From positions 1 to 41,790 of the IMG/VR virus record IMGVR_UViG_3300042445_001054: a stretch of DNA of 41,790 nucleotides. One strand, given 5' to 3'. Shown piece by piece: positions 1-41,790 of the stretch. The stretch is from a virus. The notes under the pieces were generated by a model that made no database searches, was not told the DNA's origin, and saw nothing but the letters and a program-made list of their open reading frames with translations. The position numbers and the translations under genes were made by a program. Numbering within the stretch: position 1 is the first letter of the stretch; every line of letters starts with the position of its first letter.

Positions 1-1
1 G

Positions 2-142
2 GCAACTAGTAATAACCAATTTGTAGTAGGTTCCGTTACAGCAAATGCTGGAGCTATTGCTACAGAAACTATTACACCTGATAGAACTTGGACAGTTAGA
101 ATCAATGGAGCTAACTATAAAATACCTTTATTGGCAATTTAA
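2..142 (+). CDS. Tail fibre protein, C-terminal fragment (partial)
   Basis: This is the 3' end of a gene that begins left of the window; 46 codons are visible before TAA. The residues (NQFVVGS, NAGA, TET, RTWTV, ING) closely match the last 45 residues of the next gene, so the two are tandem paralogues sharing a C-terminal cap. The next gene carries YadA-head-like repeats, so this one is probably also a trimeric tail-fibre protein. That is inference, because only the cap is visible. Its stop lies 29 bases before the next ATG. Confidence 0.7.
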   Translation, partial: ATSNNQFVVGSVTANAGAIATETITPDRTWTVRINGANYKIPLLAI

Positions 143-171
143 TATTAAACTTTTAAATAAATATATATATC

Positions 172-1224
172 ATGGATGTTTTAAATTTTATATCATGGGT
201 TAAAGGAAGTAGAATAGTTACTTCCGTAGATGGATCACAGACTTTAATTCCTTTAGGTCTTAGAGATCCAAAAAGAGATGATGGATACTTAGCAGGAGCT
301 ATTTCTGTAGAAGATTTTATAGCTTTAGTACCAATTCCTCCAGGACCAGTATTTTCAAATGGTAATACTTCTTATGGATCAGAAGCATTAGCAAATGTTA
401 CAACAGGTGAAGGTAATACCGCAATAGGTCTTCAAGCTGGATTAAATATTACCAATGGTTCATATAACACAGCAGTTGGAACTTATGCAATAAATAGTAG
501 TAATAGTAATTATAATACTGCTATTGGTTATAATGCATTTAAAACAAGTACAAATGGTGGATCTAATGTAGCTATTGGTAATGATAGTATGAGACTATGT
601 AATAATGTTAATAATACTGTAGCTATTGGTGTATATTCAGGAGAAGGTTGTGCTTCAAGTGATTCTGTAATGGTAGGTTGGGGTGCTGGAACTACTAGTA
701 ATGGTAGCAGTAAAATATTAATAGGTTATAATGCAGGTTTTCAAAATAGTGCGGTTGACACAATTGCAATTGGAACTTCTGCTTTATATTCAGGAACAGG
801 TACATATAATATAGGTATAGGAAGTCAATCTTTAAGAAATCCTGGTAATAAAAATAATAATATTGCAATAGGAAGTGATTCTATGTATTGGGCAACAAAT
901 TCTGATGAAAATAGTGCTTTAGGTTATCGTACTTTATTTAATCTTACAACAGGATCTTATAATACAGCATTAGGATATTTTGCTTTATTTAATCTTACTA
1001 TTGGTAGTTCTAATACTGCTATTGGTCATAATGCTAGAACTACTACCAATAATATAAATGATTGTATTATTTTAGGTAGAGATGCTCAAGCAACTGCATC
1101 TAATCAATTTGTAGTCGGATCAGCTGGTTATAATGCAGGAGCCGTAACAACAGAAACAGTATCATCAACAAGAACATGGACTGTTAAAATTAATGGTGTA
1201 GATAGAAAAATTTTATTAGCTTAG
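172..1224 (+). CDS. Tail fibre protein with YadA-head-like beta-roll repeats
   Basis: The protein has 350 residues. Residues 1-60 form a non-repetitive N-terminal part, probably the virion anchor. Residues 63-310 are an array of about a dozen repeats with the pattern N-T-A-I/V-G and a following G/A-x-x-A (for example NTAIGYNA, NTALGYFA), recurring every 20-25 residues. This spacing is that of the left-handed beta-roll of YadA/Hep-Hag adhesin heads, which are trimeric. The last 45 residues form a cap shared with the preceding partial gene. A role in host attachment as a side or tail fibre is inferred from repeat type and from the run of fibre genes around it. The protein has no signal peptide, as expected for a virion protein rather than a bacterial autotransporter. 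Confidence 0.75.
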   Translation: MDVLNFISWVKGSRIVTSVDGSQTLIPLGLRDPKRDDGYLAGAISVEDFIALVPIPPGPVFSNGNTSYGSEALANVTTGEGNTAIGLQAGLNITNGSYNTAVGTYAINSSNSNYNTAIGYNAFKTSTNGGSNVAIGNDSMRLCNNVNNTVAIGVYSGEGCASSDSVMVGWGAGTTSNGSSKILIGYNAGFQNSAVDTIAIGTSALYSGTGTYNIGIGSQSLRNPGNKNNNIAIGSDSMYWATNSDENSALGYRTLFNLTTGSYNTALGYFALFNLTIGSSNTAIGHNARTTTNNINDCIILGRDAQATASNQFVVGSAGYNAGAVTTETVSSTRTWTVKINGVDRKILLA

Positions 1225-1247
1225 TAACAATTTAAAATCAAAATAAA

Positions 1248-1487
1248 ATGTCAGTAGAACAATTTAAAGAAGAAGTAACAGCTGGACAAGCAGCAAAGTC
1301 TGTATTAGCAGCTTACGACAGTGTAGCTTTAATCAATGAATTAAAAGCTAAATCAGAATTAACTGAGGATGAAACTGCAGCTATTGTGCGCAATGAAGAG
1401 CATTTAAGAATCATGCTTGCAAAAGAATGGTTTGCTAATGCATTAAATTCAGCACAAAAAACTGAATTGGAAGCATTAACTAAATAA
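1248..1487 (+). CDS. Hypothetical small helical protein
   Basis: This 79-residue protein has no family I recognise. It is rich in Ala, Glu, Leu and Lys with no Cys or Pro, and is likely all-helical. It starts 23 bases after the fibre gene behind an A-rich leader (AATCAAAATAAA). Its place between fibre genes and a second small helical protein suggests a fibre-associated or assembly role, but nothing in the sequence shows it. Confidence 0.6.
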   Translation: MSVEQFKEEVTAGQAAKSVLAAYDSVALINELKAKSELTEDETAAIVRNEEHLRIMLAKEWFANALNSAQKTELEALTK

Positions 1488-1534
1488 TAAATTTTATATA
1501 TTTACACTTTAAATATAAACCTAATAAATTTATT

Positions 1535-1699
1535 ATGACTCCAATTGAAGCAGTACAAGTATTAGAGCAAGGATTAAATGCCGCTAACTTAAAAGGTGTG
1601 TTTTCATTAGCAGATGCTAACAAAGTGTTAGTAGCTTTGAATACAATTCACAACTTAGAGGAAGTAAAAGCTTCTATTCCGGAATTAGTAACTGAGTAA
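1535..1699 (+). CDS. Hypothetical small protein (54 aa)
   Basis: A short reading frame from ATG to TAA begins MTPIEAVQVLEQGLNAANLK and ends SIPELVTE. Composition (Ala, Leu, Val, Asn, Glu) and predicted helicity resemble the preceding 79-residue protein. It lies in a 315-base stretch between two larger genes, reads in the same direction, and is followed 21 bases later by a clear hairpin terminator, which supports it as the last gene of this transcript. Function is unknown. Confidence 0.6.
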   Translation: MTPIEAVQVLEQGLNAANLKGVFSLADANKVLVALNTIHNLEEVKASIPELVTE

Positions 1700-1720
1700 T
1701 CCCTACAGCACAAATTCATA

Positions 1721-1749
1721 AACCCCGGATTAACTTCTGGGGTTTTTTG
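1721..1749 (+). terminator. Rho-independent terminator
   Basis: An inverted repeat pairs AACCCC (1721-1726) with GGGGTT (1739-1744), extended by GGA/TCT with one wobble around a six-base loop, and is followed by a T run. It ends the first fibre transcript. Confidence 0.8.
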
Positions 1750-1766
1750 TTTTTCTCAATTTTTTT

Positions 1767-1785
1767 AAGTATATTATTATATATA
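1767..1785 (+). promoter_or_regulatory. Recurrent AT-rich intergenic motif, putative phage promoter
   Basis: The sequence GTATATTATTATATA follows a T run, just after a terminator and 17 bases before the next ATG. Near-identical strings occur ahead of the genes at 3357 and 7645, and a variant (ACTATATTAT) ahead of 24981 and 39685. Position after terminators and in front of transcription units suggests a promoter or its -7 region. AT-rich DNA makes chance similarity a real risk. Confidence 0.35.
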
Positions 1786-1802
1786 GTCTAAATATTTATA
1801 TC

Positions 1803-2168
1803 ATGTCAATAGCAAATTTAAAAGATACAGGGAATAAGGGTAATAATTTTCCTTATCAACTGAAAACTTTACAAGGTCTTCAACAAATAGCAGATGGAAT
1901 TTCTGGTTTTGCACCTCCAGGTGGAATTGCTACAGAAGAAACTTTGTTGATAGTTGAAGCATATGTAGAAATGATTAAAAAGAATTCTATATCTAAAATG
2001 GGTAGAATTCAAGGAACAGCAAATTATAACAGAGTTTTAACATATAATGGATTTAATGATGTAACAAGTATTGTTCATACAGGTACAACTGATTATGGAT
2101 TTGAAACTATTGTGGAAACACTGACATATGATGCAAATAGAAATGTAATACAAATTCAATACTCATAA
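1803..2168 (+). CDS. Hypothetical virion-associated protein (121 aa)
   Basis: The N-terminal half has a helical stretch (about residues 15-65, including a Gly/Pro hinge FAPPGG). The C-terminal half, from about residue 68, looks like a beta-rich domain with alternating Thr, Val and aromatic residues (NYNRVLTYNG, VETLTYD). No family is recognised. It is the first gene after a terminator and is separated by only 2 bases from the next gene, so the two are co-expressed. A small tail or fibre-accessory protein is a reasonable guess from context only. Confidence 0.6.
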   Translation: MSIANLKDTGNKGNNFPYQLKTLQGLQQIADGISGFAPPGGIATEETLLIVEAYVEMIKKNSISKMGRIQGTANYNRVLTYNGFNDVTSIVHTGTTDYGFETIVETLTYDANRNVIQIQYS

Positions 2169-2170
2169 TT

Positions 2171-2422
2171 ATGAAGAATGTATATAACGGTGTATCTGGA
2201 GAATTTGATTTTATAAATACACCATCAGATGCTAGTTATGTTCATACACAAAGTGCAGCAGCAAGTATTTGGAATGTTAATCACAATTTAAATACAAGAT
2301 GTTCCGTACAAGTTGTTGATGATAACGGAAACCAAATTATTGCTCAAATTGACTGGATTGATAATAATAATGTGCAGATATTATTTAATATACCTGCAAC
2401 AGGCTATGTATATTGTAACTAA
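2171..2422 (+). CDS. Small fibre-tip-like protein (stand-alone C-terminal fibre domain)
   Basis: This 83-residue protein contains the element WNVNHNLNTRCSVQVVDDNG followed by hydrophobic beta strands. The same layout (H-x-L-x-T, then V-x-V and a terminal beta hairpin) forms the last 60 residues of the fibre genes at 2448 (THNLNTLSPKV) and, more weakly, 3357 (SHGLGTSRLIM). It therefore looks like a free-standing version of a fibre C-terminal domain. It follows the preceding gene after 2 bases. A receptor-binding or capping role is inferred from the domain's distal position in the longer proteins. Confidence 0.6.
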   Translation: MKNVYNGVSGEFDFINTPSDASYVHTQSAAASIWNVNHNLNTRCSVQVVDDNGNQIIAQIDWIDNNNVQILFNIPATGYVYCN

Positions 2423-2447
2423 TAAGTAAAATTTAAACTTAAATAAA

Positions 2448-3314
2448 ATGGCAGAACAAAAAATTTATGTAGACTTAAACCTGCAGAATAACTCCTTAAA
2501 GAATACTACTGTAGGAGCAAACTCAGCAATGAGTGGTGCTGGACAGTTTCAGTACAATACATCAAATAGTAGATTAGAATACCATAACGGTGCAGCTGTT
2601 AAGGTAGTAGCTAACTTAGATGATGTAACTGGATTGTTAGACTTTAAAGGTGGTTATAATGCAGCTACAAATACACCTAACTTAGATTCATCTCCAACAG
2701 GTGTATTAAAAGGTGACTATTATGTAGTAACCGCTGATGGTCTTTTCTTTACTGAACAAGTAAAAATAGGAGACTCATTATTTGCGCGTGTGGACAATGC
2801 TTCAACATTAACTGATTGGGTTATTATCCAATCTAATGTAGACATAGCAACTACAACAACAGCTGGTACAATGTACATTGCTACTCAAGCTCAAGTTACA
2901 ACTGGTACAGAAACTGGAGCATATGCTGTTAACCCTGCAACATTAAAAACAGAGTTAGATAAAAAAGTAAGTAGAGATGGTTCATTAGCTATGACCGGAA
3001 ACTTAAACATGGGTACTAATAAAATTACCGATGTTGTAGATCCTACTTTAGCTCAAGATGCAGCAACTAAAGCTTATGTGGATGCTCAAACAGGAGCTCT
3101 TTATTTCACAAATGATTACTTAGCAGCAGCTTGGTCTGGTAATACTTTAACGGTGACTCATAACTTGAACACATTATCTCCTAAAGTAGCAGCATATGAG
3201 TCAGGAGAATTGGTAGTATTTACAGTATCTGTAACTAATGCTAATACTGTTACATTAACAAAAAATGCAGCAAATGCAGCACCTACTTCATTAAAAGTTG
3301 GAGTAAGCAAATAA
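2448..3314 (+). CDS. Tail fibre protein
   Basis: The 288-residue protein begins with the anchor MAEQKIYVDLNLQNNSLKN, shared in variant form with the next two fibre genes. A middle domain (about 60-130) includes GDYYVVTADG and a WVIIQSNV element. Then comes the phage-fibre motif MTGNLNMGTNKITDVVDP followed by DAATKAYVD (about 180-213), common in tail fibres of many phages. The C-terminal 60 residues carry the THNLNT domain. The order anchor, shaft, tip is that of a tail fibre. The start follows an A-rich leader. Confidence 0.8.
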   Translation: MAEQKIYVDLNLQNNSLKNTTVGANSAMSGAGQFQYNTSNSRLEYHNGAAVKVVANLDDVTGLLDFKGGYNAATNTPNLDSSPTGVLKGDYYVVTADGLFFTEQVKIGDSLFARVDNASTLTDWVIIQSNVDIATTTTAGTMYIATQAQVTTGTETGAYAVNPATLKTELDKKVSRDGSLAMTGNLNMGTNKITDVVDPTLAQDAATKAYVDAQTGALYFTNDYLAAAWSGNTLTVTHNLNTLSPKVAAYESGELVVFTVSVTNANTVTLTKNAANAAPTSLKVGVSK

Positions 3315-3318
3315 TTTT

Positions 3319-3334
3319 AGTATATTATATTATA
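3319..3334 (+). promoter_or_regulatory. Recurrent AT-rich intergenic motif, putative phage promoter
   Basis: AGTATATTATATTATA starts 4 bases after the stop of the fibre gene and lies about 23 bases before the next ATG. It is a copy of the motif seen at 1767-1785 and 7608-7624. Confidence 0.3.
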
Positions 3335-3356
3335 ACTTAAATAAAAACAAAACAAA

Positions 3357-4802
3357 ATGGCAGAAAAAAAGTTTTTTGTAGACATTAATCTACAAGGTAG
3401 TGCGTTAACTAACGCAAAAATTGGAACCAACTCAGGTATTGGTTCAACGGAAGGTGCATTTGGATATGATTCATTTGCACATAGATTACAATATTTTGAT
3501 GGTACAGCTACTAAAGAAGTTGCTAACTTATCTGATATTGCAGCAGTAACAGGTGGTTTGATGTTCCAAGGCGGGTATGATCCAACAACTAATACTCCTG
3601 ATATTTTAGACGAAGCAATATATAAAGGTTACTTTTGGGCAGCAACTGCAGCAGGTACTTTCTTAGGAGAGTCTGTACAAGTTGGTGATTCAATTGTTGC
3701 TAAAATTGATTCAGCTGGTGCAACAATTGCAGACTGGTTAATCTTACAAGGTAACGTAGTTATTGCAACTGATTCAGTTGATGGTATTTCTCGTTTAGCT
3801 ACACAAAATGAAGCTAATGGTGGTACAGAAGGTGGTGCAGTAGTTATTACTCCTGCTACATTACAAGGTAAAATTGATGAACAAATTACTCCTGTAATTA
3901 ATGATAAATTTTCAAGATTTGGTGGTGCTATGTCTGGCAGCATTAATATGGCTGGTAATTCTGTTACTGGTGCTGTAAGTGTTGATGCTAACCAATTAGT
4001 TATAGACGACATTTACAACTTTAATAATGCAGATATTAATTTAAAGGCAAATTTAGATGCTGAAAGTTCTGTAACAATTGTTAACCTACCAGCTCCAACA
4101 AACGGTGGAGATGCAGCTAACAAAACTTATGTAGATGATAATACATCTAACAAGTTGCCATTAGCAGGTGGTACAATGTCTGGTAATATTGATATGGATG
4201 GTAATGCTATAACTCTAGTTGATTCTCTTGACACTAACAGTATTCAAACTGATGTACTTAATCCTTATGCTAATCTAAATATATTATTAGGTGGTTCAAT
4301 TGATGCTCAAAATACTAAAACCATTATAAACCTACCAGCACCAACTGGCGATGGTGATGCTACTAATAAATTGTATGTTGACACTACTGCTTCAACTGCA
4401 CAAGCTAATGCTGAGGCTACTGCTTCTGCTGATGCTACTGCAAAAGCAGATGCTGCACAAGCTGCTGCTGAAGCTTATGCTGATTCATTAGCTCCTAACT
4501 ATGATGCTGCTGGTGCTGCTGCAACAGCTGAATCTAATGCTAATTCTTATACTGATACTGAAATTGCTGCTCAATCTTATGTAGCTAATATTGAGGTTTT
4601 AGATTGGACTTTAGAAAGTGGAAGTTATTATTTTGATGCATCTCATGGTTTAGGCACTTCTAGGCTTATAATGATGGCTTTTGATAATGCTACTGATGAG
4701 TATGTAGAATTATCCTATATTAGAAATGGTGCTGCCACAAGAGTTTTTACTAATATTTTACCAACAGATACCTTGTCTGTTTCATTTGTAAAAGCGCAGT
4801 AG
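3357..4802 (+). CDS. Tail fibre protein
   Basis: The protein has 481 residues. It opens with the anchor MAEKKFFVDINLQGSALTN. The middle holds two copies of a shaft repeat: MSGSINMAGN / MSGNIDMDGN, each followed about 50 residues later by NLPAPTNGGDAANKTYVD or NLPAPTGDGDATNKLYVD. Residues 343-400 are an Ala-rich coiled-coil-like stretch (ADAAQAAAEAYAD). The last 60 residues (SHGLGTSRLIM...) resemble the tip domain of the two preceding genes. It probably forms a trimeric fibre. A strong terminator follows 26 bases after the stop. Confidence 0.8.
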   Translation: MAEKKFFVDINLQGSALTNAKIGTNSGIGSTEGAFGYDSFAHRLQYFDGTATKEVANLSDIAAVTGGLMFQGGYDPTTNTPDILDEAIYKGYFWAATAAGTFLGESVQVGDSIVAKIDSAGATIADWLILQGNVVIATDSVDGISRLATQNEANGGTEGGAVVITPATLQGKIDEQITPVINDKFSRFGGAMSGSINMAGNSVTGAVSVDANQLVIDDIYNFNNADINLKANLDAESSVTIVNLPAPTNGGDAANKTYVDDNTSNKLPLAGGTMSGNIDMDGNAITLVDSLDTNSIQTDVLNPYANLNILLGGSIDAQNTKTIINLPAPTGDGDATNKLYVDTTASTAQANAEATASADATAKADAAQAAAEAYADSLAPNYDAAGAAATAESNANSYTDTEIAAQSYVANIEVLDWTLESGSYYFDASHGLGTSRLIMMAFDNATDEYVELSYIRNGAATRVFTNILPTDTLSVSFVKAQ

Positions 4803-4827
4803 TATTTAATACCCAACTTTAAAATTA

Positions 4828-4858
4828 AACCCACTCCATAATAGGGGTGGGTTTTTTT
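4828..4858 (+). terminator. Rho-independent terminator
   Basis: AACCCACTCC (4828-4837) pairs with GGGGTGGGTT (4844-4853), ten pairs with one wobble, followed by a seven-base T run. It separates the second fibre gene from the third. Confidence 0.85.
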
Positions 4859-4866
4859 AAATATAG

Positions 4867-4874
4867 TATATTTG
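4867..4874 (+). promoter_or_regulatory. Putative Bacteroidota-type -7 promoter element
   Basis: TATATTTG fits the TAnnTTTG -7 consensus of Bacteroidota primary-sigma promoters. It lies directly after a terminator and 16 bases ahead of the fibre gene at 4890. I see no clear TTTG -33 element at the usual spacing, so confidence is limited. Confidence 0.4.
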
Positions 4875-4889
4875 TAAAAAATAATAATA

Positions 4890-7343
4890 ATGGCAGAGAA
4901 GAAGTTTTTTGTTGATATCAATCTTCAAGGGAGTGATATCAGTAATTTAAAAGCAGATACATTAGATATCACATCTAATTTAGCAAGTGCTAATACTAAA
5001 AGAATAGTGTATTGGTCTGGCCAATATTATTATTCAAATGGAACAACTTGGATTGCACTAAGTGGAGGTGGTAGTAGTTTACCAACTGGTGGAGCAACAG
5101 GAGATATTCTAGCAAAAGCAAGTGGTACTGATTATGATGTAGAATGGATAAGCAACTACACAAGTACAGTACAACATGAAGTAAAAGCCGGAGTTGCATT
5201 AACTAAAGGACAAGCAGTTTATGTTAGTTCAGCAAATGGTACAAACATGATTGTTTCTAAAGCATCTAATGCATCAGAATCAACATCAAGTAAAACAATG
5301 GGGCTTGCAGCGTCTTCAGCCGCATTAAATGATATTATATTTGTTATCACAGAAGGTTTACTTACCGGAACAGGAGGTGCACCTTTAGATACAAGTACTG
5401 CTACAGAAGGAGATCCTGTATGGTTAGGTACTAATGGTAACTTATTATTTGGTTTAGCAAATAAACCAGTAGCTCCAGCACATTTAGTATTTATTGGTAT
5501 TGTTACCAGATCAAGTACTACTGTAGGAGAGATCTTTGTTAAAGTACAAAACGGATATGAATTAGGAGAACTACATGATGTAGATGCTTTAAATGCATCT
5601 AACAATGATGGTTTATTCTATAATACAACTACTAGTTTATGGGAACATAAATCAATAGCTACTGCTTTAGGGTATACTCCGGAGAATGTAGCAAACAAAT
5701 CTACTAGTACTGCATTAGGTACATCAGATACATTATATCCAACACAGAATGCAGTTAAAGTATATGCTGATAGTTTATTAGGTGATGCTAATGCATTAGT
5801 TTACAAAGGAACTATTGACTGTTCAACTAACCCTAATTATCCCGCAGCAGATGCAGGTTGGATGTATATTGCAAGTGTTGCCGGTAAAATTGGTGGAGCA
5901 AGCGGTACAGATGTTGAGGTAGGAGACATGATTATTTGTAATACAGACGGAAGTGCTGCTGGTACTCAAGCTGCTGTAGGTGCAAATTGGAATGTAATAC
6001 AAAAGAATATTGTAGGTGCTGTTACAGGTCCTGTTTCTTCAGTTAATAATACTGTAGCTGTATTTGATGGAACTACTGGTAAAGTAATTAAACAAGGAGT
6101 TATTACTGACAATGGAACTAATGTTGGTATAGGAGAGATAAACCCTACTTCTAAGTTAGAGGTAAAAGCTGATATAGATCAAGCAAATGCTCTTAATATA
6201 CGTAATGTTGGTGATTTTTTTAGTAGTATAGGGGGGCAAGGTTTTAATTGTATAGTATCATCAGCTGTTGATTACGCTACTGGTGGAATTATTAATGTTG
6301 CATCTGGCGGTCTAGGTAGTGCTTTAGGTTTAGGTCTTACAGTGACATCAGTTTTTGGTCAAACAGGTACTGGTATTAGTATTAATGTAAGTGGAGGTGC
6401 AAACAATTATGCACTTCAACTACAAGATGGTTCACAAACAGTTGGCGGAGGAAAGTTTTTAAAAGACATGGGTGATGGTAACGCAAAATGGTCTACATTA
6501 ACAGTTGCCAATACGGGGTTAACCATTACTAATACAGGTACAAGTGGTGCTGCTACCCTTACAGGAAATACTTTAAACATACCAACTTATGAATCATCTT
6601 TGATTCCTAAAATGTCAGGTAATGAAATTTGGAGAGGTACTACATTTAGAAACAACTCTACAACAACAGATACAACAGGAGGTCTTACATTTGTAACACC
6701 TACAGGAGTAGCTACAGCTAGATCAGTAGCTACAACATCTTATGCTACAAGAAATATAAGATTAGGTATTACAGCTTCTGTAACAGCAACAGGTAGATAT
6801 TCTGGAATAAGAGGTTCTGTATTATTATGGTACGTAACAGGAGGTTTCTTGTATAGTGGTGAGTTTAATATATCTGATACAGCAACAGCTGTAGGTACAC
6901 ATAACTTCTGGGGACTAGCTTCATCTACTTCTGATTTAGTAATAGGTGGTGTATCAAATGATCAACCATCAGCATTACTTAACATCATTGCTTTTGCTAA
7001 TGATTCAGGAGATGCTAACTTACAAATTATGCACAATGATGCAAGTGGTACAGCAACTAAAACTGATTTAGGTGCAAGTTTCCCATCAAATAGAACTGCA
7101 GGTGCAGCAATTACAACAATATACAGTTGTTACTTATACAATGCTCCTAACTCATCAAGTGTTATTTATAGAATAGTTAATAAAGAAACTGGTGTAGTAG
7201 CACAAGGAACTTTATCAACTAATTTACCTGCTTCTACAGTAGGATTAAATTTCTTTGGTGCAAGAACTATGGGAACATCCGGAGGTGGTATTAATAACTC
7301 CGGACAATTTGATGTTTATAGATTAGGTGTTTATTCTTTATAA
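4890..7343 (+). CDS. Large tail fibre / receptor-binding protein
   Basis: This is the longest fibre in the left module, at 817 residues. It has the same anchor (MAEKKFFVDINLQGSDISN) as the two fibre genes upstream. Residues 80-230 form a beta-rich domain (STVQHEVKAGVALTKGQAVY onward). Residues 290-370 include VYKGTIDC and GDMIICNTDG elements. Residues 405-440 resemble the NVGIGEINPTSKLEVK linker common in Bacteroidota phage and surface proteins. The last 240 residues are a distinct Thr/Gly/Ser-rich beta domain, probably the receptor-binding tip. Its stop lies 2 bases before the next ATG. Confidence 0.8.
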   Translation: MAEKKFFVDINLQGSDISNLKADTLDITSNLASANTKRIVYWSGQYYYSNGTTWIALSGGGSSLPTGGATGDILAKASGTDYDVEWISNYTSTVQHEVKAGVALTKGQAVYVSSANGTNMIVSKASNASESTSSKTMGLAASSAALNDIIFVITEGLLTGTGGAPLDTSTATEGDPVWLGTNGNLLFGLANKPVAPAHLVFIGIVTRSSTTVGEIFVKVQNGYELGELHDVDALNASNNDGLFYNTTTSLWEHKSIATALGYTPENVANKSTSTALGTSDTLYPTQNAVKVYADSLLGDANALVYKGTIDCSTNPNYPAADAGWMYIASVAGKIGGASGTDVEVGDMIICNTDGSAAGTQAAVGANWNVIQKNIVGAVTGPVSSVNNTVAVFDGTTGKVIKQGVITDNGTNVGIGEINPTSKLEVKADIDQANALNIRNVGDFFSSIGGQGFNCIVSSAVDYATGGIINVASGGLGSALGLGLTVTSVFGQTGTGISINVSGGANNYALQLQDGSQTVGGGKFLKDMGDGNAKWSTLTVANTGLTITNTGTSGAATLTGNTLNIPTYESSLIPKMSGNEIWRGTTFRNNSTTTDTTGGLTFVTPTGVATARSVATTSYATRNIRLGITASVTATGRYSGIRGSVLLWYVTGGFLYSGEFNISDTATAVGTHNFWGLASSTSDLVIGGVSNDQPSALLNIIAFANDSGDANLQIMHNDASGTATKTDLGASFPSNRTAGAAITTIYSCYLYNAPNSSSVIYRIVNKETGVVAQGTLSTNLPASTVGLNFFGARTMGTSGGGINNSGQFDVYRLGVYSL

Positions 7344-7345
7344 TT

Positions 7346-7588
7346 ATGAAACAGTTTACATTATCAACAAGTTATTACGTAGAGCCAGATTTAGAGGCTA
7401 TTGTTTGTTTAAGACCATCTGATCCTGAAATATCAGATTATATAGCAAGCTACTTTCCTTTTCCTAATGAACAGGAAGCATTAGATGAAATTTATGAATT
7501 AGCTATTACTCAGAGACCTATCTTATTTGAGAAGTTTCAAGCTATGGATAATGTCCCTAGTGAAGTAAGAGATACGTATTTTTTATAG
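7346..7588 (+). CDS. Hypothetical protein (80 aa), fibre-linked
   Basis: No family is recognised. The protein is acidic with several aromatic residues (SYYVEPD, YFPFPNEQEALDEIYELAI). It follows the large fibre gene after 2 bases and is certainly co-transcribed with it. Small proteins in this position are often fibre chaperones or adaptors, but that is analogy only. Confidence 0.6.
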   Translation: MKQFTLSTSYYVEPDLEAIVCLRPSDPEISDYIASYFPFPNEQEALDEIYELAITQRPILFEKFQAMDNVPSEVRDTYFL

Positions 7589-7607
7589 GTTTATTTTAAA
7601 ATTTTTT

Positions 7608-7624
7608 GTATATTATTATATATA
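7608..7624 (+). promoter_or_regulatory. Recurrent AT-rich intergenic motif, putative phage promoter
   Basis: GTATATTATTATATATA follows TTTTTT and precedes the lysis cassette by 20 bases. Fifteen bases of it are identical to the copy at 1767-1785. Confidence 0.35.
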
Positions 7625-7644
7625 TTTTTATAAACTTATTAAAC

Positions 7645-7944
7645 ATGGATTCTAGTACACTAACAATTGTATTATTCATTGCAGCAACAATAGTTACTGT
7701 CTTTGGTTTCTTTTTAAAGAATGCCTATAATGATACAAGAAAAGACATTGAAATTTTACTAAAGGGAGCTCAACATCATGCTGAGGAACTTGGTAAACTA
7801 AAAGGAAAGATAGAACTTGTAGAACAAGAAGCAAGATTAAAGTATCAAGCAATTCAAGAACAAACACAGTTAGAGATAAAGAATCTTGCAAGAAATGTAA
7901 GTGAGCTTTCAGATGCTGTAAGACAGTTTGTAATCAATAAATAA
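7645..7944 (+). CDS. Membrane-anchored coiled-coil protein of the lysis cassette
   Basis: I place the start at the ATG at 7645, giving 99 residues. An upstream in-frame ATG at 7606 would begin inside the putative promoter. Residues 5-23 (LTIVLFIAATIVTVFGFFL) form one membrane segment. Residues 30-98 are a charged amphipathic helix rich in Glu, Lys, Gln and Leu, likely a coiled coil. One N-terminal TM plus a periplasmic or cytoplasmic coiled coil resembles XhlA-type lysis proteins or inner-membrane spanins. It sits 4 bases before a holin-like gene and one gene before an endolysin candidate, which supports a lysis role. Confidence 0.65.
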   Translation: MDSSTLTIVLFIAATIVTVFGFFLKNAYNDTRKDIEILLKGAQHHAEELGKLKGKIELVEQEARLKYQAIQEQTQLEIKNLARNVSELSDAVRQFVINK

Positions 7945-7948
7945 TCAT

Positions 7949-8176
7949 ATGGAAGGTCTAAGTTTAAAAGAAAGATTTAAAGCACCTACACCTAAGTTTT
8001 GGAAAAAGGTGCAAAGAATAGGATTAGTTCTAACTGCTGTAGGAACAGCATTAGCAACAGCTCCAGTATCTTTACCAGCTATAGTTGTAACAGTTGCTGG
8101 ATATGCTGCATTCGGAGGAGGTTTAATAGCTACTATGTCACAGTTAACAGTAGATGATTCTCAAGTTGCAAATTAA
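7949..8176 (+). CDS. Putative holin
   Basis: The 75-residue protein has a basic N-terminus (LKERFKAPTPKFWKKVQR) followed by two hydrophobic stretches. These are residues 26-39 (GLVLTAVGTALATA) and about 43-67 (LPAIVVTVAGYAAFGGGLIAT), separated by a short turn. The C-terminus is polar. Size, two membrane segments, a charged end, and location immediately before an endolysin candidate fit a class II-type holin. No specific holin family signature is recognised. Confidence 0.65.
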   Translation: MEGLSLKERFKAPTPKFWKKVQRIGLVLTAVGTALATAPVSLPAIVVTVAGYAAFGGGLIATMSQLTVDDSQVAN

Positions 8177-8186
8177 AAATTAAAGT

Positions 8187-8780
8187 ATGACAAACGTAAG
8201 AACCTATAATGATAAAGAATTACTAAATAAAGTAAAATCTTTACCATCATTTAAAAGTGTTCCTCAAGGTTATTGGATACTTGGAATAAGATCTAATGAA
8301 GATGCAGCAAATAAGTTTGATGATAAATTTTATTTATTTAATGGTGAACTTTTTGTAACTGTAACTACAGGAACTACAAATCCAGGTACACCAATTCTAG
8401 AAGGAGGTTTCTTAAAGTATAATAAACTAGGAGCCGCTGTTCTTAAAGCAAATGAATGGTATTATGATGTATGGACTTATGGTCTTCATATGGGTAAAAT
8501 GCCAGCATTAAAACAAGTAGGTAACTTTATTGTATTCCGTGATGGAGATGGAGATGAAAAATCAGAAGAAATTGGGATTCCTATTAAGGGCTCTGGTTAT
8601 GGTATTAACTTCCATGCTGCTACTTATGACAGTAACTTTAAAGGTCTTCAAGAAAATATTGGTAACTGGTCTGCAGGTTGTCAGGTAGTAAATAATAAAC
8701 AAAAACATTTAGAAATTATTAAACTTGTGAAACCACAAAAGAAAGTTACTTATGTTTTATTAAATGAATTTGAAGTATGA
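8187..8780 (+). CDS. Putative endolysin with L,D-transpeptidase/YkuD-like H...SxGC signature
   Basis: Of the 197 residues, the C-terminal half holds GINFHAATYDSN (His143) and, 17 residues further on, NWSAGCQVV (Ser162, Cys165). A His followed by S-x-G-C is the catalytic arrangement of YkuD-fold L,D-transpeptidases and related peptidoglycan peptidases that act through Cys. There is no signal peptide, so export would need the holin. The gene follows two small membrane proteins in a compact cassette, and its stop overlaps the next start (ATGA). Assignment as the phage peptidoglycan hydrolase is inference from motif plus context; no lysozyme or amidase motif is seen elsewhere in the window. Confidence 0.6.
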   Translation: MTNVRTYNDKELLNKVKSLPSFKSVPQGYWILGIRSNEDAANKFDDKFYLFNGELFVTVTTGTTNPGTPILEGGFLKYNKLGAAVLKANEWYYDVWTYGLHMGKMPALKQVGNFIVFRDGDGDEKSEEIGIPIKGSGYGINFHAATYDSNFKGLQENIGNWSAGCQVVNNKQKHLEIIKLVKPQKKVTYVLLNEFEV

Positions 8781-8935
8781 AATTTAGAAACAATTGGAAA
8801 TCCCCAACTAAACAGTGGGATAAGTTAATTTTAAAATTAAGGGTGTCAAGTCTTGATTTATTTAGTGTAGAAATAGATGTGACTAGAGACTTCTACTCAC
8901 TTACTATATTAAACTTTACAATTAAGAATAGGTAA
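8777..8935 (+). CDS. Hypothetical small protein (52 aa)
   Basis: A reading frame starts in the ATGA overlap with the endolysin stop and runs 52 codons to TAA. The protein is basic at the N-terminus (MKFRNNWKSPTKQWDK) and then alternates hydrophobic and polar residues (LDLFSVEIDV, FYSLTILNF), suggesting beta strands. Translational coupling and the terminator shortly downstream argue that it is real and ends the lysis transcript. Function is unknown. Confidence 0.5.
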   Translation: MKFRNNWKSPTKQWDKLILKLRVSSLDLFSVEIDVTRDFYSLTILNFTIKNR

Positions 8936-8963
8936 TACAGATTACCGTAACTCACATTACTAT

Positions 8964-8999
8964 AATCCAGGTGTATAAAGCATCTGGATTTTTTGTTTT
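8964..8999 (+). terminator. Rho-independent terminator closing the lysis cassette
   Basis: AATCCAG (8964-8970) pairs with CTGGATT (8984-8990), extended by GTG/CAT with one wobble around a seven-base loop, and is followed by TTTTGTTTT. Confidence 0.85.
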
Positions 9000-9026
9000 A
9001 AACATAATAGATTTAAACTTTATTAG

Positions 9027-9034
9027 TATCTTTG
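9027..9034 (+). promoter_or_regulatory. Putative Bacteroidota-type -7 promoter element
   Basis: TATCTTTG matches TAnnTTTG. It lies between the lysis terminator and the first gene of the packaging operon, 24 bases before its ATG. A convincing -33 TTTG at 19-21 bases upstream is not present. Confidence 0.45.
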
Positions 9035-9057
9035 TTTAAACTTAAAAAGTATAAATT

Positions 9058-9348
9058 ATGTCAAACCAACATGAAGAGCAAGAGTTAACTCAAGAAGAGT
9101 TAGCAGCAAGAAAAGAAGAAATGAAAGCATTTTATGATGATTCATTACCTTATTTAGAATCACAAGCAAAGTATGAAAAGTTCTTAACTGAAATTGAGGA
9201 AGCAAGATTTAAGAGAGCAACTATTCAAATGCAATGGGCTAACATCATGGCTGCACAACAAGAGCAAGATACAAGTGACCGTGAAGAGGAAAAAGAAACT
9301 GCGGAACAATCTACTCCTACAGCAGAAAGAAAACTTAAAAAATCATAA
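9058..9348 (+). CDS. Hypothetical acidic coiled-coil protein (96 aa)
   Basis: This Glu/Gln-rich protein has a likely continuous helix through residues 10-70 and a low-complexity, charged tail ending in KLKKS. It is the first gene of the packaging and capsid operon, behind a putative promoter and 3 bases before the next gene. No family is recognised. A role as a small head-morphogenesis or packaging accessory protein is possible from position only. Confidence 0.6.
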   Translation: MSNQHEEQELTQEELAARKEEMKAFYDDSLPYLESQAKYEKFLTEIEEARFKRATIQMQWANIMAAQQEQDTSDREEEKETAEQSTPTAERKLKKS

Positions 9349-9350
9349 GA

Positions 9351-9740
9351 ATGGCAACAGTTAACCAAGTTCAAAAAAAGGTTAAGATGCCTAAATGGGA
9401 TGTGGTTAAGTTTCAGATATTAACTCATTGCTATATTAACCGTATAGTGATGAGTGAATCTGATTTAAACTGTTTAACTCTATTAAGTTTTAACCAACCA
9501 ATAGAGCTTACTCATTTTTGTTATGATGCTTCTTCAGAAGAGGACTGGATATTCAAGTCACCTCAAACTGTTAGAAACTGTGTAAACAAAGCTGAGAAGA
9601 ATGGATTGATAGTAAAAGATCCAAATAATAAAAAACAAGTGATGTTAAATCCAGCATTGAAAATACAAACAGCAGGTACAATTTTACTTGATTATAAATT
9701 ATTAGGTTATGAATCCGAAGAAAGCAGTCAACCTGTATAA
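9351..9740 (+). CDS. Putative winged-helix DNA-binding protein
   Basis: In this 129-residue protein the segment KSPQTVRNCVNKAEKNGLIV (about residues 69-88) looks like a recognition helix followed by the strand of a winged-helix fold. It is preceded by helices containing SESDLNCLTLL. The following NNKKQVMLNPAL could form the wing. The gene overlaps the IHF/HU-like gene by 32 bases, so the two are tightly coupled. It could be a regulator of the late operon or a packaging-site recognition factor. Fold assignment is by eye. Confidence 0.5.
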   Translation: MATVNQVQKKVKMPKWDVVKFQILTHCYINRIVMSESDLNCLTLLSFNQPIELTHFCYDASSEEDWIFKSPQTVRNCVNKAEKNGLIVKDPNNKKQVMLNPALKIQTAGTILLDYKLLGYESEESSQPV

Positions 9741-10098
9741 AACAATTTCTGAGGAATTAGAAGTTGATAGTAATTTAGTAGAGGACTTAATGGACTATGT
9801 ATATAAAACATTAAAGAAAAATCTTACTAACTTATCTCATCCTAGAATTAATGTAGAGGGTTTAGGACAATTTGTAGCTAAACCATATGCTATTAAAAAA
9901 GGTATTGAAACTATAGAAACAAAACTAATCACTCATGACACATCAACATTTGCTGCATACCAACATAAAAAAGTTTTAGAAATAAAAGTTGAGGCAATGA
10001 AGAATCTGCATGAGATGATTGTTAAAGAAGAAGAAAGAAAAAGTAATTTTAAAAAATCTAAAGATGAAGCCAAACTTAAAGGAGATTTGGAAGAATAG
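9709..10098 (+). CDS. IHF/HU-like DNA-bending protein
   Basis: The 129-residue protein starts with a helical part (residues 1-45). Then comes INVEGLGQFVAKPYAIKKGI (48-67), which fits the HU/IHF body strand (v-x-GfGxF-v). The arm-like region and a charged C-terminal helix extend beyond the usual 90-100 residues. HU/IHF proteins bend DNA as dimers. Genes of this family lie near terminase in crAss-like phages, so a role in packaging, condensation or late regulation is likely. The start overlaps the upstream gene by 32 bases. The lysine-rich C-terminal extension (KSNFKKSKDEAKLKG) is unusual for HU. Confidence 0.65.
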   Translation: MNPKKAVNLYKTISEELEVDSNLVEDLMDYVYKTLKKNLTNLSHPRINVEGLGQFVAKPYAIKKGIETIETKLITHDTSTFAAYQHKKVLEIKVEAMKNLHEMIVKEEERKSNFKKSKDEAKLKGDLEE

Positions 10099-10108
10099 AA
10101 CCCAAATC

Positions 10109-10369
10109 ATGGAAGGTGTTAAAAATTCCATTATAAGAGATAGATTTGTTGAGGAGATAGCTGCAGCTAGAATGCAACACTGTAATGCATGTGTAAGAAA
10201 AGATGATAAAGGTGACTCTTGTGCATTAACAGGAACACAACCATGTTGTCAATTATGCGGATGCTCATTAAAATTTAAAGTAAGATCTCTTTCATCAGAC
10301 TGTCCTGATTTAAGATGGAAAGCCGTAATATCAGAAGAAGATGAAGACAAACTTGACGCACTTAAATAA
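10109..10369 (+). CDS. Small Cys-cluster protein, putative zinc ribbon
   Basis: I choose the ATG at 10109 (86 residues), 10 bases after the preceding stop. An in-frame ATG at 10019 would overlap the neighbour by 80 bases. The core has seven Cys: CNAC (with a preceding His), a lone Cys, CCQLCGC, and one more Cys before PDLRW. Pairs of C-x-x-C are typical of a structural zinc site. The last 15 residues are acidic. No known family is assigned. It lies between IHF/HU-like and nuclease genes, which suggests a nucleic-acid or packaging role. Confidence 0.65.
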   Translation: MEGVKNSIIRDRFVEEIAAARMQHCNACVRKDDKGDSCALTGTQPCCQLCGCSLKFKVRSLSSDCPDLRWKAVISEEDEDKLDALK

Positions 10370-10724
10370 TACAAACCCTTACAGAATAGGTAATGCTATA
10401 AACCAACCATCATTACTTACAGATGCTGATATATCATCTATCATTACTAGCAACAATAGTGGTAAATGGGTACCGATGGATAGTTCTGCTGAACCTAATA
10501 TAATGCTTAGTGATGAAAAGGGTACTAAAAAAATTACAGCAGAATACCTTAGACAAATAGAAAGAAATAGTGTTTCAATATTTCTTAGATTACTTGTGTT
10601 TGAAGGTAAGTTTACAAAAGAAGAAACTGATAATATTAAAAACATGCTAGAGTCTAATGATGAAGCATCAAAAGAACTAGCATGTGTAATTTTAAAAAAT
10701 GAAGGTTATGAGTATATACTTTAG
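10341..10724 (+). CDS. Hypothetical protein (127 aa)
   Basis: The start overlaps the preceding gene by 29 bases and the end overlaps the nuclease gene by 26 bases. Both overlaps, in one direction, indicate a coupled operon. The protein has a polar N-terminal half (PSLLTDADISSIITSNN) and a helical C-terminal half from about residue 66 (AEYLRQIERNSVSIFLRLLV). No family is recognised. Confidence 0.6.
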   Translation: MKTNLTHLNNTNPYRIGNAINQPSLLTDADISSIITSNNSGKWVPMDSSAEPNIMLSDEKGTKKITAEYLRQIERNSVSIFLRLLVFEGKFTKEETDNIKNMLESNDEASKELACVILKNEGYEYIL

Positions 10725-11547
10725 TGCAACAGATCATACTTACAAAAGCTTAGAAACTGAAGATAAAGTTAATTGGATAAGTGTAACAACTTTAGTTGCT
10801 CACTTTAAAAAACCTTTTGATGCTAAATCTATTGCTGCAAAAGTTTCTAAGAATAAGAGATCTAAATGGTTTGGTATTGATCCAAAGAAGATACAAGAGA
10901 TTTGGGAAACTGAATCTGAAAGAGCTGTGACTATGGGAACATATTATCACAATCAGAGAGAAGCGGACCTTTGTGCATTATCATCTCTTGAAGTTGATGG
11001 AAAAAACATACCTATTTTTATTCCTAATGAAACAACAGAAACTGGTATAAAACTTGCACCTAGTCAGAAGTTAGAAGAAGGAGTGTATCCTGAACATATG
11101 GTATATCTTAAATCTGCAGGTATATGTGGTCAGTCAGATTTAGTTGAGGTAGTGAATGGTAAAATAAATATCATTGACTACAAGACAAACAAAGAGATCA
11201 AGAAAGAATCTTTTGTAAACTGGGAAGGAGCTTCAGATAAATTACAATTTCCATTAGATGGTTTAGATGATTGTAACTTTAATCATTATGCAATCCAGTT
11301 AAGTATTTACATGTACATCATGCTTAAACATAATCCTAAATTAAAACCAGGAAAAATGTTTATACACCATGTTGTATTTGAAGTAGAGTCTGAAGATGAG
11401 TATGGATATCCAGTTATTAAACTTGATCATAATGGAGATCCTGTAATAAAAGATGTAATTCCCATGGCAATTCCGTATCTTGTAGATGAGGTTAATACTT
11501 TAATGCATTATATCAAAGACAACAAAATAGTAATTAAAAAGAAATAG
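10699..11547 (+). CDS. PD-(D/E)XK nuclease, RecB/Cas4-like
   Basis: The 282 residues show the full motif order of this superfamily: GTYYHNQRE (His84), PEH (Glu132), GQSDLVE (Asp147), IIDYKTNK (Asp160, Lys162), and HYAIQLSIYMY (Gln200, Tyr204). These fit a RecB-type exonuclease core with two Asp/Glu metal ligands and the catalytic Lys. Such a gene just ahead of TerL is typical for crAss-like phages, where it may trim DNA ends or act in recombination-linked packaging. An alternative ATG lies nine bases inside. Its stop is one base from the next ATG. Confidence 0.85.
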   Translation: MKVMSIYFSATDHTYKSLETEDKVNWISVTTLVAHFKKPFDAKSIAAKVSKNKRSKWFGIDPKKIQEIWETESERAVTMGTYYHNQREADLCALSSLEVDGKNIPIFIPNETTETGIKLAPSQKLEEGVYPEHMVYLKSAGICGQSDLVEVVNGKINIIDYKTNKEIKKESFVNWEGASDKLQFPLDGLDDCNFNHYAIQLSIYMYIMLKHNPKLKPGKMFIHHVVFEVESEDEYGYPVIKLDHNGDPVIKDVIPMAIPYLVDEVNTLMHYIKDNKIVIKKK

Positions 11548-11548
11548 T

Positions 11549-12064
11549 ATGCTAGTAAGATTATTTGATGTACAGAATGGCACTGTAATTCCTACAGAAC
11601 ATTGTTATACACTAAAAGCTTTAAAGGATATTATGGACAATTATCCGGATGAATACTTAAAGATTTATCAGTATTTATTTTACATGACTTGTCCTAATCC
11701 TGATATGAATCCATTTTTCTATACACCTGAAGTAGATAAAGAATCTTTAATCCTTCAGGAAATAGAAGCAGAGTTTTCTACTGAAGATGATGATATTGCT
11801 ATCGGGTTACTATTCTGTCAAAGAATGTATGAAACACCAACATCCAGAGCATATAAAGGTATTGCATCTATGCTAGATAGATTAGCAAAGTTTATGGAAA
11901 CATCAACTCTTACAACAGGTAGAGACGGTAACATGAACTCTATTATTGCAGCTGCTAAAAGTTTTAATGACATCAGAGCTTCATTTAAAGGGGTATATAA
12001 AGACTTACAAGAAGAACAATCCAGCAAAGTGCGCGGAGGAATTGGTTTAGGATATGATCAATAA
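11549..12064 (+). CDS. Hypothetical protein, candidate small terminase subunit
   Basis: The protein has 171 residues. The first 90 are acidic and helical (TLKALKDIMDNYPDEYLKIY, EIEAEFSTEDDD). A central helical stretch follows (about 85-120, AYKGIASMLDRLAKFMETS), then a flexible Gly-rich end (VRGGIGLGYDQ). It directly precedes TerL with a 2-base gap, the usual location of the small terminase gene. No helix-turn-helix is obvious, so the function is inferred from position only. Confidence 0.5.
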   Translation: MLVRLFDVQNGTVIPTEHCYTLKALKDIMDNYPDEYLKIYQYLFYMTCPNPDMNPFFYTPEVDKESLILQEIEAEFSTEDDDIAIGLLFCQRMYETPTSRAYKGIASMLDRLAKFMETSTLTTGRDGNMNSIIAAAKSFNDIRASFKGVYKDLQEEQSSKVRGGIGLGYDQ

Positions 12065-12066
12065 TT

Positions 12067-14280
12067 ATGAGAGAAATATATCAAGACATACCTACGTGGG
12101 ATAATGGTACATGGACCACTACTGACTTTAACTCCAGAGAAGAGTTTTATACTTACTTATTGACTAATGTTTTTAAAGAACCTGGTAAGTATGAGTTTAA
12201 TAATACTACCACAAGTTTATTTACACAAGAGTCTGCAAAGTTTAATAGAGATAAAGTTTACTGTACTGCTCCATTTAAATCTAAAGATTTTATTGCTTAT
12301 TGGGATGACCAAAAAGCAAAATGTAGAAGAGGTGTTCTTATTAAAGAAAAAGGTAAAGTCTGGTATATGACCAGAGACTACTATATGTGGTTGAACTTCT
12401 TACCTATCTTTAACAAAGAGATTCAAAAGTTTGGTTTTGCTGATATCCGGGATGCTCAGTATCATATGGCTTTATATGAGATATTAGCAGAACTAAACTA
12501 TAATCACATTGCTATTCTTAAAAAAAGACAGATAGCTTCTTCTTATTACCACATGGCTAAACTTCTTAATCAACAATGGTTTGAAGAAGGGGTTACTCTA
12601 AAGATTGGTGCCAGTCTTAAAGACTACATCAATGAGAAAGGATCTTGGAAATTTTTACAAGAGTATGCGGCTTTTCTTAATGAACATACAGCATGGTATA
12701 GACCAATGTCTCCAGACAAGGTTATGATGTGGCAACAAAAGATTGAGGTAAGAAGAGGGGATAGAAAAACAGAAGTAGGTCTTAAAGGTACTATCCAAGG
12801 TATGTCATTTGAAAAGGATCCAACAAATGGTGTAGGGGGTCCGGTAAAATACTTCTTCCATGAGGAAGCCGGGATTGCTCCAAGGATGGATAATACTTAT
12901 GAGTATATGCGTCCAGCCATGAGATCTGGTTTAACAACTACTGGTGTGTTTATTGCTGCAGGATCGGTAGGGGATTTATCTCAGTGTGAACCATTGAGAA
13001 AAATGATTCTTTATCCAACTGAAAATGATATTTATTCTGTAGAAACAGACTTACTAGATAATAAAGGTTCTGTAGGAAGATCTGGGTTATTTATTCCTGA
13101 GCAATGGTCTATGCCTCCATATATTGATAACTTTGGAAATTCTAAAGTACAAGAAGCATTAGAAGCACTAGATGATCAGTTTGAGAAATGGAAAAAAGAA
13201 CTTGCTCCAGAAACATATCAGTTAAGGATTTCTCAGCACCCAAGAAATATTGAAGAAGCTTTTGCTAATAGAACCATATCTAAATTCCCAATGCATCTTG
13301 TAACAGCACAGCAAAGAAGGATTGAAGATAAAGAATATGCTTATGAATTCCTGGAATTAGGAAGAGATGCAAATGGAAAAATACTTCCTGAACATAGTAA
13401 CAGAAGACCAATTACAGAATTCCCAATTACAAAAAATACTGAAGATAAAACAGGAGTTCTTGTAGTATGGGAAAGACCGGTTGAAAATCCTAGCTTTGGT
13501 ATGTACTACGCAAGTATTGACCCCGTGGCTGAGGGTAAAACAACTACATCAGAATCATTATGTTCTATCTATATTATGAAAGCTCCTGTAGAAGTAACAA
13601 AGGTTACAGGTATAGAAACTGAAACATATATAGAACCAGATAAGATTGTAGCTGCTTGGTGTGGAAGGTTTGATGATATTAATAAAACACACCAAAGACT
13701 GGAGACAATTATTGAGTGGTATAATGCCTGGACAGTAATTGAGAATAACATCTCATTATTTATCCAGTACATGATCTCTAGAAAGAAGCAGAAGTACTTG
13801 GTACCAAAAAGTCAAATAATGTTCTTAAAAGACCTGGGATCTAATAATTCAGTGTATCAGGAGTATGGTTGGAAGAATACAGGAACTTTGTTTAAGAATC
13901 ACTTGTTAAGTTATGCTATAGAATACACTAAAGAAGAACTTGATGTAGAAACTAAATCAGATGGTACTATTGTAAGAACTAAGTATGGTATTGAAAGAAT
14001 ACCTGACATCATGTTGCTCAAAGAAATGGCTGCTTACTCAGATGGAGTCAACGTGGATAGACTTGTTGCCTTCTGTGCAATGGTTGCCTTTATGAGAATT
14101 CAACAAGCAAATAGAGGTTATAGTAAAAGGGTTATCATGGATGATGCGGCCAAAAACTTGCAAAAGTCAGAAAATCTTTATATATTAAATAATAGTCCTT
14201 TCCGTCACATGGGTAGGAGTGCAGGTAGTTCATCAGGAGGAAAAAATATAAATAGATCTCCATTTAAAAATATAAGATAA
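12067..14280 (+). CDS. terL: Terminase large subunit (TerL)
   Basis: The 737-residue protein combines an ATPase and an RNase H-like nuclease. The Walker B and catalytic Glu lie in VKYFFHEEAG (260-269), and the coupling motif is FIAAGSVGD (295-303). Nuclease carboxylates are in YASIDP (Asp485), VIENN (Glu559) and NVDRLVAF (Asp664). The Walker A region reads KKRQIASSYY (152-161), where most phage terminases have RQ-x-G-K-S/T; Gly and Lys are missing at the expected places. TerL drives DNA into the procapsid and cuts the concatemer. It is followed 2 bases later by the portal gene. Confidence 0.92.
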   Translation: MREIYQDIPTWDNGTWTTTDFNSREEFYTYLLTNVFKEPGKYEFNNTTTSLFTQESAKFNRDKVYCTAPFKSKDFIAYWDDQKAKCRRGVLIKEKGKVWYMTRDYYMWLNFLPIFNKEIQKFGFADIRDAQYHMALYEILAELNYNHIAILKKRQIASSYYHMAKLLNQQWFEEGVTLKIGASLKDYINEKGSWKFLQEYAAFLNEHTAWYRPMSPDKVMMWQQKIEVRRGDRKTEVGLKGTIQGMSFEKDPTNGVGGPVKYFFHEEAGIAPRMDNTYEYMRPAMRSGLTTTGVFIAAGSVGDLSQCEPLRKMILYPTENDIYSVETDLLDNKGSVGRSGLFIPEQWSMPPYIDNFGNSKVQEALEALDDQFEKWKKELAPETYQLRISQHPRNIEEAFANRTISKFPMHLVTAQQRRIEDKEYAYEFLELGRDANGKILPEHSNRRPITEFPITKNTEDKTGVLVVWERPVENPSFGMYYASIDPVAEGKTTTSESLCSIYIMKAPVEVTKVTGIETETYIEPDKIVAAWCGRFDDINKTHQRLETIIEWYNAWTVIENNISLFIQYMISRKKQKYLVPKSQIMFLKDLGSNNSVYQEYGWKNTGTLFKNHLLSYAIEYTKEELDVETKSDGTIVRTKYGIERIPDIMLLKEMAAYSDGVNVDRLVAFCAMVAFMRIQQANRGYSKRVIMDDAAKNLQKSENLYILNNSPFRHMGRSAGSSSGGKNINRSPFKNIR

Positions 14281-14282
14281 TT

Positions 14283-17012
14283 ATGCAAGTATTCAACGCT
14301 ATGCAGCTCAAAAAAGGAGCTAAGGCTTCTCATAATAGGATGGGTAGTATTACCCAACCGTTGCAATTTATTCCTAAAAAAGAAAAAGATGATGAGTGGG
14401 CTGCTTGGAATCTTGATTGGTTAGAATGGAATGGTTTAAAACAAATCCGCAGAAATGCGCGCAGACTAATGAAGAACTATAAGCTTGCAAAAGGTATTAT
14501 AGATAAGTCAGACTATATAGTTGAAGAAAACAATGAAATGAAAGATATTGTTGATGTATTAACTAGAGAAGACTGGTCTGCCTTAGAATTAAAATTCTAT
14601 CCTATTATTCCAAATGTTATTAATGTTCTGGTAGCTGAATTTGCTAAAAGATCTACTAAACTTACTTACAGAGCTATTGATGAATTCTCATACAATGAGA
14701 TGATGGAGCAAAAAAGAAAAATGGTAGAGGACACATTAATGGCTGAAGCAAGTACTCAAATACAAGCTGCTTTAATGGAGCAAGGTATGAATCCAGAATC
14801 CCCTGAAGCACAACAACAATTATCTCCTGAGAATTTAAAAACATTACCACAGATTGAGCAGTTCTTTAAGAAAGATTACAAATCACTTGTAGAACAATGG
14901 GCTTCTCACCAACATAAAGTAGATGTAGAAAGATTCCATATGGATGAGTTAGAAGAAAGAGGTTTCCGTGATATGCTTATTACAGATAGAGAGTTCTGGC
15001 ATTTCCGTATGATGGAAGATGATTATGATGTAGAATTATGGAATCCTCCTGTAACTTTCTATCACAAGTCTCCGGACGCAAGATATATTTCTCAAGGTAA
15101 CTGGGTCGGAAAAGTAGACATGTTAACTGTTGCGGATGTAATTGATAAGTACGGATATGTTCTTACAGCAGAACAACATGAAGCATTAGAAGCTATTTAT
15201 CCAATTAGATCTGCAGGTTATGCAATAGGGGGTCAAAATGATGGTACATTCTATGATGCTACTAAGTCACATGAATGGAATACTAATATGCCTTCCTTAG
15301 CATACAGACAGTATACTACAATGATGGCAGGATCTGTATATGATGGTGGAGATATTATTAATCAAATCCTTTCTGAAGGAGAAGACTACTATGACCAAGG
15401 TACAGCATACTTGTTAAGAGTAACTACAGGTTACTGGAAGTCTCAAAGAAAGGTAGGACACTTAACTAAAATCAAAGAAAGTGGTGAAGTAATTAATGAG
15501 ATTATTACTGAAGATTATAAAGTAACTGACAATCCAATTTATGATACAAGATTATTTAAGAATAAAACTAAAGAGAATCTTGTATATGGAGAACATATTG
15601 ACTGGATCTGGATTAATGAGGTTTGGGGTGGTGTAAAAATTGGTCCAAATATTCCTTCTTTCTGGGGTATGAATAATCCTGGAGGTTTCTCTCCTGTTTA
15701 TATTGGTATAGATAAAAACCATATTGGACCTTTAAGATTCCAATTTAAAGGGGACAATAGTTTATATGGTTGTAAGCTTCCTGTAGAAGGAGCTGTATTC
15801 TCGGATAGAAATACTAAGTCAACAGCTTTATTAGATTTAATGAAGCCATACCAGATTGGATATAACATTGTAAACAATCAGATTGCGGATATACTAGTTG
15901 ATGAGTTAGGAACAGTAATTTTACTTGACCAAAATTCATTACCAAGACACTCAATGGGTGAAGACTGGGGTAAGAATAATTTATCAAAAGCATATGTGGC
16001 AATGAAGAATTTCCAGATGCTTCCTTTGGATACCTCAATAAGCAATACGGAAAACCCTCTTAACTTCCAACACTTTCAGAAATTAGACCTTTCACAAACA
16101 GAAAGGTTAATGTCAAGAATTAAATTAGCAGAGCACTTTAAGCAACAAGCTTATGATGTAATTGGTATTAATCCACAAAGAATGGGTCAACAGTTATCTC
16201 AAATGACTGCTACTGGAGTTGAGCAAGCTGCATCTGCTTCATATGCTCAAACAGAAGTATTCTTTATTCAGCACTGTGATTACTTAATGCCTCGCGTGCA
16301 TACAATGAGAACAGACCTTGCACAGTATTACCATTCAACAAAACCATCCGCTAGACTTTCTTACATGACTTCTAATGATGAAAAAGTAAACTTTGAAATA
16401 AATGGTACGGACTTGTTGATGAGAGATCTTAATATCTTTTGTAGTACCACAGCAAATCATAGAGCAGTGTTAGAGCAATTGAAACAAATGGCTTTGACAA
16501 ACAATACCACAGGAGCTACAATTTATGATTTAGGAAAACTTGTACAAGCTGATACAGTATCTGAAGTTAATAATACTCTTAAAGCTGCAGAAGAAAAACA
16601 AAATCAGCAAAAACAACAAGAACAACAGCAACAACAAGAAATGCAACAACAACAAATGGAGTCTCAAGAAAGACAAAAGAAAATGGAGCTTGATGCTCAA
16701 GAGTTAAGAGATGAGAAAAATAGACAAAGAGATATTCTTGTTGCTGAGATTAGAGCTGCTGGTATGGGAGCAATGACTGATATTGATAAAAACATGCAGT
16801 CTGATTATTTGGATGCAATGAAAGATATCAAACAGTCTGAACAATTCCAAGATCAAATGAATCTTCAAAGAGAAAAAGAAGTAAATAGAATGAATAATGA
16901 TTCTACAAAAACTCAAATTGAAAGAGAAAAAATACAAGCTCAAAAAGAAATAGCAGAAAAACAACTAGCTATTGCAAGAGAAAATAAAAATAAATATGAT
17001 AAAAAAGAATAG
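14283..17012 (+). CDS. Portal protein
   Basis: The 909-residue protein directly follows TerL. The size, many Trp and aromatic residues in the body, and the C-terminal extension fit large portals of the crAss-like and podoviral type. From about residue 765 the chain becomes a long Gln/Glu/Lys-rich helix (QKQQEQQQQQEMQQQQ, near 770-790), which could form the barrel or a disordered tunnel tail. The portal is the dodecameric ring at one capsid vertex through which DNA passes. Identification rests on position between TerL and capsid genes, size and overall character. Confidence 0.82.
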   Translation: MQVFNAMQLKKGAKASHNRMGSITQPLQFIPKKEKDDEWAAWNLDWLEWNGLKQIRRNARRLMKNYKLAKGIIDKSDYIVEENNEMKDIVDVLTREDWSALELKFYPIIPNVINVLVAEFAKRSTKLTYRAIDEFSYNEMMEQKRKMVEDTLMAEASTQIQAALMEQGMNPESPEAQQQLSPENLKTLPQIEQFFKKDYKSLVEQWASHQHKVDVERFHMDELEERGFRDMLITDREFWHFRMMEDDYDVELWNPPVTFYHKSPDARYISQGNWVGKVDMLTVADVIDKYGYVLTAEQHEALEAIYPIRSAGYAIGGQNDGTFYDATKSHEWNTNMPSLAYRQYTTMMAGSVYDGGDIINQILSEGEDYYDQGTAYLLRVTTGYWKSQRKVGHLTKIKESGEVINEIITEDYKVTDNPIYDTRLFKNKTKENLVYGEHIDWIWINEVWGGVKIGPNIPSFWGMNNPGGFSPVYIGIDKNHIGPLRFQFKGDNSLYGCKLPVEGAVFSDRNTKSTALLDLMKPYQIGYNIVNNQIADILVDELGTVILLDQNSLPRHSMGEDWGKNNLSKAYVAMKNFQMLPLDTSISNTENPLNFQHFQKLDLSQTERLMSRIKLAEHFKQQAYDVIGINPQRMGQQLSQMTATGVEQAASASYAQTEVFFIQHCDYLMPRVHTMRTDLAQYYHSTKPSARLSYMTSNDEKVNFEINGTDLLMRDLNIFCSTTANHRAVLEQLKQMALTNNTTGATIYDLGKLVQADTVSEVNNTLKAAEEKQNQQKQQEQQQQQEMQQQQMESQERQKKMELDAQELRDEKNRQRDILVAEIRAAGMGAMTDIDKNMQSDYLDAMKDIKQSEQFQDQMNLQREKEVNRMNNDSTKTQIEREKIQAQKEIAEKQLAIARENKNKYDKKE

Positions 17013-17102
17013 TCTTAGCTATATAGTGCTCAAAAATTTTTAAGGGTATTTAAATTTTTCAAGTTTATTGCTTATATTAAATTATAAACTAAAACCAACA
17101 AC

Positions 17103-18383
17103 ATGAATAAAGAAGCAACTAATCTTGAAGATCAAATTCAAGATTCTACAACGGTAGAACAAGTTGATGTTAACATTGATGAACTATTTGGCAATCCAGG
17201 AGCTGCAAACATCATGACACCAGACGATGGTAAAGCAGAGGAAAAACCAAAAACTATGTTCAGTGCTGAAAACATTGACACTTCGTTCCTTGACAACAAA
17301 CCTGCAACAGCTCAAGAAAAAGCTCAAGCTGCAGAAGACAAAGCAGAAGTTGAAGAAACTATTGCTGAGTTAGATAGTCTTATTACTCAAAATGAAGAAG
17401 CAAGTGGTACTAAGAACGGAAGACCAAAAGTAGATAAAGATGGTCTTTATGATTTAGCTCAAAAGATGATTGAGGAAGGTACACTTATTCCTTTTGATGA
17501 TGAAAAACCATTAGAAGAATATAGTACTAAAGATTTCAGAGAATTATTTGAAGCAAACTTTCAAGAAAGAGAGAATGCAGTAAAACAAAATGTTCCTAAA
17601 GAATTTTTTAATGCTCTTCCAGAAGAACTTCAAATTGCTGCTAAGTATGTAGCTGATGGTGGTCAAGATTTAAAAGGTCTTTTTAGAACTCTTGCTCATG
17701 TAGAAGAGATTGTAGATTTAGATCCTACTAATGAACATGACCAAGAAGAGATTGCTAGACAATATCTTTGGGCTACTAACTTTGGAACTGCGGAAGAGAT
17801 TGAATCAGAAATTCAGGATTGGGCTGATATGAATAAGCTTGAACAAAAAGCTAATCAGTTTAAACCTAAGTTAGATAGAATGCAAGAAGAAATTGTTGCA
17901 AGACAACTGGCAGAGCAGGAACATAAAAAAGAACAACAGTCAAAACAAGCAAGAGCTTATACAGATAGTGTATACAATACACTTGCAGCAGGGGAAATTG
18001 CGGGAGTTAAACTTGATAAGAAAACACAAAGTGTTCTTTATTCAGGATTAGTACAACCAAACTATCCTTCTATATCTGGTAAGAATACAAACTTGTTAGG
18101 ACACTTGTTAGAAAAGTATCAGTTTGTAGAACCTAACCATGGTTTAATTGCTGAAGCACTTTGGTTACTTCAAGATCCAGAAGGATACAGAAGTAGGATA
18201 AAAGAACAAGGTTCTAAAGCTGCTGTAGAAAAAACAGTAAGAAGCTTGAAAACTGAAGAGTCTAGAAAATTATCTAGTTCTTCAACAAACACCGGTGCAG
18301 GAGAAGAAAACAGACCATCTTCAAATAAACCACAAAAAACAATACAGCGTCAGAATACAAATATATTCAGACGTACATTTTAA
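17103..18383 (+). CDS. Putative scaffolding protein
   Basis: The 426 residues are strongly acidic and low in aromatics in the first 110. Long charged helices (about 195-290) follow, and the Ser/Asn-rich tail ends in basic RQNTNIFRRTF. Acidic, helical, Cys-free proteins located between portal and major capsid genes are usually scaffolds, and a basic C-terminal tail is how many scaffolds grip the coat protein. A 90-base gap with an AAAACCAACA leader precedes it, so it may have its own strong translation signal. Confidence 0.65.
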   Translation: MNKEATNLEDQIQDSTTVEQVDVNIDELFGNPGAANIMTPDDGKAEEKPKTMFSAENIDTSFLDNKPATAQEKAQAAEDKAEVEETIAELDSLITQNEEASGTKNGRPKVDKDGLYDLAQKMIEEGTLIPFDDEKPLEEYSTKDFRELFEANFQERENAVKQNVPKEFFNALPEELQIAAKYVADGGQDLKGLFRTLAHVEEIVDLDPTNEHDQEEIARQYLWATNFGTAEEIESEIQDWADMNKLEQKANQFKPKLDRMQEEIVARQLAEQEHKKEQQSKQARAYTDSVYNTLAAGEIAGVKLDKKTQSVLYSGLVQPNYPSISGKNTNLLGHLLEKYQFVEPNHGLIAEALWLLQDPEGYRSRIKEQGSKAAVEKTVRSLKTEESRKLSSSSTNTGAGEENRPSSNKPQKTIQRQNTNIFRRTF

Positions 18384-18410
18384 TTAGTAACTAATAAATA
18401 AATATAATAA

Positions 18411-20018
18411 ATGGCAACTCCAGTTTTAAACAATGGTATATTCCTGCGTGATACTGCATACAATGCAAGTTCACACGTAGATTCTTACCACTTAGTAAAC
18501 ATGTTGAAAGATGCTCAACCAATGGATTTAGGTCCGGTTGACTTATGGGCTATGTCCCAAAAAGTTGAAATGCCTTTGTACCAAATGTCTTCTTTCGGTG
18601 GAAAGAATGTAATTATGGTAGACAATGCAAGAGGTGAATATAGATGGCAGACTCCTGTATCTATTGATCTTCCTTACATTATTGAGGACATTGAACCGGA
18701 TAATGAATTCAAAGGAATTGAGGGATCAACATTCAGAATTAAATTAAACAGACGTGAGTTTGGACATGGTGATATGTTCACATATGACAAATACAACGGT
18801 GTTGAACTTTATGTAACAGCTGAAGATATCTTACCTGTAGGTGATGGATTTATCTATACTGTACAGTTAGTAAACAATGATAACTTCAAGTTCTTGGATA
18901 ACAAGTACTTAGCTAACGGAACTAAAGTTTTCCGTAAAGGTTCTGCTCGTGGTGAATATGGTGAGAGATTCTCTGACATCCAAACTAGAGCTGGTTTCCG
19001 TGAATTCTACAATTATGTAGGAGGTGCAGAAGCTCACGTTCATTACTCTATCTCTTCTAGAGCAGATTTAATGATCAAAGGTGGTATGAATGCAGATGGT
19101 ACAGTTCCTGTAACTGAGATCTGGAGAACATTTGATACTAACTTAAATGATCCTTCAATTGCTAACCTAGATGATATGGTTAAGAAATTAGGTAAAGACA
19201 AAGTTAAAAAAGCTTTTGATAATGGTGATTTATCTAGAACTTTCTTAACTACTATGGAAGCTGCTCACTTATCTAAGATTGCTCAAGATATTGAGACTTA
19301 CTTAATGTGGGGACAAGGTGGTAGAATCAAACAAGATGGTCCAGATGATTTAAGATTGTCAGTGGGTCTTTGGAAACAGTTGGATAACTCTTTCAAAAGA
19401 ATCTACAACAAAAACAATTTTACATTGGATTTATTCCGTGGTGAGATCTACAACTTCTTCAACGGTAAAGTTGAATTCCAAGGTCCAGATCCAAAACGCT
19501 CTCTAGTTGTTCAAACTGGTATGGGTGGTATGAGAATGGTAAATGAGGCTATCAAACGTGAGGCAGTATCTTCAGGTTTATTGATCCAAGCTGCTGATAT
19601 CGGTGCTATCACTGGTAAAGGTATGGACTTAAACTTTGGATTTGCATACACTTCATATGTTATCCCATTCTTGGCTAACGTGAAATTTGTATTGAATCCT
19701 GCATTTGACAATGTTCATACAAATGATATTGAGAACCCAATCATTGATGGTTTCCCATTATCTTCTTATTCATTCATTATCTTTGATACAAATGATAACA
19801 TCTACTTATTGAAATTATCTTGGGATAATCAATTGAAATGGTGGTATCAAAATGGTACTATGGACTACATGGGAAGAACTCAAGGGTTCCAATCTTCAGG
19901 TCAGTTCAATGGATACCGTGTAATGATGTCTCAAACAATGCCTGCTATTTGGGTTAAAGATCCAACTAAAGTATTGAAAATTGTTATGAGAAACCCAATC
20001 ACTGGCGGATCATTCTAA
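18411..20018 (+). CDS. Major capsid protein
   Basis: The 535-residue protein follows portal and scaffold candidates and ends at a strong terminator. It is rich in beta strands and aromatics, with mixed alpha/beta character suited to an HK97 fold. Codon use differs from most neighbours: TTC, AAC and CGT are frequent where nearby genes prefer TTT, AAT and AGA, which points to very high expression. No N-terminal pro-region is obvious. The assignment is from order, size and codon bias. Confidence 0.78.
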   Translation: MATPVLNNGIFLRDTAYNASSHVDSYHLVNMLKDAQPMDLGPVDLWAMSQKVEMPLYQMSSFGGKNVIMVDNARGEYRWQTPVSIDLPYIIEDIEPDNEFKGIEGSTFRIKLNRREFGHGDMFTYDKYNGVELYVTAEDILPVGDGFIYTVQLVNNDNFKFLDNKYLANGTKVFRKGSARGEYGERFSDIQTRAGFREFYNYVGGAEAHVHYSISSRADLMIKGGMNADGTVPVTEIWRTFDTNLNDPSIANLDDMVKKLGKDKVKKAFDNGDLSRTFLTTMEAAHLSKIAQDIETYLMWGQGGRIKQDGPDDLRLSVGLWKQLDNSFKRIYNKNNFTLDLFRGEIYNFFNGKVEFQGPDPKRSLVVQTGMGGMRMVNEAIKREAVSSGLLIQAADIGAITGKGMDLNFGFAYTSYVIPFLANVKFVLNPAFDNVHTNDIENPIIDGFPLSSYSFIIFDTNDNIYLLKLSWDNQLKWWYQNGTMDYMGRTQGFQSSGQFNGYRVMMSQTMPAIWVKDPTKVLKIVMRNPITGGSF

Positions 20019-20028
20019 TAATACCTAG

Positions 20029-20067
20029 AATAGGTAGGGGATTAATTTCCTCTACCTATTTTTTTTA
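20029..20067 (+). terminator. Rho-independent terminator after the major capsid gene
   Basis: AATAGGTAG (20029-20037) pairs with CTACCTATT (20052-20060), further extended by GGGGA/TTCC, with an eight-base T run. It is among the strongest hairpins in the window. Confidence 0.9.
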
Positions 20068-20085
20068 ATTAATTTTACAAAAACA

Positions 20086-20095
20086 AAAACCAACA
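20086..20095 (+). promoter_or_regulatory. A-rich translation leader (AAAACCAACA)
   Basis: The ten-base string AAAACCAACA occurs just upstream of the starts at 17103 (17091-17100), 20101 (this copy) and 27227 (27215-27224). No Shine-Dalgarno is present at these genes. A-rich unstructured leaders are how strongly translated Bacteroidota genes are usually initiated. Confidence 0.4.
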
Positions 20096-20100
20096 AAACA

Positions 20101-21117
20101 ATGGAAAATTTCACAATGGTTGAGACCGGAAAAGGCTCAATTAAAAAAACAGCTATTGCTGTAAGACCTTACTTTGACAGCTCCGCTTCTAACATGGGAT
20201 TAGAAGAATATGGTATGAGCTTGTTTGATGGAGTAACACATAATGAGCAACTATCTTGTTTAGATAACAATGGTGTTGTAAGATATGTTACTGGATTAAA
20301 TGAGTTTGCTCCGGAAATCAAATTACTTCCTATAGAAGAGAAAGAAGCAAGAGTAAGAGAGATCAGAATAGCAGTTGCAGAGTTAGAGCAAGAACTTGCT
20401 GCAAATGTTATTGATATTGATGATAAAGAATTCTGGAATAAGGTTATATTATTAAAACCTAACAACTCAGAATTTTGGAATAGAATTAGTATGTCATGTG
20501 GTAATGAACCAGTATTCCTGGATCCTAAAGACCCATATGATAGAATTAAACTTTATGCAATTGAAGCTGGGGGATTCTCATTAGTTTCAAAAAGTTTAGA
20601 AGATGCTAGAGCAAAAGCTGTTCCACCAAAGTTTTACTTAGATAAAGAAGAGGAAACTGTAATGGTAAGAACAGAGTACAAAAAATTACGTAACAAAGCT
20701 CTATCTGAATTGCAAAAATTATATGACAAAAATAGTACTAAGTTATTCTACATTGCAAAAATTGTAGATATCAACAGTACACAATATAGAAAATCCACAC
20801 AAAATGATACTATCTATGAGAACATGGATAACTTCATTGCAGGTTTAGGTGGAGAATCAAACAAAGAAAGAGCTGCTAAAACATTTATGGATGTAGCTAA
20901 TATGGATATGGAAACACTAAAAATTAAATCAATTGTTAGAGATTCCGTATTTTTTAAGTATATTGTTAATAAGGCAGATGGTTATATCTATCATACTAAA
21001 ACTAACGCGTTGTTGGGTAGGAATGTATCTGATGTACTAGAGCACTTGAGAAATCCTTTAAATGAGGATATCTTAAAAGACTTAAATGCTGCTTGTGAAA
21101 AGTATTGGAACTCTTAA
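20101..21117 (+). CDS. Hypothetical structural-region protein (338 aa)
   Basis: The gene follows the capsid terminator and an A-rich leader. Residues 75-105 form a charged helix (EKEARVREIRIAVAELEQEL), followed by repeated FWN elements (DKEFWNKV, NSEFWNRI; about 110-130). The C-terminal third is helical. No family is recognised. Its position immediately after the major capsid gene makes a head-associated or minor capsid role plausible. Confidence 0.65.
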   Translation: MENFTMVETGKGSIKKTAIAVRPYFDSSASNMGLEEYGMSLFDGVTHNEQLSCLDNNGVVRYVTGLNEFAPEIKLLPIEEKEARVREIRIAVAELEQELAANVIDIDDKEFWNKVILLKPNNSEFWNRISMSCGNEPVFLDPKDPYDRIKLYAIEAGGFSLVSKSLEDARAKAVPPKFYLDKEEETVMVRTEYKKLRNKALSELQKLYDKNSTKLFYIAKIVDINSTQYRKSTQNDTIYENMDNFIAGLGGESNKERAAKTFMDVANMDMETLKIKSIVRDSVFFKYIVNKADGYIYHTKTNALLGRNVSDVLEHLRNPLNEDILKDLNAACEKYWNS

Positions 21118-21129
21118 AAATAAAATAAA

Positions 21130-21300
21130 ATGAAATCTGCAAATGTAACTGGTACTAAATCTAAGAAACTAATGGGTGTTACAAAAACTCCAACAGGTAA
21201 AGTAGGTGGTACAAACAAAGCTGTACAAGCAATTAAATCTCCAACAGGTAAAGTTGGAGGAATTTCTAAAGCACCAAAAAAAGCATCTCCTTGTAAATAA
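21130..21300 (+). CDS. Small basic repeat protein (56 aa)
   Basis: A 56-codon frame from ATG to TAA starts 12 bases after the preceding stop. It holds two copies of a ten-residue motif, TPTGKVGG and SPTGKVGG, each followed by K/S-K-A. Composition is Lys, Gly, Thr and Ser, with a single Cys next to the end (ASPCK). It is the first of a run of Lys-rich small genes. Function is unknown; DNA binding inside the capsid is possible. Confidence 0.6.
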   Translation: MKSANVTGTKSKKLMGVTKTPTGKVGGTNKAVQAIKSPTGKVGGISKAPKKASPCK

Positions 21301-21316
21301 GGGGATGTTTAATTTT
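21284..21316 (+). terminator. Possible terminator overlapping a gene end
   Basis: CATCTCC (21284-21290) pairs with GGGGATG (21301-21307) with one wobble. The stop codon lies in the loop, and a T-rich run follows. It could attenuate rather than end transcription. Confidence 0.5.
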
Positions 21317-21327
21317 ATTTTAATATT

Positions 21328-21609
21328 ATGGCAAAGAAAAAAGTAGAAGAAGCTGTTGTTGAGAAAGTAAAGACTCCAAGAGCTCCAAGAAAAAAAGTTG
21401 TAAAAAAAGTAGTTAAAAAAGTTGAAGCAACTGTAGAAGAAGTTTTACCAGTAGTTGAGAATGCTGTATATGAAACAACTAAAATTATTTCTGAACACAA
21501 AGAATTAGTTGAAGAAAAAGCTGAAGAGATTAAAGAAATAGTAATTGAATCAGTATCAACAGCTGCTAAAATTAAATCTTTTTTCAAAAACTTATTTAAA
21601 AAGAAATAG
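21328..21609 (+). CDS. Lys/Glu/Val-rich small protein (93 aa)
   Basis: The N-terminal half is Lys-rich in the style of histone H1 tails (APRKKVVKKVVKKVEATVEE). The rest is a Glu/Lys amphipathic helix, ending FFKNLFKKK. It contains no Cys or Trp. Its stop is 2 bases before the next gene. A nucleoid-like or virion-internal DNA-binding role is suggested by composition only. Confidence 0.6.
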   Translation: MAKKKVEEAVVEKVKTPRAPRKKVVKKVVKKVEATVEEVLPVVENAVYETTKIISEHKELVEEKAEEIKEIVIESVSTAAKIKSFFKNLFKKK

Positions 21610-21611
21610 TC

Positions 21612-21854
21612 ATGGCAAAAGTAAGTAAAGCAATTGCTACTCCGGTAAAGAAAGAAATGGACAGATGGGAAATTGAATCTGCATTATCTACTTTGAAGAG
21701 AGCTGATGAAATCAGAAAAGATCCTAAAATGATGATGCATGTTGCAAAGCATGCACAAGAACAAATTAAAGCACTAGGAGGAATAGTTACTTCAGGTAAA
21801 GCTCCAGCAGCAAAAACTGTAGCGAGACCAGTTAGAACTTTAAAAAGAAAATGA
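21612..21854 (+). CDS. Small basic protein (80 aa)
   Basis: The protein has a helical middle (ESALSTLKRADEIRKD, HVAKHAQEQIKAL) and a basic, Ala-rich tail ending VRTLKRK. Its stop overlaps the start of the next small gene (ATGATG), so the two are coupled. No family is recognised. Confidence 0.6.
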   Translation: MAKVSKAIATPVKKEMDRWEIESALSTLKRADEIRKDPKMMMHVAKHAQEQIKALGGIVTSGKAPAAKTVARPVRTLKRK

Positions 21855-22006
21855 TGGCAAAGCAAATGCTAAAAAGAAAAGACGGTAGTGTTTCCCAGAG
21901 AGGTCTCTGGGATAACATCCGTGCTAATGAAGGTTCTGGAAAGAAACCTACAGCAGCAATGCTAAAACAAGAGAAGAAGATTAAAGCAACTACCAAAAAG
22001 AAATAG
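21851..22006 (+). CDS. Small basic protein (51 aa)
   Basis: The frame begins in the overlapping ATGATGG, so either of two adjacent Met codons may start it, and it runs to TAG, 2 bases before the next ATG. The sequence KRKDGSVSQRGLWDNIRANEG is followed by a Lys-rich helix ending TTKKK. The coupling, composition and spacing match its neighbours in the Lys-rich cluster, which supports it as real. Confidence 0.6.
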   Translation: MMAKQMLKRKDGSVSQRGLWDNIRANEGSGKKPTAAMLKQEKKIKATTKKK

Positions 22007-22008
22007 TC

Positions 22009-22281
22009 ATGGCAAAGACACCAGCTTGGACAAGATCAGAAGGTAAAAATAAGACAGGTGGTCTTAATGCTAAAGGAGTTGCTTCTTATAGAAAAGAAAA
22101 TCCAGGAAGTAAACTTAAAATGGCTGTGACTACTAAGCCATCAAAGCTTGATCCAGATAGTAAAGACGCTAAGAGAAGAAAAAGCTTTTGTGCTAGAATG
22201 TCAGGAGTTGATGGACCTATGAAAGATGAGAAGGGAAAACCTACAAGAAAAGCATTAGCTTTAAAAAAATGGAATTGTTAA
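22009..22281 (+). CDS. DUF6321-like small basic phage protein
   Basis: The 90 residues show a pattern I recognise from many phage genomes: PAWTRSEGKNKTGGLNAKGV near the start, then a basic centre with RRKSFCARMSG, and PMKDEKGKPTRKALALKKW at the end. This is the layout of the DUF6321 family, whose function is not known. It is encoded among Lys-rich small proteins after the capsid genes, so it may be packaged in the virion. Confidence 0.7.
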   Translation: MAKTPAWTRSEGKNKTGGLNAKGVASYRKENPGSKLKMAVTTKPSKLDPDSKDAKRRKSFCARMSGVDGPMKDEKGKPTRKALALKKWNC

Positions 22282-22293
22282 AACTTATATAAT

Positions 22294-22686
22294 ATGGCAA
22301 AGTGTATGAAATGTGGTGGTGCTAAGATGCAATCTGGTGGCTCTACAATGAAAACAACAGTAGGATCTGCTAAACCAAAAGCATTAATATTTGGTATTCC
22401 TAACGGTGGTTCTACGGGACCTAATAAACAAGGGATTGATACAATGAAAAAAGGTGGTTCTAAAGTAACTGCTGTTAAACATTCATGCCCTCCAGGTACA
22501 GTTAGATCTGCTACAGGTGGATGTGTATCTGAAAGACCAAGCTTTAAAAAAGGTGGTTCTACATTTGGTATGCTATCTGTTAAAGCTGGTGTAGATAAAA
22601 ATCCTAAAGCTACTGCTGCTGATAGAATTGCTGGTGCAAAAATGAGCAAGAAAAAAATGGGTGGTGCAACTAAAAAGAAGTGTTAA
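22294..22686 (+). CDS. Lys/Gly-rich repeat protein with Cys pairs (130 aa)
   Basis: The N-terminus has CMKCGG, a potential metal-binding pair; a second pair spans SCPPGTVRSATGGC; and the C-terminus is KKKC. A short element KKGGS recurs (MKKGGSKV, FKKGGSTF), and a QSGGST segment is related. The chain is Gly/Ser/Lys-rich and probably largely disordered. No family is recognised. Confidence 0.6.
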   Translation: MAKCMKCGGAKMQSGGSTMKTTVGSAKPKALIFGIPNGGSTGPNKQGIDTMKKGGSKVTAVKHSCPPGTVRSATGGCVSERPSFKKGGSTFGMLSVKAGVDKNPKATAADRIAGAKMSKKKMGGATKKKC

Positions 22687-22706
22687 ATCTATAAAACTAA
22701 AATAAA

Positions 22707-23132
22707 ATGGCCGCAATAAAAAAAGTAGTAGCTAAAAAACCATTGACTAAAAAACAAGATGGTGGTGCTTCAAATAATGATAAAGGAATTTTAACTCCTG
22801 ATAATAGATTAAAATCTAGAAGAGTAAGAAGTGCTGATGTGAGTTCTTACGGCTCTGATGCAAGTGTGACAAGAACAAAGTTAAATGGTGATAAAGTTAC
22901 CAAAAGTTACAAAACTGAAAATGGTTTTGTACCTAATTCAAAAAAAACTAAAACGGTTACTGATAAAGAAGGTAATGTAAAATCTACAGAAACTTCACCT
23001 ATTGATGTTAATAAAGCTGCAAGAAAAACAAATAGAATTGTTAACAATATTGGTAGAAATAAAAATGATTCATGGTCAGTAATGAAAAAAGGAGGTGCTG
23101 TTAAAAAAGCAGCAGTCAAAAAGAAAAAATAA
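22707..23132 (+). CDS. Lys-rich protein (141 aa)
   Basis: The protein is basic throughout, with a Lys-rich N-terminus (KKVVAKKPLTKKQDGG), a beta-hairpin-like centre (TKLNGDKVTKSYKTENG), and the tail KKGGAVKKAAVKKKK. The KKGGA element matches the KKGGS repeats of the previous gene, so the two share a module. Stop and next start overlap by one base (TAATG). Confidence 0.6.
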   Translation: MAAIKKVVAKKPLTKKQDGGASNNDKGILTPDNRLKSRRVRSADVSSYGSDASVTRTKLNGDKVTKSYKTENGFVPNSKKTKTVTDKEGNVKSTETSPIDVNKAARKTNRIVNNIGRNKNDSWSVMKKGGAVKKAAVKKKK

Positions 23133-23278
23133 TGGCTGAGAAGAAAGATAAGAATTGGATACAAAAAGCAGTTAACCCTAAACATAAGGGTTTTTGCACT
23201 CCAATTTCTAAACCTACTTGTACACCAAAGAGAAAAGCTTTGGCTAAGACATTTAAAGCAATGGCTAAAAAGAAATAA
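23132..23278 (+). CDS. Small basic protein with NWIQKAV motif (48 aa)
   Basis: The sequence KNWIQKAVNPKHKGFC followed by a Thr/Pro/Lys segment and ALAKTFKAMAKKK resembles the short phage proteins that begin K-x-WIQ-A and end in an A-K-x-x-K helix. It starts in the TAATG overlap with the previous gene and stops 2 bases before the next, as expected for a true cluster member. Two Cys may bind a metal. Function is unknown. Confidence 0.6.
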   Translation: MAEKKDKNWIQKAVNPKHKGFCTPISKPTCTPKRKALAKTFKAMAKKK

Positions 23279-23280
23279 TT

Positions 23281-23754
23281 ATGGCAAAGAAAAAAGAACT
23301 TCCAAAAGCAATGAGTGGTGGTATCAAACCTATAATTCGTGCTGTAGCAGCAACTGGTAGAGTTGCTGGTAAATCAACTGTTAGAGGTGCTAAGGCATTT
23401 GGTAAATCTGCTACTAATACTAGTGTAAAAGATTTCTTAAAGGGTAGTGATATTAAAGCTGGTGTAAAAGGTTTTGCTAGAGGTGTGAAATCTGGAATAA
23501 AAACTGAAAAGGCTAAAGCTGCTGAAAGAGTAGTTGCTGAAAAAGCTAAAGTTGATAAAGCTAAGTTAGTATCAGAAGAAAAAAGATTGATGGATGATTT
23601 AAATGCACAAAAAACAAATAAAACAACTTCTGGTAAAAAACCAATGAGTCCTCAAATGAAAAAAAGAATTAAACAAGCAGTGGTTATTGGTACAGTTGCG
23701 ACAGCTGCAGGAATTAAATATGCCAACCGCCCAAGAAGAACTTTAAATGACTAG
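23281..23754 (+). CDS. Basic protein with C-terminal hydrophobic segment (157 aa)
   Basis: Residues 10-75 are Gly/Ala/Lys-rich (AATGRVAGKSTVRGAKAFGK, KGFARGVKSGIK). Residues 76-110 are a highly charged helix. Residues 132-146 (AVVIGTVATAAGIKY) are hydrophobic enough for a short membrane or amphipathic helix. It could be a virion-internal protein ejected with the DNA that then meets the cell membrane, but this is speculation from composition. Stop and next start are 2 bases apart. Confidence 0.55.
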   Translation: MAKKKELPKAMSGGIKPIIRAVAATGRVAGKSTVRGAKAFGKSATNTSVKDFLKGSDIKAGVKGFARGVKSGIKTEKAKAAERVVAEKAKVDKAKLVSEEKRLMDDLNAQKTNKTTSGKKPMSPQMKKRIKQAVVIGTVATAAGIKYANRPRRTLND

Positions 23755-23756
23755 TA

Positions 23757-24455
23757 ATGTTAAATAGCACTATTGAAATAAAAGTAAAACAAAGGCTGAA
23801 TAAATTAGATAGCCAAGACTATGACAACATTCAATGTTGGCAAATAGTTGAGGCATTTAATAAAGCTCAGGTAGAATGGGTGAGAAGACAGCTGCATGGA
23901 ACTAATGCTTTTAAAGAAGGAGATGAATCTAGTAACAGAAGAAAAGATGATCTTCAAAGATTACTTGTATCTGAAAACTTATCTTTAGGAAAAAGAGATT
24001 TGCATTATGTATCTTCTTTACCAGGTGATTACTTAGCTTGGAAGAGAGTAGATGTATATGCTAATAAAGAATGCTGCGATAAGAGAAAGATGGTAGTATA
24101 TTTGGCAGAAGAAGATGACTTGAGTTTACTTTTAAGAGATAAGGCTAAAGAACCAAGTTTTGAGTGGGGAGAAACATTTGCTACTCTAATGGATAATGGT
24201 GTTAAAATATATACCAATGATAAATTTGATATACCTAATGCATCACTGACTTATTATAGACAGCCGGTAAGGGTTCAGTTTTTAAACTGCTCAGACCCAT
24301 ACACCGGAGCTGCTTCTACAGCAGATGTATTATGTGAATTCAAAGATGATATTATAGAACTAATAATAGATGATGCAGTAAGTATACTAGCAGGAGATAT
24401 TGAATCAACAAATCAATATACTAGAAACTCACAATCATCAGAAAGAAATAACTAA
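23757..24455 (+). CDS. Putative head-tail connector / ring protein
   Basis: The protein has 232 residues. Residues 1-60 form an N-terminal helical part (IKVKQRLNKLDSQDYDNIQC, EAFNKAQVEWVRRQL), followed by a beta-rich middle domain (YVSSLPGDYLAWKRVDVYAN) and a C-terminal helix that ends in a polar tail. The layout (helix pair, beta sandwich, C-terminal helix) is that of head-completion or adaptor proteins, and the downstream gene at 40263 has similar architecture. Identification is by architecture and position after capsid genes; no specific family is claimed. Confidence 0.5.
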   Translation: MLNSTIEIKVKQRLNKLDSQDYDNIQCWQIVEAFNKAQVEWVRRQLHGTNAFKEGDESSNRRKDDLQRLLVSENLSLGKRDLHYVSSLPGDYLAWKRVDVYANKECCDKRKMVVYLAEEDDLSLLLRDKAKEPSFEWGETFATLMDNGVKIYTNDKFDIPNASLTYYRQPVRVQFLNCSDPYTGAASTADVLCEFKDDIIELIIDDAVSILAGDIESTNQYTRNSQSSERNN

Positions 24456-24460
24456 TAGAT

Positions 24461-24913
24461 ATGCAAAGAATGTTAAAGAGACCAGGTGCAACTAAAGCAA
24501 GTAGTGAATATGCTACTGCTCCAGCTAATGGTAATGTAGAATCCCTTACTGCAGCTTGTGTAAGTGAGTTAATGAATGCTGCAACAAGTTTCCACAAGTT
24601 ACATTTAAAAGTAACTGGTACAGGATCATTTGCTGCACACAAAGCTCTTAATGAGTTGTATGATGCTTTACCTGGACATGCTGATGATTTAGCAGAAGGT
24701 TTCCAAGGAGCTACTGAAAAATTATTATCTTATGGAGAAGCTGCTCCTAGAAAGCTAGATACTGTTGCTGACGGTATTGATTATTTAAAAGATATGTGTG
24801 ATATGGTATGTAAGTTGCAAGACAAAATGCCTTACTCAGAAATTGTAAATGATCTTGACACAATCAAATCAACTATGAATTCTGCTAAGTATAAATTACT
24901 TTTCTTAAAATAA
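24461..24913 (+). CDS. Dps/ferritin-like protein (DUF5856-type)
   Basis: The segment from residue 45 reads HKLHLKVTGTGSFAAHKALN, then ELYDALPGHADDLAEGF. The spacing matches the Dps inter-subunit iron site exactly: His48, His60 (+12), Asn64 (+16, Asp in classical Dps), Asp75 (+27), Glu79 (+31). The surroundings also follow the Dps pattern (helix, K-V-T-G turn, aromatic, A-H-x-x-x-x-E-L-Y). Helices to residue 150 complete a four-helix bundle of typical Dps size. Possible roles are a virion component or protection of DNA against Fe/H2O2. It lies 5 bases after the connector candidate. Confidence 0.7.
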   Translation: MQRMLKRPGATKASSEYATAPANGNVESLTAACVSELMNAATSFHKLHLKVTGTGSFAAHKALNELYDALPGHADDLAEGFQGATEKLLSYGEAAPRKLDTVADGIDYLKDMCDMVCKLQDKMPYSEIVNDLDTIKSTMNSAKYKLLFLK

Positions 24914-24935
24914 TTTTGATATTATAAAAACTTTT

Positions 24936-24950
24936 ACTATATTATAAATA
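24936..24950 (+). promoter_or_regulatory. AT-rich intergenic motif, putative promoter
   Basis: ACTATATTATAAATA follows CTTTT and lies 30 bases ahead of the highly expressed-looking gene at 24981. The same TTTTACTATATTAT string appears at 39670-39683. Confidence 0.3.
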
Positions 24951-24980
24951 GTGTTATTTATTAATTAAAACAAAAAAACA

Positions 24981-26564
24981 ATGAGTTATTTTAATCATGC
25001 CTTTGTTAAGACCTTTGTAGGTGTTAACGCACTAAATCCTCAAAATGCAGGATTTACACAAAAAAACCGAGGAGTACTTGGAACAGAAGGAAACATTTTG
25101 GAAACTGGACAGTTTGCATTTGTTAATCCTAAAAACTGGAAAATCCAAGATACTAACTTTCAAGGTGACTGTTGCCCATTAATTTTGGCTGCTGGATCTT
25201 TGTATTCAAAAGATAAAATTGGACCTTTCCACGGAGGATATAAAGAGTCTAACAAGTCTAAAGAAATTAATCCTAAGTATGTAAACAAGTTTTACTTTGC
25301 TCCTGCTTGTGCTCCATCTAACAATGTACTTCACATTGGTAAAACTCCATTTACTGATGACCAAGTTATTTCTGTTAATATTACCACTCCTGACAGTAGC
25401 TTAGTTGATGGTGTATACAATGAAATTACTTTTAATGGTGGTAACGGATACGGATTTATTGGTAAAGTTACTGTAGAAAACGGTATTGCAATATTAGTAG
25501 AGATTGTTAACGGTGGTACAGGTTATAACAATGGTAACAACTTATGTATTGAAGCTGACCAAATTCCTTACCAAAATGGTGGTTACTCTACAAGTGTTTG
25601 TATCAATGTAGATACTGCAGGAACTAAAGCATCTTGTGAAAAAGAATTTTTATGTGGTGAAACTTATAACTTACGTTTAGATATTAAAGGTTCTCCAGCA
25701 TTAAGATTTTTAAATCACAATGCATACTTAACTGTATCTGCTTACACAGGATGTTGTCCAGCTGGATCAATTTCTCCAGTAGCAGTTGATTCAACTGAAG
25801 TATTTATCAAATGGGCACAACAAATTGTTGACTCTCCATTGATTGCTCCTTTTGTTTACCCAGTTGTTGCAGATGAGAACAATGATTTATGGTACAAACC
25901 AGGAACTGATACTTCTGGATTAAATGCTCCTTCTGGATATAATATTGGTGGTACTTGGGATAAATATGTATCACAAGGACATAATGCTGGTGACATGGGT
26001 GGATTAATTTTATTTGGTGCTTATGTAGATACTAAATTTGGTGATTGTACATTCCAAGTTTCTGACTTCTATGAAAAAGAACCAGTAAGATTATATGCTT
26101 CTGAGGTTGACTTAAATGGTGATCCATGTGCATTTGAAGGTTTATGTGTTGTTACTGAGTGTCAAGGAAGACAAGCAAATGGTTTAGGTGAAACAGTTCT
26201 TAGAGATGTAATTCTTTCAGAAAGATATAACCAAAACTTCTTCCACTCTGATTTCCGTATCCGTGAGATTACTCAAGGAAACCAAATCTTGAGCGCAATC
26301 AACAGAGAAGCATCTTACAACAGATTCTTTATCCAACACAATGTTCCACGTTTCAATAATCCTACAAGTACTTTTGATAATGATCAATACTTATTGGAAA
26401 TTATTGTTGATGATTTCATTACACCAAGTAATGGTTATGGACAAACCTTCACCAACTTTGTTGAAACTTGGTTAGGTAACTGTGGTAACCAATGTTCAAA
26501 TATTGAAATTTTTGACTGTGGTAACTATTGTGAACCATTAGTAGATGTTCCATCTGGAATCTAA
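24981..26564 (+). CDS. Abundant virion structural protein candidate
   Basis: The 527-residue protein is rich in Asn, Gly, aromatics and Cys. Residues 140-192 form a domain with LVDGVYNEITFNGGNGYG, VTVENG and VEIVNGGTGYNNG; a second copy occurs in the gene at 34450. Codon choice (TTC, AAC, CGT) is like that of the major capsid gene, implying strong expression. It has its own putative promoter upstream and a strong terminator downstream, making a single-gene unit. It may be a second major virion protein such as a head decoration or tail protein; which one cannot be told. Confidence 0.65.
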   Translation: MSYFNHAFVKTFVGVNALNPQNAGFTQKNRGVLGTEGNILETGQFAFVNPKNWKIQDTNFQGDCCPLILAAGSLYSKDKIGPFHGGYKESNKSKEINPKYVNKFYFAPACAPSNNVLHIGKTPFTDDQVISVNITTPDSSLVDGVYNEITFNGGNGYGFIGKVTVENGIAILVEIVNGGTGYNNGNNLCIEADQIPYQNGGYSTSVCINVDTAGTKASCEKEFLCGETYNLRLDIKGSPALRFLNHNAYLTVSAYTGCCPAGSISPVAVDSTEVFIKWAQQIVDSPLIAPFVYPVVADENNDLWYKPGTDTSGLNAPSGYNIGGTWDKYVSQGHNAGDMGGLILFGAYVDTKFGDCTFQVSDFYEKEPVRLYASEVDLNGDPCAFEGLCVVTECQGRQANGLGETVLRDVILSERYNQNFFHSDFRIREITQGNQILSAINREASYNRFFIQHNVPRFNNPTSTFDNDQYLLEIIVDDFITPSNGYGQTFTNFVETWLGNCGNQCSNIEIFDCGNYCEPLVDVPSGI

Positions 26565-26584
26565 TTAAAAACAAAAACTAAACT

Positions 26585-26627
26585 AAAGGAGAGTGAGAGT
26601 TTCAAACTCTTCTCTCCTTTTTTATTT
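26585..26627 (+). terminator. Rho-independent terminator
   Basis: AAAGGAGAG (26585-26593) pairs with CTCTCCTTT (26612-26620). An inner AGAGTTT/AAACTCT extends the stem almost to the loop, and a T run follows. It closes the unit at 24981-26564. Confidence 0.9.
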
Positions 26628-26636
26628 TAAGGAATT

Positions 26637-27206
26637 ATGGCAAATCATATATTAAGTTTAGATATACCTACGGTAACAAATACCTGTGTAATGAAGATCT
26701 TTGATACTAGTGTGTATCAAACTGAATCTCCTAATATTCCTATTGTATGTCCTACACTGACTATTACTGTACCAGGTTTTAGTACGTCAGTAGAGATTAT
26801 TGGACAAAAGATGTTAGATTTTGTTGAAGGAGGGCATATTAATTTAACAGCATGTGATCTTGGATTACAGACTCAAAACTGTGGAACAGACTTTGCTAAT
26901 ATACCAGATGGTATTTATGCAATTAAGTATAGTGTTTCACCAAACAACTTAGTTTTTGCTGAGTATAATTATTTAAGAATTTCTCAAGCATTAAATAAAT
27001 ATTACAAAGTATTATGTAATATTGATCTGGCAGCATGTGATCCTCCAGCAAAGATTAAGGAGAAATTAGAGAAGCTAAGATTGATAAAAATGTATTTAGA
27101 ATCTGCTAAGTCAAAAGTAGAATTTTGTCATGAAGCTCAAAAAGGAATGAGTTTATATAACTACGCATTAAAACTTTTGAATAAATTTGAATGTAATAAT
27201 TGTTAA
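26637..27206 (+). CDS. Hypothetical Cys-containing structural protein (189 aa)
   Basis: The N-terminal 110 residues look like a beta sandwich (SLDIPTVTNTCVMKIFDTS, LTITVPGFSTSVEI, DGIYAIKYSVSP). After that come helices (IKEKLEKLRLIKMYLESAKS) and a Cys-rich end (KFECNNC). It is the first gene of the long adhesin operon after a terminator. Genes with this beta-then-helix layout occur next to large fibre genes in Bacteroidota phages, but the function is not known to me. Confidence 0.6.
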   Translation: MANHILSLDIPTVTNTCVMKIFDTSVYQTESPNIPIVCPTLTITVPGFSTSVEIIGQKMLDFVEGGHINLTACDLGLQTQNCGTDFANIPDGIYAIKYSVSPNNLVFAEYNYLRISQALNKYYKVLCNIDLAACDPPAKIKEKLEKLRLIKMYLESAKSKVEFCHEAQKGMSLYNYALKLLNKFECNNC

Positions 27207-27226
27207 ACTTTTAAAAAACCAACAAA

Positions 27227-27415
27227 ATGAATTGTAATAATTGTAATGCAAGAATGTCTTGCGGATGTCAAAAGAGAAGAGCTAGTGATGGAACATCTTG
27301 TTGCTCAAGTTGTTTAGCCTTTTATGAAAAAAAATTACAGGCGGAAAAACAAATAAAATCTGTTAATGCACCAAATAAAACATGGGGTCCTGATAGTCAT
27401 ACAGCTAATAAATAA
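27227..27415 (+). CDS. Small Cys-rich protein, likely metal-binding (62 aa)
   Basis: The N-terminal 40 residues contain CNNC, CGC and CCSSC, enough for one or two zinc sites. The rest is a Lys/Gln helix and a polar tail. The start is preceded by the AAAACCAACA leader shared with two capsid-region genes, suggesting efficient translation. The first residues (NCNNCNARMSCGC) resemble the Cys-rich N-termini of the adhesin genes at 33888 and 34450. Confidence 0.6.
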   Translation: MNCNNCNARMSCGCQKRRASDGTSCCSSCLAFYEKKLQAEKQIKSVNAPNKTWGPDSHTANK

Positions 27416-27424
27416 ATATTAAAA

Positions 27425-29035
27425 ATGGAAAATACACCTACTGCATATTATATAAATGATGATGAAAACCCAATTCCAGTAACAGGTAGTCAGTGGTATA
27501 TATTGTATCCTTGTTATAACTTAGATGAGCAATCTAATAACTCTGTAGTTTTTACACAAGTAACAGAATTTGCGCAATATGTGAATGGTTCAGCTGAGGT
27601 GTATGTTGATGATAGAGGATCTACTTACTTAGGTTGTTTTATCGTAAAATTATTTTTAAGTATACCTCCATCATATGCTTTGGTATATAATAATATTTAT
27701 ATAACATCACAAAACTGTGCATATTGTGAATCTGCATGTATAGCTGTAGGTGGTGGAAATGGTTATGTAAAATACATTAACTATGATGATGTAGAAATTA
27801 CCACATCTTTACCAGCTAAAATATGTACTAAGTCAAAACCTTTTGTTTCAGTTTCAACACCTGTAATAACTGAAATTAGTTCATACTGTTCATCAGAAGA
27901 GGGTTGTGATATCTCATGTTATGTATTGACAAACTGTGCAACAGGTCAAATTATTAATTCAAATAACCAAAGTTTATTTACAGCATACGCTAATCAAAGT
28001 ACTATATCATTAAATGAATTAGATGGTTGTTGGACAGTAGATATTGGTAGTGAATGTGAATGTTTTGAAGATGTAAGTATAAATCTTATATATAGCAGTT
28101 GTGAAACATGTTTACCTGTTGTAGCTTATGTACTTACAAATTGTGAAAATGAATTATTAAAAAAATATTCTCAAGAAGACTTAGCAATATATGTTGGTAA
28201 AATAGTTTCTCTTGATTGTGGAGATTGTTGGTATGTTGATCAAATAGATTTTAAACCACCACAAACACAAACATTTGTAGTTGAAAATGCATATGATTCA
28301 TGTGATCAATGTTCAAGAGCATACTGGGTATTATATGATTGTGCTGGTGATTTAGAACCAATTACTACATTTACAGACATGACACAATATGTAAATAGTA
28401 TTGTAAAACTTGCTGGATTCTCAGGTTGTTGGTCAATTCAAAGTTCTCCTACTCCTGATTATGAAAATGCTGTAGGAGTATCTGTAAGTAAAGAATTTGA
28501 AGATTGTCCAACATGTTTAGCTGTTGCGGGTTGTACTTGTACAAAAGTTACAAATACAGCTTCTGAAACATTAACCTATACGTACAAAGATTGTTCAGGA
28601 ATGCAAGAATCTTTTACACTAGCTTCGGGAGCAACAAGTGTTAAATTTTGTGTTAACCAATGGATCTTAAAACATCCTGACACAGATGTATTAAATACAT
28701 ATGGTGACTGTATAGAAGATCCTAACAACAGCTCTGATAAAATATGTCCTATAGACATAACTGGTAGAATGATGAAACCAGGTTATAGTACACCTAACTG
28801 TGATACTGAAAAATTTGAAAGAATCACATGTGCAACAGCAGAAGTGTTATACAAACAAGTTTTACAACAAAGGTATGGTATAAGTAACTGTTGTCCTGAA
28901 GATGATGAAAATTTAATACTTAAAAAAGAAGTAATTGATTTTCAATCATTGCATGATTCAAATTTCAATTGTACTGAGCCTTTGTCTTGTTGTACACCTT
29001 CACAATGTAATTGTGGAAATTGTATAAGTCAATAA
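27425..29035 (+). CDS. Cys-rich repeat adhesin/structural protein (CW repeats)
   Basis: By my count, 40 of 536 residues are Cys. Three clear repeats of about 65 residues lie at 165-229, 234-296 and 299-364. Each begins Y-V/x-L-x-N/D-C, has an internal aromatic helix (YVGKIV, YVNSIV), then GCW or DCW, and ends Y-x-x-C-x-x-C. A diverged copy may occupy residues 24-101. From 369 a different Cys-rich domain starts (GCTCTKVTNTAS, TYKDCSG). Paired Cys suggest disulfides or metal sites in an extracellular fibre. It belongs to the adhesin operon. Confidence 0.65.
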   Translation: MENTPTAYYINDDENPIPVTGSQWYILYPCYNLDEQSNNSVVFTQVTEFAQYVNGSAEVYVDDRGSTYLGCFIVKLFLSIPPSYALVYNNIYITSQNCAYCESACIAVGGGNGYVKYINYDDVEITTSLPAKICTKSKPFVSVSTPVITEISSYCSSEEGCDISCYVLTNCATGQIINSNNQSLFTAYANQSTISLNELDGCWTVDIGSECECFEDVSINLIYSSCETCLPVVAYVLTNCENELLKKYSQEDLAIYVGKIVSLDCGDCWYVDQIDFKPPQTQTFVVENAYDSCDQCSRAYWVLYDCAGDLEPITTFTDMTQYVNSIVKLAGFSGCWSIQSSPTPDYENAVGVSVSKEFEDCPTCLAVAGCTCTKVTNTASETLTYTYKDCSGMQESFTLASGATSVKFCVNQWILKHPDTDVLNTYGDCIEDPNNSSDKICPIDITGRMMKPGYSTPNCDTEKFERITCATAEVLYKQVLQQRYGISNCCPEDDENLILKKEVIDFQSLHDSNFNCTEPLSCCTPSQCNCGNCISQ

Positions 29036-29066
29036 TATTTTGTATATTAAACTAAGAAGTAAAGAT

Positions 29067-30953
29067 ATGAAACCAATTAATCTAGACAATAGTCCTTGCA
29101 ACCCAGTATCAAGTAACTGTGTTATTTGGCAAGGCCCAAATATCCCTTGTATAAAACTATGTACAGGTGATACTGTTACAGATGTAGTATATGAATTAGC
29201 AAAACAATTGTGTACAATTCTAGATCAAGTTAATATTTCTACTGTTGACTTATCCTGTTTAAAACTTACAACAGGAAAACCAACTAATATTAAAGCTTTA
29301 CTTCAAATATTAATTGATAAAATTTGTGCATTAAATAATGTACCTGCTGCATCTTCTTTACCTACTCGTGGAGTTAGTGATACTATTGTTCCAGTTGCTG
29401 CTTGTTTACAAACAAACAATCAAACAACAATGAAATTGACTGATTATGTTCAGTTAATTGGTAATAAAATTTGTAGCATTTTAAATGATATAACTAACAT
29501 AAATAGTTCTATTACAAATTTAACAACTAGAGTAATTGCACTAGAGGCTACTCCTGCTACTCCTCCTTATGTACTACCTAGTATTACACCAGATTGTACA
29601 TTAGCTAATGGTACAGTAGAAGCCGGAGTATCATACAAGTTAGATGTCATTCTTACTGCATTAGTAAATGATGATAACTATGGATACTGTGCATTAATTT
29701 CTAATACTGGAGAACCAGAAGCTGTTTATCAAGCATATACTTCACAAACAGTTGATGGCAATGATGGTGCATTATCTAATTGTTATCAAACATTAAATCA
29801 ATTATATGATACTACATGGATCAATACTCCACAGAATTTAAGTGAAAGTTTTATTGATTTATGGTTAGTAGTTAAAGATATCAGAGATGCATATAAAAGA
29901 TATAATGTAGTTTCTGGTAGTTCTAATGTTACTGTTACACCAACAACAACTCCTGGAACATGTGGTCCTGAAGTTTCATATGCAATAAGTGTTGCGGCAA
30001 GTTCAGATCCTGAAATAATTGTAGCAGATACTTCTGCAATTGACATGACTGTTGTTAAGTTAATACCTACTAATCAGTGGCAAATAAAAGCTAGTATTAA
30101 AGATACAGGTTGGCATGATCTTTTAGGTTTTTCTCAATATAGCTCCTCTCCTCAAGTAGCTAGACCTCAAGCAAGAAGAATAGGAAATATGATACATTTC
30201 AGAGGTGTTATTCAAATACCAATGGGTAGTGATGGAGGTGGCGCATCTGGAACAGTTAGAGGAATTAATGAACCTGATGCGTTCGGAGCTGTGGTAGGAT
30301 GTCAAGTTTATGATTCAGCCTTAGTAGCAGACCCAAATGCTTGTGCTATATATGAAAGTAGTGGTGGTAGTGTAACTCAAATACCGGCTGGTGGTTCAAA
30401 AGCTGCTGCAATGCAAATACGTTTTGCAAGAGGTGGGAATGTATTACCTTCAGCAATTTTAAGTGGTGGTGAAACAATTGACAATACTATTGTACAAAGT
30501 AATACTATTATACTATATCGTGGAGTTAAGTTAGCTGGAGGTAGTAGTGGAGTATTTTTATCAGCTGTAGGTGCTTCTTTTGTATCACCTTTAGCTGGTG
30601 GTGGTTGTATAATGGGTTTTAGTCCACTTAGAGGTAGTGAAAATTTTTCAGGTAGTTTTTTAAATTGGTCTTCTAAAGTAAGGATGATAGTTAGTAGAAT
30701 TAAAACTGGTCAGGTTGTTCCGTTGTATGACAGTCAACTTGCAGGTACAACTAATGACGATACATCAAATGCTCCAGCAGGTAATACGGCTTATACTCCA
30801 AATTTAGTCGGTAATGCTTCAAGTATAGTTTGGACATTTGATTGTGATGCAGGAAATGCTTCAGAACTTGGTGGTTTTAGATATAGATTGGATGGTCAGA
30901 TGGCATTTTTAGCACCTTGTAATACAGGTACTTCAACATTAGTTTCTTGTTAA
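29067..30953 (+). CDS. Structural/adhesin protein, docking module plus unique C-terminal domain
   Basis: I start at the ATG at 29067 (628 residues) because the paralogue downstream starts at the same residues (MKPINLDNS) behind the same AAAGAT leader; an in-frame ATG 27 bases earlier lies in the putative promoter. Residues 1-290 match the gene at 30982, including CVIWQGPNIPCIKLCTGDT, VPVAACLQTNNQTTMKLTDY, and DDNYGYCALI. Residues 300-628 are unique and Gly/Ser-rich (GNMIHFRGVIQIPMGSDGGG), probably a beta-structured receptor-binding or decoration domain. N-terminal identity suggests a common virion docking site. Confidence 0.7.
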   Translation: MKPINLDNSPCNPVSSNCVIWQGPNIPCIKLCTGDTVTDVVYELAKQLCTILDQVNISTVDLSCLKLTTGKPTNIKALLQILIDKICALNNVPAASSLPTRGVSDTIVPVAACLQTNNQTTMKLTDYVQLIGNKICSILNDITNINSSITNLTTRVIALEATPATPPYVLPSITPDCTLANGTVEAGVSYKLDVILTALVNDDNYGYCALISNTGEPEAVYQAYTSQTVDGNDGALSNCYQTLNQLYDTTWINTPQNLSESFIDLWLVVKDIRDAYKRYNVVSGSSNVTVTPTTTPGTCGPEVSYAISVAASSDPEIIVADTSAIDMTVVKLIPTNQWQIKASIKDTGWHDLLGFSQYSSSPQVARPQARRIGNMIHFRGVIQIPMGSDGGGASGTVRGINEPDAFGAVVGCQVYDSALVADPNACAIYESSGGSVTQIPAGGSKAAAMQIRFARGGNVLPSAILSGGETIDNTIVQSNTIILYRGVKLAGGSSGVFLSAVGASFVSPLAGGGCIMGFSPLRGSENFSGSFLNWSSKVRMIVSRIKTGQVVPLYDSQLAGTTNDDTSNAPAGNTAYTPNLVGNASSIVWTFDCDAGNASELGGFRYRLDGQMAFLAPCNTGTSTLVSC

Positions 30954-30981
30954 TAAGAGTACAATATAAATAATTAAAGAT

Positions 30982-32178
30982 ATGAAACCGATTAATTTAG
31001 ATAACAGCTCTTGTAATCCAATTTCAAGTAATTGTGTCATTTGGCAGGGTCCTGATATTCCATGTATTAAATTATGCACAGGAGACAGTGTAACTGATGT
31101 TGTATATGCATTAGCTACAGAATTATGTACAATTGTTGATCAGGTTAATATTTCAACATTGGATTTATCTTGTTTAGATATTATAACAGGTACGCCAACT
31201 AACACTAATCAATTACTTCAAATTTTAATTGATAAGATATGTGAGTTAAATAATGTTAGTACTACACCAACACGTGGAGGAAGTTCATGTCCTACAGATT
31301 GTATAGTTCCAGTTGCTGGTTGTTTGCAAATAGATGGTCAAACAACAATGAAGTTATTAGACTATGTGCAATTGATTGGTAATAAGATTTGTTTACTTTT
31401 AGATAGTATATCAACAATAAATAGTTCACTTACAGATTTAATAAACAGAGTAATAGAATTAGAATCTGTACCACCTACACCTCCTTTTGTACTTCCATCT
31501 GTTGTACCAGATTGTACACTGGCTGATGGTAGTGTTATGGAAGGAGTATCCTACCCATTAAATATCATTCTTACCGCACTTATTAATGATGACAATCATG
31601 GATATTGTGCCTTATTAGGAGCAACAGGTCAACCATCAGAAATTGAAACAGCATATAGCACAGTACCAATAAATGGTTCAGCTATATCTTATACAAATTG
31701 TACTTTAACATTAGAGCAATATTTTGCTTCTTCTTGGTTTGCTTCACCAAATAATTTAAGTCAAAGTTTTACAAACCTTTGGTTGGTTGTACAAGATTTA
31801 AGAGACTCTTATAAAAGATATAATGTAGTTGCAGGTAACTCAAATGTAACTGTAACTACAACTACTACACCTGGTATATGTCCAGATTTAATTACTTATT
31901 CGGTAAAAGCAAAAAGTGCTTCTGTTGTTGCTGGTGCAAATGTTGCTAGTGTTACCTCAGTTGTTACAGGTGATAATACAGAGTATACAATCAATGTGGT
32001 TGATCCTTTACAAGGTAAATCAGGTAGAGGTATTGCTGTGTTTTCAATGGCAACTGAACCGAATCAAGCAAATTTTGATGCTGACTATGCAGGTAAAGAA
32101 GGATTTACTGTTAACTTTATACCTGGAAACAATCAAATATTACCTGGTGATATTTGGATTGAACCATGTACACCATAA
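30982..32178 (+). CDS. Structural/adhesin protein, paralogue with short C-terminal domain
   Basis: Of 398 residues, about 290 align with the preceding gene (for example CVIWQGPDIPCIKLCTGDS and YKRYNVVAGNSNVTV). The C-terminus differs: SGRGIAVFSMATEPNQANFD followed by a GF...PGDIWIEP ending, a module seen in several Bacteroidota phage structural proteins. The two genes are tandem duplicates that have exchanged C-terminal domains. The start is 28 bases after the previous stop, with the same AAAGAT leader. Confidence 0.7.
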   Translation: MKPINLDNSSCNPISSNCVIWQGPDIPCIKLCTGDSVTDVVYALATELCTIVDQVNISTLDLSCLDIITGTPTNTNQLLQILIDKICELNNVSTTPTRGGSSCPTDCIVPVAGCLQIDGQTTMKLLDYVQLIGNKICLLLDSISTINSSLTDLINRVIELESVPPTPPFVLPSVVPDCTLADGSVMEGVSYPLNIILTALINDDNHGYCALLGATGQPSEIETAYSTVPINGSAISYTNCTLTLEQYFASSWFASPNNLSQSFTNLWLVVQDLRDSYKRYNVVAGNSNVTVTTTTTPGICPDLITYSVKAKSASVVAGANVASVTSVVTGDNTEYTINVVDPLQGKSGRGIAVFSMATEPNQANFDADYAGKEGFTVNFIPGNNQILPGDIWIEPCTP

Positions 32179-32190
32179 ATAAAATAAAGA

Positions 32191-33855
32191 ATGGGAACGT
32201 ATAAAGTATTTAATGGTACTGATTGGGTAAACATATGTGATTGTCAAGTTCATATAAGAAATGCAAGTAATAACTGGCAATTACTAGACCCTGCAAATTG
32301 TGTAACAAAATATTGGACAGGTACAGAATGGTGTGAAGTTACATGTGGTCCTTGTGAATGTTTACCCAACTATGTATTAGATCCTGTAACGCAGTTATGT
32401 GAAAGGCAAACATCATTACCAGCAACCCCAAGTGGAGGTGTATTTTATCCAATTATTGAAGGTGACCATTTTGGCTCATATGGAGATCTTGGTGGTTCAT
32501 TATATCCAAATATAACAAATGCAGTATTTCCTCTTAATGGTTTTGGTTTTCCAACTTATGTAGTAAAAGATAATGCTGGTTTAGGTACTACATTTACAAG
32601 AACTGTTTCTAATCCGACTAATCCAGTATTTAATTCACAAGGTATAGCCGGTTTAGGTAGATTAAATGATTCATCAATATGGGGGCAAGGTTATAATACT
32701 AACACATGGTTTACTGTTAGATTTTGTGTTACTATTCCTGAAACTAAAACTTATATTTTTGGATTAGCTGGGGATAATCAAGTAAGGGCAAGTATAACAT
32801 CAACAACATTTCAGGGAGGTGTAACAAGTTTGAATATTGTAAATCTTTGGGGCTCTAATGATCCTTCTGGTTTACCTATTAACAGTAATAACGGTAGAAC
32901 TTTCAATTATTGGCACATGTTCCCAATTGACTTACCAGCAGGTGATCATGTATTTGAGTTAGCAGGTTATAATTTTGATTCTGAACGTAGTTTTGGTGCT
33001 GAAGTTTATGATATATCTGTAGCTGAATTAAGTGCTATGATGGCTCAAGCATCAGGTTCACTACCCCCAATAGGCCCTGGCACTATTTATCCGTATATAG
33101 TAAATAGTACAAAATATCTTATACAAGATCCCCCCTTACTGTTACCTGGTCCAGGACAGACAGGTATAACATATACTTGTCCTGATGGTTATACATTTAC
33201 AGATTGTAATGGTGCTCCTCAATGTGTTGCTGATCCTATAATCTATCCTTGTGGTGGTACACCACCTGCTTGTGAATGTTTAGGTGGTGATATAATTATA
33301 GGAACGCAAACTTGGACTTGTGAAAACTTAGATGTTACAACATATAGAGATAACACACCAATTCCTCAGGTAACTGATCCAACTGCTTGGGCTAATTTAA
33401 CAACAGGAGCTTGGTGTTATTATGTTAATAGTACAGTAAATGGAATTACTTATGGTAAATTATACAACTGGTATGCAGTTAATGATTCACGTGGATTAGC
33501 TCCTGCTGGATATCATATACCTAGTTACAATGAATGGACTACACTATTTGCTTATTTAGGTGGTGGAGGTGTTGCGGGAGGTAAAATGAAACAGGTGGGT
33601 ACAAGTCTTTGGAATGCCCCTAATACTGATGCTACAAATGAATCATGTTTTACGGCATTGCCTGGTGGACTAAGAGCTTCTGATGGAACTTTTGATAATT
33701 ATAAAGCTTACGGTTTTTTCTGGAGTTCTTCAGATAATCCAGGATCTGTAGCACCTACTGCTTATGCTGTGCAATTATCAAATACCAGTGCTGTTTCAAA
33801 TTTAGCTGCTGCTTTTCAAACAAGAGGCTATTCAGTCAGACTTATTAAAGATTAA
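32191..33855 (+). CDS. Multidomain adhesin with PA14-like and FISUMP domains
   Basis: The 554 residues divide into an N-terminal Trp/Cys-rich part (1-70, FNGTDWVNICDC, WTGTEWCEVTCGPCEC) and a beta-sandwich segment at 174-278 (TYIFGLAGDNQVRASI, WHMFPIDLPAGDHVFELAGY) that looks like a PA14-type carbohydrate-binding domain. A Cys-rich linker follows, then a FISUMP domain at 363-554 ending YSVRLIKD. FISUMP hallmarks are GTQTWTCENLDV, TTGAWCYY, YNWYAVNDSRGLAP, and FFWSS. The C-type-lectin-like fold and the PA14-like part suggest glycan recognition on the host surface. Confidence 0.7.
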   Translation: MGTYKVFNGTDWVNICDCQVHIRNASNNWQLLDPANCVTKYWTGTEWCEVTCGPCECLPNYVLDPVTQLCERQTSLPATPSGGVFYPIIEGDHFGSYGDLGGSLYPNITNAVFPLNGFGFPTYVVKDNAGLGTTFTRTVSNPTNPVFNSQGIAGLGRLNDSSIWGQGYNTNTWFTVRFCVTIPETKTYIFGLAGDNQVRASITSTTFQGGVTSLNIVNLWGSNDPSGLPINSNNGRTFNYWHMFPIDLPAGDHVFELAGYNFDSERSFGAEVYDISVAELSAMMAQASGSLPPIGPGTIYPYIVNSTKYLIQDPPLLLPGPGQTGITYTCPDGYTFTDCNGAPQCVADPIIYPCGGTPPACECLGGDIIIGTQTWTCENLDVTTYRDNTPIPQVTDPTAWANLTTGAWCYYVNSTVNGITYGKLYNWYAVNDSRGLAPAGYHIPSYNEWTTLFAYLGGGGVAGGKMKQVGTSLWNAPNTDATNESCFTALPGGLRASDGTFDNYKAYGFFWSSSDNPGSVAPTAYAVQLSNTSAVSNLAAAFQTRGYSVRLIKD

Positions 33856-33887
33856 ATAAAATTGTATAATATAAATAATTAAACATA

Positions 33888-34439
33888 ATGGAAAATAAAT
33901 GTAAAGATTGTGGATGCCAAGATTGCGGATGCAAAGATACTTTCCTACCTGTAGCACCATGCTCAGATCCTGCTATATGCCCAGCACCTCAAAAGTGTGA
34001 GGAAGCATTTAGTACTTCATGTCTTATATATACAGGAGATTCTGTAGGTTGTGATGATAATCCAATTATAAATAATAACACTCCGCTTGATACAGTTCTT
34101 GCAGATATTGTAAGTGCTGTTTGTGATATTAAAGGTCAAGCATCATTTGATGTAACAATTAATGATACACTTACTGGTTTATATGGTGTTGTTTCATCAA
34201 CATATGGTCCTATAACATATAAATGGTCCATAGAACAAGGACCTTTTATTGGTCATACTATAAATGGATCAAGCACACTTCCAAGTATTATACTTGAACC
34301 AATTTTAGAAAATGGTTTAAGAGTAGGAACTTTATCTGGTATTACAGGTATAGTGTATGCAACACATCTTAAATTAGAAGTAACAAATGGAAGTGGGTAC
34401 ACTGTTACTAAATTTTATACATTTGCAAAAACAATATAA
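33888..34439 (+). CDS. Cys-rich docking protein without adhesin domain (183 aa)
   Basis: The N-terminus is a Cys cluster (CKDCGCQDCGCKD), followed by SCLIYTGDSVGCDDN and a helix with VLADIVSAVC, the same scheme as the docking modules at 29067, 30982 and 34450. Residues 95-183 resemble the Ig/SprB-like domain of the next gene (YKWSIEQGPFIGHTINGSS against YNWSIAQAPFAGHSIFGSN). It looks like a short version of the next gene's N-terminal half, so it may occupy the same virion site or act as an adaptor. Confidence 0.65.
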   Translation: MENKCKDCGCQDCGCKDTFLPVAPCSDPAICPAPQKCEEAFSTSCLIYTGDSVGCDDNPIINNNTPLDTVLADIVSAVCDIKGQASFDVTINDTLTGLYGVVSSTYGPITYKWSIEQGPFIGHTINGSSTLPSIILEPILENGLRVGTLSGITGIVYATHLKLEVTNGSGYTVTKFYTFAKTI

Positions 34440-34449
34440 TAATAAAACT

Positions 34450-36264
34450 ATGAGTAAGTGTTCAACTTGTAAGCCAATAGTAAGCAAAACAATTGTTTGT
34501 TCGGAGTCTGTACCTTGTGCAAATCCAACACCTTGTTCTGAAATATTAGATGCATCATGTTTTCAATATGAGGGTTTAGGTATTGCATTATGTAATACAG
34601 ATATACAAATTGTTGAAACATCTGATTCATTAGAATTAGCATTAAAAAAAATTGTTGAAGAACTTTGTGCAAGTACCGCATGTAATATAAATATTGATAT
34701 TGTTCTTGAACAAAATTTATCACTGACTGCAGTTGTTACAGGTGGTACTGCTCCGTATACTTATAATTGGTCAATTGCACAGGCACCATTTGCAGGTCAT
34801 AGTATATTTGGATCTAATACAAATCAAACAGTAATACTAAACTGTATTCCTGAAAATGGTATTGAATCCGAAGGACTGGATGCATATATGAAAATAACAA
34901 ATGTGTATCTTAATGTAACAGATGCAACAGGTTGTGTAAATAATATATATTACTATTTTACTTCAGATTGTTATCCAACAATTCTTGCACCACCAATTCC
35001 AGTATTACCTGTAATTGAAAGTAAGTTATCTACATACACTGAGACAGCTGACACACCTCTTACAATGGGTGTTATGGCTTTTATGGATGACGCTGCAAAA
35101 ATACCAACATGTCAAGAATTAAAATATGAAATAGCTTGTGTTGAAGGTTACCCTAATCATGGAGATGCTTCTACTGTTTTTAGAGCACAAAGAGATTGTA
35201 CTTTAAAAGCTATGAATGAGAATGCACTAGCTGAAAATGCTGGTAATCCGTATCATGAAATAATAAATTATAGCAATTGGCTACCTGGAGAATTAAATGA
35301 TAAAATTGTTTATGTAAAAGGAGGTTTATTAAATTATTCATGGATTGCTGGATGCCCTGAATGTACATATGCCGTATGGCATGAATTTTATTTTGATAGT
35401 CTTAATCAGGTTATTGATATAGAGATTGTTGAAACTGGATCAAATATTGTAAATGGTGTTTATGAAAATGTTGAATTTACTTTAATAACTCAAAGTTACA
35501 ATCCTCCTTTATATTTTACAGCTAATATAACTGTTGAAGGAAATATTGTTACTGATATTGAAATTGTTAAAAAAGGATCTGGTTATAAGGTAGATGACAT
35601 TCTAATACCTAAAGTTGGACAATTACCAGAAGCAAGTTGTTTACCAGATTTATTAGAATGCTCTAGTGTTAGAATAGGTTTACAAAACTGGGCATCATGT
35701 AATTTAAATGTTAGCACTTATGCTAACGGAGATGTTATACCATATGTTGATGATCCTACAGAATGGTCAAATTTAACTACCGGAGCTTGGTGTTATTATA
35801 ATAACGATCCAGCTAATGAGGCGGTTTATGGCAAACTCTACAATTGGTATGCTATCAATGACCCAAGAGGACTAGCTCCAGCTGGATGGAAAATACCAAC
35901 AGATGATGACTGGACAATTTTAACTGATTATTTAGGTGGTGAAAACGTGGCTGGAGGTAAACTAAAAGAAGCAGGAACAACTCATTGGTTAGCTCCTAAT
36001 ACAGATGCTATTAATAACTATGATTTCACAGCACTTCCAGGCGGTTACCGCGGCAACACTGGAGATTACTACAACATTGGCACCAACGGTTACTGGTGGA
36101 GTTCTACAGAGAACGATACCTACGATGCTTGGTACCGCTACCTGAACTTTGACACTGGCAATGCTTACAGAGAGATCGGCTCTAAGAAAGATGGGGTGTC
36201 TGTTAGACTTATAAAAACAAGTATTCCTTTATTTAAAGTATGTTACCTACAGTTACAGATATAA
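34450..36264 (+). CDS. FISUMP adhesin with candidate DGR variable region
   Basis: I start at 34450 (604 residues), 10 bases after the previous stop; an in-frame ATG at 34387 would overlap the neighbour by 53 bases. Domains are: docking module with Cys (1-75), SprB/Ig-like domain (78-170, VVTGGTAPYTYNWSI), helix RAQRDCTLKAMNE (245-257), a domain with VNGVYENVEF and KKGSGYKVDD (330-390) like that at 24981, and FISUMP (400-589). The FISUMP C-terminal half (530-588) has abnormal base composition. Instead of ending at SVRLIK, the frame runs 15 residues further into the next gene. Confidence 0.75.
   Translation: MSKCSTCKPIVSKTIVCSESVPCANPTPCSEILDASCFQYEGLGIALCNTDIQIVETSDSLELALKKIVEELCASTACNINIDIVLEQNLSLTAVVTGGTAPYTYNWSIAQAPFAGHSIFGSNTNQTVILNCIPENGIESEGLDAYMKITNVYLNVTDATGCVNNIYYYFTSDCYPTILAPPIPVLPVIESKLSTYTETADTPLTMGVMAFMDDAAKIPTCQELKYEIACVEGYPNHGDASTVFRAQRDCTLKAMNENALAENAGNPYHEIINYSNWLPGELNDKIVYVKGGLLNYSWIAGCPECTYAVWHEFYFDSLNQVIDIEIVETGSNIVNGVYENVEFTLITQSYNPPLYFTANITVEGNIVTDIEIVKKGSGYKVDDILIPKVGQLPEASCLPDLLECSSVRIGLQNWASCNLNVSTYANGDVIPYVDDPTEWSNLTTGAWCYYNNDPANEAVYGKLYNWYAINDPRGLAPAGWKIPTDDDWTILTDYLGGENVAGGKLKEAGTTHWLAPNTDAINNYDFTALPGGYRGNTGDYYNIGTNGYWWSSTENDTYDAWYRYLNFDTGNAYREIGSKKDGVSVRLIKTSIPLFKVCYLQLQI
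36037..36213 (+). other. Candidate DGR variable region (VR)
   Basis: This block covers residues 530-588 of the FISUMP adhesin. G+C is about 50% by hand count over 168 bases, against 22-32% in samples from the same gene, with abrupt edges. Nearly all Asn and Tyr codons are AAC and TAC, and many others end in C (GGC, CGC, ACC), unlike the AAT/TAT of this phage. Variable regions written from an AAC-rich template look like this, and C-type-lectin-fold domains are the usual targets. No reverse transcriptase or template copy is in the window. Confidence 0.5.
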
Positions 36265-36566
36265 TTGTTAATTTACCAACTGTTATACATCCTGATCCTT
36301 TTCCTACTTTTGCTGGAAACCCTGGAGAAAGATTTTTTTACATTCATCCTGATTCAGAGATATCAGGTTGGTATGCATGGGATCCAATTATGCAATTATG
36401 GAATTATAAATTAGGAGATGATGTATTTGATGATATTAACACAGACCTTAGAGCAAAAAGAGATGCAAGTTTAAAAGCGTTAAATGAAATGGTATTAGCA
36501 CATGCTCCATGGATTAATGCTGAACATCATATGCCGCTTCATAGATGGAGAAATGAAATATTTTAA
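36240..36566 (+). CDS. Hypothetical protein with RDASLKALNE helix (108 aa)
   Basis: The start overlaps the preceding adhesin gene by 25 bases, and the stop is 3 bases before the next gene. Residues 1-65 are Pro/aromatic-rich with WYAWDPIMQLWNYKLG, which resembles a short carbohydrate- or fibre-binding element. Residues 74-92 (AKRDASLKALNEMVLAHA) match a helix found in both neighbours, so the protein may form an adaptor between the two large adhesins. No family is recognised. Confidence 0.6.
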   Translation: MLPTVTDIIVNLPTVIHPDPFPTFAGNPGERFFYIHPDSEISGWYAWDPIMQLWNYKLGDDVFDDINTDLRAKRDASLKALNEMVLAHAPWINAEHHMPLHRWRNEIF

Positions 36567-36569
36567 GAT

Positions 36570-39563
36570 ATGGGATTTATAAGAAATTTTGAAATTTGGA
36601 CTAACCAAAGACCTAGAGTTTGCAACTTTGATATAATGGATTATATTGATACAGGTATTATTGGTAACAGCTGTACAGAAAATACTAGATCCTTAGATAG
36701 TATTGATTGGGCAGATAGTCAAACTACAGCTAATGCAACACATGATGCTTGGTTAAAAGCTGTTAATGAATATTTTTTATCAGTACTAGCTTTTTTTTAT
36801 CAAACTGATTACCAGAATAATCAAGGTCATCCTACTATTCCGGAACAAGATAATTTTAGATGTATAACACCTGAAAATTATAATAAGATAATAGACCTGA
36901 TATATGGTCCTGATGGATTTTGGGAAAAATCTTTTGATTTTGATGTAGCAAGATTACTTTGGTGGAATTGTCTTCTTGATCCAGGAAGTCCTAATAAAAG
37001 AACTGGTACTTATTCAGATACTTTTAGAAGACTCACAGGTATACATACATATATTGATAAACCTTTTACAGTTGATTTCACAAACTATCAAACGCCTTCA
37101 TATGAAAAATATTTAGAGTTTAGATCTAAAATGGATCCTATGTTAGCTAGTTTGAAAATCATCATGCAAACTGCTTTTAAACATCCTCTTACAGATTATG
37201 AAATTGGACCTGAACCATGTCCAGATATAATAATAGGTACACAAATATGGAAGAGATGTAATTTAAGAGTTGATAAATATAGAAACGGTGATCCAATTCC
37301 AGAAGTACAAGATCCTATAGCATGGGCTGCTTTAACAACTGGTGCTTGGTGTTATTACAATAATGATCCTAAAACAGAAAATGTTTATGGAAAAATGTAC
37401 AACTGGTACGCAGTAAATGACCCACGTGGTCTTGCTCCAGTTGGGTATCATATTCCTACTGATGCTGAGTGGGGTTTATTAGTTGATTATGTTGGTGGTT
37501 CTGATCTTGCAGGTGGTAGATTAAAACAAAAAAATAGTGTTAATCCTAATTTTAATCCTCTTAATGATGCAGGATATTATTGTACAAGTTGGGATATGCC
37601 AAGTAGTTCATCTAATGAAAGAGAATTTACTGCTACTGCTGCTGGATACCGTCTTGATAATGGTGATTTTTATAGAGAACATCAAGATGCTTTTTGGTGG
37701 ACACAGACTTTGTATGATATTGATTCTGCTGTTACTTATAATATGAACTATACTCTTCCTCGAGTAGGAAGAGCCCCTGGTAGTTTTGGTACTGGTTTAT
37801 CAGTAAGAGTATTGAAAGGAGAAACTCCAATAGAATGTCCTGATGTTACTATTGGTACTCAGACATGGACAAGATGTAATTTAAATACTGCTTTCTATAG
37901 AAATGGAGACCCAATACCGCAGGTTACTGATCCTACTGAATGGGAAAATCTTACAACTGGTGCTTGGTGCTACTATAATAATGACCCATCAAATGAAGCT
38001 ATTTATGGTAAGTTATATAATTGGTATGCCATTAATGATCCAAGGGGTATAGCTCCTGTAGGATATCATGTTCCAATTATAGAAGAATGCAATACACTGA
38101 TAGATTATTTAGGAGGAAGTTTGGTTGCAGGTGGTAAAATGAAAAGAGCTGGTACATTAGGTGTTGGTAAATGGCAAGTACCAAATACAGATGGTACAAA
38201 TGAATCATTATTTACAGCTTTAGCTGGTGGAGGTCGTAATAATAATGGACTTGTGTTTTTTGGTATTACTGAAGGAGCAGTTTTTTGGACTGCTGATGAA
38301 AAGGATGAACAAAATGGTATGGAATTTAATTTATTTTATGATAATGGTGAAGTACCTATAGGTTTTGATAACAAACATAATGGATATTCTGTAAGATTAG
38401 TAAAAGGTGAAACACCTCCTCTTCCGGTATGTAAAGAAATAACCATTGGTACACAAACTTGGACAGGTTGTAACTTAGATGTGACAACATACAGAAACGG
38501 AGATGTTATTCCGCAAGTACAAGATCCAACTGAATGGGCAAACTTGACAACAGGTGCCTGGTGTTACTATAATAATGCAATAGGTAATAACTATACCTAC
38601 GGTAAGTTATACAACTGGTATGCTGTAAATGACCCTAGAGGGTTAGCACCAGAAGGTTGGCATATACCTTCAGATGAAGAATGGACAACTCTTAAAGACT
38701 ATATAGGTGGAGAATTTGTTGCTGGTGGAAAATTAAAAGAGGCTGGCCTTACTCATTGGAATAGTCCTAATATAGATGCAACAAATGAGTTTTGTTTTAC
38801 AGCTCTTCCTGGTGGAACCCGTTATGACATTGGAAGTTATAGTGACATTGGTGACTATGGTTACTGGTGGAGTTCTACGGAAAGTAGTACAAGTAATGCT
38901 TGGTACAGTATATTAGGTCATGACAGTGGTGAAGCAAACAGAGGGGGTAGTATTAAGAAAGCTGGATTATCTGTTAGACTTGTTAAAGGTGAATTACCAC
39001 CATGTGAAATTATTATTGGAACACAAACATGGCAATGTAAAAACTTAGATGTAGCTACTTATAGAAACGGTGATGTAATCCCTCAAGTTACAGATCCTAA
39101 CGTGTGGGGTACTTTAACTACTGGTGCATGGTGTCATTATAATAATGACCCTGCTAATGATGCAATTTATGGTAAAATGTATAATTGGTATGCTGTTAAT
39201 GATTCCAGAGGTATAGCTCCCACTGGTTATCACGTACCAAGTGATACTGAGTGGACTACACTAACAGATTATCTAGGTGGTTTAAGTGTAGCAGGTGGTA
39301 AAATGAAAGAAGCAGGTTTAGATCACTGGCTTTCTCCTAATTCAGGTGCTACAAATAGTTCAGGGTTTACCGGTCTTCCAGGTGGTCACCGTTTCCAGAC
39401 TGTAGGTTACAGTGATATTGGTGTTAACGGTGAATGGTGGAGTTCTACTCAGTTTTTTACAGATAATGCTTGGTTTCGCGGACTAAACTTTGGTAGTGTT
39501 GCTGCCTTTAGAAGTGCCGGTAGTAAGGGTACTGGATTCTCTGTTAGACTTATGAAAGATTAA
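36570..39563 (+). CDS. Giant adhesin with four tandem FISUMP domains
   Basis: The protein has 997 residues. Residues 1-215 are a non-repeated, aromatic-rich N-terminal domain containing ATHDAWLKAVNE (the helix shared with the two preceding genes). Four FISUMP domains follow at about 217-416, 423-612, 621-806 and 812-997. Each opens IGTQ-W, then YRNGD, TTGAWC-YNN, YGK-YNWYA-ND-RG-AP, and closes GxSVRLxK; linkers are short (GETP, GELPP). The last domain ends exactly at the stop, as DGR target proteins do. A multivalent C-type-lectin-like host-recognition fibre is inferred. A terminator follows. Confidence 0.75.
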   Translation: MGFIRNFEIWTNQRPRVCNFDIMDYIDTGIIGNSCTENTRSLDSIDWADSQTTANATHDAWLKAVNEYFLSVLAFFYQTDYQNNQGHPTIPEQDNFRCITPENYNKIIDLIYGPDGFWEKSFDFDVARLLWWNCLLDPGSPNKRTGTYSDTFRRLTGIHTYIDKPFTVDFTNYQTPSYEKYLEFRSKMDPMLASLKIIMQTAFKHPLTDYEIGPEPCPDIIIGTQIWKRCNLRVDKYRNGDPIPEVQDPIAWAALTTGAWCYYNNDPKTENVYGKMYNWYAVNDPRGLAPVGYHIPTDAEWGLLVDYVGGSDLAGGRLKQKNSVNPNFNPLNDAGYYCTSWDMPSSSSNEREFTATAAGYRLDNGDFYREHQDAFWWTQTLYDIDSAVTYNMNYTLPRVGRAPGSFGTGLSVRVLKGETPIECPDVTIGTQTWTRCNLNTAFYRNGDPIPQVTDPTEWENLTTGAWCYYNNDPSNEAIYGKLYNWYAINDPRGIAPVGYHVPIIEECNTLIDYLGGSLVAGGKMKRAGTLGVGKWQVPNTDGTNESLFTALAGGGRNNNGLVFFGITEGAVFWTADEKDEQNGMEFNLFYDNGEVPIGFDNKHNGYSVRLVKGETPPLPVCKEITIGTQTWTGCNLDVTTYRNGDVIPQVQDPTEWANLTTGAWCYYNNAIGNNYTYGKLYNWYAVNDPRGLAPEGWHIPSDEEWTTLKDYIGGEFVAGGKLKEAGLTHWNSPNIDATNEFCFTALPGGTRYDIGSYSDIGDYGYWWSSTESSTSNAWYSILGHDSGEANRGGSIKKAGLSVRLVKGELPPCEIIIGTQTWQCKNLDVATYRNGDVIPQVTDPNVWGTLTTGAWCHYNNDPANDAIYGKMYNWYAVNDSRGIAPTGYHVPSDTEWTTLTDYLGGLSVAGGKMKEAGLDHWLSPNSGATNSSGFTGLPGGHRFQTVGYSDIGVNGEWWSSTQFFTDNAWFRGLNFGSVAAFRSAGSKGTGFSVRLMKD
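37218..39560 (+). repeat. Four tandem FISUMP-domain repeats (570-600 bp period)
   Basis: Each unit encodes about 190-200 residues with the same motif order. The first halves are strongly conserved, and the second halves, corresponding to lectin-type variable loops, diverge. Units 3 and 4, and the single copy in the gene at 34450, share the identical 14-base string TGGTGGAGTTCTAC; units 1 and 2 have diverged there (WWTQT, FWTAD). Divergence between units at base level argues for old duplications rather than recent ones. Confidence 0.75.
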
Positions 39564-39614
39564 ATATAATTAGTTAGTTGAAGTTTGTTGGTTTATTCTT
39601 ACAACTACGGACAG

Positions 39615-39642
39615 ACCCCTGCACTTGTAGGGGTTTTGTTTT
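39615..39642 (+). terminator. Rho-independent terminator after the adhesin operon
   Basis: ACCCCT (39615-39620) pairs with AGGGGT (39629-39634), extended inward by two pairs, and is followed by TTTTGTTTT. Confidence 0.8.
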
Positions 39643-39647
39643 ATAGC

Positions 39648-39655
39648 TATATTTG
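39648..39655 (+). promoter_or_regulatory. Putative Bacteroidota-type -7 promoter element
   Basis: TATATTTG fits TAnnTTTG. It lies just after the terminator and 29 bases before the ATG at 39685. A TTG at 39625-39627, 20 bases upstream, could serve as the -33 element but lies in the hairpin. A copy of the AT-rich motif (ACTATATTATTATG) ends at the start codon. Confidence 0.4.
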
Positions 39656-39684
39656 CTAATATAACTAATTTTTACTATATTATT

Positions 39685-40266
39685 ATGAGAGAGTTTAAGA
39701 CACCTGATTTATCAGCACCGAGATATAGACCTGAAGTATTTCATCTCTTAGACAAAGAGTTCTTTGATGGATTTAAAAAGAAGTATCCTAGATATGCTAA
39801 GTATGAAAACAGCATGTTAAAGAATATTGCAAAGACATTCAATAGAACTGTATACAATATGGTGGTTGATACTAGAGATGGTGTTCAACTACCTGATCAA
39901 ATTGGATGGCTTTTTGTAGGAACATGTCAACAAAGTAAGAAAAGAAATGTTGACTTCTCTAAATCCAGACAGTATGGTGTAGAAGTAAGTAATAATAATT
40001 TTGCTACGGATGGAAAGTTAGCAAAGATATTTTTTACAAACTACGCACTAAAACATAAAATGAAAAATAGAGAGTACTGGGGTTTTGTTGCTTGTAGAGA
40101 TTTTAAAAGACTAGTTGCTAAATCATATCCGGAAAACTGGAATATGTACAGAGTAGTAGAGAATAATAAAAAAATCAAAAAACTATATCAACAAATATAC
40201 TATGCAGGTAAGGAAGCCTTACTTACACAAAATGCTCTTAAAACATATAATGAATTTGAATTATGA
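39685..40266 (+). CDS. Hypothetical virion/connector protein (193 aa)
   Basis: The protein is basic, with a helical N-terminal half (FFDGFKKKYPRYAKYENS, IAKTFNRTVYNMV). The middle reads PDQIGWLFVGTCQQ, and aromatics are spread to the end (NREYWGFVACRDFKRLVAK, ENWNMYRVV). It starts a new transcription unit after a terminator and overlaps the next gene's start (ATGA). The position ahead of two structural proteins suggests a role in head-tail joining, but no family is recognised. Confidence 0.6.
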   Translation: MREFKTPDLSAPRYRPEVFHLLDKEFFDGFKKKYPRYAKYENSMLKNIAKTFNRTVYNMVVDTRDGVQLPDQIGWLFVGTCQQSKKRNVDFSKSRQYGVEVSNNNFATDGKLAKIFFTNYALKHKMKNREYWGFVACRDFKRLVAKSYPENWNMYRVVENNKKIKKLYQQIYYAGKEALLTQNALKTYNEFEL

Positions 40267-40934
40267 CAACAGTTGGTGAAGCAATATCAAGAATGAGAAA
40301 CACTCTTAAAGCAGTTAAAGAAGATCCATTCTTAACTGATAGAGTAATTTATTATTCTCTTATAAAGTATGGTCAAACATTACTTAAAAGAGAAGACAAC
40401 CAATATAGACTTATGAAGATAAGTTCTATATTTTCTGTATTACCTTTTGTTGAGCTTATTGATGTGGATAAGATAGAGGCTGGTTGTACTGGAGTATATT
40501 CTGGATGTTATTTTAAAAGAACTAAAACTAAGATCCCATCTATACTAAATGGTATAATGGGACCTATTATACGTACTGTATCTTCAATAGATGGTAGTGA
40601 AGTTATGTTTAGAACAAATCCTAGTACTTGGATTTCTATAACTAGATCTACTACTTTTAAGTATAATAAAAGAAAATACTTTTGGTTCTTAAACGGTTAT
40701 TTATATCTACCAAATATAGATTGGGATGCTATCAGAATAGAGGCCATCTTTGATGGAGATATTACTGCTTACCAATGTGAACCAGAAGAACAGTGTAAAC
40801 TTAAACAAGACCAACCATTTCCATTTCCGGATTATTTATTTTCAGAAATAGAACAGTTTGCTTTAAAAGAATTAACCATGATTGCTCAGATGCCAGTTGA
40901 TGGAAGTGATGACAGTCAAAATATTTTAAGATAA
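40263..40934 (+). CDS. Putative head-tail connector / tail adaptor protein
   Basis: The protein has 223 residues. The N-terminal helical part (ISRMRNTLKAVKEDPFLTDR, YYSLIKYGQTLLKRED) is followed by a beta-rich body (FSVLPFVELIDVD, RKYFWFLNGYLYLPNIDWDA), ending in a helix with FALKELTMIAQMP. The layout matches ring or tail-adaptor proteins and the gene at 23757. It overlaps both neighbours by 1-4 bases, so the three genes are coupled. Assignment is by architecture and context only. Confidence 0.5.
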   Translation: MTTVGEAISRMRNTLKAVKEDPFLTDRVIYYSLIKYGQTLLKREDNQYRLMKISSIFSVLPFVELIDVDKIEAGCTGVYSGCYFKRTKTKIPSILNGIMGPIIRTVSSIDGSEVMFRTNPSTWISITRSTTFKYNKRKYFWFLNGYLYLPNIDWDAIRIEAIFDGDITAYQCEPEEQCKLKQDQPFPFPDYLFSEIEQFALKELTMIAQMPVDGSDDSQNILR

Positions 40935-41790
40935 TGGATTTCAACTATACACTCCGCTACAGAACATTTGACCAATTAATGGAAGATGTTCAGATTGATC
41001 TACCAAGCTTTGCTTTGGAGAATATGATTGAGCCACAACAGTTAATTAAACTAGCTAGAAAGATAAACTATGATCTTGGTCTTAGAATTAATCAAACTAA
41101 GGAAGTGGTACTAGACATATGTCATGGAAGAGTTAAGCTCCCAGATGACTTCTATGTGTGGAATTTTGGTATGTCTTGTCATGAAAGAACAGAGCATATT
41201 GGTTATGATGGTAAAGTTGGTGGAACTAATATACAAGAAGTACCATATGGTACTGTAAAGTATAAAGAGTTTCCTGGAGGTGTAGATAGTTGTGCTGTAG
41301 AAACAGTTAATTGCAGAACCTGTAATTCTAATCCTTGTAACCACACAGCAGCTTGTGGGTCTAATACACCTATCACAAATACAACTCCTGAGTATGATCC
41401 TGAGAATCCTTATGGAAATACATGTGTAGCTCCTAGAGTATTTATGAATTGTAAAGGAGAATCTTATGAATTAATTCAAGTTGTACATTCAGGTCTTACA
41501 AGAAAATATAATGTACTTGTTCAATTAAGAATGAAACCAAGTCAAAATATAGATTGTGAGTGTCCTAACTTATATCACAATGGTCCAGATGAAGGTTGGA
41601 TTAAAGATGGATTTCTTTTTACTACTTTTCAAGATGGTCATGTATATGTAAACTACCAAGGAGAACTACAAGATGAGAATGGAAATTTAATGGTTCCGGA
41701 TCATCCAAGACTTAATGATTACTATGAGTATGCTTTCAAGAAAAGAATTCTTGAAAACTTATATTTAAATGGTGAGGATGTAGCTCAAAG
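40934..41790 (+). CDS. Structural protein, N-terminal part (runs off window)
   Basis: The start lies in the TAATG overlap with the previous gene; about 285 residues are visible and the frame is open at the window end. The N-terminus (FNYTLRYRTFDQLMEDVQID) is helical and includes VVLDICHGRVKLPDDFYVW, a pattern of adaptor/ring proteins. The centre is Cys-rich (NCRTCNSNPCNHTAACG) and could be a metal site. The visible end (YYEYAFKKRILENLYLNGED) is helical. It is probably a further virion connector or tail-hub protein. Confidence 0.6.
   Translation, partial: MDFNYTLRYRTFDQLMEDVQIDLPSFALENMIEPQQLIKLARKINYDLGLRINQTKEVVLDICHGRVKLPDDFYVWNFGMSCHERTEHIGYDGKVGGTNIQEVPYGTVKYKEFPGGVDSCAVETVNCRTCNSNPCNHTAACGSNTPITNTTPEYDPENPYGNTCVAPRVFMNCKGESYELIQVVHSGLTRKYNVLVQLRMKPSQNIDCECPNLYHNGPDEGWIKDGFLFTTFQDGHVYVNYQGELQDENGNLMVPDHPRLNDYYEYAFKKRILENLYLNGEDVAQ

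Follow-up and report, generated by a model that had tools for sequence, protein, structure and literature searches.

In a crAss-like phage adhesin, a C3-rich block encodes the C-terminal half of a FISUMP domain. This block is very probably the variable region of a diversity-generating retroelement (DGR), acquired in trans by a phage group that appears to have neither a reverse transcriptase (RT) nor a template of its own. The window, by which we mean the whole stretch of DNA that was analysed, comprises the complete virus record of 41,790 bases.

The phage and its adhesin array

The window is one fragment of a crAss-like phage, and its capsid protein, terminase and portal place the source in the Crassvirales; terminase, portal and major head protein all have PHROG matches. 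Genomes of this phage group measure about 120 kb, of which the window represents about one third. No DNA similarity to the window was found among the INPHARED phages. Pfam detects six FISUMP domains in the window, spread over three genes, and the block forms the C-terminal half of the domain in the second of these, so that its predicted location within a FISUMP adhesin is confirmed. The features to which we refer are the following:

18411..20018, + strand: crassvirus major capsid protein (PF23898, 89.3 bits, cut-off 27)
32191..33855, + strand: adhesin gene with one FISUMP domain, without variable-region signature (Pfam)
34453..36264, + strand: adhesin gene carrying the fresh block (open reading frame list and Pfam; mechanical reading-frame start at 34387)
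35668..36216, + strand: FISUMP (PF09603) domain enclosing the block (Pfam E-value 4e-42, 145 bits, curated cut-off 33.9)
36040..36198, + strand: DGR-type variable region, fresh copy with C3-rich NNC codons (maximal GC3 segment, template comparison, codon-by-codon alignment)
36570..39563, + strand: adhesin gene with four FISUMP domains (Pfam, four stretches)
38805..38972, + strand: older, decayed variable-region-like copy in FISUMP domain 3 of the preceding gene (comparison with template L224)
39375..39545, + strand: older, decayed variable-region-like copy in FISUMP domain 4 of the same gene (comparison with template L224)

Elsewhere in the structural region, the neighbouring genes 29040-30953 and 30982-32178 have alike N-terminal parts, a recent-looking tandem duplication, and in related phages one and the same set of stretches matches both genes, at 71-76% identity.

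The lectin fold ascribed to the FISUMP domain comes from prior literature. The AlphaFold2 model of the domain is confident (pLDDT 96.4); in Foldseek searches against solved structures its matches were weak (best E = 0.13), with several C-type lectins at E-values of 0.5-9 and TM-scores below 0.4.

Composition and edges of the block

Across the whole window, GC3 reaches its maximal segment score at 36040-36198, with 23.2 compared to a highest score of 11.1 in 1,000 shuffles. GC3 in the block is about 0.6, whereas the 11,085 codons in the genes of the window average 0.144, and in segments of 90-100 bases the G+C content is 0.46-0.50 across the block and roughly 0.25-0.43 in the flanks. Both edges are sharp, falling between CTT CCA and GGC on the 5' side and between GGG GTG and TCT on the 3' side. 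Asparagine is encoded by five AAC codons and one AAT (241 and 607 in the genes of the window), tyrosine by eight TAC codons and no TAT (133 and 393), which means that 13 of 14 asparagine and tyrosine codons end in C. The original prediction of a G+C-rich block with sharp edges and a preference for AAC and TAC thus holds at essentially the coordinates proposed.

Such a composition might come from a GC-rich donor, but we rejected this source, since three neighbouring genes of the bacterium with the best-matching template have a GC3 of only 0.22-0.32. The high GC3 of the block is instead inherent in the DGR template itself, which has 19 AAC codons.

Codon pattern in related phages

A domain search of viral contigs yielded 79 loci. 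The corresponding portion of the domain has a C3-rich block in L005, L006 and L009 (in two domains of the latter), and also in L007, L010 and L011, which have a second codon framework. In the related blocks, the third base of the NNC codons is constant while the first and second bases shift. In pairwise comparisons, the differences between blocks fall on codon positions 1 and 2, whereas the N-terminal halves of the same domains differ mainly at position 3. Between the window and L005, the differences at positions 1, 2 and 3 number 19, 17 and 9 in the block and 26, 21 and 55 in the N-terminal half (p = 9e-5), and the corresponding contrast between L005 and L006 has p = 3e-8, where these p-values, like the one given below, assume independent sites, which the sites are not. 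Ordinary protein evolution produces the pattern opposite to that of the blocks.

Bacterial templates

We scanned bacterial and archaeal genomes with a pattern of invariant framework bases, which imposed C or T as the third base at a few codons within 30 bases. Among the matches listed were five poly-AAC templates (L224, L197, L132, L204, L156), and four of the five assemblies that bear them also contain RTs, the exception being that of L197. FISUMP genes with an NNC framework were common in Bacteroidota and Fibrobacterota among the matches listed. In four bacterial systems, the template and the neighbouring variable region differ almost solely at template adenines.

The best template, L224, belongs to a full DGR (L238, 14846-18754) on contig CAMAXI010000024.1 of a MAG labelled Chryseobacterium gleum, which comprises a collagen/FISUMP target, bAvd, template and RT. 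Its bAvd matches PF22296 above the cut-off; Avd-type accessory genes are present in many DGRs, though not in all. Judging from their translations, we read the other genes on this contig as being of ordinary chromosomal type. As far as the sequences tell, this DGR is a relative of the likely donor and not the exact donor. No second template of the L224 type was found in 240 genomes of the MAG's family and 399 of its order.

In the core of the window's block, 27 of 70 template adenines differ from L224, compared to 6 of 92 other bases (p = 5e-7), and all six non-adenine differences fall on third codon positions; at a few codons the scan pattern itself had limited the third base to C or T. The blocks of related phages gave similar values (L005: 29 of 70 adenines and 4 of 92 others; L006: 34 and 7; L009a: 35 and 7; L009b: 20 and 6), with the non-adenine differences of the five phage blocks lying nearly all on third positions. 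The bacterium's own variable region differs from its template at 30 of 70 adenines and 1 of 92 other bases. The prediction that the block is a variable region of DGR type within a FISUMP domain is therefore supported by the predominance of template-adenine differences and by the like behaviour of the bacterial template and variable-region pairs.

Template homology of the block extends over about 36034-36210. Its 5' edge coincides with the template edge in seven phage domains, and the edges generally lie at or near template edges. The match to known templates ends near TCTGTTAG; the 3' end of the templates, where the IMH site is expected, is not conserved in the phages, although the true donor template may differ from those known. 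The edge stretches CTTCC(G)GGCGG and TCTGTTAG are common to phage and bacterium.

Further observations concern the bacterial matches. The genes next to the L204 template have a phage-like appearance when inspected by eye, which means that prophages may be among the donors. A FISUMP DGR in a Bacteroidales MAG (L241, 4741-10607, CAIUTB010000007.1) lies by head- and terminase-like phage genes. The Candidatus Fibrimonas termitidis GUT221 MAG has FISUMP stretches with an NNC framework on eight contigs (L123, L126, L146, L153, L157, L166, L184, L189), a distribution suggestive of a single DGR that serves many remote targets. Four matches (L111, L177, L208, L222) come from MAGs labelled Planktophila, Nitrotoga and Dehalococcoidales and are probably mis-binned Bacteroidota contigs.

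Variable regions of different age

We assigned age classes by comparing each FISUMP domain to its best template. Fresh variable regions, with 0-3 of 50 non-adenine bases changed at positions 1 and 2 and 5-9 of 53 at third positions, occur in the window's second adhesin gene, in G001, in the last domain of G002 and in two domains of G005; in these sister phages the fresh copies occupy different domains. The third adhesin gene of the window has intermediate copies in its domains 3 and 4 (2-3 of 50 and 24-25 of 53). Compared to L224, domain 3 has 2 of 50 changes at positions 1 and 2, 25 of 53 at third positions and 29 of 71 at adenines; the values for domain 4 are 3, 24 and 41. All remaining domains, including every one of G020, are unrelated or very old (10-22 and 26-39 changes), and the domain of the first adhesin gene differs from its best template at 13 of 52 and 38 of 52 non-adenine sites. 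This gradation gives the impression that copies arrived repeatedly and then decayed at synonymous sites, although positions 1 and 2 are also conserved by selection on the protein.

Among near-identical phages, the variable region is identical in four contigs (L100, L101, L102, L104) and in the pair L095 and L103. L091 and L092 are identical to L094 over about 4 kb around the variable region except for three substitutions, which fall in two adjacent NNC codons (AGC GTC against AAC TAC). The latter case speaks for some activity of the variable region, with another clustered mutation as a possible alternative. Since the variable region is invariant in two of the three near-identical sets, nothing points to a phage DGR that is autonomous and always active.

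Search for a reverse transcriptase and a template in phages

HMM searches for RVT_1 were negative for both the window and 50 related virus records; as positive controls, the same search recovered RTs from control genomes, from a prophage record and from the MAGs that bear the templates. The window also holds no second template-like near-copy, in agreement with the original prediction that both components are absent from it. Two relatives appear to be complete: G005, with 121,494 bases, an exact 127-base terminal repeat and two fresh variable regions, and G020, with 121,672 bases, a 297-base terminal repeat at 99.3% and collinearity with the window. Neither contained an RT or a template in HMM searches, tblastn with DGR RTs, template DNA searches and a scan for AAC density. 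G001, an 84-kb relative that reaches about 64 kb past the window's end, had no RT, and only its variable region matched the template. In the relatives, template matches were confined to FISUMP domains. The expectation that RT and template lie elsewhere in the phage's genome was thus not borne out, as judged, the window being a fragment, from these apparently complete relatives.

We extended the template search to 2.9 million IMG/VR viral contigs, from which records very near the window were possibly excluded, and obtained no matching template. Of the patterns used, a first, stricter one had no match; three further ones, each fitting three or four of the five templates, matched a FISUMP variable region (L084), a site that proved spurious and was discarded as a template (L085), and a prophage DGR with another framework (L086/L242). 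A protein search of the phage records with the bacterial RT gave no match, yet it also missed the RVT_1 gene of the viral contig G051 (L084/L088), whose RT is not similar to that of the L238 DGR; this protein search is thus uninformative, and the negative result rests on the HMM search and on tblastn run with positive controls.

Several other candidates were rejected. Reading frames of L232 and L087 had tblastn matches to phage FISUMP domains, which are due to translated template and not to an RT, and AAC-dense stretches in G020 and G005 are glutamine-rich or threonine-rich coding sequence read in another frame. Taken together, the absence of an RT and a template of its own from this phage group is strongly indicated.

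Origin of the block

The explanation that we regard as very probable is acquisition in trans. A Bacteroidota-type DGR template would have been copied with its adenines, chiefly those of AAC and AAT codons, randomised, and the copy would have ended up in the C-terminal half of a single FISUMP domain in the adhesin array, the presumed source being a DGR carried by the host or by a co-resident prophage. Two routes are conceivable: template cDNA may have entered the replicating phage through stray mutagenic retrohoming, or the phage may have recombined with a target gene that was diversified beforehand. Acquisition would have happened repeatedly, with old copies decaying at synonymous sites. The edges of the block fail to separate homing from recombination, because phage and bacterium have the edge stretches in common. 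Two observations speak against efficient homing: the phages do not retain the 3' end of the bacterial templates, and variable regions are identical within two of the near-identical sets. Replicating BPP-1 phage is rewritten when avd, TR and RT are supplied in trans (PMC3240598), and a reconstituted DGR acts on other replicons, favouring adenines in AAC (PMC12875486). That these phages exploit the DGRs of their hosts, with bacterial RT and template writing mutagenised cDNA into the FISUMP array during infection, is a tentative proposal that we consider rather doubtful; if true, the phage would gain targeted receptor-binding diversity without encoding the machinery. The likely function of the acquired copies is to supply ready-made receptor-binding variants.

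Two alternatives that invoke a DGR of the phage itself appear improbable to us, and equally so. A complete DGR could lie outside the contig, as it does in some gut crAss-like phages (PMC7290462, PMC11054128, PMC12386605), and a window covering only about a third of the group's genome leaves room for an RT; however, the collinear relatives G020 and G005, apparently complete, and also G001 yielded neither an RT, by HMM or tblastn, nor a template, and no such template was found among the viral contigs searched. The variable regions might otherwise be leftovers of an ancestral FISUMP DGR whose RT and template were lost, a course with a parallel in Epsilonunovirus crAss-like phages, many of which have a fragmented or absent RT while the targets persist (PMC11054128). 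Such a loss does not readily account for clearly different ages of variable regions in one genome, for fresh copies that sit in different domains of sister phages and are missing from G020, or for the nearest templates, among the matches listed, being bacterial, with none found in related phages.

Ordinary domain shuffling from a GC-rich or differently biased genome, without any DGR, is the least credible origin. Phage adhesins are often mosaic, and the frequency of NNC-framework FISUMP genes in Bacteroidota and Fibrobacterota, among the matches listed, would provide a source. Yet the changes are confined to template adenines and synonymous positions are kept, which is the opposite of the behaviour of the domain's own N-terminal half, and GC3 is not high in the bacterium that carries the best template. 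The adenine pattern refutes simple shuffling; recombinational capture of a variable region made by a DGR remains part of acquisition in trans.

Comparison with known systems

In the open-access literature we found no description of variable regions that match bacterial templates and occur in several ages per array in phages without an RT, which does not in itself prove novelty; RT-less relatives of DGR-bearing gut crAss-like phages are already known (PMC11054128). DGR surveys begin at the RT and therefore miss variable regions whose RT is distant, and remote targets were not detectable in the survey of Roux et al. 2021 (PMC8144416). If confirmed, our finding would link the diversification of bacteria and phages, make the rewriting of phages by host DGRs testable and offer a simple search key, namely blocks of C3-rich NNC codons within adhesin genes that are otherwise AT-rich.

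Among gut crAss-like phages, DGRs have been described in crAssphage LMMB, crAssE-Sib and the Zeta group (PMC7290462, PMC11054128, PMC12386605). They resemble the present case in that a Crassvirales adhesin carries a DGR variable region and that RT-less relatives exist, but there RT and template are, or formerly were, beside the target, whereas here the templates are found in bacteria. FISUMP (Fib_succ_major) is a known DGR target in human microbiomes (PMC4159848), where the same Pfam domain is targeted, but beside an RT. The prophage IMGVR_UViG_2509601030_000011 (L242, 12138-15410) likewise combines a FISUMP target in its tail region with a bAvd-like gene, a template and an RT, but has another codon framework and is another kind of phage. 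The BPP-1 DGR, which acts on Mtd, shares with our case the adenine mutagenesis of a phage receptor-binding protein and works when a replicating phage receives RT, Avd and TR in trans (PMC3240598); natural BPP-1, however, has a cassette of its own that includes an IMH and a hairpin, neither of which was found here. The bacterial DGR on CAMAXI010000024.1 has the identical codon framework and protein domain, and its template predicts 86 of 92 non-adenine core bases of the block; it differs in being a complete cassette with a collagen-repeat target in cis, whereas the phage carries the variable region only.
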